From positions 18,724 through 82,723 of the forward strand of contig PKTA01000178.1 in the NCBI GenBank assembly GCA_002869365.1: a stretch of 64,000 nt of DNA, given 5' to 3'. The notes beneath the pieces are model-generated. The model searched no databases. It had not been told where the DNA came from and saw only the letters and a list, made by a program, of their open reading frames with translations. Position numbers and translations under genes: made by a program. The DNA comes from Marinilabiliales bacterium (GTDB lineage Bacteria > Bacteroidota > Bacteroidia > Bacteroidales > F082). Of this stretch, positions 1-64,000 are shown one piece after another. Within the stretch, counting starts at the first letter, position 1; each line of letters opens with the position of its first letter.

Positions 1-1
1 T

Positions 2-496
2 AAATTATATGAAAGTGAGCCTGATGATGCCCTTAAATTAATAGAAAATGTACGACCCGATATTATTTTTATAGAAATTATTATGAAAAATTATTCGGGT
101 TTCAAGATTATAAAGTCAGTATTTAAGATAGGCTTGCAATCTAGTGTAATTTATGTTCATAATTCTGATAAATACGCAATAGAATCCATTAGAAATAATG
201 CTTTTGACTATTTAGTTAAACCAGTTAATATCGATGAGTTAAAAAAATGTTTAAAAAGATTTTTAAACCATAATTACTCAATCGACAATGGTGATGTGCT
301 TGATATAAGCAATTTGTCTAACAGAGAAATCGAAGTACTTAAACAATTAATTAATGGTTTAAGTTCCAAGGAGATAGCCCAGAAACTAAATATAAGTATA
401 AATACGGTTAACTCTCACAGAAGTAATTTATTAAAAAAATGTCGTGTTAAAAATGTTGTTGAACTGATGAATAAATCAAGAAATTTGTTTATTTGA
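2..496 (+). CDS. Response regulator, atypical receiver domain + LuxR-type HTH (5' truncated by window start)
   Basis: Open frame continues upstream of the listed ATG at 83 to base 2 (KLYESEPDDALKLIENVRPDIIFIEIIMKNYSGF...); receiver-like DYLVKPVNIDELKK; C-terminal LSNREIEVLKQLINGLSSKEIAQKLNISINTVNSHRSNLLKK is a LuxR HTH. Confidence 0.85.
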   Translation, partial: KLYESEPDDALKLIENVRPDIIFIEIIMKNYSGFKIIKSVFKIGLQSSVIYVHNSDKYAIESIRNNAFDYLVKPVNIDELKKCLKRFLNHNYSIDNGDVLDISNLSNREIEVLKQLINGLSSKEIAQKLNISINTVNSHRSNLLKKCRVKNVVELMNKSRNLFI

Positions 497-574
497 TTTA
501 CTTTTTGTTTAACTTGCATACTTAATTCATTTTGGATATTTTTGACATTTTATAACCATTTTATTTATTAAATT

Positions 575-859
575 ATGGAATTAAATACTCGTTTTATTAA
601 AACTACGCTCATATTAATAACAGTGGGGATTTGGGTAATAGTTTTCCAGAATGCTGGTATTTTTCCGAGTGTTGCGCCGCAAAAAATAACCTCAGATGAT
701 CCCATTGTTGTTACAGGCGAGGTTGATGTAAATAATACTGTCACCGTTAAAGGTCGTGTTAATACAAATATTGAAAGCATTAATGGATATAGTAAATTTT
801 ACAAAGATCCTCGTACTGGTGAGTATTATGTAATTCCTATTACCGACCCATATGAATAA
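575..859 (+). CDS. Small protein with one N-terminal TM helix, unknown function
   Basis: 94 aa ORF; hydrophobic N-terminus (TTLILITVGIWVIVF) then a polar V/T-rich tail; intergenic position between two same-strand genes. Confidence 0.6.
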   Translation: MELNTRFIKTTLILITVGIWVIVFQNAGIFPSVAPQKITSDDPIVVTGEVDVNNTVTVKGRVNTNIESINGYSKFYKDPRTGEYYVIPITDPYE

Positions 860-934
860 TTTGATTTTTGACTAATTATTGTTAATTCTATTTAGTTACA
901 TTTGTCCTTTATAATAATAATTATATATTATAAA

Positions 935-2710
935 GTGAAAAGGATTATTGTTACGTTTTTAATATTTTCTTGTTCAGTTGCTTTCGCTTTTAGTCAAGAT
1001 TCTGTTAGCCAGATAGATACTTCGTTTTTCAATGAAGATAGTCTGGATAAAGTGTATTATTTCTTTGATTTAGCCAAAAACTTTAAAAATACCAATCTTG
1101 ACCTGGCCGTTTTTTATAATAAAAAAGCCTTAAAACTTGCTAATAGAATAAAATCGCCAGAAGCTTGCGCTCTGACTAATGAATTGATGGGTGAATTATT
1201 CCAAAAGGGTAATAACCTGCAACCTTCCATTAATTATTATTTAATTAGTGCCCGTATTTATGAGAATAATAATAATTTAAAAAAATTAGCTGGTGTTTAT
1301 TCTAAACTTGGAGAACTATACTTTGGAGATAATTTTAATCTCGAGAAATCGCATACCTATTACGATAAAGCTCTTGGGCTTGGAATAAAAACTGATAATA
1401 AAGACTTAATTGCAGAAATTTATAATAGAATAGGAGGGGTGTTTTTCTATCAGGCTAACTACGATGAATCATTGCAATACTACTTAAAGGCTTACGATTT
1501 ATGGGAAACACTAAATAATCAGGAGGGTATTGCAAGATCATTAAACAATATTGGCGAAATTTATCGTAAAAAGAATAACCTGATACTTGCTTATGATTAT
1601 TATAGAAAAAGTTTGGAAATTAATCAAACAATAGGTGCTGTACGTCAAACTGCTGTAAATTATGAAAATATTGGTATGATTAAAAGTGCTGAGGGAAATA
1701 CCGCCGAAGCTTTCGAATACTATCAAAAGAGTTTAAATATATATTCAGAAAATAGTTTTGTTGACGATAAACTTCAAATTCTTATCCTAATGGGTAAGGA
1801 ATACTTGAAAATAAACCTTAACGAAAAAGCATTAAAATATTTTACCGAAGCATATAATGCATCAAAGAAAAATAACGATCTCGACAAACAGGCTGAATCC
1901 TCACTAGGGTTGAGTAATGTGCTGGAAAAAGTTGGAGATTATAAAAATTCTCTTCATTATTACAGAATTCATTCGCAAACTAATGATTCTATTGTAGCTA
2001 AGCAAAAGATTGACCAGATGGCGATAATGCAAATCAATTTCTTGAATGACCTTAACACTAAAGAGTTGGAAATAAAAGAAAATCAAATATCTCTTTATGA
2101 AAAGCAACAACGCATTGATTTAATTAACTTCCGCTTTATGGTTTTTGTGGTTCTTGTTATTATTATTGCGGCAGTATTGATAGTAGTACGACAAAGATTA
2201 CAGGCTAAGGAAGACAAACTGATAAGACATAAAAACCTTGAATTACATAAAACTCAACAAGAATTAATGCAAACAGAGTTGAAAAGTAAAGACAGCGATC
2301 TTGTAAATTTTGCATTACACCTGATTCAAAAGAATAATTTGTTGAGCCACTTAAAAGAAGACTTAAAAAAACTCGCCCAAGAAACTGATGATGAAACATC
2401 AAAGCGCTTGCGAGAATTAATAATGCATCTTAAACAAAGTTTGCAGTTGGATAAAGAAAAGAAAGAATTCCAGAATAAAGTAGACAGAAACTATGCTGAA
2501 TTTTTTTCCAGGCTTAAAAATAAATATCCCTCACTCACAAAAAATGAAGAACGCTTATGTGCCATGCTTAGACTAAACCTAAGTTCAAAAGAAATTGCCT
2601 CTCTTAATAATACTTCTGTAAAAGCAGTGGAAATGGGAAGATACCGACTGCGAAAAAAATGCGGAATTGAAAATAACCAGGAATTATCTGCATTCTTAAA
2701 TATGATTTAA
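935..2710 (+). CDS. TPR-repeat protein with TM helix and C-terminal LuxR-like HTH
   Basis: Signal peptide from GTG 935 (VKRIIVTFLIFSCSVAFAFSQ), multiple TPRs, TM FMVFVVLVIIIAAVLIVV, C-terminal HTH (LTKNEERLCAMLRLNLSSKEIASLNNTSVKAVEMGRYRLRKK). The track start at TTG 902 is less likely. Confidence 0.8.
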   Translation: MKRIIVTFLIFSCSVAFAFSQDSVSQIDTSFFNEDSLDKVYYFFDLAKNFKNTNLDLAVFYNKKALKLANRIKSPEACALTNELMGELFQKGNNLQPSINYYLISARIYENNNNLKKLAGVYSKLGELYFGDNFNLEKSHTYYDKALGLGIKTDNKDLIAEIYNRIGGVFFYQANYDESLQYYLKAYDLWETLNNQEGIARSLNNIGEIYRKKNNLILAYDYYRKSLEINQTIGAVRQTAVNYENIGMIKSAEGNTAEAFEYYQKSLNIYSENSFVDDKLQILILMGKEYLKINLNEKALKYFTEAYNASKKNNDLDKQAESSLGLSNVLEKVGDYKNSLHYYRIHSQTNDSIVAKQKIDQMAIMQINFLNDLNTKELEIKENQISLYEKQQRIDLINFRFMVFVVLVIIIAAVLIVVRQRLQAKEDKLIRHKNLELHKTQQELMQTELKSKDSDLVNFALHLIQKNNLLSHLKEDLKKLAQETDDETSKRLRELIMHLKQSLQLDKEKKEFQNKVDRNYAEFFSRLKNKYPSLTKNEERLCAMLRLNLSSKEIASLNNTSVKAVEMGRYRLRKKCGIENNQELSAFLNMI

Positions 2711-2841
2711 TATACTTGTAGAAGCATATAAAATAACAATTATATTATAATCAATGTATTAGGATTATATATGTAGAGGTCGATAAGTTTTGAAATTCTG
2801 TAAGTATTCATTATGTAGTAGTCTTGTAGAAGTAAATTTAA

Positions 2842-2871
2842 TTGTTAATTAATTCTAAAAATATATGTTTG
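2842..2871 (+). promoter_or_regulatory. Bacteroidetes-type promoter (TTG-N19-TATGTTTG) upstream of the ECF sigma gene
   Basis: TTG at 2842-2844, 19-nt spacer, TATGTTTG at 2864-2871; matches -33 TTG / -7 TAnnTTTG. Confidence 0.6.
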
Positions 2872-2898
2872 TACCGGATTTAACCAAATCGAATAATA

Positions 2899-3486
2899 AT
2901 GAGAGGAAAAGTTACTTTACAACCAGAGGAGTTAATTAAGGGATGCATTCAAGGTAATCGCCAGGCACAGAACAATTTTTACAATAAATATTCATCCTTA
3001 CTATTTGGAATCACTTTGAGATATGCCAAAAACCGTACTGATGCCGAAGATATATTGCAGGAAAGTTTTATTAAAATTTTCAAATATTTAAAAGATTTTC
3101 GGGCTGATGGAGCATTGGAAGGATGGATGCGACGAATCATTGTTACTACCGCATTTAATTTTTATAAAAGAAAATCTCACATAAATAGTAATATTGAACC
3201 CGAACATGTTAGAATTCCTATTACCGGTGATAACGAAGTAGTATCAAAAATGTCGCATGATGAATTATTAGATATTATTAATGGTTTACCAAACGGTTAT
3301 CGCATGGTTTTTAATATGAATACTTTCGAAGGATACTCACATAAGGAGATAGGGGAAATGATGAATATTTCAGTTAATACTTCTAAATCACAACTTTCAA
3401 GAGCAAAATCATCACTTCAGAAAACAATTACTACTTTATTTCAAGTTGAAGAACAAAAGATACACCATTCAATGGTGGCATGTTAA
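2899..3486 (+). CDS. ECF-type RNA polymerase sigma factor
   Basis: YAKNRTDAEDILQESFIKIFKYL (sigma region 2) and FEGYSHKEIGEMMNISVNTSKSQLSRAKSSLQ (region 4). Confidence 0.92.
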   Translation: MRGKVTLQPEELIKGCIQGNRQAQNNFYNKYSSLLFGITLRYAKNRTDAEDILQESFIKIFKYLKDFRADGALEGWMRRIIVTTAFNFYKRKSHINSNIEPEHVRIPITGDNEVVSKMSHDELLDIINGLPNGYRMVFNMNTFEGYSHKEIGEMMNISVNTSKSQLSRAKSSLQKTITTLFQVEEQKIHHSMVAC

Positions 3487-3513
3487 AATAAAAATTAATT
3501 AAAGCTTTATACT

Positions 3514-5529
3514 ATGAAAAAAATTTACTTATTGGCAATTATGCTTTTTACGGGATTATTAAGTTATTCCCAAATTTTAGTGGAAGAGGACTTCAGTTCT
3601 GGTCAGATGCCGCCAGCTGGATGGACTATTGACGGATACAATAGCCAATGGACTAATGACGACAGCAATATGGCTGGAGGTAATGCTCCTGAAGCACATT
3701 TTCTATACACTAGTTCTGTTGGAGTTTCACGCTTGGTTTCTCCACAAGTTGACTTAACAGGTCAGACGTCGGTTACATTACGTTTCAAACATTATTTCGA
3801 TAATTACAGCGGTACAGATCCAAAAGTTGGCGTTGCAACCCGTTCTGGTGGTGGCGATTGGAATATTGCTTGGGAGGTTGGTCCTACAGGAGATATAGGC
3901 CCCGAAACACAACTTCTGGAAATTGATAATTCCGACGTTGGAGCAGCAGATTTTCAATTTTGCATTTATATCGATGGTGACTTTTATAATATGGATAACT
4001 GGTATATCGACGATATTAACTTATATATACCTTATAATCTTGATGCAGAACTTTCTTCTATTAATTCATCAGTTTACACAAGCGGACCAACTGAAGTTAC
4101 TGGTACTGTTTCTAATTTTAGCCAGAGTTTTATAGTGTCGCTTGATATTAATTGGCAGGTTGCTGATGGTCCGGTAAACGAAACTAGTATTGTTGGCCTT
4201 GCAATTGGAACAGGTGATTCATATGATTTTGTATGTGATCAATTATTCGATTTTCCTATTGGATCTTACGATTTAAATGTTTGGATAGCAGGCGTTAATG
4301 GTGGCGATGACGATTTTGAAGGAAATAACTCTCTCACTAAAACAATAAATGTAGTAAGTAATACTACTGACAGAACCCCTTGTCTTGAAGAGTTTACAAG
4401 TTCAACTTGTGCACCTTGTGCATCATTTAACTCAAGTTTTGTACCTTGGTGTGAAACTAATGCCGATGATATTGCACTTGTTAAATATCAAATGAGTTGG
4501 CCTGGAGCAGGCGATCCTTATTATACTGAAGAAGGTGGTGTTAGAAGAGGTTATTACGGAGTTTCCTGGGTGCCATGGTTAGTTGCTGATGGTAGTCAAA
4601 TTGAAACAAGCATGGCAGATGTAAATAGTTTCTTTAATGAGTCATTAGCTAATCCTTCTTTTGTAAGTTTGGTTAGTTCACATAGCGTCACAGGTACTAC
4701 GATTGACATTAATGCCACTGTTCTCCCTTTTGCTGACTTAACAGGAAGTAAAGTTCATATTATAGTTTTTGAAAATCTTACTACAGGTAATGTTGCTACA
4801 AATGGCGAAACCGAATTCGAAAACGTAATGATGAAAATGGTTCCCAATGCTAATGGAAATTCAGTTGATTTTATTGACCGTGAGCCTGTTACATTTACTG
4901 AGCAAGTTGATCTTGCCGGTACTAATGTTGAGGAATTTGATGATCTTGGTGTTATTATAATTGTTCAGGATTATACCAGTGCTTCCGTTTATCAGTCAGG
5001 ATATAGTTTAGAAAATGCAGTATATTCAACTGAAGCCAGATTAGATGCTGTTAATGTAGATGGTGAAATTATGCCAGATTTCGATTCAGATGTATTCGAA
5101 TATAATATCGAACTTCCTGAGGGTACAACAGAAGTTCCTGCTATTGAAGGAGTTCCTTATGAATCAAATGAAACTGTTGTAGTAGTACCTGCTACTGAAT
5201 TACCTGGAACTACAATAATCGACGTATATGCAGAAGATTTATCTACTCATGTTCGTTATACATTTAATTATACTGTTGCTGTTGGTGTTGATGAGATTGC
5301 TAATTCAAAAATCAAACTTTATCCAAATCCAAGTAACGGACAGTTCTATATAGGTGGACTAGAAGGTGATGCAGATGTAAGTGTTTTCAATGTATCAGGT
5401 AAAAAACTTCATGAGTTCGAAAATATCAATGGCAAAATTGATGTATCCGATTTAGTTAATGGTATATATTTTATTCAAATAACTTCAGAAAAAGGTATTG
5501 TAAGCAAGCGTTTTACAATTAATAAATAA
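3514..5529 (+). CDS. Secreted Omp28-like / thioredoxin-fold protein with T9SS C-terminal sorting domain
   Basis: Signal peptide; CLEEFTSSTCAPCASFN (CxxC-bearing Omp28-like segment); C-terminal IKLYPNPSNGQFYIGG...GIYFIQITSEKGIVSKRFTINK typical of T9SS type A sorting domains. Confidence 0.85.
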   Translation: MKKIYLLAIMLFTGLLSYSQILVEEDFSSGQMPPAGWTIDGYNSQWTNDDSNMAGGNAPEAHFLYTSSVGVSRLVSPQVDLTGQTSVTLRFKHYFDNYSGTDPKVGVATRSGGGDWNIAWEVGPTGDIGPETQLLEIDNSDVGAADFQFCIYIDGDFYNMDNWYIDDINLYIPYNLDAELSSINSSVYTSGPTEVTGTVSNFSQSFIVSLDINWQVADGPVNETSIVGLAIGTGDSYDFVCDQLFDFPIGSYDLNVWIAGVNGGDDDFEGNNSLTKTINVVSNTTDRTPCLEEFTSSTCAPCASFNSSFVPWCETNADDIALVKYQMSWPGAGDPYYTEEGGVRRGYYGVSWVPWLVADGSQIETSMADVNSFFNESLANPSFVSLVSSHSVTGTTIDINATVLPFADLTGSKVHIIVFENLTTGNVATNGETEFENVMMKMVPNANGNSVDFIDREPVTFTEQVDLAGTNVEEFDDLGVIIIVQDYTSASVYQSGYSLENAVYSTEARLDAVNVDGEIMPDFDSDVFEYNIELPEGTTEVPAIEGVPYESNETVVVVPATELPGTTIIDVYAEDLSTHVRYTFNYTVAVGVDEIANSKIKLYPNPSNGQFYIGGLEGDADVSVFNVSGKKLHEFENINGKIDVSDLVNGIYFIQITSEKGIVSKRFTINK

Positions 5530-5547
5530 ATTTTTTTTGAGTGTAAT

Positions 5548-5584
5548 AAAAGCCGTCTTGCCATTGGTAAGGCGGCTTTTTTTA
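5548..5584 (+). terminator. Rho-independent terminator
   Basis: AAAAGCCGTCTTGCC-ATTG-GTAAGGCGGCTTTTTTTA: GC-rich stem followed by T-run. Confidence 0.85.
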
Positions 5585-5688
5585 TTAAAATTTGTGAATG
5601 AAAATTTTAAAATGGCTATTATTGCATTAAGATTAGGTACTTTTGCAAAATCTTAAAATCTAATTATTATTAAAATGCTATTTCGTTT

Positions 5689-6585
5689 ATGAAGCCTACT
5701 TTGTTAATATTAGCTGCCGGAATTGGAAGTCGTTATGGGGGAGTAAAACAGATGGATCAAATTGGTCCTTCGGGTGAAAGTATTATTGATTACTCTGTTT
5801 ACGATGCCATTAGGGCCGGTTTTGAAAAAGTTGTGTTTGTTTTGAATCCAAAAATTATCGATGATTTCAAAGATGTTTATGAGAAAAGATTAGAGGGGAA
5901 AATTGAAGCAGAGTACATTTTGCAGGAATTGTCAAATATTCCTGATGGAGTGGATTATAATAAGGATAGAGTTAAACCATGGGGAACAGCCCATGCTGTA
6001 ATGGTGGCTAAGAATTACATTAATGAGCCTTTTGCAGTTATAAATGCCGATGATTTCTACGGGAAAGAAGCTTATAAGGTAATGTCGGATTATCTAAGTC
6101 AACTTAATAACAAATCCACCGACTATTCTATGGTTGGTTACCGACTTAAAAATACATTATCTGAAAATGGAAGTGTTTCACGGGGAATTTGTAGTTTGGA
6201 AAGTGGGGCATTAAGCGATGTGGTGGAAAGAACAAAAATCTATCAGGAAAACTCAAAAATTATTTTTGAAGAAGATGGTAATAAAAATGAAATTTCAGGT
6301 GAATCGATAGTCTCCATGAACTTTTGGGGCTTTTCTCCAAAGTTTTTCGTTCAGATGGAAGAAGATTTTAGGAAATTTATAATCCATAATGCAAATAACC
6401 TCAAGGCTGAGTTTTATATTCCTTTTGTAGTAAATAATTTAATAGTATCAAAAGAAGCAAAAGTAAAAGTGCTTACTAGTGAATCTTCATGGTTTGGAGT
6501 AACTTATAAAGAAGATAAAGAAGAAACAATAAAACGAATAAAAAGTCTTGTTAAAGAAGGAACATATCCTTCAAAACTTTGGTAA
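5689..6585 (+). CDS. Sugar nucleotidyltransferase family protein (NTP_transferase)
   Basis: LILAAGIGSRYGGVKQMDQIGPSGESIIDY signature N-terminus; FAVINADDFYG. Confidence 0.85.
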   Translation: MKPTLLILAAGIGSRYGGVKQMDQIGPSGESIIDYSVYDAIRAGFEKVVFVLNPKIIDDFKDVYEKRLEGKIEAEYILQELSNIPDGVDYNKDRVKPWGTAHAVMVAKNYINEPFAVINADDFYGKEAYKVMSDYLSQLNNKSTDYSMVGYRLKNTLSENGSVSRGICSLESGALSDVVERTKIYQENSKIIFEEDGNKNEISGESIVSMNFWGFSPKFFVQMEEDFRKFIIHNANNLKAEFYIPFVVNNLIVSKEAKVKVLTSESSWFGVTYKEDKEETIKRIKSLVKEGTYPSKLW

Positions 6586-6597
6586 TAAAAAAATAAA

Positions 6598-7572
6598 ATG
6601 AAAACAATAATTTATACAACAGCATTCACTCTTTTATTGATCGTAAGCGGAACTTTAAATGCGCAAATTCGTTCCAAAGGAAGTGACAAAGTTCATACAA
6701 AAGAAAAAAAAGTTGTTAATAGTAACAGAAAAGCCGACCTGGTTTCTTATAAGAACAACATGTTCATTATTGATAATGCCTACAAATCTAATGATACTAA
6801 TAAAGTTATTTTAGGTGTAAATAATATTAAGTTATTGGCAAATAATGAACTCGATCGGGCAAATAATAATCTTATTGATTTATATGCTATCGGTTCAAAA
6901 TCGAATAACATAAGCAAACAAATACAAAATCTGGAGAAAAGAATTAAAATGATGCAACAGCGTTATCGAATTTTCTCACAAGCTAAACTTGATATGGATC
7001 CAACTTCCAAAACTTCTATTAATGCTTACAGATCCATGAAGCAATTTGTTGAGTATATGGAGCAAAATTACAATGAATTTGATTCAGGAAATCAGGACAA
7101 TAATCAAAATAAATCTACACCTGCTGATGTAGATATTAAACTTGACAGAACTGTTGATGGAGGTATGATAAGTTCGAAGTCTTCAAATACCAAGAGTAAT
7201 AGAAATAATGAAATTAAAAATCCAGAGATAAAAAAATATATTGATAAACAAAGGCTTAACATTTCTGGAATTAGTAAGAAATCACGTGAATTAGTTAAGA
7301 GTTTATCTGAAAAAGATTTAGCCGCGGCAAACAAAATTAAGCAAAAGATAACTGTTGATATGCAGAAAACTATGGAGTTCGATAAATCAATGTCGCAGCG
7401 TATCGACAAAGGCGAGTTTAAAGATTTAGAATTAAATAACTCTCAACTTAAAATGACCATCCAAGACGAAGAAAAGTTGATTGAAGAATTTAAAAAATTA
7501 AATTTTCCAAAGGACAACAGTAGAATCATGTCTGTAATAAACGATTTTAACAGACTTAAAAGGTATTTATAG
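6598..7572 (+). CDS. Exported hypothetical protein, helix-rich
   Basis: Signal peptide (MKTIIYTTAFTLLLIVSGTLNAQ); no family recognised. Confidence 0.65.
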   Translation: MKTIIYTTAFTLLLIVSGTLNAQIRSKGSDKVHTKEKKVVNSNRKADLVSYKNNMFIIDNAYKSNDTNKVILGVNNIKLLANNELDRANNNLIDLYAIGSKSNNISKQIQNLEKRIKMMQQRYRIFSQAKLDMDPTSKTSINAYRSMKQFVEYMEQNYNEFDSGNQDNNQNKSTPADVDIKLDRTVDGGMISSKSSNTKSNRNNEIKNPEIKKYIDKQRLNISGISKKSRELVKSLSEKDLAAANKIKQKITVDMQKTMEFDKSMSQRIDKGEFKDLELNNSQLKMTIQDEEKLIEEFKKLNFPKDNSRIMSVINDFNRLKRYL

Positions 7573-7618
7573 CAGATATTCAAATTTCTTTAATATCTTT
7601 ATACTTCAAATTTAATTT

Positions 7619-8749
7619 ATGCAAGAAGATAATTTCGACTTAATAAGGCCTTATAATAATAAGGAAGTGCGTGAAGCAATACCGCGAATTATTAATGATT
7701 CGGGATTTAAACCGATGATGAATTTTCTTTTTGATGAAGATGAACAACGAACTGTTACAGAGGCACTCAAGAGATCCACTAATGTTAAAGACTTTCAGAA
7801 AAACTTTACTCTTCCCTGTATAAAAACTGTTGTTGAAAAAACCTCAGATGAAACTACATGCTCTGGTTTGGATAAATTAAAAAATGATAAATCCTATCTT
7901 TTTATTGCTAACCACAGAGACATTGCATTGGATTCCTCTATTCTTGGAATGCACATGATCAATAATAATTTTACTCCTCCTGCAATGACCTGGGGTAGTA
8001 ACTTAGAATTATCACAGTTTATAGTAGATTTGGGTAAGTGTAATCAAATGATTACTGTTTTCAGAGATGGTAGCCCAAAAGAGATTTTAAGAAACTCAAA
8101 ACGCTTATCCCAGTTTATTAATAATATGATTTCTTCAGGTGAGCGATCAGTATGGATTGCTCAAAGTAAGGGAAGAACAAAAGATGGAAGAGACCATGTT
8201 GATGCCAGTATTCTGAAAATGCTAATACTTTCAGGAGTAAATAATGCAAAACAGGCGCTTAAAAATTTAAATCTTATTCCGGTTACTATATCATATGAAC
8301 TAGAACCTTGCGGTGCTATGAAAGTCAGGGAAGTATTCCTGTCGAAGCAGGAAGGTGCTTATGTGAAAGAAGAAAATGAAGACCTTCAAAGTATTTTAGG
8401 TGGTTTTGTGATGAATAAAGGTCGTATACATGTGGATATTGGCAGACCTATAAATCATTTTATTGACGAATTGGATGATTCACTAACTAATAATGAGACA
8501 GTTAGTGAAGTGGCTTCTATTATCGATAAAGAAACTCATAAGAATTATAAATTGTGGCCAACAAATTATCTGGCATATGATTATCTGGAAAAAACCGACA
8601 GATTCAAAGAATATTACAATGATAAAACCAGAGAAGATCTTGAAACACGCTGCCAGGCAATTTTTTCTATCATAGATGATGATAAGGAAATGCTTAGAAA
8701 TCTGTTTTATCAAATGTATGCAAACCCGGTTTACAGTAAATTAAAATAA
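7619..8749 (+). CDS. 1-acyl-sn-glycerol-3-phosphate acyltransferase-like protein (PlsC fold)
   Basis: FIANHRDIALDSSIL (NHxxxxD motif), SGERSVWIAQSKGRTKDGRD. Confidence 0.8.
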   Translation: MQEDNFDLIRPYNNKEVREAIPRIINDSGFKPMMNFLFDEDEQRTVTEALKRSTNVKDFQKNFTLPCIKTVVEKTSDETTCSGLDKLKNDKSYLFIANHRDIALDSSILGMHMINNNFTPPAMTWGSNLELSQFIVDLGKCNQMITVFRDGSPKEILRNSKRLSQFINNMISSGERSVWIAQSKGRTKDGRDHVDASILKMLILSGVNNAKQALKNLNLIPVTISYELEPCGAMKVREVFLSKQEGAYVKEENEDLQSILGGFVMNKGRIHVDIGRPINHFIDELDDSLTNNETVSEVASIIDKETHKNYKLWPTNYLAYDYLEKTDRFKEYYNDKTREDLETRCQAIFSIIDDDKEMLRNLFYQMYANPVYSKLK

Positions 8750-8791
8750 GGTTTTACAATATTGATCGACTAATGTTTAAAATTTAAGAAC

Positions 8792-9706
8792 ATGATCATT
8801 TTAAACCGATTGATTTTATTAGTATTTTTCTCATTTATTTTAAACTCTTCTTTTGGACAAGGATGTAGCGATGCTGGTGCCTGTAGCGTTGAATCGCTAA
8901 ATTTTGATAATCCTGAAATTAATTCCCAAAACCATTTAAGTCTTAATATTGAACAAAGTTTTGGTCTGGGAGAAAAATTTGTTTTTATTTCTCAAACAAC
9001 AGCAGGAATTCAATATAGAATTACAAAATTTAATATGCTGGAATTGAGAATTCCATTTATTTATACGGCTGGAAATCTGGGCAATAGTATGGGTGTTGGT
9101 GATTTACTTCTGTCAATTAATCAGCGAATTTTGAGTAAGAATAAACATGTTTTGAGCGCCATAATTGCGGGCAGAATAAAAACCAATGATGCCAATAAAA
9201 GTTTCAATAACGCTCCATTACCGATGGCTTATCAAACAAGCCTTGGCACTTATGATATTATACTAGGGGCCTACTATCGTTATGTTTTATGGGATTTTTA
9301 CCTGGCTTATCAGCACTCTTTCGGCAGAAATTCAAACTCCTACTTAAATCCTTTTAATGAAAACAATGATAATAAACTTTATTATGAATCGAATAAGCTT
9401 AAAAGAGGTGATGATTTATATTTTAGAGCAAGACATTTCTTCAATTTGAAAAATGAAAATCAAATAATCGTTAACTCACTTTTTATTTACCGTATTCAAC
9501 AGGATGAAATTGTAAAGAATGGAAGTGATGTTAAACTTGCAGGTTCTGAAGGTCTTACGGTAAATCTGGCAGTCGCTTATTCTACAAAATTAAAAAACAA
9601 CAGGAAACTGGAATACACTCTTGCTTTTCCAATAGTGGACAAAGATTATCGCTCCGACGGGCTTACAAGGAATGTAGTTATTGGTATCAGGTTAATTAAT
9701 CTATAA
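8792..9706 (+). CDS. Outer-membrane beta-barrel-like protein
   Basis: Signal peptide; mature N-terminus GQGCSDAGACSVESL; alternating amphipathic strands, e.g. QYRITKFNMLELRIPFIYT. Confidence 0.6.
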   Translation: MIILNRLILLVFFSFILNSSFGQGCSDAGACSVESLNFDNPEINSQNHLSLNIEQSFGLGEKFVFISQTTAGIQYRITKFNMLELRIPFIYTAGNLGNSMGVGDLLLSINQRILSKNKHVLSAIIAGRIKTNDANKSFNNAPLPMAYQTSLGTYDIILGAYYRYVLWDFYLAYQHSFGRNSNSYLNPFNENNDNKLYYESNKLKRGDDLYFRARHFFNLKNENQIIVNSLFIYRIQQDEIVKNGSDVKLAGSEGLTVNLAVAYSTKLKNNRKLEYTLAFPIVDKDYRSDGLTRNVVIGIRLINL

Positions 9707-9858
9707 AAAAATAACTCATTAAGAAGTATTTATTTGACCTGGGGCTTTTTTGTAAGTTGCAAAATTTTAACTTTGCACCCGTGGATTTAAACAAAATTTG
9801 ATTATTTCAACCTAAATGTATGTTTAAATTCTTTGATAGTGTTTTAATTTTATGCTAA

Positions 9859-11400
9859 ATGATTGTAATAAGCGACAAGGAATTAGATTTACAGGACTAC
9901 TACCGCATACTTATAGAAGATGAAAATATTGATATTTCTGATGAAGTATTAAAAAAGGTCGATGATTGCTTCGATTTTCTTAGCGAATTTTCAAAAAACA
10001 AAGTTATTTACGGTGTTAATACAGGCTTAGGGCCTATGGCTCAATATCGTATAAATCAGGAAGATCAATTGAAGTTACAATATAATTTGATCAGAAGTCA
10101 TGCTGCAGGACAGGGTGAAGCTATTAAACCGATTTGTGTAAAAGCCGCCATGATATCCAGATTAAAAAGCCTTTCTTTGGGGTATTCGGGAGTTCATCGT
10201 GATGCCATAGTTTTGTTAAAAGAATTAATTAATAAAAATATTACCCCTTTTATCCCTGTTCATGGTGGAGTAGGAGCCAGTGGCGATTTGGTACAGTTAT
10301 CACATCTCGCACTTGTGTTAATTGGAGAAGGAAAAGTTCTTTATAATGGAGAATGGAAGCCCACCGCTGAAGTATATGAAAATGAGGACTTAAAGCCTCT
10401 TAAAGTTTATTTAAGAGAAGGTCTTGGTTTAATAAATGGCACTTCTGTAATGTCGGGTATAGGAATGGTAAATACTATTTATGCAAATAAACTCCTTAAT
10501 TGGTCGGTTGTTATTTCTGCCATGATAAATGAGATGGTAGAATCCTTTGATGATCATTTTTCTGATGAATTGAATTCAAAGAAAAAACATCAAGGGCAGC
10601 AGAAAGTTGCTATGGCTATGCGAAGTGCTATTACCGACTCAAAACTTATAAAAAAACGTGCCGATTCGCTTTTCAATGGAAAGATAGAAGAGAAGATATT
10701 TAAACAAAAAATTCAGGAGTATTATTCGTTAAGATGTGTGCCTCAGATTCTTGGACCCATTAGTGATACCATTGATAATGCTGAGAAAGTTCTGCAAAAT
10801 GAAATTAACTCAGTAAACGATAATCCGGTAACCGATGTGGAAACAAAACATGTATATCATGGAGGTAATTTCCATGGCGATTATGTTTCCTTTGAAATGG
10901 ATAAACTAAAGATAGCCATCACCAAACTATCTATGCTTGCAGAACGTCAACTTAACTTTCTCATGAATTCTAAATTGAATGAAATTCTGCCACCTTTTGT
11001 TAATTTAGGTACATTAGGATTAAATTTAGGTATGCAGGGAACGCAGTTTACAGCTACATCTACAACCGCTGAAAATCAAACCCTTTCAAATCCTGTTTAT
11101 GTACATAGCATATCAAATAATAATGATAATCAGGATGTTGTGAGTATGGGGACCAACTCTGCCCTAATGGCGAAAAAAGTAATCGATAATACTTTTGAAG
11201 TTATGTCCATTGAATTCCTTACAGTTTTACAAGCAATCGACTATTTAAAAGTGCAGGATAAAATGGCCTCATTAACAAGCAATATTTATCAAAATTTGAG
11301 AGAAATTGTTCCGGTTTTTATTGAGGACAGTCCAAAATATGAGGAGATAGATGCAATTAAAAATTATCTCAGAAATAATAACCCCAAAATTGTAAAGTAA
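9859..11400 (+). CDS. HAL/PAL/TAL-family aromatic amino acid ammonia-lyase
   Basis: YGVNTGLGPMA; MIO-forming Ala-Ser-Gly in GGVGASGDLVQLSHLALVLIGEG; LINGTSVMSG; NSVNDNPV. Confidence 0.92.
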   Translation: MIVISDKELDLQDYYRILIEDENIDISDEVLKKVDDCFDFLSEFSKNKVIYGVNTGLGPMAQYRINQEDQLKLQYNLIRSHAAGQGEAIKPICVKAAMISRLKSLSLGYSGVHRDAIVLLKELINKNITPFIPVHGGVGASGDLVQLSHLALVLIGEGKVLYNGEWKPTAEVYENEDLKPLKVYLREGLGLINGTSVMSGIGMVNTIYANKLLNWSVVISAMINEMVESFDDHFSDELNSKKKHQGQQKVAMAMRSAITDSKLIKKRADSLFNGKIEEKIFKQKIQEYYSLRCVPQILGPISDTIDNAEKVLQNEINSVNDNPVTDVETKHVYHGGNFHGDYVSFEMDKLKIAITKLSMLAERQLNFLMNSKLNEILPPFVNLGTLGLNLGMQGTQFTATSTTAENQTLSNPVYVHSISNNNDNQDVVSMGTNSALMAKKVIDNTFEVMSIEFLTVLQAIDYLKVQDKMASLTSNIYQNLREIVPVFIEDSPKYEEIDAIKNYLRNNNPKIVK

Positions 11401-11401
11401 T

Positions 11402-12130
11402 ATGGACTATGCATTAGTAACAGGAGGCTCGGGTGCCATTGGTAGTGCAATATCTGCGGAATTGGCAAGCAAGAATATAGCCGTATTGGTGCATTATAAT
11501 TCCAATAAGGCAAAGGCAGACGATATTGTGAGTAAACTAACTGCAGAAGGCAATATTGCAGAGTCTATAGGGTTTGACGTTGCAGATAACAAACAAGTTA
11601 AATCTGTTCTGGTTAAATGGAAAGAAAGTCATCCGGATGATAAAATCACAATTTTGGTAAATAATGCCGGAATTACTCAGGATAACCTGATGGTTTTTAT
11701 GAATGAACCCGAATGGAAAAAGGTAATTGATACGAATTTAAATGGCTTTTATAATGTAACCTCCTCGCTTTTACAGGAAATGGTTTTAAATAAATGGGGC
11801 CGGATAGTAAATATAGTTTCGCTTTCGGGACAGAAGGGATTGCCGGGGCAAACTAATTATTCAGCCAGTAAAGCAGGAATAGTTGCTGCTACCAAATCCT
11901 TAGCTCAGGAATTGGGAAAAAAGCGAATAACTGTAAATGCAGTCTCTCCGGGATATATAGTTAGTGAAATGACTGAAGCTTTGGATGAGAGTGTTCTGAA
12001 AAAAATGATTCCCCTCAACCGTTTTGGAAAACCTGAAGAGGTTGCTTCTATAGTTGGCTTTTTAGTGTCCGATGGAGCCGCTTATATTACAGGAGAGTTG
12101 ATAAGCGTAAATGGTGGGCTATATACTTAA
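11402..12130 (+). CDS. 3-oxoacyl-ACP reductase (FabG-like SDR)
   Basis: ALVTGGSGAIGSAIS, NNAGITQDN, YSASKAG, VSPGYIVSEMT, terminal ITGELISVNGGLYT. Confidence 0.9.
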   Translation: MDYALVTGGSGAIGSAISAELASKNIAVLVHYNSNKAKADDIVSKLTAEGNIAESIGFDVADNKQVKSVLVKWKESHPDDKITILVNNAGITQDNLMVFMNEPEWKKVIDTNLNGFYNVTSSLLQEMVLNKWGRIVNIVSLSGQKGLPGQTNYSASKAGIVAATKSLAQELGKKRITVNAVSPGYIVSEMTEALDESVLKKMIPLNRFGKPEEVASIVGFLVSDGAAYITGELISVNGGLYT

Positions 12131-12148
12131 TTTTATAATGTTTATTTT

Positions 12149-13363
12149 ATGAATAGGGTAGTAATTACAGGAATGGGAGTGTATTCCACTATAGGTGAGA
12201 ATATTGAGGAAGTTAAAAATTCGCTTTATAAAGGAAAATCAGGAATTGTTTACGACTCAGAAAGGGAGAAATACGGCTTTCGTTCCAAACTAACCGGAGC
12301 ATTAAACCGACCAGTTTTAAAAGGTATTTTATCAAGAAGAGAAAGAGTAGGCTTGCCGGAGCAGGGTGAGTATGCTTATATGGCTACCATGGAAGCTCTT
12401 AACAATGCTAAAATGAGCCAGGATTATTTGAATGACCATATTGTAGGAATATTATATGGTAATGATAGTTCTTCAACTGCTGTTATTGAGGCTGCTGAAC
12501 TAATGAAAGAAAAGCGAAATACTATGCTACTGGGCTCGGGTTCAATTTTCCAATCGATGAACTCCACGGTTTCCATGAACCTTTCAGTAATTTTAAAACT
12601 CAGAGGAATAAACTTTACTTTAAGTGGCGCCTGCGCCAGTGGTTCTCATGCTATTGGAATGGGATATTTACTAATAAAACAAGGATTACAGGACGCCATA
12701 ATATGTGGCGGAGCACAAGAAGTTAATGCACTATCTATGGGTAGTTTCGATGCTCTTAGTGCATTTTCAAACAGAAATGAAAATCCTGACAAAGCTTCTC
12801 GCCCTTTCGACAGGGATAGAGACGGATTAATACCTTCAGGAGGAGGTGCCACTGTTATTTTGGAAAGTTATGAGAGTGCAAAAAAAAGAGGAGCGCCTAT
12901 AATTGCAGAAGTACTTGGTTATGGCTTTTCATCTAATGGAGAGCATATCTCAGTTCCAAATGTTGAAGGGCCAGTAAGATCATTGGAAATGGCTTTGCAG
13001 CAGGCAGGGTTGAAAGCAAAGGATATAGACTATCTAAATGCTCATGCTACATCAACTCCCGTTGGAGATGCTAATGAAGCTAAAGCCATATATGAGGTGT
13101 TTGGGAATAAAGTACCGGTTAGTTCCACAAAATCGATGACCGGCCACGAAATGTGGATGGGTGGCGCCAGTGAAATAATTTATTCATTAATAATGGCTCA
13201 AAATAGTTTTGCTGCTCCAAACATTAATTTTGAAAATCCTGATGAGTTTTCCGCCAAACTTAATATTGTAGCGGAAACTAAGGAAATTAAGATAAATACT
13301 TTCTTGTCGAATTCCTTCGGGTTTGGAGGAACTAATTCGTCATTAATAGTGCATAAACTCTGA
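12149..13363 (+). CDS. Beta-ketoacyl-ACP synthase (FabB/FabF-like)
   Basis: Active-site Cys in SGACASGSHAIG; LNAHATSTPVGD; SSTKSMTGHEMWMGGASE; NSFGFGGTNSSLI. Confidence 0.92.
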   Translation: MNRVVITGMGVYSTIGENIEEVKNSLYKGKSGIVYDSEREKYGFRSKLTGALNRPVLKGILSRRERVGLPEQGEYAYMATMEALNNAKMSQDYLNDHIVGILYGNDSSSTAVIEAAELMKEKRNTMLLGSGSIFQSMNSTVSMNLSVILKLRGINFTLSGACASGSHAIGMGYLLIKQGLQDAIICGGAQEVNALSMGSFDALSAFSNRNENPDKASRPFDRDRDGLIPSGGGATVILESYESAKKRGAPIIAEVLGYGFSSNGEHISVPNVEGPVRSLEMALQQAGLKAKDIDYLNAHATSTPVGDANEAKAIYEVFGNKVPVSSTKSMTGHEMWMGGASEIIYSLIMAQNSFAAPNINFENPDEFSAKLNIVAETKEIKINTFLSNSFGFGGTNSSLIVHKL

Positions 13364-13420
13364 TAATAAGCACTTTAAATTTTGGCGTAATTTTTTTTTC
13401 ATTTTTTTTTATTCAAAGTA

Positions 13421-13449
13421 TTGACAGTTAAAAAAAATGTTTATTTTTG
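13421..13449 (+). promoter_or_regulatory. Bacteroidetes-type promoter for tRNA-Glu (TTG-N18-TATTTTTG)
   Basis: TTGACAG at 13421 and TATTTTTG at 13442-13449, 15 nt before the mature tRNA 5' end. Confidence 0.65.
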
Positions 13450-13464
13450 CGCCTCCAAACAAAG

Positions 13465-13538
13465 GCACCGTTCGTCTAGCCAGGTCAGGACGCCAGGTTT
13501 TCATCCTGGTAACACGGGTTCAAATCCCGTACGGTGTA
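13465..13538 (+). tRNA. tRNA-Glu (anticodon TTC)
   Basis: Acceptor gcaccgt/acggtgt, anticodon stem-loop CCAGG-TTTTCAT-CCTGG (anticodon TTC), T arm acggg-ttcaaat-cccgt; CCA not encoded. Confidence 0.93.
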
Positions 13539-13543
13539 CTACT

Positions 13544-13578
13544 AAACTCCTCAGTCGCAAGACTGAGGAGTTTTTTTT
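13544..13578 (+). terminator. Rho-independent terminator of tRNA-Glu
   Basis: AAACTCCTCAGTC-GCAA-GACTGAGGAGTTT: perfect 13-bp stem with GNRA loop, followed by T8. Confidence 0.9.
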
Positions 13579-13630
13579 ATGTCTGAGAAACTAAAACTTG
13601 TTTTTGTGTTTCTCAGACATAAAAAAAACT
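13569..13630. repeat. 23-bp perfect inverted repeat (bidirectional terminator-like hairpin)
   Basis: Arms 13569-13591 (AGTTTTTTTTATGTCTGAGAAAC) and 13608-13630 are exact reverse complements with a 16-nt loop. Confidence 0.9.
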
Positions 13631-13645
13631 GAAATCTCCTGTAAG

Positions 13646-13697
13646 GAGATTAGTTTTGTTGATACACCCCCAAGCGAGGATTCACGAAGTAAATCCC
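13646..13697. repeat. 52-bp direct repeat, copy 1
   Basis: gagattagttttgttgatacacccccaagcgaggattcacgaagtaaatccc; one mismatch to copy 2. Confidence 0.9.
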
Positions 13698-13751
13698 ACT
13701 CTCTTACCTAAATATTGTTATTGCCTTTAATAATGAAACAAATCGATACTA

Positions 13752-13803
13752 GAGATTAGTTTTGTTGATACACCCCCAAGCGAGGATTCTCGAAGTAAAT
13801 CCC
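13752..13803. repeat. 52-bp direct repeat, copy 2
   Basis: gagattagttttgttgatacacccccaagcgaggattctcgaagtaaatccc; offset 106 bp from copy 1. Confidence 0.9.
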
Positions 13804-13976
13804 GAAAGTTGTAATACAAAAGCTTTAAACTCATTTACCATCTCCCTAGAGTTCTCAATTTTCCTTGCATTAAAACCAATAGTGTCAGTATGCTTAATCT
13901 TACTTATAATTATGCTGAGTTAAAAAATATTCATAGATTTACTTAATAAAATAAAAACAAAACTAAATATCCAAAC

Positions 13977-15404
13977 ATGCTTCATTTAAAATACAATCAT
14001 TCAGAATCAAAGAAAAATAGTAAACACTCTAAAATTCTTGTTAAAGAAGAAGGAAAAGAAATTCCTAAGTATAAAATTCCAAAGGATTCAATGCCGGCAA
14101 GTTCAGCCTACCAAATTGTTCATGATGAATGTATGCTTGATGGTAATGCTCGCCTCAATCTTGCAACCTTTGTTACCACTAGCATGGAACCAGAGGCCCA
14201 GAAACTTATGACTGAAACCATGGATAAAAACATGATCGATAAGTCGGAATACTCTCAGACTGCAGAGATCGAAAAACGCTGTGTAAATATTATTGCCGAC
14301 TTATGGAATTCGCATTCTGATCATGATTCTATTGGATGCTCTACAGTGGGCTCTTCTGAAGCATGTATGCTTGGCGGTATGGCATTAAAATGGAAGTGGA
14401 GAGAAAGGGAAAATCTGCCCACAAATACTGCTAGAATTCCAAATCTTGTTTTGAGTTCCGGTTTGCAGGTAGTTTGGGAGAAATTTTGTAAATATTGGGA
14501 TGTGGAGATGAGAGAAGTTCCCATGGAAGAAGGAAATTACAAACTTGATGTTGATAAAGCCATAGAACTTTGTGACGAAAATACCATTGGTATAGTGCCT
14601 ATTATGGGTATAACATATACCGGACAATATGACGATGTAAAATTACTGAACGATGAACTGGATAAGTTTAATAAAAAAACCGGATATAATATTCCCATAC
14701 ATGTTGATGCTGCCTCGGGAGGCTTTATTGCTCCTTTTGTACAGCCTGATTTGAAGTGGGATTTCCGCCTGAAATGGGTTCACTCCATAAGTGCATCAGG
14801 ACATAAATACGGATTAGTATACCCGGGGGTAGGATGGGTAGTCTGGAAAAAAGAAGAATACCTTCCTGAAGACCTTGTTTTTTATGTTGACTATTTAGGT
14901 GGCAAAATGCCAACAATGGCCATTAATTTCTCTCGTCCCGGAAATCAGGTTTTGGCTCAATACTACCAATTCCTGCGATTAGGATATGAAGGTTATGCCA
15001 GGGTACAAAAACATTCGCAAGATGTTGCTATGTATTTATCATCCAAAATATCCGAAATAGAAGAATTTAAATTGGTTACCGACGGTAGTGATATACCGGT
15101 TTTTTGCTGGACTTTGAAAGAAAAGCAGGATAACTGGACATTATATGATCTTGGCGATCGTTTGTTAATGAATGGATGGCAGGTACCTGCGTATGCCATG
15201 CCACAAAATGTTACAGATATGGTTGTACAGCGGATAGTTGTGAAAAGTGAAATGAGTTTTGATATGGCCGATATGCTTTTAAACAATATATTAGAACACC
15301 TCAATTATCTAAGGGCACTCACAGAACCAACTCCATCTACAATAGAAGCACAAAAACCAAAGGATGCAAATAACAAAATACAAGAGGAGAGATTTCATCA
15401 TTAG
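13977..15404 (+). CDS. gadB: Glutamate decarboxylase (PLP-dependent)
   Basis: HVDAASGGFIAPF; PLP-lysine motif SISASGHKYGLVYPGVGWVVWK; SRPGNQVLAQYYQFLRLGYEGY. Confidence 0.92.
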   Translation: MLHLKYNHSESKKNSKHSKILVKEEGKEIPKYKIPKDSMPASSAYQIVHDECMLDGNARLNLATFVTTSMEPEAQKLMTETMDKNMIDKSEYSQTAEIEKRCVNIIADLWNSHSDHDSIGCSTVGSSEACMLGGMALKWKWRERENLPTNTARIPNLVLSSGLQVVWEKFCKYWDVEMREVPMEEGNYKLDVDKAIELCDENTIGIVPIMGITYTGQYDDVKLLNDELDKFNKKTGYNIPIHVDAASGGFIAPFVQPDLKWDFRLKWVHSISASGHKYGLVYPGVGWVVWKKEEYLPEDLVFYVDYLGGKMPTMAINFSRPGNQVLAQYYQFLRLGYEGYARVQKHSQDVAMYLSSKISEIEEFKLVTDGSDIPVFCWTLKEKQDNWTLYDLGDRLLMNGWQVPAYAMPQNVTDMVVQRIVVKSEMSFDMADMLLNNILEHLNYLRALTEPTPSTIEAQKPKDANNKIQEERFHH

Positions 15405-15415
15405 AAATTATAGAT

Positions 15416-15838
15416 ATGTTTGACGAATTAAGTAAGTATAAAAATACTGACCACTTCTTTATTTCTGCAAACAATTCATTAGAAGATGTTTGCAATGCCC
15501 CAAAAGATAGAGGCGGAGTTTTTCTGGTTTATGAACTTAAAAAGGGAGGAATTCAACTAGTTTATATTGGCTCTGCATGTAAAGTTAATAGAAATGGAAG
15601 ATTAGGTAAAACAAGCCTTTATGATACCATCTTAAACGGGCATCAATTTGGAGAATTGCCAAGAAAGAAAACGTGGTTAAATAAAATAAAAGTGGAAAAT
15701 ATTGATGCTCCTGATGTATACTGGTATGTTAATTTTAATAGTGAAACAGCAGACATACCTTCTTACGTTGCGGCTACCATAATACAGCGATTTTTTGACT
15801 TTAATGGTTGCTTCCCAAGGTGGAATACTGAAATGTAG
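15416..15838 (+). CDS. GIY-YIG-nuclease-like protein
   Basis: GGVFLVYELKKGGIQLVYIGSACKVNRNGRLG resembles the GIY..YIG core with the spaced second motif; starts 12 bp after gadB. Confidence 0.55.
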   Translation: MFDELSKYKNTDHFFISANNSLEDVCNAPKDRGGVFLVYELKKGGIQLVYIGSACKVNRNGRLGKTSLYDTILNGHQFGELPRKKTWLNKIKVENIDAPDVYWYVNFNSETADIPSYVAATIIQRFFDFNGCFPRWNTEM

Positions 15839-15924
15839 TTTATTTACTTTTAGATTATTTTTCATACTTTTATGATTTGTAATCAATTACAAATAAATAT
15901 TTATTAATAATAACAATTAAAATT

Positions 15925-16173
15925 ATGGGACCCCTGGAAATCACCTTAATTACCTTTCTAATTATTTATGTTATTGCAATACCATTTCTTAAAAAATATC
16001 TGATTTATCAGTATATTTCGTTGGTGATTAGCGCATTTCTTATAGGATATTTATTTGACAACATCGTTACTGTTGAAGGAATAGATAGAAATGGCTTAAT
16101 ATTAATAATTTTACTCATTGGCGGTTTGATATTTAATTCAGTAAGGTTCTTTAGAAGAAATCTTGTGAAATAG
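15925..16173 (+). CDS. Small integral membrane protein, unknown
   Basis: 82 aa, two or more hydrophobic segments, good spacing to neighbouring genes. Confidence 0.55.
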   Translation: MGPLEITLITFLIIYVIAIPFLKKYLIYQYISLVISAFLIGYLFDNIVTVEGIDRNGLILIILLIGGLIFNSVRFFRRNLVK

Positions 16174-16184
16174 TTTTTGCTTAA

Positions 16185-16215
16185 TAGTCATTAGTCATTG
16201 GTTATTAGTCATTGG
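16185..16215. repeat. Short tandem-like repeat (TAGTCATT / ATTAGTCATTGG units)
   Basis: tagtcattagtcattggttattagtcattgg. Confidence 0.6.
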
Positions 16216-16300
16216 CAATATTTTAAATAAATTAACATTGTTAGAAGCAACAAAAGCGGCCTGGTTTAAGTCATTATAGAAACAATTAAATAACATTACT

Positions 16301-17749
16301 ATGAAATCCAAATTATTGATAATCCCATTTTTACTTTTAATCTTTGTAATCAGTTGTACTAAAAAGAATGATGGACTATATGTAAATCCAGAATCTTTAC
16401 CAGAGTCATATAATGAAAACTATAAAGACTATGAAGAAAATCCTTTTATAAAAGTTACTGATCAATCTGTTTCTACATTTTCTGTTGATGCGGATGGTGG
16501 TTCATATGCTAATATGAGAAGATTTTTATATCTGGGACAAACACCACCAAAAGCTTCAGTAAGAATAGAGGAGTATCTCAATTATTTTACTTTCGATTAT
16601 TCGGAATCTGAAGATGGAGAAAATGTTTCATTAAATTCTGACTTATCTAGTTGCCCATGGAATGCTGAACACTACCTTATGAGGATTGGAATGAAAGGAA
16701 AAACTATACCTGAAAACGAACTGCCACATTCAAATTATGTTTTTTTAATTGATGTTTCCGGTTCAATGAATTCACCGGATAAACTAGGAATTCTAAAAAC
16801 TGGATTCAAAACCATGGTTGACAACCTAAAAGATCAGGATAGAATTGCCATAGTAACATATGCCGGCGAAGCAGGCTTGTTACTTCCTTCCACATTTGGA
16901 GATGAGAAAGATAAAATTAAGGAAGCAATAGAAAAACTTGGTGCAGGAGGTTCAACAGCCGGTGCTGATGGAATAATTACAGCCTATCAAATAGCAGAAG
17001 AAAATTATATACCTAATGGCAACAATAGAATTATTTTAGGCTCCGATGGAGACTTTAATGTTGGACCTTCTTCAGTTGAAGATTTAGTATCATTGATAGA
17101 GCAAAAAAGAGAGTCAGGAATATATCTAACTGTTTTAGGAGTTGGAGGTGGAAATTTAAATGACTATATGATGGAGCAAATTGCAAATAAAGGCAATGGT
17201 AATTACGAATACATTGATAATGCAGAACAAATCCAGAAGGTTTTCACAAATGAATTAGGAAAATTCTATACAATTGCTAAAGACTCTAAAATTCAAATAA
17301 CATTTAACACCAATATGGTCTATTCTTACCGATTGATAGGTTATGAGAATAGAAGTTTAAATAATGAGGATTTTGAAAATGATTCTACAGATGCCGGGGA
17401 AATTGGTTCATCACAAACAATAACAGCCCTTTACGAATTGGTTTTAACTGATGGATTGAATAACGAAAAATATGCTCAATTTTATTTCAGATATAAAAAA
17501 CCAAACGAAAGTGAAAGCAGATTAATGTCGCATGAAATTAATACATTACCAAAAGACATTTCTAATTCTTCCGAAAATATGAAGTTTTCTGCCGCCATTG
17601 TTAGTTTTGGGTTAATTATGAAACAATCGGAATATAAGGGGTCTGCATCAAAACAGATGGTTCTTGACCTAGCTACAAATTCCATATCGTTTGACCCGTT
17701 TGGATATAAACAGGAATTTATTGATTTGGTAAGTAATTGGGCAGAGTAA
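16301..17749 (+). CDS. VWA-domain lipoprotein (YfbK-like)
   Basis: Lipobox FVISC; MIDAS DVSGSMNSPDKL; N-terminal STFSVDADGGSYANMRRFL and SVRIEEYLNYFTFDY typical of YfbK-like proteins. Confidence 0.88.
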   Translation: MKSKLLIIPFLLLIFVISCTKKNDGLYVNPESLPESYNENYKDYEENPFIKVTDQSVSTFSVDADGGSYANMRRFLYLGQTPPKASVRIEEYLNYFTFDYSESEDGENVSLNSDLSSCPWNAEHYLMRIGMKGKTIPENELPHSNYVFLIDVSGSMNSPDKLGILKTGFKTMVDNLKDQDRIAIVTYAGEAGLLLPSTFGDEKDKIKEAIEKLGAGGSTAGADGIITAYQIAEENYIPNGNNRIILGSDGDFNVGPSSVEDLVSLIEQKRESGIYLTVLGVGGGNLNDYMMEQIANKGNGNYEYIDNAEQIQKVFTNELGKFYTIAKDSKIQITFNTNMVYSYRLIGYENRSLNNEDFENDSTDAGEIGSSQTITALYELVLTDGLNNEKYAQFYFRYKKPNESESRLMSHEINTLPKDISNSSENMKFSAAIVSFGLIMKQSEYKGSASKQMVLDLATNSISFDPFGYKQEFIDLVSNWAE

Positions 17750-17972
17750 ATTTGCCTACTCCAGAATGTAAAATATTTAGCGGAAAAATGCTTTAGAGTA
17801 AATCGTTAATAGTGGTCATTGGTCACCATGCCTACACTTCGTTTCGGCAGGCAAGTTGGTATTAGTGAATTGTGATTGGAAGTATAGAACAAAAGGCATG
17901 TCAAGTAGGTTACCCACTTTTAGTTCTTAGTTTTTCATTTTTAACTCTTAACTCATAACTTTAGGCACTCAA

Positions 17973-18008
17973 GCCCACTCGATGAACTCAGCGCACTCGA
18001 TGAACTCA
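17973..18008. repeat. 2 x 18-bp tandem repeat
   Basis: gcccactcgatgaactca / gcgcactcgatgaactca (one mismatch). Confidence 0.75.
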
Positions 18009-18024
18009 ATGTACTTTTAACTTT

Positions 18025-18798
18025 CTACAATAATACCTCCAAACCATCATATGCCAGTTCTACAAATTCCGGCAACTCTTTACTAACCTCACCATGTAAT
18101 CCCATAAGGTGACTGAGGTGAGTTATATAGCCTTTTTCAGGACGAATAAATTCCAGCATTTTTATGGCTTCACTAAGACTGTAGTGGGAAGGGTGAGGTT
18201 CGTGGCGTACTGCGCTTAAAACTACAGTCTTACAGTCGCTTATTTGTGTAAGTGTAGAAGGTGGAATATAATGTGTATCAGTTATATAAGCAAAATCACC
18301 TATTCTAAAACCACGGACTTCCATACGCTGGTGCAGGGCTTTTAAGGGTGTAATTATAGTGTTGTTTATTTTAAAAGGTTCTTCATCTATTTCTATTAAA
18401 TTAAACCGGGGAACTCCGGGATATAAATTTTCGCCAAAGGCATAGGAAAATTCCTTCATTATTACCTTTTGGTCTTCTTTTGATGCATATATATTCATAT
18501 CTTTCTTGCGGAGCCAGTTAAAAGCCCTCACATCATCCAAACCGGCAATATGATCCTTATGACTGTGGGTAATAACTATACCATCAATGTCTTTTACATT
18601 TTGCCTTAACATCTGATATCTGAAGTCAGGACCTGCATCAATAGTAAAACATGCATCATCGGTTTCCACCATTATCGACGATCGTAACCTTTTGTTCTTT
18701 TTATCCGTACTGCGGCACACCTCGCAATCGCAGCCTATAACAGGTACTCCCTGCGATGTGCCGGTTCCTAAAAATGTAATTTTAATTTTATTGTTCAC
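18025..18798 (-). CDS. MBL-fold metallohydrolase (PhnP-like)
   Basis: FLGTGTSQGVPVIGCDCEVC; ITHSHKDHIAGLDDVR (HxHxDH); TITHLSHLMG-type C-terminus. Confidence 0.88.
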   Translation of the reverse strand: MNNKIKITFLGTGTSQGVPVIGCDCEVCRSTDKKNKRLRSSIMVETDDACFTIDAGPDFRYQMLRQNVKDIDGIVITHSHKDHIAGLDDVRAFNWLRKKDMNIYASKEDQKVIMKEFSYAFGENLYPGVPRFNLIEIDEEPFKINNTIITPLKALHQRMEVRGFRIGDFAYITDTHYIPPSTLTQISDCKTVVLSAVRHEPHPSHYSLSEAIKMLEFIRPEKGYITHLSHLMGLHGEVSKELPEFVELAYDGLEVLL

Positions 18799-18856
18799 TA
18801 ATACAAAGTTAAAGTTTTCTTTCTAATTTTAAGGCCTCAACCAAAGTAAGTGAAAA

Positions 18857-19468
18857 GTGGACATTAAACATTTTATAAAAGCCAAATTACAGGATTATTT
18901 TAAAAGTAGATTGAAACTTCAGGTGAATACATTTAAAAATAATTTTGATTCCGACAGTTTTGAAAATGTGGCTCTCCTCTTCCCGGTAAGGGGGAAAAAC
19001 GATATGGATTTGCTAAGAAATGTTGTTCGTAAAGCAAAACAGGATTCCCTGAAAATAACAGTCGTGGTTTTTTCTTTTACCATAGATATGCCAGACCTGA
19101 TTACCGATAGAAATTTGTATATTTTCAATGCCGATAGTTTTAATTATAAGTGGCAGCCCAATGACGATTTGAAGCAATGGTTAGAAAAACGAAAATTCGA
19201 CTTGCTTATAAATTTCGATTTTAATGGTTTATTTGAACTAAAAAATTTACACAACCTGATAAATGCAGGATTTAAAATTGCCAATCAAAGCGAAAGTTTG
19301 CACAACTATTGCGATTTAACCATAAATATCGACGAGAATAAAATAAATTGGGCAGCATTTTATACTTTAGCAATTCGAAATTTAAAGATGCTAAAAATTA
19401 AAAAGAATGATACAAGGAACAGGAGCAGCAATAGTAACACCCTTCAACAAGAGCGGGGAAATAGATAA
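18857..19468 (+). CDS. Hypothetical protein (DUF6913-like)
   Basis: 203 aa ORF (GTG start); conserved position immediately upstream of dapA; family label from memory. Confidence 0.65.
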   Translation: MDIKHFIKAKLQDYFKSRLKLQVNTFKNNFDSDSFENVALLFPVRGKNDMDLLRNVVRKAKQDSLKITVVVFSFTIDMPDLITDRNLYIFNADSFNYKWQPNDDLKQWLEKRKFDLLINFDFNGLFELKNLHNLINAGFKIANQSESLHNYCDLTINIDENKINWAAFYTLAIRNLKMLKIKKNDTRNRSSNSNTLQQERGNR

Positions 19469-20285
19469 AAAATCACTGGAAAGTCTTATAAATCACCTCA
19501 TTAACAATGGTACCGATTTTATAGTTTCGTTGGGAACTACCAGCGAGGCCGTTACTCTTAATAAACTGGAAAAAGATGTGGTAATTAGCCTTGTAAAGGA
19601 ATATGTAAGGGGCAGAGTGCCAATAGTTATGGGATTAGGTGGTAATAGTACTGCAGGAGTGTGCGAGGAAATTAATAATACTAATTTTGATGGCGTAGAT
19701 GCAATACTTTCTGTTGCACCTTATTATAATAAACCTAACCAAAGGGGAATTTATGCTCACTTTGCAGAGATAGCAAAAATATGTCCGGTACCTATAATTT
19801 TATATAATGTTCCAGGAAGAACATCGTCAAACATTAGTGCTTCTACCTGTATTAAACTGGCAAATGATTTTGAAAAAATAGTTGCAGTAAAAGAGGCCTC
19901 AGGCGATATGAATCAGGTAATGGAAATTATTAAAAACCGTCCTAAGGATTTTAGTGTTCTTTCTGGTGATGACGCCCTTACTTACCCTATGATGACTTTA
20001 GGTGGAAATGGTGTCATTTCTGTTGTTGCTATGGCATATCCAAAGGAGTTTTCCGATATGGTAAATCTTTGTTTGAAAGGTGATTATGAAGGAGCCAAAC
20101 AATTACACTACTCACTTGTGGAGTTTATTGATCTACTATTTGAAGATGGTAATCCAGCCGGAATAAAAGCCTCTTTGGAAGTTATAGGTTTATTGGAAAA
20201 TAATTTACGTCTGCCAATGGTTCCGGTGCTAAATGATCATTATGCAGCAATTAAAAAGTTTATCACTGAATATAAACAACCATAG
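19407..20285 (+). CDS. dapA: 4-hydroxy-tetrahydrodipicolinate synthase
   Basis: MIQGTGAAIVTPFNKSGEID, LGTTSEAVTL, PYYNKPNQRGIYAHF, YNVPGRTSSNI, VAVKEASGD. Confidence 0.95.
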   Translation: MIQGTGAAIVTPFNKSGEIDKKSLESLINHLINNGTDFIVSLGTTSEAVTLNKLEKDVVISLVKEYVRGRVPIVMGLGGNSTAGVCEEINNTNFDGVDAILSVAPYYNKPNQRGIYAHFAEIAKICPVPIILYNVPGRTSSNISASTCIKLANDFEKIVAVKEASGDMNQVMEIIKNRPKDFSVLSGDDALTYPMMTLGGNGVISVVAMAYPKEFSDMVNLCLKGDYEGAKQLHYSLVEFIDLLFEDGNPAGIKASLEVIGLLENNLRLPMVPVLNDHYAAIKKFITEYKQP

Positions 20286-20326
20286 TTTTACGGTTAATGT
20301 CATTATTAAATATCAATGTCATATTT

Positions 20327-22027
20327 ATGAAAAATTATACTATTTCATTCATTCTTTTAATTGCGCTTTTCATATCAGCAATAAATGTTTATTCTCAGTT
20401 TCCTGATGAATTGATAGCAAGAAAAGAGATTTTTGTTGAATTTAATCTTAACTCAGCTACAGATACTAAAGCCCAACTTGAGAAACTCAATAAAGTAATT
20501 TCTATCTCCGATTTTGATATTGAAGATCTAAGGGTTGAGGCTTATGTTTCTATAAATAAGTATGATGAATTCAATGAGTTAGGTTATAATTATAAATTAC
20601 TAACTCCGCCTTCTATGCTTTTAAGCAGAGCCGATTTGGATAAAGATGAAAGCAAAGGTGTTAATGAATGGGATTATTATCCAAACTGGCAGCAGTATAA
20701 CGATATGATGCAGCAGTTTGCCGATGGTTATCCAACTATTTGTGAGTTGATAAGCATTGGGCAGTCAGCGGAAGGAAGAGATATTTTATTCCTTCACATA
20801 GGCGATAGTATAGACACAGAGACCAACGAGCCCGAATTTATGTATACTTCTTCCATTCATGGAGATGAACTTACTGGTTATGTTTTAACGCTTCGCCTGG
20901 CAGATTATCTGCTATCGAATTATGGCAACGATGAACGAGTTACAAACTTGGTTGATAATGTTGATATTTGGATAAATCCAATGGCAAATCCCGATGGAAC
21001 ATTTGCAGGAGGAAATAATTCGGTTTATGGAGCTACTCGTTTTAATTCCAATGGAGTTGATATGAACAGGAACTATCCTGATCCTGAAGATGGACCTCAT
21101 CCTGATGGTAATGCATATCAGCAAGCAACAACTTTATTTATGAATTTTGCTTCAGAAAGAGATTTTGTAATGTCGGCAAACTTTCATGGAGGTGCTGAAG
21201 TAATAAACTATCCCTGGGATACATGGTCTAAATTAAGCGCCGATGATGATTGGTGGTATTTTGTAAGCAGAGAGTATGCCGATACAGTACATCAATACGC
21301 ACCAGCATACTATATGAGAGATCTGGATAATGGAGTTACTAATGGTTATCAATGGTATTCTATTAGTGGTGGACGACAGGATTATATGAACTATTATCAG
21401 CATTGTCGTGAGGTAACTGCAGAAATTTCTTCCACCAAACTTCCTTCTGCCAGTCAGTTACCAGATTTTTGGAATTGGAATTATCGTTCACTATTAAACT
21501 ATATGGAACAGGTGCTTTATGGAGTTAGAGGGTTGGTAACCAATGCTTCCAACGGAAATACTATTAAAGCAAAAGTATTTGCCAATTCACACGATTTTGA
21601 CGAATCTTATGTTTATTCAACTGCTTCAAATGGAAATTATCAGCGCTTGCTAAAAAGTGGTTTATATAGTTTAACATTTTCCGCCCTGGGTTATTATGAC
21701 AAAACAGTTCCCATGGTTGCGGCAATTGATTATGGAACAACAATTTTAAACGTACAATTAGAACCCATTACGAGCATAGTTGATGCTAAAAAGGTATTTG
21801 CAAGGGTTTACCCCAATCCAGCTAGTCAATATGTAAAACTGGATTTTGCTCATGATGGAGAACATACAGTTCAATTAATTGATATTCAGGGAAAAGTGAT
21901 TTCAGAATTTTTAACCAGTGAAACTCAATTGCAGATTCCTCTTGATAATGTTAGTCCGGGAAAATATTTAATTTCAATAAAGGCTTTTTCAGGAGATTCA
22001 TTTGTTGTAAATTTGGTAGTTAATTAA
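20327..22027 (+). CDS. M14-family zinc carboxypeptidase with T9SS C-terminal sorting domain
   Basis: SIHGDELTGY (HxxE), NPMANPDGT, NGVDMNRNYPDP, C-terminal VYPNPASQYVKLDF...GKYLISI. ATG 20327 followed by a signal peptide is preferred to 20297. Confidence 0.9.
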   Translation: MKNYTISFILLIALFISAINVYSQFPDELIARKEIFVEFNLNSATDTKAQLEKLNKVISISDFDIEDLRVEAYVSINKYDEFNELGYNYKLLTPPSMLLSRADLDKDESKGVNEWDYYPNWQQYNDMMQQFADGYPTICELISIGQSAEGRDILFLHIGDSIDTETNEPEFMYTSSIHGDELTGYVLTLRLADYLLSNYGNDERVTNLVDNVDIWINPMANPDGTFAGGNNSVYGATRFNSNGVDMNRNYPDPEDGPHPDGNAYQQATTLFMNFASERDFVMSANFHGGAEVINYPWDTWSKLSADDDWWYFVSREYADTVHQYAPAYYMRDLDNGVTNGYQWYSISGGRQDYMNYYQHCREVTAEISSTKLPSASQLPDFWNWNYRSLLNYMEQVLYGVRGLVTNASNGNTIKAKVFANSHDFDESYVYSTASNGNYQRLLKSGLYSLTFSALGYYDKTVPMVAAIDYGTTILNVQLEPITSIVDAKKVFARVYPNPASQYVKLDFAHDGEHTVQLIDIQGKVISEFLTSETQLQIPLDNVSPGKYLISIKAFSGDSFVVNLVVN

Positions 22028-22107
22028 ACATTCGGAAAATTATACCGTTTTGTTAATGATTCTATTTTGATGCAATTTGCATTGATGAAACTTAATTTAT
22101 ATTACTC

Positions 22108-23619
22108 ATGAAAATTCTAAGTATTGATAATGTACGTGAGGCCGATAACTACACCATAAAAAATGAGCCTGTAAAATCTATCGACTTGATGGAAAGGGCT
22201 TCGTTTCAGTTATTTAAATGGATAAAAAAGAGGCTTAATAAATCGGCAACCATAGTAATTTTTGCAGGTCCCGGGAATAATGGCGGAGACGGTTTGGCTT
22301 TGGCCAGAATGCTCCACAATGCCAAATATCATGTTGAGGTTAAAGTGGTAAAATTTACCGATAAATTTTCCGGGGATTTCAAAACTAATCTCAATAGCTT
22401 AAATGAAATCGATGGTTTACATATTGAAGAAATAGTTGATGCTAAGAAATTTCCGAACCTCGATGATGATAATGTAATTGTAGATGCCATTTTTGGTTCG
22501 GGTTTAAGCAGGCCTGCTGAAGGTCTGGCAGCAGATGTTATTCATTTTATAAATAATCAGTCATGCGTTAGAATTTCCATTGACATTCCAAGTGGATTGT
22601 TCGCTGATAAGCACTCCGCATCAGGTATTTATTCGATTGTAAGAGCTGATTATACGCTGAGCTTTCAGTTTCCAAAACTGGCTTTTATGTTTGCCGAAAA
22701 CGATCAGTTTGTTGGCGAATGGCATATTTTAAATATAGGTTTACATCCCGATTTTATTAACCACGTGAAGACTAACAATTATTACATCCTAAAAGAAGAT
22801 ATTGTTGCTAATTTTCACAAACGCTTAAAGTTTTCACATAAAGGTACTTATGGGCATGCGCTATTAATTGCAGGAAGTTATGGAAAGATGGGAGCCGCCA
22901 TTTTAGCAAGCAAAGCATGCCTTCGATCAGGGCTCGGATTACTTCATGTTCATATTCCAAAAGTAGGTTATCAGATTCTGCAAACTACTTGTCCGGAAGC
23001 GATGTTAAGCATCGATAGATATGATAACTACTTCTCTGAAGTCCCTAATCTTGCACAATTCAATGTAATTGGAATTGGCCCTGGTTTAGGTATGGAGCAT
23101 CAATCGATTATGGCATTAAAGTTATTAATACAAAGCACTAAAGTACCTTTGGTTATGGATGCCGATGCTTTGAATATTCTGGCTGAAAATAAAACATGGA
23201 TGGCCTTCTTGCCAAAAAATTCTGTTTTAACGCCACATCCTAAGGAGTTTGAACGTATTGCAGGAAAATGGCAAAACGATTTTGAAAAAATTGAATTACA
23301 AAAGGCAATGGCCATTAAGCATGGATTAATTATAGTTTTAAAAGGAGCTCATACTTCTGTTTGTTTACCTTCTGGAGATGTGTATTTTAATTCTACAGGA
23401 AATCCAGGAATGGCTACAGGAGGAAGTGGTGATGTTTTAACAGGCCTTATTACAGGCTTGATAGCCAGTGGCTATTCATCGGCAAAAGCTGCAATAATTG
23501 GTACTTATATTCATGGTATGGCTGGAGATTTTGCATCAACAAAATTAGGACAAAATGCAATGATTGCTGGCGATATCGTTGATAAAATACCAAAAGCAAT
23601 GAAACAATTTTTCGATTGA
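22108..23619 (+). CDS. nnr: Bifunctional NAD(P)H-hydrate epimerase / ADP-dependent dehydratase
   Basis: FAGPGNNGGDGLALARML (epimerase) and GIGPGLG...VLTPHPKEFERI...GNPGMATGGSGDVLTG (dehydratase). Confidence 0.93.
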   Translation: MKILSIDNVREADNYTIKNEPVKSIDLMERASFQLFKWIKKRLNKSATIVIFAGPGNNGGDGLALARMLHNAKYHVEVKVVKFTDKFSGDFKTNLNSLNEIDGLHIEEIVDAKKFPNLDDDNVIVDAIFGSGLSRPAEGLAADVIHFINNQSCVRISIDIPSGLFADKHSASGIYSIVRADYTLSFQFPKLAFMFAENDQFVGEWHILNIGLHPDFINHVKTNNYYILKEDIVANFHKRLKFSHKGTYGHALLIAGSYGKMGAAILASKACLRSGLGLLHVHIPKVGYQILQTTCPEAMLSIDRYDNYFSEVPNLAQFNVIGIGPGLGMEHQSIMALKLLIQSTKVPLVMDADALNILAENKTWMAFLPKNSVLTPHPKEFERIAGKWQNDFEKIELQKAMAIKHGLIIVLKGAHTSVCLPSGDVYFNSTGNPGMATGGSGDVLTGLITGLIASGYSSAKAAIIGTYIHGMAGDFASTKLGQNAMIAGDIVDKIPKAMKQFFD

Positions 23620-23743
23620 ATTGTATCTGTTTAAAATCATGTATTAAAATTTAAGATTATATATTACCTTTGCTTGAAAGACCGTTAGTTAATTATATTT
23701 AACTGATAACAAAAGGTGTTGTTTTTTTGATGATTGGAAAATT

Positions 23744-24964
23744 ATGAATGATAATCCTGGAAATTATATGGAGTTTTCTCGCAAAGGACAGTTGATGCCT
23801 TTGGAAGAGAAATTAGCAACCCAAACAAAAAGTAGTAAATTAAAAATTGGTATACCCAAAGAAATATCTTCAAATGAAAATCGTGTTCCTCTGGTGCCTG
23901 AATCAGTAAATTTATTGGTAGAAAACGATCATGAGGTTAGCATCGAAAGGTCGGCCGGTGAGAGGGCCCGCTTCTCCGATAAGGAATATGCCGATGCAGG
24001 TGCAATTTTATGCGATAGTGCTGAAGAAGTCTATAAATCGGATTTAATACTTAAAATTTCTCCGCCCACCATAGAAGAAATAGGGTTAATGGGTAGAGGA
24101 AAAACTATATTTTCTTCTGTTTTTCTTTCCGACAGAGAGCGTTCATATATTGATACTTTAACAAAGAATAAAGTTAAAGCCATTGGTTATGAATATATTA
24201 AGGATAAATCAGGTTCTTTTCCTGTTATTAAATCCATGAGTGAAATAGTTGGAAATACGTCTGTTTTGGTAGCAGCAGAGCATCTTAGCAATTTAAACTA
24301 TGGCAAAGGGAAAATGCTTGGTGGATTTCCGGGATTAAACCCCAGTGAGGTTGTAATTATAGGTGCCGGAACCGTTGCGGAATATGCCGCTCGTACTGCC
24401 CTGGGTATGGGAGCCTTTGTTAAAATTTTTGATGATGCAATTTATAAGTTACGTGATCTTCAAAAACGTTTGGGATCAAGAGTTTTTACCTCCGTTCTGC
24501 AACCGAAAGTTATTTTAAAAGCACTTAAAAGTGCAGATGTTGTTATTGCAGCAAAGCACTCACACGGCACATCCTCGCCCTGCCTTATCAGTGAAGACAT
24601 GGTTAAAAGTATGAGATCGGGTACTGTTATTGTTGATGTTAGTATCGATCAGGGTGGATGTTTCGAAACTTCAAAACTTACAACACATAAATCGCCTGTT
24701 TATCAGGTACATGAAGTAACACATTATTGCGTTCCTAATATAGCTTCCCGCGTTCCTCATACAGCTTCTTATGCTCTTAGTAATTATCTTACTCCGGTTT
24801 TAATTAATATTTCCGAAAGTGGGGGAGTAGAACGTATGCTCATAAAAGACCATTCATTTTGTAAAGGTGTTTATGTTTATAATGGTATACTTTGTAACTC
24901 TACAATTGGAAAAAAATTCGGTTTGCCTTCACGGGATCTGGAGCTCTTGCTGTCAGCCTTTTAG
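23744..24964 (+). CDS. ald: Alanine dehydrogenase / NAD(P) transhydrogenase alpha-like
   Basis: IGIPKEISSNENRVPLVPESV; VVIIGAGTVAEYAARTALGMGAFVKIFD; VDVSIDQGGCFETS. Confidence 0.9.
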   Translation: MNDNPGNYMEFSRKGQLMPLEEKLATQTKSSKLKIGIPKEISSNENRVPLVPESVNLLVENDHEVSIERSAGERARFSDKEYADAGAILCDSAEEVYKSDLILKISPPTIEEIGLMGRGKTIFSSVFLSDRERSYIDTLTKNKVKAIGYEYIKDKSGSFPVIKSMSEIVGNTSVLVAAEHLSNLNYGKGKMLGGFPGLNPSEVVIIGAGTVAEYAARTALGMGAFVKIFDDAIYKLRDLQKRLGSRVFTSVLQPKVILKALKSADVVIAAKHSHGTSSPCLISEDMVKSMRSGTVIVDVSIDQGGCFETSKLTTHKSPVYQVHEVTHYCVPNIASRVPHTASYALSNYLTPVLINISESGGVERMLIKDHSFCKGVYVYNGILCNSTIGKKFGLPSRDLELLLSAF

Positions 24965-25128
24965 TTGACTAAAGTTCAGTATTTTGTGAAATTAATTTCA
25001 TTGGTATTTTTATTCTTATGTGACAATAAAAATATGATATATTAAACATTTTGATTGTTGAGATTATTCGAAAAATAATGCACTTTTGCAGCCCTGTTTA
25101 TACAGCTGTTTGATATTTAATTTTTGAT

Positions 25129-26223
25129 ATGAAGAAACCACAACTTGTTTGGGATATAAAGCCCGTAAGTTATATTTTAGGAAGAGATGCGCTAAGGTTA
25201 TCTAGGAAGAGGTTAGAGGAATTTAATAAGCGCATAGTTCTGGTGGATGAAAATACTTTACAATTTTGTTTGCCGGTTTTTGAAGAACAAATGGAAAACC
25301 TTCGTATAGATGGAGTTATAAGTATTAATACAAATGTAAATAACAAAAGTATCGATCAAACAATTCATGTTTGGAATGAGTTGGCAAAACTAGGTGCTGA
25401 ACGCGATACATTATTGATAAATTTGGGAGGTGGTGTTGTTACCGACCTTGGCGGTTTCGCAGCAGCAACTTTTAAACGTGGAATCAGTTTCGTTAATTTT
25501 CCTACATCATTGCTGGGCATGGTAGATGCAGCCATTGGTGGAAAAACAGGCCTCGATTTTGGTGGATTAAAAAACCAGATAGGATTATTTACAAACCCTA
25601 TTTGTGTAGTTATCGATCCCATATTTTTGAAAACCCTCGATCAAAAGCAGTTGCTTTCTGGTTATGCCGAACTGCTTAAATGTGGATTGATAATGGATAT
25701 TGATCTTTGGGATAGTCTTGAAAGTCAAAGATACGACAAAGTGGAAGAATGGGATAGCCTCATAGTTCAATCGGCGAGAAATAAAGTCGACATTGTAAGA
25801 CATGATACTTTTGAAAAGGGACTTCGAAAAATTCTTAACTTTGGTCATACCGTTGGGCATGCAATTGAAAGTTATTTGTTAAATAAAGGTCTAGATATTA
25901 CCCATGGAGAGGCTGTGGCTGCAGGCATGATTTGCGAAACCTATATCTCTTCGAAATTATATGAGTTTGAGTGTAAAAGAATAAAAGAAATTATCACAAC
26001 CATCGACCATAATTTCCCAAGATTTAACCTGAAAAAAGATGACATTCCGGCATTGATGGAATTTTTAAAGCACGACAAAAAAAATAAGGGAGGTCAGTAT
26101 CGTTTCAGCCTTTTAAGGCGACTTGGTAAAGCAGTTCATGATATTGAAGTTGAAGATGATTTGATACGCGAAAGCATTGAATTTTACATCGACCATAAAG
26201 ATTGTGAATGTGAAGAAGATTAG
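25129..26223 (+). CDS. aroB: 3-dehydroquinate synthase
   Basis: LINLGGGVVTDLGGFAAATFKRGISFVNFPTSLLGMVDAAIGGKTGLDF; LNFGHTVGHAIES. Confidence 0.95.
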   Translation: MKKPQLVWDIKPVSYILGRDALRLSRKRLEEFNKRIVLVDENTLQFCLPVFEEQMENLRIDGVISINTNVNNKSIDQTIHVWNELAKLGAERDTLLINLGGGVVTDLGGFAAATFKRGISFVNFPTSLLGMVDAAIGGKTGLDFGGLKNQIGLFTNPICVVIDPIFLKTLDQKQLLSGYAELLKCGLIMDIDLWDSLESQRYDKVEEWDSLIVQSARNKVDIVRHDTFEKGLRKILNFGHTVGHAIESYLLNKGLDITHGEAVAAGMICETYISSKLYEFECKRIKEIITTIDHNFPRFNLKKDDIPALMEFLKHDKKNKGGQYRFSLLRRLGKAVHDIEVEDDLIRESIEFYIDHKDCECEED

Positions 26224-27454
26224 TCTTAAATCTGATCAAAAAAAAATTTCTGGTTCTGTAACACTTTCCGGATCTAAAAGTATCAGCAACAGGGTACTTA
26301 TCATGACGGCATTTACTAGAAAAACACCACTAATATCAGGTTTGTCAAATTCTGATGATACTGTGCGTCTTCAAATGTATTTAAACAGAATAGAAACCTG
26401 TCGTAATTAAGGTATACCCCTGATTATTGATGCTAATAACGCCGGTACCGTTTTAAGATTTTTAACAGCATTTCTCGCTTTTGGTGATGGTAAATGGCTT
26501 TTAACAGGAAATGAACGCATGCAAAAAAGACCTGTTTCTGAACTTGTTACGGCGTTGCAGGATTTGGGAGCAAAAATTTCCTATGCAAATAATGAGGGCT
26601 TTCCTCCTTTAAATATTACCTCTTCACGATTTAGTGGTGGTGAAGTATATATCGATGCTGCAAAGTCGAGCCAGTTTGTTAGCGCACTTATGATGATTGC
26701 TCCCGTATTAAAAAAAGGATTGATTATTAAACTTAATAAGAAAATTGTTTCGGAGCCGTATATTAAAATGACCGCCAGTTTGATGCGATTGTTTGGAATT
26801 GATGTGGACTTCTCAAATAATAAAATAATTATTCCACCTTCTGTTTATAATATTCCTGATTATACAGTTGAATCCGACTGGAGTTCAGCGTCGTATTGGT
26901 ATGAGGTAGTGGCTTTAAATGATGCATCCGAAATTAAAATATCGAATTTGTTTGAAAATTCAATCCAGGGAGATGCAAGTGTTTGTGAGGTATTTAAAAG
27001 TTTAGGTGTAACAACAACTTTTCTGCCCAAAGGCGAAATAGTCATTAAAAAAACCTCAACAACTGTTAAAGAATTAAATTTCGATGCCACAGATTGTCCC
27101 GACTTGGTGCCATCTATAATGGCAAGTTGTTTTGGAAATGGTGTAAAATTGAATTTGACCGGATATTCACATTTAAAATATAAGGAATCCGACAGGCTGA
27201 ACTCAATGATTTCGGAATTATCAAAATTGGGTTGTAAACATTCATATAAGGGAAGAACATTAGTTCTTGAAGGTAAAATTGTTGAGAAAAGAGCCGATTT
27301 TACAACCTATGGTGATCATCGTATTGCAATGAGTTTGGCACCTTTATGCTCGAAAACCGACAGTATTTCTATAGATGATAAAGATGTGGTGCTTAAATCT
27401 TACCCTGATTTCTGGTCGGATATATTGAACCTTAATGTGTTAACAATTAGTTGA
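26204..27454 (+). pseudogene. aroA: 3-phosphoshikimate 1-carboxyvinyltransferase (EPSP synthase) interrupted by in-frame TAA at 26408-26410
   Basis: VTLSGSKSISNRVLIMTAF ... NRIETCRN*GIPLIIDANNAGTVLRFLTAFLAF...MQKRPVSELVTALQDLGA...SSQFVSALMMIAP...YKESDRLNSM...YGDHRIAMSLA; both halves are in the same frame. Confidence 0.88.
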
Positions 27455-27513
27455 TTTTTTTAATAATAATCAATATGAATGTTTAATTTTGTATCAAGGC
27501 CAAAGAATTAAAA

Positions 27514-28242
27514 ATGGATATTAAAGAAGTAGATATATTTATACCTTGTTTTATTGATCAGTTCTATCCGGATACTGCTTTTAATATGATAAAACTGCTT
27601 GAAGCAGCAGGACTGAAAGTTAATTATAATTCAAGTCAAACCTGTTGTGGTCAGATGGCTTTTAACGGAGGTTTTTGGGATGACGCTAAAAAACTTGGTG
27701 AAAAATTTATTACCGATTTTAATAATCATCGTCCAATAGTTGGTCCAACTGCCAGTTGTATTGGATATGTGAAAAATAATTATGGTAAACTGTTTCATAA
27801 TACTGCCTATCATATTGAATTTAAGCAACTTCAGAAAAATATTTATGAAATAAGCGACTTTCTTGTAAATGTTATAAAAGTCACTGATTTTGGTTCTGTA
27901 TTCGAACATAAGGTTACATATCATGACTCATGTGCTGCTCTTAGAGAGTATCACTTGAAGAATGAGCCCAGAGAATTGTTGAAAAAAGTTAAGGGACTGG
28001 AGTTGATAGAAATGAAAGATACTGATGTTTGCTGTGGTTTTGGTGGAACATTTGCAGTTAAGTATGAACCCATATCAACTGCAATGGCTGAGCAGAAAGT
28101 GAATAATGCTTTGGAAACCGGAGCCGAATTTATAGTATCAACTGATTCATCATGCCTCATGCATCAAAACGCATACATCAAAAAGCATAAATTGCCAATA
28201 AAAGTTATCCATCTTGTTGATGTGCTTGCTGCCGGAATTTAG
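27514..28242 (+). CDS. (Fe-S)-binding protein, LutA/LldE (YkgE)-like
   Basis: VDIFIPCFIDQFYPD, QTCCGQMAFN, YHDSCAALREY, DTDVCCGFGGTFAVKY. Confidence 0.9.
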   Translation: MDIKEVDIFIPCFIDQFYPDTAFNMIKLLEAAGLKVNYNSSQTCCGQMAFNGGFWDDAKKLGEKFITDFNNHRPIVGPTASCIGYVKNNYGKLFHNTAYHIEFKQLQKNIYEISDFLVNVIKVTDFGSVFEHKVTYHDSCAALREYHLKNEPRELLKKVKGLELIEMKDTDVCCGFGGTFAVKYEPISTAMAEQKVNNALETGAEFIVSTDSSCLMHQNAYIKKHKLPIKVIHLVDVLAAGI

Positions 28243-28249
28243 AAGATCT

Positions 28250-30370
28250 CTATAAATCTGCTTTTAACTGAAACTTAATCTCCGATTTGTGGTTACCATC
28301 AATTTTATCAGCCGACGATCCTATGCTGTTTTTATTGTCGAAAACTATCCTCGAAAATCTAAACCAAAAACTTAAATGTCGGTTTAATTTGTATTTAACG
28401 TTAAAGTAAAACCGTTGGCCTTTGTCGTAATATGCCGGGATACTAAAGCCATATAATACATCATTTTCATAAGCATAAATCCTGCTGTCCCATCCATCGG
28501 TTGAAAAAATTGCAAACCGTAAATTCGCGCTCAAAGGAAAATTGTTTGGCCTGTAAATAATATCCTGATAAAGTAAATACCCTCTCTCATTTTTATCAAC
28601 TTTGCTGAAACTAACTGTTTCAAATCTACTTTTTAATATTATAAATTCAATAGGTGAGTAAGTTAAATTAATTCGTAGGGAGTACTTTTTTGTATTTGCC
28701 TGCTGTGGCAGAAATTTATATTCTTCTTTATTATTTTCCGATTTGAATTCGGATTTCATTCTGAAATATAGCCCAAAATTATTAAGAGGGTTATAATTAA
28801 TTTGAAGTAGATATTCAGCACCCATAGAAGGATAGGAAACCCCATATTTTAACCATGGGAATTTAAAAAAGTCGGCATAAGCATCGATGCTGATATTTTT
28901 TATGGGTAACAATTTTATACCCATATAAAAAGCCCTTTCGTTTCGGCCATTGCTGCTTTCACTAATTGGGCTGTTAAAAAAGTTGTAATAATTTTTTGAA
29001 TAATTTCTGTAAAGCAAACTTAATATTACCCTATTGCCAATGAATAGATTATTGCCAATTATTCCCGCCAAAGCACTATTTTCATTGGCTGATAATTCGC
29101 CAAAGAACCTCATATTTTTTAGGTTAAAAGTAAAATCGAGGCCCATATTTAAATTGTTGTTTCCAACAAAATAATATTGTTTATAAACCTCACTTGGTGC
29201 TTCAAATTTCAAATCAAATGTATTGCTGATGATGCTATAACCCAAACTGAATTTATTAGCCTTATAAGAAATATTTCCTCCTACAGATCTTATATTCATT
29301 ACTTTCTTGTCGAGTAACTCGTTAATTGTTCGATGGTTACCGCTTTCTTGTATGCCACTAATCTCTTTATTTTCCAGTGAGTCGATGAAAGTGATATTTG
29401 CATCTATATTATTTGTAGAGTAGAATGCCGTAAATTCAATTCTTTTTATCCCAAGGCTTATGGCCGCTCCACGCATAAATCTGTTTTCGTTAACCGAACT
29501 GTTTTTTACCAAACCTCTTCCATATTTTTTAAGCATGGTAGCATCGGAAGACTTTCCGAAACTAAGCCCTGACCAAAGTGTTAAGCCCTGACCGAACTCC
29601 AGATGATAATCACCCACAATTATTTTTTTAATTATGCCAATATCAGCAACATAAAAATAGGCCGATGAGAAATCGAATAAACTTACTTTTTCGCCAACGA
29701 GTGATTTTATACTATCGTTTAATCCGGAACTTCCCAGAAGTTCGCCTGCATCTTTTTCAAGGGTAAAGCCAAGACCAACTTTTTTATCAAAATCAAAGGA
29801 ATAGCGGCTATAGTATTTTTGTGGATTCCCCATATAAACGCTTCCCTTATACTCTAAGGCAGAGTCGTTGGGTAAGCTGTAAGCCTCCGCTTGTTCAATA
29901 ATTTGCGAATAGCGGCTTATTAGTTGATGCCTTCCATATTTGAAAACGTCCTTAAATTTATATTTGGTTTTCTTCTTTTTGGAAGAGAAACTAATAAATG
30001 GAAGTAATCTTTCAACCTCTGATTTACTAAAACCATCTATGGCCAATAATTCTGCCTTGCTTCTCAAAGATCCGTAACTACTAAGGTAAGCTTGAATGTT
30101 ATTATACTGAATTTCATTTATAAGAAGTAGTTCAACCAGTTTATGACAATTTTCTCCATTTATGGAAATGGGGTTTTTATTGTAATACGCATAGTCGTCC
30201 AACAGGTCAGAGAAGTCTAATGAAATATCTTTTGAAGCAGATATGTTTTCCAACTGATTGCTAATAAATTCGTTGTTGATAAGTAAAGATGTGTCTGCTT
30301 CTTGAGCATTTGGTCTCAAATAGGCAAAAAGGCAGAGTATTATAAATATTGATTTAACCGATGATTTCAT
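28250..30370 (-). CDS. Outer-membrane protein with N-terminal helix-hairpin-helix-like region
   Basis: Signal peptide; HhH-like GENCHKLVELLLINEIQYNNIQAYLSSYGSLRSKAELLAIDGFSKSEVERLLPFISF followed by beta-barrel-like sequence. Confidence 0.7.
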   Translation of the reverse strand: MKSSVKSIFIILCLFAYLRPNAQEADTSLLINNEFISNQLENISASKDISLDFSDLLDDYAYYNKNPISINGENCHKLVELLLINEIQYNNIQAYLSSYGSLRSKAELLAIDGFSKSEVERLLPFISFSSKKKKTKYKFKDVFKYGRHQLISRYSQIIEQAEAYSLPNDSALEYKGSVYMGNPQKYYSRYSFDFDKKVGLGFTLEKDAGELLGSSGLNDSIKSLVGEKVSLFDFSSAYFYVADIGIIKKIIVGDYHLEFGQGLTLWSGLSFGKSSDATMLKKYGRGLVKNSSVNENRFMRGAAISLGIKRIEFTAFYSTNNIDANITFIDSLENKEISGIQESGNHRTINELLDKKVMNIRSVGGNISYKANKFSLGYSIISNTFDLKFEAPSEVYKQYYFVGNNNLNMGLDFTFNLKNMRFFGELSANENSALAGIIGNNLFIGNRVILSLLYRNYSKNYYNFFNSPISESSNGRNERAFYMGIKLLPIKNISIDAYADFFKFPWLKYGVSYPSMGAEYLLQINYNPLNNFGLYFRMKSEFKSENNKEEYKFLPQQANTKKYSLRINLTYSPIEFIILKSRFETVSFSKVDKNERGYLLYQDIIYRPNNFPLSANLRFAIFSTDGWDSRIYAYENDVLYGFSIPAYYDKGQRFYFNVKYKLNRHLSFWFRFSRIVFDNKNSIGSSADKIDGNHKSEIKFQLKADL

Positions 30371-30374
30371 GATG

Positions 30375-31214
30375 TCAGAAATTAAATATCAGTCCCATTT
30401 GAGGCGAAAAACCTAATGATTCATGCATACATGCTGCCATATCAACTTTGAGGTGTTTTAGGTTAAATCCAAAACCAAATGAAAATATTTCATATCTGCT
30501 GGCAATACCACCTCTGATAAAAAACTTTGACTTGATAGCGTATTCCAAGCCGCATCTGAATAGTATGGGGTTTAGGTATGAATTTTTCTCCACTTCAGTT
30601 GTGATAATTAAATTATCGTTCATACTATAAGCCAGGCCAAAGCGCAATATGGCAGGTAATTTTTCATTATAGGTATCTGTAAGTTTAACCCTTATGGGAT
30701 TGAAGACATATATTCCAATACAAAGGTTATCAACTATATCCGACTGTAGTCCGATTTCGAAACTTACATTATTCTTTTTGCCATAATCTTCTCCAAGTTT
30801 TACAGAAAAATAGTCAAGTTGAATGCCTATGCTTATAATTTTTCCAAATTTTCTGGCATAAGCCAAGCCTATTTTTTGCTCTCTATAGGCTTTATAGCCA
30901 TAATGATTATAACTAAAACCGAGGACTCCTATTTTAAACGGAGCAATAAATGCCGCGCTTTTATAGGAGGTTTCTTTTAAAGTAAAACGATTTTCGTAGT
31001 TTATTCCAAAGGAATATTTATCAATTGAACTTATGGCTGCCTGATTATTCTGTATTCCCCAAAATCCTTTAAGAGCCGCCGAGCATCTGCCCATTCCTGC
31101 CGATCGACTTCCAATCGGAAAAATATCTCCCGAAGCAAATGATTTGTTGGTAAGAAGAAATAATAGGGAGATTAATATTATTTTGTTAACCAAATTATAA
31201 AAACCGGGTTTCAT
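30375..31214 (-). CDS. PorV/PorQ-like outer-membrane hypothetical protein
   Basis: SAGMGRCSAALKGFWGIQNNQAAIS; beta-barrel pattern; 4 bp upstream of the next minus-strand gene. Confidence 0.6.
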   Translation of the reverse strand: MKPGFYNLVNKIILISLLFLLTNKSFASGDIFPIGSRSAGMGRCSAALKGFWGIQNNQAAISSIDKYSFGINYENRFTLKETSYKSAAFIAPFKIGVLGFSYNHYGYKAYREQKIGLAYARKFGKIISIGIQLDYFSVKLGEDYGKKNNVSFEIGLQSDIVDNLCIGIYVFNPIRVKLTDTYNEKLPAILRFGLAYSMNDNLIITTEVEKNSYLNPILFRCGLEYAIKSKFFIRGGIASRYEIFSFGFGFNLKHLKVDMAACMHESLGFSPQMGLIFNF

Positions 31215-31319
31215 AGGTAAGTAGAGTTATTTTATATTAATTTTAGACTTTAAAAGTAATACTATGTTTAATGTTTTGCAAATAATTATGGCAAAACTTT
31301 TTTAATTTCTTATAATATT

Positions 31320-31973
31320 ATGAATTCATTACCATTGGAATTTTTGAATGATTTAGTTGTAAATAATGATAGAGATTGGTTTAGCGCCAATAAACCTATA
31401 TATGAAAAAGCAAGGAAAATAGTTGAAGATTTTGTACAAAGTTTGATATTGGAATTATCGGTTTTTGATAAAAGTTTACAAGGATTGGAGGCAAAAAAAA
31501 CCATGTTCCGAATTTATAGAGATGTTAGGTTTTCTAAAAATAAACTTCCTTACAAAACAAATATGGGGTCTTATATTTCACCGGGAGGAAAGAAATCGGA
31601 AAAGGCTTCATATTATTTACATTTGGAACCCGGTTCTTCTTTTTTGGCTGGAGGATCTTACAGGCCTTCGTCGGATAACCTGAAAAAAATCAGGCAGGAA
31701 ATTTTGTACAATACGCAGGAATATAAAGATTTACTCAATTCAAAACTTATAAAGAAGTACTTTGATGAGGTACGAGGTGACAAGTTAAAACGACCACCAG
31801 TTGGTTTTCCGTCTGATTTCGAGGATATTGAACTTTTAAAGAACAAAGATTTTATAATGGTTCATGAAATTTCTGATGATATAGTTTTATCGGATGACTT
31901 TCTAATGTATGCCACTAAAGTCTTCAAGGCTCTAAAGCCATTTAATGATTTTTTAAACCGAAGTATAGCTTAG
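31320..31973 (+). CDS. DUF2461 family protein
   Basis: FLNDLVVNNDRDWFSANKPIYEKAR...FRIYRDVRFSKNKLPYKTNMGSYISPGGK...YYLHLEPGSSFLAGG. Confidence 0.88.
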   Translation: MNSLPLEFLNDLVVNNDRDWFSANKPIYEKARKIVEDFVQSLILELSVFDKSLQGLEAKKTMFRIYRDVRFSKNKLPYKTNMGSYISPGGKKSEKASYYLHLEPGSSFLAGGSYRPSSDNLKKIRQEILYNTQEYKDLLNSKLIKKYFDEVRGDKLKRPPVGFPSDFEDIELLKNKDFIMVHEISDDIVLSDDFLMYATKVFKALKPFNDFLNRSIA

Positions 31974-31974
31974 G

Positions 31975-33108
31975 TTATTGGTGTTTACTTAATTTATAAA
32001 TGGGGCTACCAACTTTAATTAAATTTTCGAGTTTTTCATAATTTAAAAGTATGGTAGTAGCACCACGTGAATAGGGTGCAATTTCATAACTATTATAAAC
32101 AAAGCCAACTCCTTCACCACTTATAAAAAGGTTTTTATTTGGTTTAACTGTTTCCACAAAAAAACCTGCTTCCTTGAGACTAACTTCCTCAGGAATTTTA
32201 TAATTATGTCTTAATTGTTTTGTTAGTAAAACCGATAAAAGCGAATCCGAAGCATTGTCGAATACATCTTCATAAGATAGTTTTGTTCCCTTATCAAGAT
32301 TTATAATATCGTATGACAGATTACTCATTCCATGCGAACCTCCGGCATAAGCATATCGTAAATATTCGATGCATAATAAATAATTTGAGTTAAAAATAAT
32401 CGACATATTTACTTGTTTCTCATAATTGAAATTATTTTTGGGCGACGATTGGGAACGGTTTTTTGCTTGCTCTAAATAGTTTGTAAAATATTCAGTTTCA
32501 AAATCTTCAAGCATTTGCTGAGGCTCTCTTAAAACAAAACCTTTGCCAAAATAACTATCCAATATTATATTATCCACCGAATCGATAATATCTGGTTGGA
32601 AATATTCACTAGAAGGGAATATTAAAGCTAATTCAATTCTAGCCGTGGGGGAGTCTTTCTCTTTTTTATCGAGAGGCGTTTCCGAACTCAAATAGTATAC
32701 CTCAAAGGGAAGGCTCCCGTTTGGGTAATACTCTTTCATATTAAAGTTTAAAGCTTTACTGTCGTTATGATTCCATTCGCCATCATATTGCCCGTCTCTT
32801 ATCAAACCTTTAAATGTAAAATCTTTACTTCCAAACTCTCTTAAAAGTACACTGTCGTTATTTTCTGCTATGCCAACCAATTCAACGGTTTTTCCATAAT
32901 ACATATCATTTTCACCTTCAAGATAATAGTAAACATAATTACCGCTTACGTTATCGAACAATCTAACTAGGTTTGCAGTAACATTAATATTGTCACCTAT
33001 TTTACCTTCAAGTCGCTTATAATATTTGTCGGATCCATTTTGGTTCTGTCCAAATATATTAATACTGATAATAAGAAGTGTTATAATTGATAATTGCCTG
33101 AATAACAT
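31975..33108 (-). CDS. Exported hypothetical protein (DUF3298/DUF4163-like)
   Basis: Signal peptide; YLRYAYAGGSHGMSNLSYDIINLDKGTKLSYEDVFDN...ISGEGVGFVYNSYEIAPYSRGATTILLNYEKL. Confidence 0.7.
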   Translation of the reverse strand: MLFRQLSIITLLIISINIFGQNQNGSDKYYKRLEGKIGDNINVTANLVRLFDNVSGNYVYYYLEGENDMYYGKTVELVGIAENNDSVLLREFGSKDFTFKGLIRDGQYDGEWNHNDSKALNFNMKEYYPNGSLPFEVYYLSSETPLDKKEKDSPTARIELALIFPSSEYFQPDIIDSVDNIILDSYFGKGFVLREPQQMLEDFETEYFTNYLEQAKNRSQSSPKNNFNYEKQVNMSIIFNSNYLLCIEYLRYAYAGGSHGMSNLSYDIINLDKGTKLSYEDVFDNASDSLLSVLLTKQLRHNYKIPEEVSLKEAGFFVETVKPNKNLFISGEGVGFVYNSYEIAPYSRGATTILLNYEKLENLIKVGSPIYKLSKHQ

Positions 33109-33245
33109 ATGTTTGTATTAGAAGTATGCCTATAATATTTCGATACAAAAATAAGTAATAAACACGACATATTATGTTAATATCCAATTTTAAAATATAA
33201 ATCTTAAGTTTAAGTTTTTACTTTTGCAGGGCCAAATAATCGATC

Positions 33246-34109
33246 ATGATTTTTTTATCGATAACAATTTTAACATCTGTTTTAATAATTATATCCTTTA
33301 AGGTTTTTAACATCCTTGATGTTAGTGTAAATCAGGCAATTACCTTTAATTATTTATTTGGATTTATCTATGGTTTGGTGTTTCGGGAGGATAATCACTC
33401 CATGAATCAGGTAATTGATAGCGATTGGTTAATACCCTCAATATTTATTGGTTTCGTATTTATTCTTGGCTTTTTCCTTTTCTCTAAATCTGCTGTTAAG
33501 GCAGGTGTTTCAATAACCGCAGTTTCTGCAAAAATGTCGGTTATTATACCGGTAATGGCGGGATTTCTATTATTTGGTGATTCAATAAGTACGTTGAAAG
33601 TTGCAGGTATTGGTTTGGCTTTGCTATCGTTTTACTTCATTTTCAAAAAAGGAGAAAATGAAAGGATTAATTATAAATATATTATTTTGCCATTATCCTT
33701 ATTACTGGTATCGGGACTAAATGACTCTTTAGTAAAATATATGGAGCATAATTATTTGACAGATAATATTTTATTGTTTCTAACATTTGTATTTCTATCG
33801 GCATTTATTTTTGGACTTGTTTTTAGTTTGTCAAATTCAAAAAGCAGGCAGAATTTGATTTCATATAAAGGAGTATTGGGAGGGTTTTTGCTGGGAACTT
33901 TCAATTTTTGGAATGCATGGGCATTTATTAGGAGTATGAATATTTTTGAGTCGAGCATGCTTTTCCCAACAGTTAATGTAAGTGTGGTATCCATATCGGC
34001 ATTTGCAGGGTTATTATTTTTCAAAGAAAAATTAAAACTTATAAACTGGATAGGAATATTCATGGCTGTTATTGCAATATTATTAATAAGTTTGGAAAAT
34101 GGAAACTGA
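33246..34109 (+). CDS. EamA/DMT-family transporter
   Basis: About 10 hydrophobic segments; SVIIPVMAGFLLFGDSISTLKVAGIGLALLSFYFIF and a second similar half. Confidence 0.75.
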   Translation: MIFLSITILTSVLIIISFKVFNILDVSVNQAITFNYLFGFIYGLVFREDNHSMNQVIDSDWLIPSIFIGFVFILGFFLFSKSAVKAGVSITAVSAKMSVIIPVMAGFLLFGDSISTLKVAGIGLALLSFYFIFKKGENERINYKYIILPLSLLLVSGLNDSLVKYMEHNYLTDNILLFLTFVFLSAFIFGLVFSLSNSKSRQNLISYKGVLGGFLLGTFNFWNAWAFIRSMNIFESSMLFPTVNVSVVSISAFAGLLFFKEKLKLINWIGIFMAVIAILLISLENGN

Positions 34110-34701
34110 TAGTTACAAGACCATAGTTTCGCCTTCAACAGGCTTATATAAAGAAAAGGGGAGTAAGTTTATTGCTATTAGCAAACATATTGAATCGGAG
34201 GACGATTTTAAAGAGTTTATGGCTGAAGTCAAAAAGGAGTATTACGATGCCCGTCATCATTGCTATGCTTGGCGCTTAGGTCCCGATGATGAATTGTTTA
34301 GGAGTAATGACGATGGAGAACCTTCTGGCTCGGCAGGAAAACCTATTCTTAATCAAATACTGTCGAAGGAACTTTTTTATACAGCAATTATCGTAGTTAG
34401 ATATTTTGGTGGTACTAAATTGGGAGTTAGTGGATTGATAAGGGCTTACAAAACTTCCAGCCAAGAAGTTATCGAAAATTCAAAAATTAAGAAAAAATAT
34501 ATTTACAATACTATTGAATTGAAATTTAAATACCCGCGTTTAAATGATATGATGCGGATAATAAAGGAGGAAAATTTAAAGATTAGTAAACAAGATTTTC
34601 AGATTGAATGTTTATTAAGAATTGATGTTAAGAGAAACGATGTAAAATATGTCATAACTAAATTTAGTGTTTTTCATGATATATCATTAATTGTGCTGTA
34701 A
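34099..34701 (+). CDS. YigZ/IMPACT family protein
   Basis: KGSKFIAISKHIESEDDF, RHHCYAWRLG, SNDDGEPSGSAGKPILNQI, VVRYFGGTKLGVSGLIRAYK. Confidence 0.92.
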   Translation: METDSYKTIVSPSTGLYKEKGSKFIAISKHIESEDDFKEFMAEVKKEYYDARHHCYAWRLGPDDELFRSNDDGEPSGSAGKPILNQILSKELFYTAIIVVRYFGGTKLGVSGLIRAYKTSSQEVIENSKIKKKYIYNTIELKFKYPRLNDMMRIIKEENLKISKQDFQIECLLRIDVKRNDVKYVITKFSVFHDISLIVL

Positions 34702-34763
34702 AACAGCATTTTAAATTTTATTCCCCTAAATCCCATTTAATTAAAAAAAACTTAAAAGTCAAC

Positions 34764-34793
34764 AAAAAAAAGTGTTTTTTTTTCACTTTTTTT
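34764..34793. terminator. AT-rich inverted repeat upstream of dnaA, terminator-like
   Basis: AAAAAAAAGTG-tttttttttt-type loop-CACTTTTTTT. Confidence 0.45.
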
Positions 34794-34917
34794 ATATGAT
34801 ATTTGCTCAAGGGTTAAGGTGAAATATATACATTAAGTGGATGTTATTGAGCCTTAAAAAGTTAACCGTTTTTATAGAACTAAATTTATTAATTATCGAC
34901 ATAAGTTTTATTAACAC

Positions 34918-36354
34918 ATGAAGAAAAAGCATATTGATGTTTGGGAAAAATGCTTAAAAGTTATCAGTGATAACATACCAATGCAAGCTTACAAAACATG
35001 GTTTGAACCGATCAGGCCAATTAAATTGGAAAACGATATCTTAACAATTCAAGTGCCAAGTCAGTTTTTTTATGAGTGGTTAGAGGAGCACTATATTGGG
35101 TTGTTAAAAAAAACCATTAAAAAAGAATTGGGGATTAATGGGAGATTAGAGTACAGTATTATTATTGATAGTGCATTTAAAGATGCTAAACCATATTCGG
35201 TTAACTATCCAACTTCTGACCGAAGGGCTACAAAAAATAAACCAATGAACATGCCAATTGACATTAATAAGGGCAAATCCAGGGATATACCAAATCCCTT
35301 TATCATTCCCGGATTAAAGAAGATAAAAGTAGAATCGCAATTGGTAGAAGCTTACTCATTTGATAATTTTATTGAAGGCGATTGTAACAGGCTTGCCAGA
35401 TCTGCCGGATGGGCTATAGCCGAGAACCCAGGGAAAACAGCGTTTAATCCATTACTTATCTATAGTGCTGTTGGATTGGGTAAAACGCATCTGGCACATG
35501 CCATTGGTTTACAGGTAAAAAGTAATTTTCCTGATAAAACAGTTTTGTTTGTAAAAACGGAACAGTTTATAAATCAATATATTGATTCGGTTAGAAATAA
35601 TAATCAAAACGACTTTGTGCATTTCTATCAAATGATCGATACGTTGATAATGGATGATGTACAATTTATTGCCGGTAAGGATAAAACACAGGATGTATTC
35701 TTTCATATATTCAACCATCTTCATCAAAACAATAAGCAAATTGTACTTACTTCCGACAAGCCTCCCGTCGAGTTAAAGGGAATGGAACCCCGATTATTAT
35801 CACGTTTTAAATGGGGATTAGCTGCCGACTTACAGGTACCTGATTTGGAAACCAGGATAGCAATACTGCAAAATAAGTTATACAAAGATGGTATAGATAT
35901 GCCATACGATGTTATTGAATATTTAGCATATAGTATAACAACAAATATCCGTGAGATGGAAGGTGCGCTGGTTTCCATTCTTGCACAATCAACACTTAAC
36001 AAGAAAACCATTGATTTGGAACTTGCAAAGAGGATGATTGATAAATTTGTTAAGAATACTACTCGTGAAATATCTATCGACTATATTCAGAAGGTTGTTT
36101 GCGATTATTTTGATATGCCAATTGAAGCAATAAATTCAAAAACTCGTAAACGTGAAATTGTTCAGGCTAGGCAATTGGCCATGTTTTTTTCTAAAAAACA
36201 TACAAAAAATTCTCTTGCAACCATCGGGCTTCATTGCGGAAATAAAGACCATGCTACAGTTCTACATGCCTGTCGTACAGTGAATAATCTGGTGGAAACC
36301 GATAAGCAATTCAGGGTTTATGTTGAAGAAATTAATAAGAAATTAAAAATCTAA
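34918..36354 (+). CDS. dnaA: Chromosomal replication initiator protein DnaA
   Basis: WEKCLKVISDNIPMQAYKTWFEPI; GLGKTHLAHAIG; LIMDDVQFIAGKDKTQDVFFHIFNHLHQNNKQIVLTSDKPP; C-terminal GNKDHATVLHACRTVNNL. Confidence 0.97.
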   Translation: MKKKHIDVWEKCLKVISDNIPMQAYKTWFEPIRPIKLENDILTIQVPSQFFYEWLEEHYIGLLKKTIKKELGINGRLEYSIIIDSAFKDAKPYSVNYPTSDRRATKNKPMNMPIDINKGKSRDIPNPFIIPGLKKIKVESQLVEAYSFDNFIEGDCNRLARSAGWAIAENPGKTAFNPLLIYSAVGLGKTHLAHAIGLQVKSNFPDKTVLFVKTEQFINQYIDSVRNNNQNDFVHFYQMIDTLIMDDVQFIAGKDKTQDVFFHIFNHLHQNNKQIVLTSDKPPVELKGMEPRLLSRFKWGLAADLQVPDLETRIAILQNKLYKDGIDMPYDVIEYLAYSITTNIREMEGALVSILAQSTLNKKTIDLELAKRMIDKFVKNTTREISIDYIQKVVCDYFDMPIEAINSKTRKREIVQARQLAMFFSKKHTKNSLATIGLHCGNKDHATVLHACRTVNNLVETDKQFRVYVEEINKKLKI

Positions 36355-36425
36355 TTTTTAAGATATATTAATTTGTTATTTCACTTTTTTTTAGTATATT
36401 TAGGACTCCAAAAAAAATAATAAAT

Positions 36426-36893
36426 ATGAATGTACTTTTTGTATGTCTTGGTAATATTTGTCGTTCTCCAATCGCCGAAGCATTGCTAAGGAAGAAATAT
36501 ATCGAGAACGGAATTGAAAGTGAAGTTGATTCAGCGGGATTTGAACCCTATCATATTAATAAACCCCCTGATGCAAAAGCCATAAAAACGGCTAAGTTTT
36601 ACGGACTGGAGTTGGGAGGTAAAGCAAGGATATTTGTAAAAGCTGATTTTGATCGTTTCGACAGAATTTATGTTATGGATACCCAGAACCATAATGACAT
36701 TAAGGAATTAGCACGATCAAAAGATGATATGAAAAAAGTTGATTATGTTCTTAATCTAACAGAACCAGGAAAAAATCTAACACTTGCGGATCCTTTTCAT
36801 ACAGGTATCGATAATTGTCATACCATTTATAAGAAACTAGATAAAGCAACCGACATACTTTTGGAGGAGGTAAAATCAACTACATTGGTTTAA
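36426..36893 (+). CDS. Low-molecular-weight protein-tyrosine phosphatase
   Basis: VCLGNICRSPIAEALLR (CX5R), YVMDTQN, LADPFHTGID. Confidence 0.93.
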   Translation: MNVLFVCLGNICRSPIAEALLRKKYIENGIESEVDSAGFEPYHINKPPDAKAIKTAKFYGLELGGKARIFVKADFDRFDRIYVMDTQNHNDIKELARSKDDMKKVDYVLNLTEPGKNLTLADPFHTGIDNCHTIYKKLDKATDILLEEVKSTTLV

Positions 36894-36894
36894 A

Positions 36895-37848
36895 GTGCTA
36901 AATTCCATACCTACCGAAGCAGATATAATCTCTGCTCATAACAGAATTAAAGATTTAATAAACAGAACCCCGGTTCTTAGTTCTACTACTCTAAACTCCA
37001 AGTTTCAAAGCAATATTTTTTTTAAGTGTGAGAATTTTCAAAAGGCGGGCGCTTTGAAGTCAAGAGGTGCTGTTAATGTTGTTTTCTCCCTTAATGAAAC
37101 TCAGGCAACAAATGGTGTATGCACTCATTCTTCAGGAAATCATGCGCAGGCTTTAGCCAGGGCAGCTGCCATTAGAAAAATTCCGTCATATATAGTAATG
37201 CCTTCCAATGCCCCAAAAGTTAAAGTTGATGCTGTTAGAGAATATGGCGGCATAATAACATTTTGTGAACCTAATCTCAAGGCCCGTGAATCAACACTGC
37301 AAAGCGTAATAAAAAAAACCAATGCATTTGAAGTTCATCCCTATAATAATTACGATATAATTGCTGCGCAGGCGACAGCAGGAAAAGAGTTGATTGAAGA
37401 TGCTGATGCAGAACTTGATATAATCCTTTGTCCTGTAGGTGGAGGCGGACTTTTAAGCGGAACCGCACTTAGTAAGAATTATTTCAGTAATAGAACAATA
37501 TTAATTGCATGTGAACCCAAAGGTGCCGACGATGCTTATAAGTCGTTTAAAGAAGGAAAAATAATCCCAAGTATAAGACCAAATACTATAGCCGACGGTT
37601 TGTTAACTTCACTGGGAGAGAAAAACTTCGAAATTATTCTGAAATATGTTGATGATATTGTTACGGTTTCTGAAGATTCCATTGTGGAAGCTATGAAGAT
37701 TATTTATGAAAGGATGAAAATTGTTGTAGAACCATCTTCTTCAGTCCCTTTAGCGGCAATTCTTGAGAATAAAATTGATATAAAAAATAAAAATGTTGGG
37801 ATAATAGTTTCCGGTGGAAATGTCGATTTTGGCAAACTACCTTTTTAA
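36895..37848 (+). CDS. Threonine/serine dehydratase (PLP, TdcB/serine racemase-like)
   Basis: FFKCENFQKAGALKSRGAVN, THSSGNHAQALARAA, CPVGGGGLLSGTAL; GTG start. Confidence 0.9.
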   Translation: MLNSIPTEADIISAHNRIKDLINRTPVLSSTTLNSKFQSNIFFKCENFQKAGALKSRGAVNVVFSLNETQATNGVCTHSSGNHAQALARAAAIRKIPSYIVMPSNAPKVKVDAVREYGGIITFCEPNLKARESTLQSVIKKTNAFEVHPYNNYDIIAAQATAGKELIEDADAELDIILCPVGGGGLLSGTALSKNYFSNRTILIACEPKGADDAYKSFKEGKIIPSIRPNTIADGLLTSLGEKNFEIILKYVDDIVTVSEDSIVEAMKIIYERMKIVVEPSSSVPLAAILENKIDIKNKNVGIIVSGGNVDFGKLPF

Positions 37849-37884
37849 TTTACTATTCTTCGTAGTTTTACATTTTATTTATAT

Positions 37885-38598
37885 ATGGAAACAGGGCTTT
37901 ATTTAATACCAACTACATTAGGGGATTTTAACACTGTAGAAAAAGTTTTACCCGATTATAATGTTCAGGTAACACATAATATTAAAATATTTATAGTTGA
38001 GCAGGTAAGAACGGCAAGAAGGTTTCTAAAAAGGATAAAACATCCTATTGAGATTGACAATATGACTTTTTTGGAACTTAATAAACATACCGATTACAGC
38101 AAGATTACAAACTATCTTAATCCTATTGAAAATGGTGAATCCATTGGTTTGTTGTCGGAAGCAGGTACTCCATGTATAGCCGATCCAGGAGCAGTAATTG
38201 TGAAACTTGCCCATGAAAAATCAATAAAGGTTTTTCCTTTGATAGGACCAAATTCAATAATTTTATCTCTAATGGCCTCGGGTTTTAATGGTCAGAACTT
38301 TAGTTTTCATGGTTACCTTCCTGTAGAAAAATCTCAAAGGGTGAAAAGTTTGCAAAAATTGGAATCCTTCTGTTCTGTAAATAATCAAACTCAGATATTT
38401 ATTGAAACTCCCTATAGAAATAATGCGATGTTGGCCAGCATAATAAAAAACTGTAAAAAGCAAACAATGTTATGTGTGGCTTCTAATATAAGTCTTGATA
38501 ATCAGTATATTAAATCCTTGAGTATTTCTCAATGGGGTAAAGAAAAAGTGGACCTCGACAAGAAGCCCACTATATTTTTATTATCCACCGGTGATTAA
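37885..38598 (+). CDS. SAM-dependent methyltransferase (RsmI/tetrapyrrole methylase-like)
   Basis: LLSEAGTPCIADPGAVIVKLAH, PLIGPNSIILSLMASGFNGQNFSFHGYLP. Confidence 0.85.
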   Translation: METGLYLIPTTLGDFNTVEKVLPDYNVQVTHNIKIFIVEQVRTARRFLKRIKHPIEIDNMTFLELNKHTDYSKITNYLNPIENGESIGLLSEAGTPCIADPGAVIVKLAHEKSIKVFPLIGPNSIILSLMASGFNGQNFSFHGYLPVEKSQRVKSLQKLESFCSVNNQTQIFIETPYRNNAMLASIIKNCKKQTMLCVASNISLDNQYIKSLSISQWGKEKVDLDKKPTIFLLSTGD

Positions 38599-38605
38599 AT
38601 ACCTG

Positions 38606-39112
38606 TTAGTGCTGATGTCCTTCCGGGCCATGAACATGCCCATGTGAAAGTTCTTCGTCCAATGCTTCACGAACATTCAGAATTTTTCCGGAGAAATATA
38701 AATCTTGCCCTGACAGTGGATGATTAAAATCCATTACAACACCATCTTCTTCAATGGCAATAACTTTTCCTTCAATAACATGTCCGTCATTATTTTGCAT
38801 TGGAATATATTTTCCAACCTGAACGAGTTCTGTATCCATTTCTCCATTATTCATGAAGATACTTTTGTCAAGTTTAACTATATCCTGATCGGAACCTTCG
38901 CCATAAGCATCTTTGGAAGCAAGTTCAAATCCAAATTCGTCACCTTCAGTTAATCCGTTTAAGTTGTTTTCAAATGCAGGTAGTAAGGAGCCCACTCCAA
39001 ACAAGTGTACAAATGGTTTGTCTTCGTTAACTTCCTGAATAACTGCTCCATCAGCATTACCTGCCTTAAGAGTGTAAGTAAGTGTTACCACTTTATTTTT
39101 TTCAATTTTCAT
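38606..39112 (-). CDS. FKBP-type peptidyl-prolyl isomerase (SlyD-like)
   Basis: VVTLTYTLKAGNADGAVI, FGVGSLLPAFENNLNGLTEGDEFGFELASKDAYGEG, MDFNHPLSGQDLYFSGKI, His-rich tail GHVHGPEGHQH. Confidence 0.93.
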   Translation of the reverse strand: MKIEKNKVVTLTYTLKAGNADGAVIQEVNEDKPFVHLFGVGSLLPAFENNLNGLTEGDEFGFELASKDAYGEGSDQDIVKLDKSIFMNNGEMDTELVQVGKYIPMQNNDGHVIEGKVIAIEEDGVVMDFNHPLSGQDLYFSGKILNVREALDEELSHGHVHGPEGHQH

Positions 39113-39298
39113 ATAAAATAGATTATTTAAAAATGTTATCCTAAAGGATAATCTTTATATAATTTACTGTAAATAATACTTAAAAATGAATTTTTTATTT
39201 ACAGGCTGCAAAAGTAATAAAAATACAGGATTAGGAAAGTTTATCAAATTCTTAATAATTATTGAAGTATATTAAAGAAGAATAACTATATTTGGAAT

Positions 39299-40312
39299 AT
39301 GCGAAAACTTAGTGCAATAACATTTGTATTTATGCTTTTAGTACTGGTTTTATCCTGTAGTACAAATAAGCATATTACTAATTCAGAAACTATTTCCAGT
39401 GAAAATGCCGGCAGTTCAAAATTAGTTGAGACAATTAATATGATTTCACCATCTATTCTGAAAATTGATGTGTTGGGATTTTATAAAACTTGGTATTTTA
39501 AAGAGGAAGATTTAATGCGTAGGGGAACAATAAATTTTGATAAAATTGATGCAGAATGTATTTTTTCTGAAATTAGTTCCGAATCCGTAAGTGGGACAGC
39601 AATAGTGTTGTCAACTACATCAGAAATATGCGGTATGATTACCTGCGCACACATTGTTGATTTTCCGGATACATTATATACTTATCACGACTTAAATAAA
39701 ACAATAATAAGGTCCGTTTCAATAAAACAAGAGCAAAATATTTACGAATCAGGCAAATCGCTTCAAAACGATATCGAAATAGTTGCAATGGATGCTAAAA
39801 CTGACCTGGCCTTTTTGAAAAGGACAATACCTGCAACCCAAGTAATACCGCCTCCTTTTTCATTAAAAAAGGGTAAAGTTGAAAAGTTACAGTGGGGCTC
39901 AAAGATTTATGTTCTGGGATATTCTTTAGGGAAGTTTTTGATAACAGAAGGAATTGTTAGTGTTGATAAGTCAATGAGTAAAAGGTTTATTAGCGATGCT
40001 TTGTTTAATAAGGGCATTAGTGGAAGTCCTGTATTTGGAATCCAGGAAGGAAGTACAGATTATGTTTGGTTAGGAATGGCAAGTTCTTCAGCATCACAAA
40101 GTTTTGATTACCTTGAACCAAAGGAAAGCACATTAGGATTTCCAATTTCTAATAAAGAAGTATATGAAGCAGCTGTAGTAAAGAATAAGCAGTTGATAAA
40201 TTATGGCGTAACTTATTCTATTTCAATTGAAGAAATAGTTACATTTGTCGACAATAATAAACTGGCAATTAATCTTGCCGGATTTGATGCTGAATTAATT
40301 ATTTCTAAATAA
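39299..40312 (+). CDS. Lipoprotein with trypsin-like serine protease domain
   Basis: Lipobox LVLSC; catalytic-like ITCAHIVDF, DLAFLKR, KGISGSPVFG. Confidence 0.72.
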   Translation: MRKLSAITFVFMLLVLVLSCSTNKHITNSETISSENAGSSKLVETINMISPSILKIDVLGFYKTWYFKEEDLMRRGTINFDKIDAECIFSEISSESVSGTAIVLSTTSEICGMITCAHIVDFPDTLYTYHDLNKTIIRSVSIKQEQNIYESGKSLQNDIEIVAMDAKTDLAFLKRTIPATQVIPPPFSLKKGKVEKLQWGSKIYVLGYSLGKFLITEGIVSVDKSMSKRFISDALFNKGISGSPVFGIQEGSTDYVWLGMASSSASQSFDYLEPKESTLGFPISNKEVYEAAVVKNKQLINYGVTYSISIEEIVTFVDNNKLAINLAGFDAELIISK

Positions 40313-40327
40313 ATACTAAAGTTAATA

Positions 40328-41134
40328 GTGACTGAGAAATTTAAGAAGGAGGCTGGGTCATTTGAGGAGTTTAGAATCAAACGCGGTAAAAGATTATTCG
40401 ACATTGGATTTTCTGTTCTAGCGATTATTTTATTTTCACCAATAATGTTAATCATCGCCTTACTAATAAAACTGGAAAGCAAAGGACCCGTTTTTTACAT
40501 AAGCAAGCGTATTGGAACTGGTTACGACATATTTAATTTTTATAAGTTTAGATCAATGAGGCTGGGAGCTGATATGGAACGTTCACATTTGTCGAAAATG
40601 AATGAATACCTTGTTAGTCATAAATCCAATGGCGATTTGTTTAAAAATATTGAAGAGTGTCCTGATTGTGCAGCAGTAGAAGGTACATGCTCTCCTCTAC
40701 TGTATATAGATGGTGTAGAAATATGTGAAAACCTTTATTTGAAAAAGAAAAGAGAGTTACTTCTTAAAAGTACTTTCTTTAAGGTTAAAAATGATCCAAG
40801 AGTTACAAAAGTTGGACGATTGATAAGAGCAACTAATCTTGATGAATTACCACAGTTTTTAAATGTGCTAAAAGGTGATATGTCGATAGTTGGTAACCGA
40901 CCTTTGCCAATTTATGAGGCCGAAAAACTTACAACTGATGAATGGGCTTACAGGTTTTTAGCCCCTGCCGGGATAACAGGATTATGGCAAATAAGCAATG
41001 AGGGATTTACTCATGCAGAGGAAAGAATCAGAATGGATAATCGGTATGCTCTGGTATCAAGTCCATTAGCCGATTTAAAAATTATTCTCAAAACTATTCC
41101 AACAATTTTTTATATTAAACGTAACACTTATTAA
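40328..41134 (+). CDS. Bacterial sugar transferase (undecaprenyl-phosphate sugar phosphotransferase-like)
   Basis: KRLFDIGFSVLAIILFSPIMLIIALLIKLESKGPVFYISKRIG, FYKFRSM, TNLDELPQFLNVLKGDMSIVGNRPLP. Confidence 0.93.
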   Translation: MTEKFKKEAGSFEEFRIKRGKRLFDIGFSVLAIILFSPIMLIIALLIKLESKGPVFYISKRIGTGYDIFNFYKFRSMRLGADMERSHLSKMNEYLVSHKSNGDLFKNIEECPDCAAVEGTCSPLLYIDGVEICENLYLKKKRELLLKSTFFKVKNDPRVTKVGRLIRATNLDELPQFLNVLKGDMSIVGNRPLPIYEAEKLTTDEWAYRFLAPAGITGLWQISNEGFTHAEERIRMDNRYALVSSPLADLKIILKTIPTIFYIKRNTY

Positions 41135-42378
41135 TATTTCTTCTTTATTGCTGCAATGCGCTGTAAAAGAGTAGGGTGGGAGTAATGAAAGAAGACATAT
41201 AATTTATGTGGTGTAAGATTACTTAAATTGTTTACCGACAATTTTTTAAGTGAATTTATCAGATGTTCTCCAAATCCATATTCCCTGGCAAATTCATCAG
41301 CCTCAAATTCATTAGATCGTGAGAACTTATTTGTAGAAATTCCTATTAAAAATGAAATTGGAGAGTATAAAAGTCCAAAGGCAATAATTCCCATATAAAA
41401 ACTGGGTTCTACAGCACCTATGGATTTGGATACCGCAGGATATTCTAGTGCTATCGATAATAGAAAAAGCATGGCAGCACTCTGGAAAATTGAAATTACC
41501 AAACCTTTATATATATGCTTTTTCTTATAATGACCAACTTCATGCGCTAATACGGCAACTATCTCATCTTCACTTAAATCCTTAATTAATGTGTCGAATA
41601 GTACTATCATTTTTTTTGGTCCGAATCCCGAAAAATAGGCGTTGGCTTTTGTGCTCCTTTTGCTGCCATCGATGGTGTAAATATTTTTCAATCTGAAATT
41701 GCATTTATCTGCAAAATCACTAATCTTTTGTTTTAAACTACCATCCTCCAAAGGCAATAACTTATTAAAAAGAGGTACTATTAAACTCGAATAAAACATT
41801 GCCATGAAAATCATAAATGCGGTAAGTCCTGCCAAAACAACAGGTACAAAAAGATTATCTAACGATAACCATGCCCACAAAATAAAACACATCAACGCGC
41901 CACCAATTATCACTGTGATTAACCATGACTTTAGTTTGTCGGTAATAAATGTTTTAATAGTGGTTTTATTGAAACCATATTTTTCTTCTATAACAAAGGT
42001 GGAATAAATTTGAAAAGGTAAAGAAACGAGATCAAAAGCCAAGCCAAGTATGCCAAAAAATGCAAGTGTTCTAAAGTATTCATTATCAGTAATACTTCTT
42101 ACAAATTCATCAATAATGGTAAAGCCTCCTAAGGACAACATACCCAAAATTATTAATAAACTAAAAATACTGCTGACAAGCGAAAATTTAGACGTTTCCT
42201 TCTCGTAGAGTTGGGATTTTTTGTATTTATCTTTATCATAAATACCACTTAACTCTTTGGGTAGTTCTTCTTTTAAACTTTTAATATTAAGATAATCAAG
42301 ATATTTTTCGAAAATAAAATCGAATATAATTATACCAATAATTAGCCAAAACAGTAGGTTTTCCATTTTCAATATCAC
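41131..42378 (-). CDS. M48-family metallopeptidase (Ste24/CAAX protease-like)
   Basis: VLAHEVGHYKKKHI (HExxH), NEFEADEFAREYG, multiple TM helices. Confidence 0.92.
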   Translation of the reverse strand: MILKMENLLFWLIIGIIIFDFIFEKYLDYLNIKSLKEELPKELSGIYDKDKYKKSQLYEKETSKFSLVSSIFSLLIILGMLSLGGFTIIDEFVRSITDNEYFRTLAFFGILGLAFDLVSLPFQIYSTFVIEEKYGFNKTTIKTFITDKLKSWLITVIIGGALMCFILWAWLSLDNLFVPVVLAGLTAFMIFMAMFYSSLIVPLFNKLLPLEDGSLKQKISDFADKCNFRLKNIYTIDGSKRSTKANAYFSGFGPKKMIVLFDTLIKDLSEDEIVAVLAHEVGHYKKKHIYKGLVISIFQSAAMLFLLSIALEYPAVSKSIGAVEPSFYMGIIAFGLLYSPISFLIGISTNKFSRSNEFEADEFAREYGFGEHLINSLKKLSVNNLSNLTPHKLYVFFHYSHPTLLQRIAAIKKKY

Positions 42379-42394
42379 TTAGTTTTTATCAGAG

Positions 42395-44476
42395 TTAATA
42401 CGAACCCATATATTTTCTTATGAACCATTCAGAAATCAGGAGAATCAAAATTATTGCCAACAAAGCAGCTAAATTATTTAAGCCTTTATATGTAGTTGAA
42501 TAACTTATTCTTTTGCTTGTATTAATGTTTTCAAGATATACATTAACACTATCATAATTATTAAATTCGAAAAAATGTCCCTGGCTTATTGATGATAATT
42601 TATAAAGTTGATTAAAATTTGCCTTTAATTGCTGAAATTCTTTTTTGTTTTTAGTAACTACGAATGCTCCATTGTCTGAAAATATTTCATCTTTATATTT
42701 TGTTCGTGCCCTAAATTTATAATTTCCGGTTTCCAAACTTTGTATATCTAATTTATAGATACCATTATCGGGTGTAAATATGAAGTCGAATTTTTCTTTT
42801 TTTTCATTTGTTAGTTCTAGGTTTATTTCTGCATCCTCAATAGGTTCAAACGATTTATTGTAAAACTCGGCTTGCAGGTTTATTTTGCCGGGTATAAAGT
42901 ATTCGCCATTACTATGAACTCTCAGCCTTCTCTTATCCTCTTTTACACTAAGGAACTGTACGATTTTGCTAATAATATTATCGAAATCCGAGAAATTTTT
43001 CTTTTCCATAAAAACATGATTCCTCCATTTCCACAGTCCTGTTCCCATTATTAAAGCCTTTTTAATGCCCTCATCATCAGTAAAATATATAAGTGGAAAA
43101 TTCGATTTAATATTATTTATTTTCTGCCATGCTAACACTTTTGAATTGTCTATTCCTGAAAAGTTTAAAAGAGGAATATGCAAAGGGGGTAACTTTTCAA
43201 TTAACTCTTTATCAATATTATCAATTTTGAAATACGAAAAATTTGCATTAATAGTTGCAGTGCTGTAGCCGTAGTTTCGTAAACCGGAACTTATACCAGA
43301 ATTTTGGAAATAATTCCTTAATGAATTTATATGGGTTTGTTCGCCAACAATACCAATTGTTGCCAGTTTAATATTGCTGGCTTCCTGTAACAACTTTTGA
43401 ATTTTATATTTGGAGGAAGGTAACTGATGAAGGATAAGCAAGTTGTAATTTTCTAAATTTTCTATTTTGTTATAAGCAAATTTAATATCTATGCTATAGT
43501 TTTTAAAACTTTCAAGCGATTGCTTAAGTGCTGACAAATCGGGATGAGGAGAATTTGCCAGTAAAAGTATTTTTTGTTTCGAATCTATAATATCTATATA
43601 TATATCCGATTCATTATTTTTTGTATTGTTTTCTTCAATTTCGCTTTCGAGCACAAATTTTAGGTGCATTTTTCCTGCTTCTTTTGCTGTAAAGGAAAAA
43701 TTAATAGTTTTGTTAAATACCTGATTGTTAATTTCTATATTTCTACTATCTATAAATTTGCCTTGCTGATAGGTTTTGAGTTTTACTTTCTCACCCCTCA
43801 TATCAATAGCAGAAAAATTTAACTCAACAGCCACATTTTCATTTAAATAATTAATGCTATTATAACTTATGTCGTTTATTTTTATGTCGGCTAAATTTGA
43901 TGTGTCGCCAACCCCAAGGGTGTATATTTTATAATAATTATTGATAATTATATCACCAGGTCTTTGGCCTTTATTATAAATACCATCTCCAATTAATATT
44001 AGGGCTTCAACTTCAGTTGGTGAATAGTGCTCGTCGATATATTTTAATAGTTGAGAATAATCAGAATAATTATCAGTGAAATCCGGATTTTGAAACTTAA
44101 TATCTTCCCCGAAGGATATAATTTCAATGTCGAATTCATCCTCGAATTTACTAATAGTGTTACTAAGGTTATTGCTTAAATATTTGCTAATACTAACAGA
44201 ATCTTTTGTAGCCATCATCGACATGGAATTGTCGATAGCAATAATTAATTTGGGGTTTTGAATTTTCTTTTGAGTTGTTTTTACAAAAGGTTTTAGTAGC
44301 AGTAAGCATATTAATCCAACAGACAGAAATCTGAAAAAGAACAACAGATAATTATAGAAGTTACTGAGTTTGTTTTTTTTATTTCTCCAATATAGAATAG
44401 CAGCATAAATAAGGCCAATTAATACTGGAAATATTAACGACCACATTGGATAATCTATGCTAAACTGACTAATCAT
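42395..44476 (-). CDS. VWA-like membrane protein (BatA-type N-terminus)
   Basis: Two N-terminal TM helices, IIAIDNSMSMM MIDAS-like motif, C-terminal TM. Confidence 0.7.
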   Translation of the reverse strand: MISQFSIDYPMWSLIFPVLIGLIYAAILYWRNKKNKLSNFYNYLLFFFRFLSVGLICLLLLKPFVKTTQKKIQNPKLIIAIDNSMSMMATKDSVSISKYLSNNLSNTISKFEDEFDIEIISFGEDIKFQNPDFTDNYSDYSQLLKYIDEHYSPTEVEALILIGDGIYNKGQRPGDIIINNYYKIYTLGVGDTSNLADIKINDISYNSINYLNENVAVELNFSAIDMRGEKVKLKTYQQGKFIDSRNIEINNQVFNKTINFSFTAKEAGKMHLKFVLESEIEENNTKNNESDIYIDIIDSKQKILLLANSPHPDLSALKQSLESFKNYSIDIKFAYNKIENLENYNLLILHQLPSSKYKIQKLLQEASNIKLATIGIVGEQTHINSLRNYFQNSGISSGLRNYGYSTATINANFSYFKIDNIDKELIEKLPPLHIPLLNFSGIDNSKVLAWQKINNIKSNFPLIYFTDDEGIKKALIMGTGLWKWRNHVFMEKKNFSDFDNIISKIVQFLSVKEDKRRLRVHSNGEYFIPGKINLQAEFYNKSFEPIEDAEINLELTNEKKEKFDFIFTPDNGIYKLDIQSLETGNYKFRARTKYKDEIFSDNGAFVVTKNKKEFQQLKANFNQLYKLSSISQGHFFEFNNYDSVNVYLENINTSKRISYSTTYKGLNNLAALLAIILILLISEWFIRKYMGSY

Positions 44477-44553
44477 ATTTTAATTTTGTGATAAAACAAA
44501 AAGCAGACCTTAATAGTTAAGATCTGCAATTAATTTTTAATTTCATATATGTA

Positions 44554-45309
44554 TTAAGTGTCCATACCTCCACAAACATTTATTACCTGTCCTGAAACAT
44601 AGGATGATAAGTCGGAAGCCAGGAATGTTGCAACATTAGCAACGTCATCAGGCTTTCCTGAACGACGGAGTGGAATAGTTTTTATCCATGCATCTCTTAC
44701 ATCTTCTTTAAGTTTATGTGTCATTTCTGTTTCAATAAAGCCGGGTGCTATTGCATTGCAACGAATATTGCGGGAACCTAATTCCTGAGCAATGGATTTT
44801 GTGAATCCAATCATTCCGGCTTTGGATGCTGAATAATTTGATTGTCCTGCATTTCCACTAACTCCAACTACCGAACTCATATTAATTATCGTACCAAATC
44901 TTTGTTTCATCATTGGTTTTTGAACGGCTTTTGTAAGGTTAAAAACCGACTTAAGGTTAACTGTTAAAACCATATCCCAGTCTTTTTCCTGCATTCTCAT
45001 TAAAAGGTTGTCGCGAGTAATACCCGCATTATTAACAAGTATGTCAATTCTTTCAAAATCACCTATTACATCTTGTACGAGTTTTTCACTATCTTCGAAA
45101 GAAGCAGCATTGGATGCATATCCTTTAGCCTTAATATTTAATGCGTTAAGTTCTTGCTCGGTCTCTTTCATGAACTCGTCATAGTTAAGGTCGGTAAAGG
45201 CAACGTTTGCTCCTTCTTGTGCAAATTTCATAGCAATAGCTTTGCCGATACCTCTGGCAGCACCTGTAATTAATGCAGTTTTACCATCAAGTAATTTCAT
45301 CTGTTTCAA
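44554..45309 (-). CDS. fabG: 3-oxoacyl-ACP reductase
   Basis: ALITGAARGIGKAIA, NNAGITRDNLLMRM, NMSSVVGVSGNAGQSNYSASKAGMIGFTKS, IAPGFIETEMT, GQVINVCGGMDT. Confidence 0.93.
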   Translation of the reverse strand: MKQMKLLDGKTALITGAARGIGKAIAMKFAQEGANVAFTDLNYDEFMKETEQELNALNIKAKGYASNAASFEDSEKLVQDVIGDFERIDILVNNAGITRDNLLMRMQEKDWDMVLTVNLKSVFNLTKAVQKPMMKQRFGTIINMSSVVGVSGNAGQSNYSASKAGMIGFTKSIAQELGSRNIRCNAIAPGFIETEMTHKLKEDVRDAWIKTIPLRRSGKPDDVANVATFLASDLSSYVSGQVINVCGGMDT

Positions 45310-45479
45310 TGTATTTATTAATAATATGCTTTTTGTAAATGTTCCTGTTTACTTAAAAAAAACTCTAAGTTTTAGAAGCGTCAAATATAGTTCAAAAATT
45401 TCTACTTGAAATTTGACAGTTTATTAAATAAGTATAAATCAAAAAATAGAATAAATAACCCACTCTGTCAGCAGAGATT

Positions 45480-46652
45480 TTAGTTTAAATTATTTGTTTG
45501 AAATTTCATTCTGATAATAGCACCGGCATCATCGCTGTTTAAAGCTTCAATATTTCCATTGTGCATATCTATTATAAGTTTTACGGCGGCCAGAGAAAGT
45601 CCTGTTCCTTCAATATGCGAAACATCTCCGGCGCCAAAGAGTTCAAATATTCTAGTCAAAGCCAGCGAAGAAAAACCAGGGCCATAATCTTTAATTTCAA
45701 TGCTTAATGTGTTTTCATTGTTTTTTACAACTATATCGATGGGCGAATTTTTACCTGAGTATTTATAAGAGTTTTCGAGCATAAGTATAATACTTTGGCG
45801 TATAAGGTCAGCATCAGCAAAGATTAATAATTTTTCGTCATTGGAAAAATAATTTACGTTTATATCAGCATTATTTTCCTTGAGGAATTTCTTTATGGCT
45901 GAGTTAATAAGATGATTAACTGACACTGAAAGAAAGTCGGGCTGATATTTCTTTATTTTTAAACTGGTAATAAGAAGTGCCATATCGGAAAACCGCACAA
46001 GTCTTTCTGATACGTTCCTGAGGTGTTCGATATATTCATTCTGACTTGAGTCTACTTTAGTATCTCCCAATAGGTTTGTCAACCCAATTATTCCATTTAG
46101 AGGTGTTCTTAATTCGTGGCTGATTATGGATAGGAAATCGCTTTTAGTTTTATCCAGTTTTTCGAGAAGGGAGTTAGCCTGTTGTAACTGCTTCGTTCTC
46201 TCTCTAACTTTATTTTCCAACTCCAAATTATTTTTTTTCAGTTGTAGTTTTTGATCCTGGAGTTGAATCTGAGTTTTAACTCTTGCAATCAATTCAGATG
46301 AATTAAAGGGTTTGGTAATATAGTCTTGTCCACCGGTTTCAAAACCTTTAACAATACTTTCCATGTCAGCCTTGGCAGTTAGAAAAATAATTGGAATAGA
46401 AGAAGTTGTTTCGCTCTTTTTGAGAAGGTTACATACTTCATAACCATCCATCTCCGGCATCATTATATCGAGCAAAATCAAGTCGAAATTTTGAGTACTT
46501 GTAATTTTTAATGCCTGACGTCCATTCTGCGCATATGCTATTTGATACCCATTGCTGGACAGGATATTCCCCAAAATCTGAATGTTTCTTGCAACATCAT
46601 CAACTATGAGTATTTTTTTTTGTTCTTTTAGTTCGGTTCCATTATCAGCCAT
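45480..46652 (-). CDS. Response regulator receiver-histidine kinase hybrid (REC-HisKA-HATPase)
   Basis: ILIVDDVARNIQILGNILSSNGY...DLILLDIMMPEMDGYEV...TKPF; FLSIISHELRTPLNGIIGL; YGPGFSSLAL...GTGLSLAAVKLIIDMH. Confidence 0.93.
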   Translation of the reverse strand: MADNGTELKEQKKILIVDDVARNIQILGNILSSNGYQIAYAQNGRQALKITSTQNFDLILLDIMMPEMDGYEVCNLLKKSETTSSIPIIFLTAKADMESIVKGFETGGQDYITKPFNSSELIARVKTQIQLQDQKLQLKKNNLELENKVRERTKQLQQANSLLEKLDKTKSDFLSIISHELRTPLNGIIGLTNLLGDTKVDSSQNEYIEHLRNVSERLVRFSDMALLITSLKIKKYQPDFLSVSVNHLINSAIKKFLKENNADINVNYFSNDEKLLIFADADLIRQSIILMLENSYKYSGKNSPIDIVVKNNENTLSIEIKDYGPGFSSLALTRIFELFGAGDVSHIEGTGLSLAAVKLIIDMHNGNIEALNSDDAGAIIRMKFQTNNLN

Positions 46653-49600
46653 TGAATATAAATTTTAATTTAGATAATAATATTTCTATATTGTCAATAT
46701 CAAATTTTGTTAACGCCACTTTTAGTTCAGTGCTGAACTGTATTAAGGATATAATTTTATTATCCTTGGAAAATTCCATTAATTTGTTGTTAAACAATTC
46801 TATATCAGATATAAGTTTGTTGTTAGAAATTTTTATAAATTCCTCAAGAAATATCTTTTTTATCTCAGTTTTAATTTGATTATCTATTAGGTTTATTTCT
46901 AGTAAGTCTTTCAAATTAGTTGTATCTTCGAATTGCATTACTTCATTATCAGTAATTTCCTTTATAGTTTCATCCTTTCTACTATCATTTAGTTTTATGA
47001 CTTCAATATTGGGTAAATATATTGTAAAAACACTTCCTTCTCCAACTTTGCTTTTTAATTTTAATTCACCGTCCATCATTTCAGTAAGTTGCTTTGTAAT
47101 AGCTAAGCCTAAACCACTTCCTTTACTACTATCCTGCGACAGGATACTACCCTGTGTAAAAGCATTAAAGATTTGTTTTTGATCTTTTTTCGAAATACCC
47201 GGACCTGTGTCGGAAATAATAATTTGTAAATCAATATGATCTTTTGTTTCCTTATTTGGAAATGAAATGAAGTCTATCTTAACTTCACCCTTTTTGGTGA
47301 ATTTGGAAGCATTTCCAACTAAATTTAACAACATCTGCCTGAGTCTTACTCCGTCTATTTTAATGTATTCGCCGAAATCATTATTTTGTTCAACAATGAA
47401 GTTTATACCTTTGTTTTTTAGTTGAATGGAAAAGATTTGTTTTATTTCGGTAATTATGGTTTTTATCGAAACAGATTCGTAATGTAGGTTTAGTTTGCCT
47501 GCTTGTATTTTTGATAAATCGAGTATATCGTTTATTAGAGTTAACAAACTTTTACTACTTGAGTCAATTGCTGAAATATAACTTTTCTTTCTTGAGTCAT
47601 CTTCAAGTTTTAATAATAGTTCAGTAAACCCTATTATTGAGTTCATCGGAGTTCTTATCTCATGACTAATATTAGCGAGGAAAGTACTTTTGGTTTCATA
47701 AGCTGCCTGAGCTTCTTTTATTGCATTTTCAACATCTTTGTTCTTCTGTAGTAAAGCTTTATTACTAAGTTTTAGTTCACTTTGCGATTTTTTTAAAGCA
47801 AGTTCGGCCTTTCTGCGTTTTGTAACATCCTCCACAAGGCCTTCTATATATTTAATGCTTCCATCGTAGTTCCTTACCAGCCATGCGCTTTCCAGTACAT
47901 ACATTTCCCTCCCTTTGGCGCCTATCCACTTTTCTTCTCTGCCGGTAATAACTCCTTTATCTTTAATTTCTGCTAAAAAATTTGGTCTGTCAAAATAACT
48001 ATCTTCTACATTTAAACTGTAAAGTTCCTCCTCCCTTTCGTAACCAAGAGTTTTTATAAGATTTTTATTGGCGAATAGAATATCTCCCGCCTCATTTGTT
48101 TGATATATTCCAATCGTAGCGTTATCAACTATTCCTTTAAATTTTTCTCTGCTTTCTGCTAAATCAATATTTAGTTGGCTTAATTCTTCTTTCTGCCGCG
48201 TTATTTCTTTGTTTTTAAAGGCTAATATGCTATAGTTTTTCCGACTAACTTTAATTCGGGAGTTAACGAAAAATATCAATATAAAAGTTATTAGAATTAT
48301 AAATGCCGAGAAGATAATAGTAAAGAATCTGGAATTTTTTTCTCTCTCTATTTGTAATTTTTGTATTTCGTTATTTTGCTTTAATATCTGATTTTCCGTT
48401 TCTTTTTTCTCCGATTCATATTTTATATCAAGTTCCTCAAGAATTTTATTTGTATTTTCTTTAAAAGTACTTTCCTTGAGGGCCATATATTCTTTAAGGT
48501 ATTTATGTGCCAAATAGTAATTATTCTGTTGTGTATAAAAATTAGAGATAGAATTTAACGCTTCCAATTCCACATCCACAAAATTGATTCTTCTGCTTGT
48601 TAAAAGAGCCTCTTTCAAATATTTCTCCGATGAATCATTTAGGGTGAGTTTATTAAATATTTGCCCTAAAATTAAATAGCTAATAGAAATTCTTTTTTCA
48701 TCACCTACCTCTTTTTTTATTTGAAGAGATTTACGCTGATAAAACAAGGCAGAATCTAAATTGTTAAATTTGTAATATGCCTCTCCTATATTGCTTAATG
48801 CTATTGAATAAAGTCTTTTGTTGTTAACCTTTTTGTTAAGCAATATTGCTTCACGATTAATATCAATACATTTCTTAAAATTCTTCTTCTGTATATAAAT
48901 GTCTCCAATATGCATTAAAGCATTCATTTCATTCAGATAATCATTGTTTAGTTTAAAATAGTTATAAGCCTGATTATAATAATCCATGGCCCTGTCGTGC
49001 TTTTTCCAGTTTTGCATTACCACTCCTAAACTTATAAATATACCGGCAAGTCCATTATCGTCGCCTATATCCTCATAAATATCTCTTGCATTTTGCATTA
49101 ATCCAATTGCTTTTTCATAATCGCCCCAGGTGGAAACAACTACTGCTAGCCCTTTCATAGATTTTGCTGCCCCTTGTTTATTACCCTTTTTGTTGAAGAT
49201 ATCGAGGGCCTTTTGAAAATTTTCTTTTGATAATTTAAACAGACTTAAGTTATAGTAATTTGAAGCAATATTATAATAAACTTCTGCCAGTTTTGAACTG
49301 TCATTCTTCAGTATAGTATTTTTAAGAATTAATTGTAATGTAGTATCCGCAGCTTTATAATCGCATGCCTGAGTTTGTTTTCCCCAAATAACCGATAATA
49401 CTGAATCAAAAGCCTCATTATTGTTAAGGCTTCTGTAAATTGTTAATGCCAACTGATCATAAATTATTGATTGGGATATATCAGTTTTAATATATAATAA
49501 GGATAATTGTTTTGAATAATTAATCTTTTCTTTTAAACTTAAATTACTATCTATTATGAATTCTCTTTTTAGACTATCGTAATTATTGTTTGCTGAACTC

Positions 49601-49695
49601 ATACTTGAGAGGAGGACTAAAAAAAATGCTCCCAATAGCAACATAAATTGATGGCTTTTTTCTATTAAGTAATATTTTAGATCAGTAGTAGCCAT
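46645..49695 (-). CDS. TPR-TM-PAS histidine kinase
   Basis: TPRs; TM FTIIFSAFIILITFILIFFV; PAS GIYQTNEAGDILFANKNLIKTLGY; FLANISHEIRTPMNSIIGFTELL; SKGSGLGLAITKQL. Confidence 0.92.
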   Translation of the reverse strand: MATTDLKYYLIEKSHQFMLLLGAFFLVLLSSMSSANNNYDSLKREFIIDSNLSLKEKINYSKQLSLLYIKTDISQSIIYDQLALTIYRSLNNNEAFDSVLSVIWGKQTQACDYKAADTTLQLILKNTILKNDSSKLAEVYYNIASNYYNLSLFKLSKENFQKALDIFNKKGNKQGAAKSMKGLAVVVSTWGDYEKAIGLMQNARDIYEDIGDDNGLAGIFISLGVVMQNWKKHDRAMDYYNQAYNYFKLNNDYLNEMNALMHIGDIYIQKKNFKKCIDINREAILLNKKVNNKRLYSIALSNIGEAYYKFNNLDSALFYQRKSLQIKKEVGDEKRISISYLILGQIFNKLTLNDSSEKYLKEALLTSRRINFVDVELEALNSISNFYTQQNNYYLAHKYLKEYMALKESTFKENTNKILEELDIKYESEKKETENQILKQNNEIQKLQIEREKNSRFFTIIFSAFIILITFILIFFVNSRIKVSRKNYSILAFKNKEITRQKEELSQLNIDLAESREKFKGIVDNATIGIYQTNEAGDILFANKNLIKTLGYEREEELYSLNVEDSYFDRPNFLAEIKDKGVITGREEKWIGAKGREMYVLESAWLVRNYDGSIKYIEGLVEDVTKRRKAELALKKSQSELKLSNKALLQKNKDVENAIKEAQAAYETKSTFLANISHEIRTPMNSIIGFTELLLKLEDDSRKKSYISAIDSSSKSLLTLINDILDLSKIQAGKLNLHYESVSIKTIITEIKQIFSIQLKNKGINFIVEQNNDFGEYIKIDGVRLRQMLLNLVGNASKFTKKGEVKIDFISFPNKETKDHIDLQIIISDTGPGISKKDQKQIFNAFTQGSILSQDSSKGSGLGLAITKQLTEMMDGELKLKSKVGEGSVFTIYLPNIEVIKLNDSRKDETIKEITDNEVMQFEDTTNLKDLLEINLIDNQIKTEIKKIFLEEFIKISNNKLISDIELFNNKLMEFSKDNKIISLIQFSTELKVALTKFDIDNIEILLSKLKFIFNG

Positions 49696-49703
49696 TTAAA
49701 AAT

Positions 49704-52199
49704 TTAATTATTTAGTGTTTTATTTATTTCATTATCAAACGATTTAATGTAATTTTCAATTCCCTCTATATCAAAATGCTTTATTAAATAAGATAATTCT
49801 TTCGAAAAATTATTAAGTTGATCATTATTAAATTCGACAGCTAATTTTACTAATTTTTGATTAAAGGATTTAAAATGATCAAACATATTCGTTTCTTTGG
49901 CGACCCTAAACTCATTCTTTTGAAGTTCGAAAAGTTTGTTTACTAAGTCTTTATCAAAAGCGCGAAAGTCCAGTTTAATTTGAAATTCAGATTTTGAATT
50001 ATTATAATTAGACAAAGTGTCATTGATGATTGTTTTATGAGAATTTGGTTCAATTTTGTCGGATTTCAGAATTTCAATATCCTCAAATTCCAATGTAAAA
50101 ATGCTTCCTTTTCCCTCCTTGCTTTCGAAAGAGATATTACCATTAAGTACATCAATTAATTTTTTTACAATTGCTAAACCTAGTCCTGTACCTTCTATAT
50201 TGTTGGCTGATTCAATCTGGTAAAATGGTCTGAAGATATTTTCATATTCATTTTTGGGAATCCCCATGCCGTTATCCTTCACTTTAATTATTAAATCAGC
50301 CGACTCATTTTTTTTGTTTTTCACGTCAACAGTAACTTCGATTAACCCATTTGTTGTAAATTTTATGGCATTACTCATTAAGTTAAGCATTATTTGTCGT
50401 AGTCGTAAATCATTGAAATTTATAGTATTAGGTACTCTGTCGTTAATATTGAGTTTTAATTGATTATTTTTCTCTTTGGCTCTGTTTTCAAATATTAAAT
50501 TAAGTTCACTAAACAAGTTTTTAATGTCGAGAGGTTTGTATTTAACAAGAACTTTTCCTGCTTCGATTTTCGATAAATCTAAAACATCGCTGATAAGAAC
50601 CAGTAAAACTTTTGAAGAAACTTTAATGTTGTTTAAATAATTTTTTTGAATTTCGCTATCGAGTGTTTTTTCCAGTAATTCTGTATAACCAATTACCCCA
50701 TTTAATGGAGTTCTTATTTCGTGGCTCATATTAGCCAGGAATTCACTTTTAATATTATTGCTCTTCTCTGCTTCTTTTTTTGCGAGATATAGATCGTCGG
50801 CTAATTTTTTAAGATTGTATCTGGCTCTTTCTATCTCTTCATTTTTCTTTTTTAGAATTCTATTTGTTTTATTTTTAGAAGATAAATATAAAGCCAGAAA
50901 TGAAATTCCACCCATTGCCATTATAAAAGCTGCAAAAATTAGCCATGAATATATTCTTTGTCGCTTTAATTCCAGTTGATCAATTTTCGATTGTTGTTCC
51001 AATAATGAAATTAAGTTTTCCTGCCGTTCACTTTCGAAACTAATTTTCAAACTCGCAATTTCTTTTTGAAGCGATGAATTCATAATAGAATCACGGTACA
51101 TTTCAAATGTATCAGAATGCATCAGGGCCATTTTATAATTTTTGTCTTCATAATACAGTTTTTGTAGGGCTTTGTGAGCATCTTTAATGGTCTCCTTAGC
51201 CCCAATCCTTCTTGCAATTACTAAACTTTTTTGAATAAAATTATTAGCTAAATCATGATTTTCAAGTTTATAATTTATTAAACCTAAATGTAAATAATCC
51301 TGAGCCTGGAAAATTTTATCACCATGACTAAGATTAAGACTCAAAGCAAGTTGATAGTACTTTAAAGCTTGTTTGTATTTACCTTCTGCCTCATAAACAG
51401 CACCTAAATCCGAATAACAAATTCCTTGTCCTCTTAGTGAATTAATTTCTTTGTTTAAATCGAGAGAAAGATTATAGTATTCCTTTGCTTTTTTAAAATC
51501 TTTTTTCTGGAAATAAATATGCCCTAAATTATTAAGGTTTATTGCTTTACCAAGGTTGTCGCCTCGTTCTTCTTCTATAGAATAACTTTGCTTGAAATAT
51601 TTAAGTGCTTCATCGGTATTTCCAAGAATAAGTTGGATATTTCCAAGACTATTTATTGCTACAGACTGACTCTTTTTGTTTTTTGTTAATTCGGCTAAAG
51701 TAAGCGCTTTTTGATGATGATCTATTGCCTTTGAATACGCATTAATTCTACGATATACCACGCCCAGGTTATTGTTGAAAATTGCCCCCTGTTCTTTGTT
51801 GCCTGTTTGTTCTGATATTTCAAGGGCAAACTGGTGTAACATAATTGCTGTTGAGTATTCAGAATTATTTCTTTTTACAACACCTAAACTATCAACTATT
51901 TCAGCTAAATAATCAAGCATGCCTGTCTTGATTGCCAGGTCACGTGCTCTATTAAGGTATTTTTGGTTTCTGGTTGTGGATTTTATATCGCTTGAATCAG
52001 TAGTGATAATATTAATATAATCCAGTATCAATATACTGTCTTTTGATTTGATATTATTTTCAGAACTTATTGTGCTGTCAGAGGAAGGGTAATTAACAAA
52101 AGTTTTCTGGCTCAATACTTCTGATAACGAGAATATGTTTCCCCAAAAAATCAGTACTACTATAAGTCTTATTATAAACATATAAATGGATAATATCAA
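49704..52199 (-). CDS. TPR-TM histidine kinase
   Basis: TPR array; [64 protein letters not shown]. Confidence 0.92.
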
Positions 52200-52265
52200 G
52201 CCCGCTATTTCGGGATAAACAAATGCTAATTTAAGAAAAATAAAATACTGGAGTAAATTATTTTT

Positions 52266-53549
52266 TTATAACAAATTAGCAATTAGCACAGGCTCCTCTC
52301 CACTATTATCAATGTCAATAATTATTGCTTTATAAAAAGTATTTTTAGTAAAATCTTGACCTTTGATTTTTACAGGAATGTAGTTTTCACCATGTCCGAA
52401 AGCAAAACCGTTCTCAACTTTTTCTACCAATACTGTTTGTTGCTTACCAATAAAATTTTTCCGGTATTCAAAACGGTGATGTTCTGATGTTTTTCTTATA
52501 ATTTCACTTCTTGCAGTTTTTACCCTGTCGGGAATATGATCAGGAAACTTTTCTGCCCTTGTTCCTTTTCTCAAAGAATATTTAAAAGTATGTATATGTC
52601 CAAATTTTACTTTCTTTATGAAGTCTAACGTTTCCAGAAATTCTTCCTCGGTTTCACCAGGGAAACCTACAATAATATCAGTGGTAACGTTAAATTCCGG
52701 GTACTTATTCCTTACTCTTTCTATTAGAGAAGCAAAATCCTCAGCAGTATACATCCTTCTCATACGTTTTAGTATGTTTTCAGAACCACTTTGGAGACAA
52801 ATATGCATATGAGGTGTTAATTTAGGATTTTCAAACAATCGGAAAAAACTTTCGGAATATCCGTCGGGTTCTATTGATGAAATTCTTATCCTGAAATCGC
52901 CCGGAATATTTAGTATTCTTTCGACTAAGGCTTCAAAGTCTATTCCTTCATATTCATATCTTCCAAGATTAACACCAGTTAGCACAACTTCTTTAAAGCC
53001 ATACTCAACAACCTTTTTTATGTTGTTAATTACCTCATTTACAGGTCTGCTTGTTGCCCTTCCCCTTACTTTTGGAATAATACAATAAGTGCAAAACTGA
53101 TTACAGCCATCCTGGATTTTTATGAAACTTCGAGTGTGAAATGTGTCTTTAGCCGCTTCATAACCGAATAAATCTTTTTCGTATTTCTCAGGAGCAAGAA
53201 TTTCACCTTTGGTATGGGCGTCAACTATTGAAAATACCGATGTTTTATGATCATTATCAATCACATAATCAATATCTTCCTTCTCGCTTAACTTTTCTTT
53301 ATAATTGGTAGCCATGCAGCCTGTTACAACCGTGATGGCATCTTTGTTCTTTTTGTTAGAGCGGCTGATTTCCTGACGGGATTTGTGGTCGCTCTGATTG
53401 GTAACAGTACAGGTATTAATGATATAAACATCAGCCTCGTCGTTAAAATCAACTATATCGTAGCCATTGGAAGAGAATTGAGATACAATCGAATCGGTTT
53501 CAAAAATATTAAGGCGACAGCCAAGTGTTTTAAATGCAACTTTTTTCAT
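52266..53549 (-). CDS. mtaB: tRNA (N6-L-threonylcarbamoyladenosine(37)-C2)-methylthiotransferase MtaB
   Basis: KTLGCRLNIFETD, NTCTVTNQSDHKSRQ, IQDGCNQFCTYCIIPKVRGRATSRP, TRAEKFPDHIP. Confidence 0.93.
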   Translation of the reverse strand: MKKVAFKTLGCRLNIFETDSIVSQFSSNGYDIVDFNDEADVYIINTCTVTNQSDHKSRQEISRSNKKNKDAITVVTGCMATNYKEKLSEKEDIDYVIDNDHKTSVFSIVDAHTKGEILAPEKYEKDLFGYEAAKDTFHTRSFIKIQDGCNQFCTYCIIPKVRGRATSRPVNEVINNIKKVVEYGFKEVVLTGVNLGRYEYEGIDFEALVERILNIPGDFRIRISSIEPDGYSESFFRLFENPKLTPHMHICLQSGSENILKRMRRMYTAEDFASLIERVRNKYPEFNVTTDIIVGFPGETEEEFLETLDFIKKVKFGHIHTFKYSLRKGTRAEKFPDHIPDRVKTARSEIIRKTSEHHRFEYRKNFIGKQQTVLVEKVENGFAFGHGENYIPVKIKGQDFTKNTFYKAIIIDIDNSGEEPVLIANLL

Positions 53550-53560
53550 GTGCTTTATTA

Positions 53561-54982
53561 TTAGTTAAGCAAAATTCCTTCCGTGGAAAAAGGTACTGCC
53601 GATTCAACTTTTACATTAACATATTGTCCTATCAAACTATCATTATCCGATTTAAAACGAATAATTATTTTACCTTCAGTAAGAGCCGATAAATATTCCT
53701 GATTTCTATCGCGCCCTCTCACCAAAACTTTATATGTTTTTCCTATCATCTTTTTGTTGTATTCAAAAGAAGTTTTAACCAACTCCTCAGTTAAATCATG
53801 GAATCTTTGTTTTTTTACTTCTTTACTAACAGTATCTTCCCATTTGGAACTTACAGCACCGGGTCGTGGTGAATATTGAGCAATATAAGCCATATTATAT
53901 TTAAACTCAGGCATAATTTTTTTAGTCTTCTCAAACTGTTCATCGGTTTCGCCTGTGAAGCCAACAATGATATCAGTAAATATTGTTGCAGTTGGTAATA
54001 TCCTTCTGATACTGTGTATAATTTGTCGGTATTTTTCCATCGAATGCTTACGGTTCATATTCTCTAAAACCTGATCGTCTCCTGACTGAACGGGAATATG
54101 AATTTGTTTAGCAAGACACTCATATTTGGCTATTACCTCGAGTACATCATCATTCATATCTCTTGGATGAGGAGATGTAAAATACACCCAAAAATCTTTC
54201 CCGCTCTTTTCACCATATTTTCCTACTTCCTCAAGTAACTGAGAAAAATTAATTTCCTCTCCTTTCTTGTCGATCCCATATGAATTAACGTTTTGTCCGA
54301 GTAGTGTAATTGATTTGTAATTACTGTCGACAAGTCGTTTTAACTCTTTCATTATTTCCGAAGAAGGGCGCGATACTTCCCTTCCTCTGGTATATGGAAC
54401 AGCGCAATATGTGCAAAATTTATCACAGCCGTTTTGTATGGGAATAAACGCTTCAAAACCTGAACTGTATTTGGGGGTAATACTCCAGAAGTCCTCAATG
54501 TTTTCATTTTTAATGACTTTTGAAGGCTTGGTATCCTTAATTTTAACATCATTCAATTTGAATTCTGCAGGGTTTACTGATTTGTTATTCTTTTCCAGGT
54601 CATTAAATCCTGCGTCCAACGACTGCATGCTGGCAGGGCTTACAATACCATATTGACTTATCATTTGGGGAAGTTCAGGCAAATCGCTCATTTTGAAAAC
54701 TAAATCGAAGGTTTTTAAAAAGTTTTCCTTGTCAGCGGGTAAAACACAACCCGAAACAAATGTCAATAGGTTTTTCTTCCTTTTCCATTTGTTCCATTTG
54801 CTTATTCTGGAATATACTTTATTAATACCTTTCTGCCTTACCGAACAAGCAATTATTCCCAGTAAACTGGCCTCTTCCTCTACTTCAGTCTCTTCAAAGC
54901 CCATTTTATCAAGGATCTTTTGAACTCGTTCTCCATCAGAAATATTCATCTGGCAACCCAACTGAATTATATGATACTTCAT
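53561..54982 (-). CDS. MiaB-like radical SAM tRNA methylthiotransferase (divergent)
   Basis: QLGCQMNISDGERV, IACSVRQKGINKVYSRI, NGCDKFCTYCAVPYTRGREVSRP, GQNVNSYG, HIPVQSGDDQVLENMNRKHS. Confidence 0.88.
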   Translation of the reverse strand: MKYHIIQLGCQMNISDGERVQKILDKMGFEETEVEEEASLLGIIACSVRQKGINKVYSRISKWNKWKRKKNLLTFVSGCVLPADKENFLKTFDLVFKMSDLPELPQMISQYGIVSPASMQSLDAGFNDLEKNNKSVNPAEFKLNDVKIKDTKPSKVIKNENIEDFWSITPKYSSGFEAFIPIQNGCDKFCTYCAVPYTRGREVSRPSSEIMKELKRLVDSNYKSITLLGQNVNSYGIDKKGEEINFSQLLEEVGKYGEKSGKDFWVYFTSPHPRDMNDDVLEVIAKYECLAKQIHIPVQSGDDQVLENMNRKHSMEKYRQIIHSIRRILPTATIFTDIIVGFTGETDEQFEKTKKIMPEFKYNMAYIAQYSPRPGAVSSKWEDTVSKEVKKQRFHDLTEELVKTSFEYNKKMIGKTYKVLVRGRDRNQEYLSALTEGKIIIRFKSDNDSLIGQYVNVKVESAVPFSTEGILLN

Positions 54983-55051
54983 ATTTGTTTTAATTTATAT
55001 TATGTAATAGCCTGATTAAAAGAAACTTGACCATTAACATTTACGGGTGGG

Positions 55052-55086
55052 CAAAAGTACATATTTTTATTTATAATCATTACAAA
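55052..55086 (-). promoter_or_regulatory. Bacteroidetes-type promoter for the methylthiotransferase genes (TTTG-N23-TACTTTTG on minus strand)
   Basis: Reverse complement reads TTTG TAATGATTATAAATAAAAATATG TACTTTTG. Confidence 0.5.
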
Positions 55087-55147
55087 TAATCTGTTCAAAT
55101 TGTTAAAAAAAATGTTATTTTTAAAATTATTTTTCAATGAGATAATT

Positions 55148-55645
55148 ATGGCAGAAAAAGGTAATGAAACAGAAAATTTATCGAGGATAAAGGAAATATT
55201 ATTCGGCGAAGATTTAAGTAGTATTGAAGAGAGGTTTGATAATTTTAAAAATGAAAACATAGCAGCTTTTCAGGAAATTAAGAGTGATTTCGAAAAGAAG
55301 ATGGTGGAGTTTGAAAAATTATTAAGCCAAAAGCAAAAACAAACCGAAACTACTGTAAAAGAAACACAAGAAATACAGGAAACATTTAAAGATACCGTTG
55401 AAAAAAACATTAGCAATGTAAATCTTGAAATCGTTAAAGAGAAGACAAAAATTCAAGAAACAATTCAAAAAATTGAGGATAAGAATACCGAAAAATTAGA
55501 AAATCTGATTAGCGATATTAATAAATCAATTGCAGAGTTAAGAGACCTTCTAAATAGTAAGTTTGAAGAAATAAATGATAAAAAAATTGACTCTAAAGAT
55601 TTAGCCGATTTGTTCCAGTCGATAGCTGACAAACTCAAATCTTAA
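55148..55645 (+). CDS. Coiled-coil protein, first gene of GTPase/OmpA operon
   Basis: From ATG 55148: MAEKGNETENLSRIKEILFGEDLSSIEERFDNF followed by long charged heptad-like helices. Confidence 0.75.
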   Translation: MAEKGNETENLSRIKEILFGEDLSSIEERFDNFKNENIAAFQEIKSDFEKKMVEFEKLLSQKQKQTETTVKETQEIQETFKDTVEKNISNVNLEIVKEKTKIQETIQKIEDKNTEKLENLISDINKSIAELRDLLNSKFEEINDKKIDSKDLADLFQSIADKLKS

Positions 55646-55659
55646 CCAAAAAATTAGTA

Positions 55660-57396
55660 ATGATTTCAAAAGGAGATAATAAGGGTATATTTTCAGGTTT
55701 GTCGGACATAAAAATGAATGAACTGCGTAAGATGATCATTGGGCTCGATAATGAGGATATGAAGCGTCTTGCATTGTTTGTTAATGATCCGGAAGCATTT
55801 TCGGCAGAAATAAGTGAACTTTTGCCAAACAGCATTAATCTGATGCTTGAAAGTGGGAAAATTTCTTATTCAGACCTTGTACCGGTATTTGAAAGTATTC
55901 TTCAGGATAGCATAAAAAAAGATCCACATTCGTTGGCAAATATACTTTTTCCAATAATGATGCCTGCCATAAGGAAAGCTGTAGCAGAGGATTTAAAGAA
56001 AATGGTCGACTCTTTGAATACAACTCTCGAACATGGCTTTTCCCCAAAGAGAATTGGTTGGAGATTGCAAGCATTGTCTAGTGGCAGAACCTATGCTGAG
56101 ATAGTTTTGTCGCATGCATATATTTTTAGGGTTAGACAGGTATTTTTAATACATAAAAAGAGTGGGCTTCTTTTAAATGATGTAGTTGAAACCAGTCAAT
56201 CAGTAACCAAAGATGCCGATATGGTATCATCAATGTTAAGTGCCATAAAAGATTTCGTTCAAGATTCATTTGATGTTGAGGGTTCAAGCGAGTTAAATAC
56301 AATTAATGTAGGACAGTTTAATATATGGATAGAGCAAGGCCCTGAAGCAATTATTGCAACCATTGTTGACGGTGATGCTTCTGCAGAGTTGCGTGAACAA
56401 ATGAAAGATGCAATTGAGAAAATTCATCTTAAATATTCACTAGAACTTAGAAAATTTGATGGTGATACTGACATATTTACAAAAACAGAGCCTTATCTCG
56501 AAAAATGTTTATTAAGTGAACAAAAGGAAACAAAAAAGCGAAAACCTGTTACCATAATAGTATTATTTATCCTTGCACTTCTCGGATTAGGTTATTTATC
56601 ATATTTAAGTGTTAATAAGCATTTAAGAATGAGTGATATGGAAGACGCTTTAAATTCTGAGGCAGGCATCTTAATTACTGAGGATGAAAGTAGTGATGGC
56701 AAAACCGTTTTTATGGGATTACAAGATCCATTTTCTGTTAACCCATATATAATTGCCGAACAATTTGGTTTTGACACATCAGATGTTCATTTTAAACTTA
56801 AAAGTTATATTTCTCTTGACATATCTTTGGTACTAAAACGTGCTTATGCCGTGTTAAACCCTCCTCAAAAAGTAAAATTACGAATGGAAGGACAAACACT
56901 TTTTGTAAGTGGCGAGGCTGACGTAGAATGGGTTAATATGGCAAAGTTGCGATACTATTCAATTCAAGGAGTAAACAATCTTAATGTTCAGGAACTCAAA
57001 ATATTAACCAATAAAACGTTTATCGAAAAAAGAATGCTTTCCATAGAAGATTACTATTTTGAGTTTAAGTATTTGAAAGTTGAATTAACAGATGAACAAA
57101 AAATAAAATTCGCCAATTTGATTGATGAGGTAAATGAGGTTTTAGACTTTAATTTCTCACAGGATTCGGTACCCGTAATTGTTGTGATAGCACATACCAG
57201 TTATGAAGGAAATGCAGAGGCAAATAAAAAAGTAGCCTTTGAAAGAGCTCAGGAGTTTATTAACCTGATGATTAATGCTGATATACCTATGGAAGTTTTA
57301 GTCCCTAAAACTGATTATGTTGAAGATATTAATTATAAGTATCCGGTAAGATCTGTCTCATTTAAAGTTATTTATTCAAAACCTGAAGACTTATGA
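55660..57396 (+). CDS. Membrane protein: cytoplasmic longin/roadblock-like region, one TM, periplasmic BON-like and OmpA-like regions
   Basis: VRQVFLIHKKSGLLLNDVVE...DADMVSSMLSAIKDFVQDSF; TM PVTIIVLFILALLGLGYLSYL; KVKLRMEGQTLFVSGEADVEWV (BON-like); VIVVIAHTSYEGNAEANKKVAFERAQEFINLMINADIP (OmpA-like). Confidence 0.72.
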   Translation: MISKGDNKGIFSGLSDIKMNELRKMIIGLDNEDMKRLALFVNDPEAFSAEISELLPNSINLMLESGKISYSDLVPVFESILQDSIKKDPHSLANILFPIMMPAIRKAVAEDLKKMVDSLNTTLEHGFSPKRIGWRLQALSSGRTYAEIVLSHAYIFRVRQVFLIHKKSGLLLNDVVETSQSVTKDADMVSSMLSAIKDFVQDSFDVEGSSELNTINVGQFNIWIEQGPEAIIATIVDGDASAELREQMKDAIEKIHLKYSLELRKFDGDTDIFTKTEPYLEKCLLSEQKETKKRKPVTIIVLFILALLGLGYLSYLSVNKHLRMSDMEDALNSEAGILITEDESSDGKTVFMGLQDPFSVNPYIIAEQFGFDTSDVHFKLKSYISLDISLVLKRAYAVLNPPQKVKLRMEGQTLFVSGEADVEWVNMAKLRYYSIQGVNNLNVQELKILTNKTFIEKRMLSIEDYYFEFKYLKVELTDEQKIKFANLIDEVNEVLDFNFSQDSVPVIVVIAHTSYEGNAEANKKVAFERAQEFINLMINADIPMEVLVPKTDYVEDINYKYPVRSVSFKVIYSKPEDL

Positions 57397-57887
57397 TTAA
57401 AAAGAAAGTAGTAATGTTGGGTTCATTTGCTGTGGGAAAAACAAGTCTTGTACAGCAGTTTGTAAATAGTATTTTCTCCGATAAATATCAAACTACAATT
57501 GGAGTTAAAATTGATCAGAAAACTGTAAATATTGATGGGCAGGAAATAAATCTGCTCTTGTGGGATATTCATGGAAATGATGATTATCAAAAAGTAAAAC
57601 CTGCATATTTAATGGGTGCATCGGGTTGCTTTATTGTAATTGATGGTACCCGGAAAGCTAGCCTTGATGTGGCAAACGAACTCATCGAAACAGTGATTAA
57701 TACTATTCCTAAGGCTATAATAGTTATTTTGATAAATAAACTCGACCTCAAGGACGATTGGGATATTAATGCAGATGATATTAATGAATTGAAATCCAGA
57801 GGTTTTCAGTTGATAGAAACGAGTGCAAAAACAAATTACTCAGTTGATGAAGCATTCGATACCATTACCAAATTAATGATTAGATAA
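57393..57887 (+). CDS. Ras/Rab-like small GTPase
   Basis: G1 GSFAVGKTS, G2 TTIG, G3 WDIHGND, G4 INKLD, G5 ETSAK; ATGA overlap with preceding stop. Confidence 0.92.
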   Translation: MIKKKVVMLGSFAVGKTSLVQQFVNSIFSDKYQTTIGVKIDQKTVNIDGQEINLLLWDIHGNDDYQKVKPAYLMGASGCFIVIDGTRKASLDVANELIETVINTIPKAIIVILINKLDLKDDWDINADDINELKSRGFQLIETSAKTNYSVDEAFDTITKLMIR

Positions 57888-57889
57888 TT

Positions 57890-59401
57890 ATGCTGAAAAA
57901 TCTACCCAAAGAAATTGTAAAATATTTGGTAGAAGAACTACCTCCCTTTACAGGTTTATTATTGGTAAAAACTGATGAAAATGGAATCGTAAGAGGTTAT
58001 TATGGACAGTATTTAGATTATTTTACTGAAGAACCAAAAGTTGGTAATAGTATTCATGATTATAGCCCTGCACTTTTTTCAATGATTCCTCCTCTGGTTT
58101 CTCCCATGGTTTTGAACAATATCAAATCCACAACTCAAAATTATGCTGATATTCATATTATTGAAAGTTCAGTTAATGACTACTGGGTGATTTTCATGGA
58201 TCAAACAAATGAAGTTGAAAAAATTAGGGACATACTACAGCAAATAAATTCCAAAAAGTTAAAACTTGAATCAGGAAAGATAAAACCTGAAAAGAGTTTG
58301 TTCAATGTGTTCGAACATCTTCAACTTAAAGTTCTGGGTGAGAAAATTGGCATGATTGAGAGCCCTATACCTTTATGGTTTAAAAGTTTAAACCCTACGC
58401 ATAAAGAGGGTGATAGTATAGTTTATACTGAAACTTTTCCATACCTGGAAGTGTTTGAATATGAGGCTATAGAGTTCTGGGGGTGGCAAAATAACGGCAA
58501 GCTTAAATCAGGCATCTGGACTGAGACTACTTCCGACGGAAGAGAGATAACACTTAATGCCTATGCTATTTATTATAATGATGAAAAGTACCTGCTTGTG
58601 CAAGAGGTGGACGAGGGTTTAGATGGAACTCAAATGGCATTACAAATGGCAAGAGATCAGAAACTTGCCTATGAAAAACTTGAGAAGGCCGAAAGGAAAT
58701 TGAAAACCCTTTTAGAATATAAGGATAAGTTTGTTTCAATAGTTTCCCATGATTTGAGATCACCCGTGGCAGCCGTTTTAGGAATTGCGGAACTTTTATT
58801 AAATGATAAGGAGGAAATAGAAAAACTTTCCGACTTTAATAAAGATATGCTAGTGAGTATAAAGGAGGAAATGCTCCGTCTGCTCGATTATAACGATAAA
58901 CTTTATCATTGGTCGAACCTGGAATTGGGAAACTTTGAAATTGTTAGAGGTAAATCGAGTTTGCTAAAACTTATTGAAGCAGCTAGCCGTACTGCTGATC
59001 AAAAAATGAAAGCTAAAAACATTAGCTTTTCAACAAATTTGAAGGATAAAATACTTACTGTAAATGTGGATACTACACTGTTTCTGCAAGTAGTTAATAA
59101 CCTCATGGCAAATGCAATAAAATTTACTCCGGAAAACGGCAATATTTCCATTGATGTAAAGCAGGAAAAAAACAAATTAGAAATTGCTGTTGTTGATTCA
59201 GGTGTAGGAATGACTGAAGAAATAAGTAAAAATATTTTTAAAGGCTTCGCCAGAAGTAGTACGATGGGTACCGGTGGAGAAAAAGGGACCGGACTGGGAC
59301 TAGGTATTGTAAAAAAGATTATTGATGCTCATGGTTTTGAAATTCGTGTGGAATCGGAACCGGGTAAAGGATCTTCTTTTATAATTGTAATAGATGATTA
59401 A
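57890..59401 (+). CDS. Soluble PAS-containing sensor histidine kinase
   Basis: H-box FVSIVSHDLRSPVAAVLG; N-box NNLMANAIKFTPENG; DSGVGMTEE; GEKGTGLGLGIVKKIIDAHG; no TM segment. Confidence 0.9.
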   Translation: MLKNLPKEIVKYLVEELPPFTGLLLVKTDENGIVRGYYGQYLDYFTEEPKVGNSIHDYSPALFSMIPPLVSPMVLNNIKSTTQNYADIHIIESSVNDYWVIFMDQTNEVEKIRDILQQINSKKLKLESGKIKPEKSLFNVFEHLQLKVLGEKIGMIESPIPLWFKSLNPTHKEGDSIVYTETFPYLEVFEYEAIEFWGWQNNGKLKSGIWTETTSDGREITLNAYAIYYNDEKYLLVQEVDEGLDGTQMALQMARDQKLAYEKLEKAERKLKTLLEYKDKFVSIVSHDLRSPVAAVLGIAELLLNDKEEIEKLSDFNKDMLVSIKEEMLRLLDYNDKLYHWSNLELGNFEIVRGKSSLLKLIEAASRTADQKMKAKNISFSTNLKDKILTVNVDTTLFLQVVNNLMANAIKFTPENGNISIDVKQEKNKLEIAVVDSGVGMTEEISKNIFKGFARSSTMGTGGEKGTGLGLGIVKKIIDAHGFEIRVESEPGKGSSFIIVIDD

Positions 59402-59469
59402 TAAAATGGTAATTTTTCCATTCTAAAACAATAAAGAACCAATCTTAGTTTTACTAATTTCTTATTGAT

Positions 59470-59489
59470 AAACCGCTCTGGTTTTTTTT
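59470..59489 (+). terminator. Weak terminator-like hairpin after the kinase
   Basis: AAACC-gctct-GGTTTTTTTT. Confidence 0.4.
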
Positions 59490-59803
59490 CGAATTCATTT
59501 TATATTATTACCCTAATTTATGTATTGAAAGGTTTAAACCATTTGGACCAATTATTTAGAAAATTTATGCTTTTTAAAGTTTTTTTTTCACAATCAATTT
59601 ATTAATTTTGCAAGCCTTAAAAAGAGGGATTATTGTTAATAATTTAACTAATTTTGAGGCTAATACAGATATTAATTTGGTTTTAAAATTTAACACTCAA
59701 TTATTACGGTTAGCCAAATTCTAATTAAGAAATAAATTTTGTTTTCTTAAGGATTTCCGGAATAAAAATAAATACGATTAAATAATACAGAAAAAATTAA
59801 GAT

Positions 59804-62068
59804 ATGGCTTTTGATATTGAAATGATTAAGGCGCATTACAAAAGAATGCCCGAAAGAGTAGAAGCAGCAAAAAAATTGTTGGGTCGCCCTTTAACATTAA
59901 CTGAAAAGATTTTGTATTCACATCTTGACGGGGGAATTGTAAAACAAGAATATATGCGAACTAAGGATTATGTTAACTTCAATCCTGATCGTGTTGCTAT
60001 GCAGGATGCAACTGCTCAGATGGCACTTCTTCAGTTTATGCAAGCTGGAAAATCTAAAGTTGCAGTTCCTTCCACTGCTCATGCTGATCATTTAATACAA
60101 GCCAAGGATGGTGCAAAAGCCGACCTGAATAATGCCAATATGACTAATAAGGAGGTTTTCGACTTTCTTGCTTCTGTTTCAAGTAAATACGGAATCGGTT
60201 TCTGGAAGCCGGGTGCTGGTATTATCCACCAGGTGGTTCTTGAAAATTATGCATTCCCGGGTGGAATGATGATTGGTACCGATTCGCATACTGTAAATGC
60301 AGGCGGATTAGGTATGATTGCTGTTGGTGTTGGAGGTGCCGATGCTGTTGACGTTATGGCCGGAATGCCATGGGAATTAAAAATGCCAAAACTTATTGGC
60401 GTTAAACTTACAGGGAGACTTAATGGCTGGACTGCTCCAAAAGATATCATCCTGAAAGTGGCTGGAATTCTTACAGTTAAAGGAGGTACTGGCGCTGTAG
60501 TTGAGTATTTTGGCGATGGTGCTAAAAGCCTTTCCGCAACAGGTAAAGGAACGATTTGTAATATGGGCGCTGAAATAGGGGCCACAACTTCTACCTTCGG
60601 TTACGATGAAAGTATGGCTCGTTATCTTAAAGCAACTGACAGACATGATGTTGCTGAATTGGCAAATGGAGTTTCTGAATATCTAACAGGTGATGCGGAG
60701 GTTTATGCCAATCCCGAAAAATATTTCGATGAATTAATTGAAATTGACCTTAGCACTTTAAGCCCTCACCTAAACGGACCATTTACTCCTGACCGTGCAA
60801 CAGAAGTTGCTGATATGAGAAAAGAAGCAAAAGAAAATGCTTGGCCTATTGACATAGAATGGGCATTAATTGGATCATGTACTAACTCATCATATGAAGA
60901 TTTAACCCGTGCTGCAAGTATTGTTAAGGATGCTAAAGATAAAGGTCTAGCCATAAAATCAAACCTTGGAATAAACCCTGGTTCTGAGCAAGTTAGATAT
61001 ACTGCAGAACGCGATGGTTTAATAGATATCTTCGACTCTGCCGGAGCAAAAATATTTACCAATGCCTGTGGACCATGTATAGGACAATGGGCACGACCAG
61101 GTGCTGAGAAAGAAGAAGTAAACTCAATAGTACATTCTTTCAACCGTAATTTTAAGAAAAGAGCTGACGGAAATCCTAATACTAACGCTTTTGTTGCTTC
61201 ACCGGAGATGGTAGCCGCAATCGCAATTGCTGGCCGACTCGATTTTAACCCCATTACCGATAAACTGATAAATGATAATGGTGAAGAAGTAATGCTTGCC
61301 GAACCAAAGGGAATTGAACTTCCTCCATTGGGTTTCGATGTGAAAGATAATGGTTATCAGGCTCCTGCCGAAGATGGTTCGGATATTGAAGTTGTTGTAA
61401 AACCTGATTCTAACAGACTCCAGTTACTGGAACCATTTAAAGCCTGGGATGGTAACGACATTAAAGGAATGAAATTGCTTATAAAAGCAAAAGGTAAATG
61501 TACTACCGACCATATTTCTATGGCAGGTCCATGGTTGAGGTTCAGAGGTCATCTTGAAAATATTAGTCAGAACTTATTAATAGGTGCCGTTAACTATTTC
61601 AATGACGAATCTAACTCAGTTAAAAATCAACTAACCGGTGAATATATTGGTGTTCCTGCCGCTGCCGCTGCATATAAAGAGGCTGGTATGGGATCAATTA
61701 TCGTAGGTGACGAAAATTATGGCGAAGGTTCTTCAAGAGAACATGCAGCCATGGAACCTCGTTTCCTTGGTGTTAAAGCAGTTATCGTTCGCTCCTATGC
61801 TCGTATCCACGAAACTAACCTTAAAAAGCAGGGTGTGCTCGCATTAACTTTTGCTAACAGAGAAGATTATGATAAAGTTAGGGAAGACGATACAATTGAT
61901 ATTGCCGGACTAGAGAACTTCGCTCCGGGCGTACCACTAAAAATTGTTCTAAATCATAAAGATGGTAGCAAAGATGAGATAATGGCAAACCATACTTATA
62001 ACGAAAGTCAGGTAGGTTGGTTTAAAGCAGGAAGTGCTTTAAACTTGATTAAAGCTGCTAACGCTTAA
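59804..62068 (+). CDS. acn: Aconitate hydratase
   Basis: [76 protein letters not shown]. Confidence 0.96.
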
Positions 62069-62085
62069 TAGTTAAACAAGATACA

Positions 62086-62128
62086 AAGCAAACTTCTTAT
62101 TATTAAAAATAGGAAGTTTGCTTTTTTT
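62086..62128 (+). terminator. Rho-independent terminator of aconitase gene
   Basis: AAAGCAAACTTC...GGAAGTTTGCTTTTTTT. Confidence 0.8.
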
Positions 62129-62219
62129 ATTGCTAATTTTTCTGAAAAAAAGCCCTGAGTTTAACCATGAATTGGCAAAAACAAACTAAGTTTGTTGTTT
62201 ATTAATAATTTATGATGTT

Positions 62220-62936
62220 ATGAAAAGATTCATATACTTTTTCAGCCTAATTATTTTAACTTCTATACTTTTTTCATCCTGCCAGCCATGTATTGATGGC
62301 ATGGGACCTGTTTCCAAAGAAACCATAGAGTTTAAAAAGTTTACAAAACTGGATTTACGGATTCCGGCAAAACTTACACTAAAAACCGGTAATGATCATG
62401 TTGCAACAATCACTTCAAATGAAAATATCCTAAAAAATATCAGAGCCGAAGTAAGAGGTAATACCTTAGTTATTGGATCAAAAAATTGTATCGGAAAAGT
62501 TGATAAATTGGAAATTGAATTGATAGTTAGTAGTTTAGATGAAATAGTTTTAAATGGATCCGGCAGTATCAAATCGGTTTCTCAGCTGGAAGCTGATGAT
62601 ATGGAATTAAAAATAAATGGCTCAGGAAATATACTTACTGAAGTTTTTACTTCTGATTTGAGAGCAACAATAAATGGCTCCGGAAATATTATTATTAATG
62701 GTACTGTTAAAGATGCGGATATAGAAATTAGCGGTTCAGGCGATTTTAAAGGTATCGCTTTAGATGCATTTACTTCTGATATTGAAATTAACGGTTCAGG
62801 TGATGTCAGGCTTAATGTTAAAAATGATTTATCTGTTAAAATCAACGGTAGCGGATCGGTATATTATCTTGGGGAGCCAAAAATAAGAACAAAAATTTCC
62901 GGCAGCGGAGAGGTGAAAAAATTACGCAGTAAGTGA
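62220..62936 (+). CDS. Head GIN domain (DUF2807) lipoprotein
   Basis: Lipobox ILFSSC; repeated [IL].[IL]NGSG / ISGSG turns every ~18-20 aa, right-handed beta-helix-like. Confidence 0.88.
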   Translation: MKRFIYFFSLIILTSILFSSCQPCIDGMGPVSKETIEFKKFTKLDLRIPAKLTLKTGNDHVATITSNENILKNIRAEVRGNTLVIGSKNCIGKVDKLEIELIVSSLDEIVLNGSGSIKSVSQLEADDMELKINGSGNILTEVFTSDLRATINGSGNIIINGTVKDADIEISGSGDFKGIALDAFTSDIEINGSGDVRLNVKNDLSVKINGSGSVYYLGEPKIRTKISGSGEVKKLRSK

Positions 62937-63032
62937 TTTTATTAATTTTGTAAATTATTTATTAAAAACAATCACCAAAATAATAAATGACGATGGGATG
63001 CGTTATTTTGGAAACTTATTAAAAATCAACAA

Positions 63033-64000
63033 GTGAATAAACGACCACTACTTTTAGTTTACATTATATTATTATTAGTTGGCAACGTTTCCGCTCAAAT
63101 AGGCGGTAATTATGCGTATTCTTTTTTAGAAAAGCCGGTTTCGGCCAGAGTAGCAGCTTTGGGAACCAACTTTTCTTCTATAGATGATAATGATATTAAC
63201 CTTGGTTTTGTAAATCCATCACTCATTAATAGCAATATGCACAATGCTATTTCTCTGGCTTATGTGAATTTCTTTTCAGAGATAAATTATGGCTTTGCCC
63301 AATACGGTAGAAGTTTTGAAAAAGCCGGAAACTTTGTTGGTACTTTGCAGTTTTACGACTATGGTACTTTCGACTATGCCGATGAAGGTGGAACTCAGGG
63401 AGGGACTTTTGGAGCACAGGATTTTGCTTTTAATCTTGGCTGGGGAAGGCAGTTAGACTCTAATTTTTCAATTGGAGCAACAGCAAAATTAATTTATTCG
63501 TATTACGAATCCTATAATTCCTTCGGAATTGCAGTTGATGTTGCCGGTAGTTATAAAAGCAATACAGGTTGGATGATGTCGCTGGTGGCCAGTAATATAG
63601 GCATGCAAATGAAGGCTTATGTGCCCGGAAACAGAGACCCTTTGCCATTTAATATGCAGTTTGCTATTGCAAAGAGGCTTGAGCATGTGCCCTTTATGTT
63701 CATGGTAGTTTATGATCATATTGAGAAGTGGGATCTAACTTATGAAGATCCGCAAAATCCATCAGGTACTGTTGATCCCATAACTGGTGAGGTTACACCA
63801 AAATCGGGATTCTCTAAATTTGGCGACCAGTTATTGCGACATTTTATTGTTGGAGGTGAGGTTTATATCGGAAAAAATATAGTTCTCAGAGGTAGTTATA
63901 ACTACCGACGTCGTGCCGAACTTAAAGTAGAAGATAAACTCGGTATGGTTGGATTTAGTTGGGGAATAGGAGTGAGGATTTCCAAATTCAAAATAAATTA
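63033..64000 (+). CDS. porQ: Type IX secretion protein PorQ (3' truncated by window end; absent from the ORF track)
   Basis: GTG start; MNKRPLLLVYIILLLVGNVSAQIGGNYAYSFLEKPVSARVAALGTNFSSIDDNDINLGFVNPSLINSNMHNAISLAYVNFFSEINYGFAQYGR...; open to base 64000. Confidence 0.85.
   Translation, partial: MNKRPLLLVYIILLLVGNVSAQIGGNYAYSFLEKPVSARVAALGTNFSSIDDNDINLGFVNPSLINSNMHNAISLAYVNFFSEINYGFAQYGRSFEKAGNFVGTLQFYDYGTFDYADEGGTQGGTFGAQDFAFNLGWGRQLDSNFSIGATAKLIYSYYESYNSFGIAVDVAGSYKSNTGWMMSLVASNIGMQMKAYVPGNRDPLPFNMQFAIAKRLEHVPFMFMVVYDHIEKWDLTYEDPQNPSGTVDPITGEVTPKSGFSKFGDQLLRHFIVGGEVYIGKNIVLRGSYNYRRRAELKVEDKLGMVGFSWGIGVRISKFKIN

Follow-up and report, generated by a model that had tools for sequence, protein, structure and literature searches.

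A Group 1 Rup operon joining a Rab-like GTPase to a membrane protein with a predicted longin/roadblock domain

Gene layout and family membership

The window, a stretch of 64,000 nucleotides from a Marinilabiliales bacterium, contains four same-strand genes at positions 55148–59401 (+). The open reading frames encode, in order, a coiled-coil protein, a 578-aa membrane protein, a 164-aa GTPase, and a histidine kinase. The genes and their marker features are as follows.

55148–55645, + strand: coiled-coil protein, 165 aa from ATG (ORF, family alignment)
55178–55207, + strand: near-invariant N-terminal motif LSRIKEILFG of the coiled-coil protein (family alignment)
55660–57396, + strand: membrane protein, 578 aa, with a helical N-terminus, longin/roadblock domain, transmembrane (TM) helix, two BON-like domains and an OmpA-like domain (ORF, alignment, AlphaFold, Foldseek)
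57393–57887, + strand: Rab/Ras-like small GTPase (Group 1 Rup), 164 aa (Pfam Ras, E 2.7e-36)
57890–59401, + strand: histidine kinase, 503 aa, no TM helix by hydropathy (ORF, domain and structure analysis)
58238–58240, + strand: Gln117 codon; this Gln is invariant among the output proteins (18/18)

The first and second genes are 14 bp apart, the second and third overlap by 4 bp (ATGA), and 2 bp separate the third from the fourth. The original prediction of four tightly packed plus-strand genes was borne out by the ORFs at every coordinate, and the peptide it quoted was located in the 578-aa product. A scan for promoters and terminators performed no better than shuffles, so the limits of the operon rest on gene spacing. 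The gene order was kept in 16/16 other family genomes carrying the membrane protein, which argues against a chance arrangement; the conserved neighbourhood on which the original prediction depended is thus found across related genomes. The coiled-coil gene adjoined the membrane-protein gene in all loci except L071. In the family alignment, its relatives carried the N-terminal motif as K-I-R-D-I-L-F-G, and a C-terminal motif, K146...LADLFQSIADKL, was also conserved. A hydropathy scan gave no TM helix in this protein, which we judge from its sequence to be a cytoplasmic coiled-coil protein with terminal motifs common to its family.

The operon belongs to the Group 1 Rup systems, which were described in 2014 by Wuichet and Sogaard-Andersen (PMC4316618) and of which none has been experimentally characterised. 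That description comprises a GTPase lacking the G3 Gln, a coiled-coil partner, a protein made of an unknown domain, a TM helix and an OmpA part, and an output protein whose N-terminal region has an invariant Gln; the GTPases are very similar to eukaryotic Rab/Ran/Ras/Rho, and none is coupled to MglB (PMC4316618). The operon shares all of these features, with a histidine kinase as its output protein, and no difference excludes membership. The arrangement itself is therefore not new and equals the 2014 neighbourhood (PMC4316618). Group 1 Rup was taken to mean a Ras-superfamily GTPase of <240 aa with eukaryote-like G motifs and Asp in G3, an assignment resting on gene and motif features rather than on tree position.

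The GTPase and the longin protein were inherited together without exception. They occurred in the same 14 of 396 genomes of the phylum (14/14), the same 17 of 61 relatives (17/17), and the same four plasmids (4/4), including cases where the two genes sit on separate contigs. These member counts leave out G357, which has the OmpA part only, and G265, G281, G435, G009, and G052, which have long multi-domain GTPases. The 578-aa protein falls in one family with proteins of Mesorhizobium, Rhizobium, and Nostoc; the cyanobacterial relative mentioned with the original prediction does exist, at a Nostoc plasmid locus (L067).

Predicted domains of the membrane protein

56092–56502, + strand: longin/roadblock-fold domain, residues ~145–281 (AlphaFold, Foldseek, profile comparisons)
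56548–56604, + strand: TM helix, residues 297–315, positive on its N-side (hydropathy)
56662–57006, + strand: two BON-like domains, residues ~335–449 (AlphaFold topology; Foldseek to BonA, OsmY, DolP)
57013–57378, + strand: OmpA-like domain, residues ~452–573 (Pfam, Foldseek, alignment)

The AlphaFold model of residues 145–281 has the element order helix-b-b-a-b-b-b-a-a, against b-b-a-b-b-b-a-a for the reference longin and a-b-b-a-b-b-b-a for the roadblock topology. The model is moderately confident in this region (block pLDDT about 49–86). Foldseek matched it best to AP sigma longins (E 6.6e-5, TM-score by target 0.67), with MglB, Asgard Roadblock3, and TRAPP also among the matches listed. 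In one profile–profile comparison, the region matched the roadblock alignment at E 2.7e-4, while six control profiles gave 0.03–0.47. Sequence matches of the N-half to Pfam and PDB were all below significance; the few weak ones included roadblock and longin families, among the latter FUZ/MON1/HPS1 and INTU/CCZ1/HPS4 of Pfam. A sequence search of the whole 578-aa protein against PDB found nothing, and Pfam Robl_LC7 gave no match above cut-off, its single match among 32 relatives being at E 0.097. The sequence similarity of longin/roadblock type is weak, which counts against the mechanism proposed below.

A longin/roadblock fold in the N-half is thus predicted with good support from structural modelling, in a region overlapping the interval (~130–250) where it had been anticipated. 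The match could instead be superficial, with the N-half folding like PAS/profilin or another a/b domain and making no contact with the GTPase: the folds of longin, roadblock, PAS, and profilin domains are mutually similar (PMC3521125; PMC10933270), and single-sequence searches gave nothing firm. However, neither PAS nor profilin appeared among the 50 Foldseek matches listed, the PAS1 profile of the kinase scored poorly (E 0.47) in the same comparison in which roadblock reached 2.7e-4, and co-inheritance with the GTPase is perfect even in unlinked cases. We consider a superficial match highly improbable.

Helix a1 (residues 186–205; 56215–56274) was the best-conserved element of the domain. The a1 helices of a longin pair form the Rab-binding surface in Mon1–Ccz1 and TRAPP (PMC5216073), and this role, together with the conservation of a1, supports binding of a longin dimer through a1; the conservation could also stem from dimerisation rather than from GTPase binding. 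With a single gene, the domain would probably act as a homodimer. A different role would be that of an effector or anchor that tethers the GTPase to the membrane, comparable to Ragulator for the Rag GTPases, with exchange and hydrolysis carried out by unlinked proteins. Roadblock and longin assemblies are capable of scaffolding (PMC5680233; PMC10933270), the domain contains no invariant Arg or Lys, and its fused TM and periplasmic domains suit anchoring. We nevertheless regard this role as improbable, given that the operon holds no other conserved candidate regulator, that MglB-type Robl_LC7 had no match in the source genome (assembly 89% complete), and that MglB too, in most groups, has no invariant catalytic Arg of its own (PMC4316618).

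Hydropathy gave the one TM helix that had been expected, flanked on its N-side by the lysine-rich stretch KETKKRKP. The BON and OmpA folds beyond it are predicted with good support from the model. Foldseek matched the OmpA-like domain to Pal and OmpA domains, and Pfam recognised these segments weakly in the 578-aa protein (OmpA, E 0.008, below cut-off), whereas relatives exceeded the Pfam cut-offs for OmpA and for BON (the latter in L077–L079 and L067). At E up to 1, Pfam OmpA matched 27/29 family members (best 5e-14). Of the earlier claim that the protein anchors at the cell wall, the OmpA-like fold stood, and the anchoring became doubtful. The DAP contacts of A. baumannii OmpA are Asp271 and Arg286 (PMC12108004); here the Arg is kept (Arg529) and the Asp is replaced by Ser514, which makes canonical peptidoglycan anchoring doubtful as judged from sequence. 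The DAP-binding Asp was absent in 15/15 aligned family members, and relatives L080 and L081 lack the TM and OmpA part entirely.

The GTPase and the proteins that may read it

The GTPase has the G3 motif WDIHGN, without Gln, and the switch I sequence YQTTIGVKIDQK. Its hydropathy profile had a single marginal window, which lies within the G domain. WD in G3 was present in 28/28 GTPases, and at the G3 Gln position, Asn here, every one of 28 relatives carried E, D, S, N, G or T. The position of the switch-I Lys used by Mon1–Ccz1/Ypt7 was occupied by Gln, Leu or His, with the correspondence to Ypt7 K38 taken from our own alignment on the Y-x-x-T-I-G motif; a Mon1–Ccz1 lysine mechanism is thus unsupported.

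The kinase comprises PAS1 (~7–104), a helix (106–127), PAS2 (~143–239), HisKA (278–345), and HATPase (395–502), its tandem PAS folds being predicted with good support from structure. Gln117 lies on helix 106–127, which leaves PAS1; within the shared input domain, no other internal residue is invariant (Gln117, 18/18). The output proteins differ among loci (kinases, sigma-54 activators, nucleotide cyclases), and most have a PAS domain whose C-terminal helix bears the Gln. PAS1 with Gln117 also occurred as a PAS protein in its own right, its gene adjoining that of the GTPase.

Wuichet and Sogaard-Andersen (2014) hypothesised that such a Gln acts in trans (PMC4316618). The output protein would then be the GAP, PAS1/Gln117 supplying the Gln missing from G3, and the longin domain would be a scaffold or GEF. 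The invariance of Gln117 and the lack of a G3 Gln in all GTPases (0/28) fit this possibility. However, five lineages (G156, G239, G279, G291, G315) whose GTPases likewise lack the G3 Gln had no PAS1 domain genome-wide at E 0.1, and Gln117, on the PAS-exit linker helix, may serve signalling inside the output protein. We rejected a universal rule by which the kinase Gln stands in for the G3 Gln, since these five lineages lack PAS1, and for the same reason PAS1 cannot be the GTPase reader there. An output protein acting as GAP appears unlikely, if still a serious contender.

Proposed mechanism and comparison with known systems

We propose, with a probability of about 0.6, that the operon encodes an envelope-linked switch built on a Rab-like GTPase, in which a longin dimer controls the GTPase and the PAS1/Gln117 kinase reads it. 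At the inner membrane, the coiled-coil protein would assemble into a platform with the longin-fold half of the membrane protein, which faces the cytoplasm, and the periplasmic BON/OmpA-like part would sense the envelope or place the complex. The longin-domain dimer would grip the GTPase through helix a1 and set its nucleotide state as GEF, GAP or both, by analogy with MglB on MglA and longin pairs on Rabs. The GTP-bound GTPase would then contact PAS1 and the Gln117 helix and alter kinase activity, with the signal passing to an unlinked response regulator. We infer the longin–GTPase binding and the direction of control, and likewise the GTPase–PAS1 contact, the response regulator, and the envelope signal. 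The original prediction of a membrane protein controlling the GTPase, with the kinase as output, is consistent with all findings.

Several points go beyond the 2014 description: the predicted longin/roadblock fold of the unknown domain, the BON-like domains and PAS nature of the Gln region suggested by modelling, and the observed sigma-54 activators and class III cyclases as outputs and unlinked yet co-inherited versions. What seems novel is the longin/roadblock-type domain in the membrane protein together with its constant co-inheritance with a Rab-like GTPase. The literature searched, mostly open-access, yielded no report of a longin domain in a Rup partner, and priority is not certain. The predicted domain, in a constant partner, would be a candidate for the missing Group 1 Rup regulator. 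If this is true, MglA, the conservons, and Rup would follow one rule, a Ras-like switch with a longin/roadblock dimer, and the PAS1–Gln module would amount to a general input domain through which kinases, sigma-54 activators, and cyclases read a GTPase.

Like MglA–MglB of Myxococcus and Thermus, the operon pairs a Ras-like GTPase with a roadblock-type partner. However, MglB is small, soluble, and recognised by Robl_LC7, whereas the domain here resembles longins, with the better TM-scores against AP sigma, and is fused to TM, BON, and OmpA parts; MglA lacks the Rab-type G3 Asp that this GTPase has. The actinobacterial conservons (CvnA-D) are likewise operons of a histidine kinase, a roadblock protein, a further protein, and a Ras-like GTPase, but they combine an MglA-family GTPase and a free MglB-type roadblock with a membrane-bound kinase, whereas here a Rup GTPase and a soluble kinase accompany a membrane-bound longin protein.

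The eukaryotic longin Rab GEFs Mon1–Ccz1, TRAPP, and HPS1–HPS4 share with the operon a longin-type fold beside a Rab-like GTPase and a conserved helix a1. Descent of eukaryotic Rab/Ras from bacterial Group 1 Rup via gene transfer was proposed in 2014 (PMC4316618); if true, longin regulators may have come along. We put forward as a long shot that a Rab-like GTPase with a longin regulator, a combination normally assigned to archaea and eukaryotes, exists in bacteria as a strictly co-inherited module, and that switch and regulator may have passed to eukaryotes together. The eukaryotic GEFs are built from two genes, whereas here one gene provides a probable homodimer with a periplasmic extension.

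Operon layout and Group 1 Rup identity

ORF calls exactly reproduced the coordinates and spacings of the four-gene operon in the original prediction:

55148-55645, + strand, coiled-coil protein
55660-57396, + strand, membrane (longin) protein, 578 aa
57393-57887, + strand, GTPase
57890-59401, + strand, histidine kinase

This same gene order was found in all 16 other family genomes with a membrane-protein homologue. A divergent tRNA-methylthiotransferase-like pair still adjoined the operon in 8 of these 16 loci. In G001, a genome of the same genus, the pair lay inside a contig with unrelated genes alongside; no homologue of the four genes was detected on the stretch examined around it, and the GTPase and membrane protein were both absent from the genome. 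Given the order kept in 16/16 loci and the missing operon in G001, which keeps the flanking pair, the four genes look retained or lost as one block. A TPR-containing histidine kinase (window 49704-52199) adjoins the methylthiotransferase pair, and its position is constant in the genus, including operon-less G001. At two loci the membrane-protein gene was interrupted, by one in-frame stop in L023 (5314-7050; genome G004) and by a frame change in L035 (8061-9793; genome G019). Both interruptions part the two BON-like domains at nearly the same site (~residues 363-390), and assembly error, recoding and a real split are all possible.

The GTPase (164 aa) was Ras/Rab-like (Pfam Ras, E 2.7e-36), and the top matches in a PDB sequence search were Rabs. 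The neighbourhood of Group 1 Rup GTPases, published in 2014, comprises a coiled-coil protein, a protein with an unknown domain, a TM and an OmpA domain, the GTPase, which has no Gln in G3, and an output protein whose N-terminal region always carries a Gln (PMC4316618). The window gene set fits this description. The coiled-coil gene adjoined the membrane-protein gene in all loci but one, the window membrane protein had a single TM and an OmpA-like domain, the G3 Gln was missing in 28/28 GTPases examined, and Gln117 was invariant in 18/18 output proteins. The window's genome contained no Robl_LC7 gene, and its remaining PF00071 matches were weak and in frames of at least 323 aa. Five other genomes, all without the longin protein (G052, with seven matches, G009, G265, G281 and G435), encoded a Ras-like domain in long open frames (~700-1090 aa), which are perhaps Roc-type proteins.

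Domains of the membrane protein

An AlphaFold model of the membrane protein, built with 29 sequences, placed a helix-b-b-a-b-b-b-a-a arrangement at residues ~145-281, the longin/roadblock order, in line with the fold originally proposed for the soluble N-terminal half. Foldseek against the PDB matched longins, namely the sigma chains of AP-1, AP-2 and AP-3 (best E 6.6e-5; TM-score 0.67 by target), as well as MglB (one match coming from its complex with MglA), Asgard Roadblock3, TRAPP and COPI chains; topology and alignment length assigned the longin matches to residues 145-281. Weak sequence signals agreed with the predicted fold. Profile-profile comparison with a roadblock alignment gave E 2.7e-4, and six control profiles scored 0.03-0.47. 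The 32 family members gave only 21 weak Pfam matches, among them Intu_longin_1, Robl_LC7 and Fuz_longin_1 (FUZ/MON1/HPS1), the last matching the most members (5/32). Of four PDB sequence matches, one was a roadblock and another was BET5, a TRAPP longin. Helix a1 was the most conserved element of the domain (3.21 bits vs. a mean of 2.42), and all 32 sequences kept Met192 and Ala195. In Mon1-Ccz1 and TRAPP, Rabs bind to a surface made up of the a1 helices of the two longins (PMC5216073). Dimerisation is another possible role of the invariant residues.

Positive charges precede the TM, so by the positive-inside rule the longin half would be cytoplasmic and the BON/OmpA half periplasmic. In the same model, the C-terminal half matched BonA, OsmY and DolP (BON) and Pal/OmpA, and by analogy with DolP the BON domains would permit lipid contact. 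Of the cell-wall anchoring originally proposed, the OmpA-like fold was recovered and the canonical DAP-contacting Asp was not. Of the two DAP-contacting residues (PMC12108004), the Arg was kept and the Asp was Ser in the window protein and absent from all 15 family members, making canonical peptidoglycan binding uncertain. The proteins of two loci, L080 and L081, stop after the longin region and lack the TM, BON and OmpA parts; the predicted core of the system is therefore the coiled coil, longin, GTPase and output. Two rhizobial membrane proteins (L065:6851-9916, L066:6884-9949) have a repeated BON-like region, with four tandem profile matches, which brings them to 1021 aa.

Co-inheritance of the GTPase and longin protein

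In a phylum sample of 396 genomes, the longin protein (one OmpA-only match left out) and the Group 1 GTPase (E < 1e-57) occurred in the identical 14 genomes from 11 genera, one genome carrying two copies of each. The chance of 14 identical picks is ~5e-26 if genomes were independent, which they are not, and ~1e-17 at genus level. Both proteins were likewise found in the same 17 of 61 relatives, and among 72,556 plasmid records the GTPase occurred in only four (one Mesorhizobium, two Rhizobium, one Nostoc), exactly those with the membrane protein. The three species of genus g52 carried the system split over two contigs (loci L095, L096 and L097 with L072, L074 and L075):

one contig: coiled coil and membrane protein
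another contig: GTPase, PAS1 protein and kinase

As g52 keeps both genes on separate contigs, co-inheritance goes beyond linkage.

Output proteins and proposed mechanism

The window kinase has two PAS-like domains ahead of HisKA. The first, PAS1, was shared with hybrid kinases (L067, L080, L081), sigma-54 activators (L077-L079) and adenylate/guanylate cyclases of rhizobial plasmids (L065, L066), and in g52 it formed a separate 307-aa protein. That the input stays constant while the outputs vary suggests PAS1 as the reader of the GTPase. The g52 arrangement, a PAS1 protein beside a PAS2-kinase, is a natural domain dissection of the window kinase. The sole invariant internal residue of PAS1 was Gln117, on the helix leaving the domain. 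An output-protein Gln has been proposed to stand in for the absent G3 Gln (PMC4316618), and Gln117 may possibly do so; however, in five lineages with GTPases likewise missing the G3 Gln, no genome encoded a PAS1 domain. Their kinase begins at the PAS2 region, followed in at least one of them by an NtrC-like response regulator. The coiled-coil protein carried an N-terminal motif, I-R/K-D/E-I-L-F-G (window 55178-55207; alignment A3), common to Bacteroidota, rhizobia and Nostoc, with the remainder hardly conserved; the motif is likely a docking peptide.

On the anatomy, conservation and co-inheritance observed here, we propose that a membrane-held longin dimer would control the Rab-like GTPase, whose state would be passed on to a PAS-gated output. 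Longin-GTPase binding, the direction of control and the effector are our inferences, and GEF, GAP and scaffold are all candidate roles for the longin. The lysine mechanism of Mon1-Ccz1 is not conserved in these systems. The operon is real, conserved and a member of the predicted Group 1 Rup family, to which the modelled longin/roadblock fold of the Rup partner, the PAS location of the invariant output Gln, strict co-inheritance that includes unlinked versions, and a broader output range seem to be new additions.
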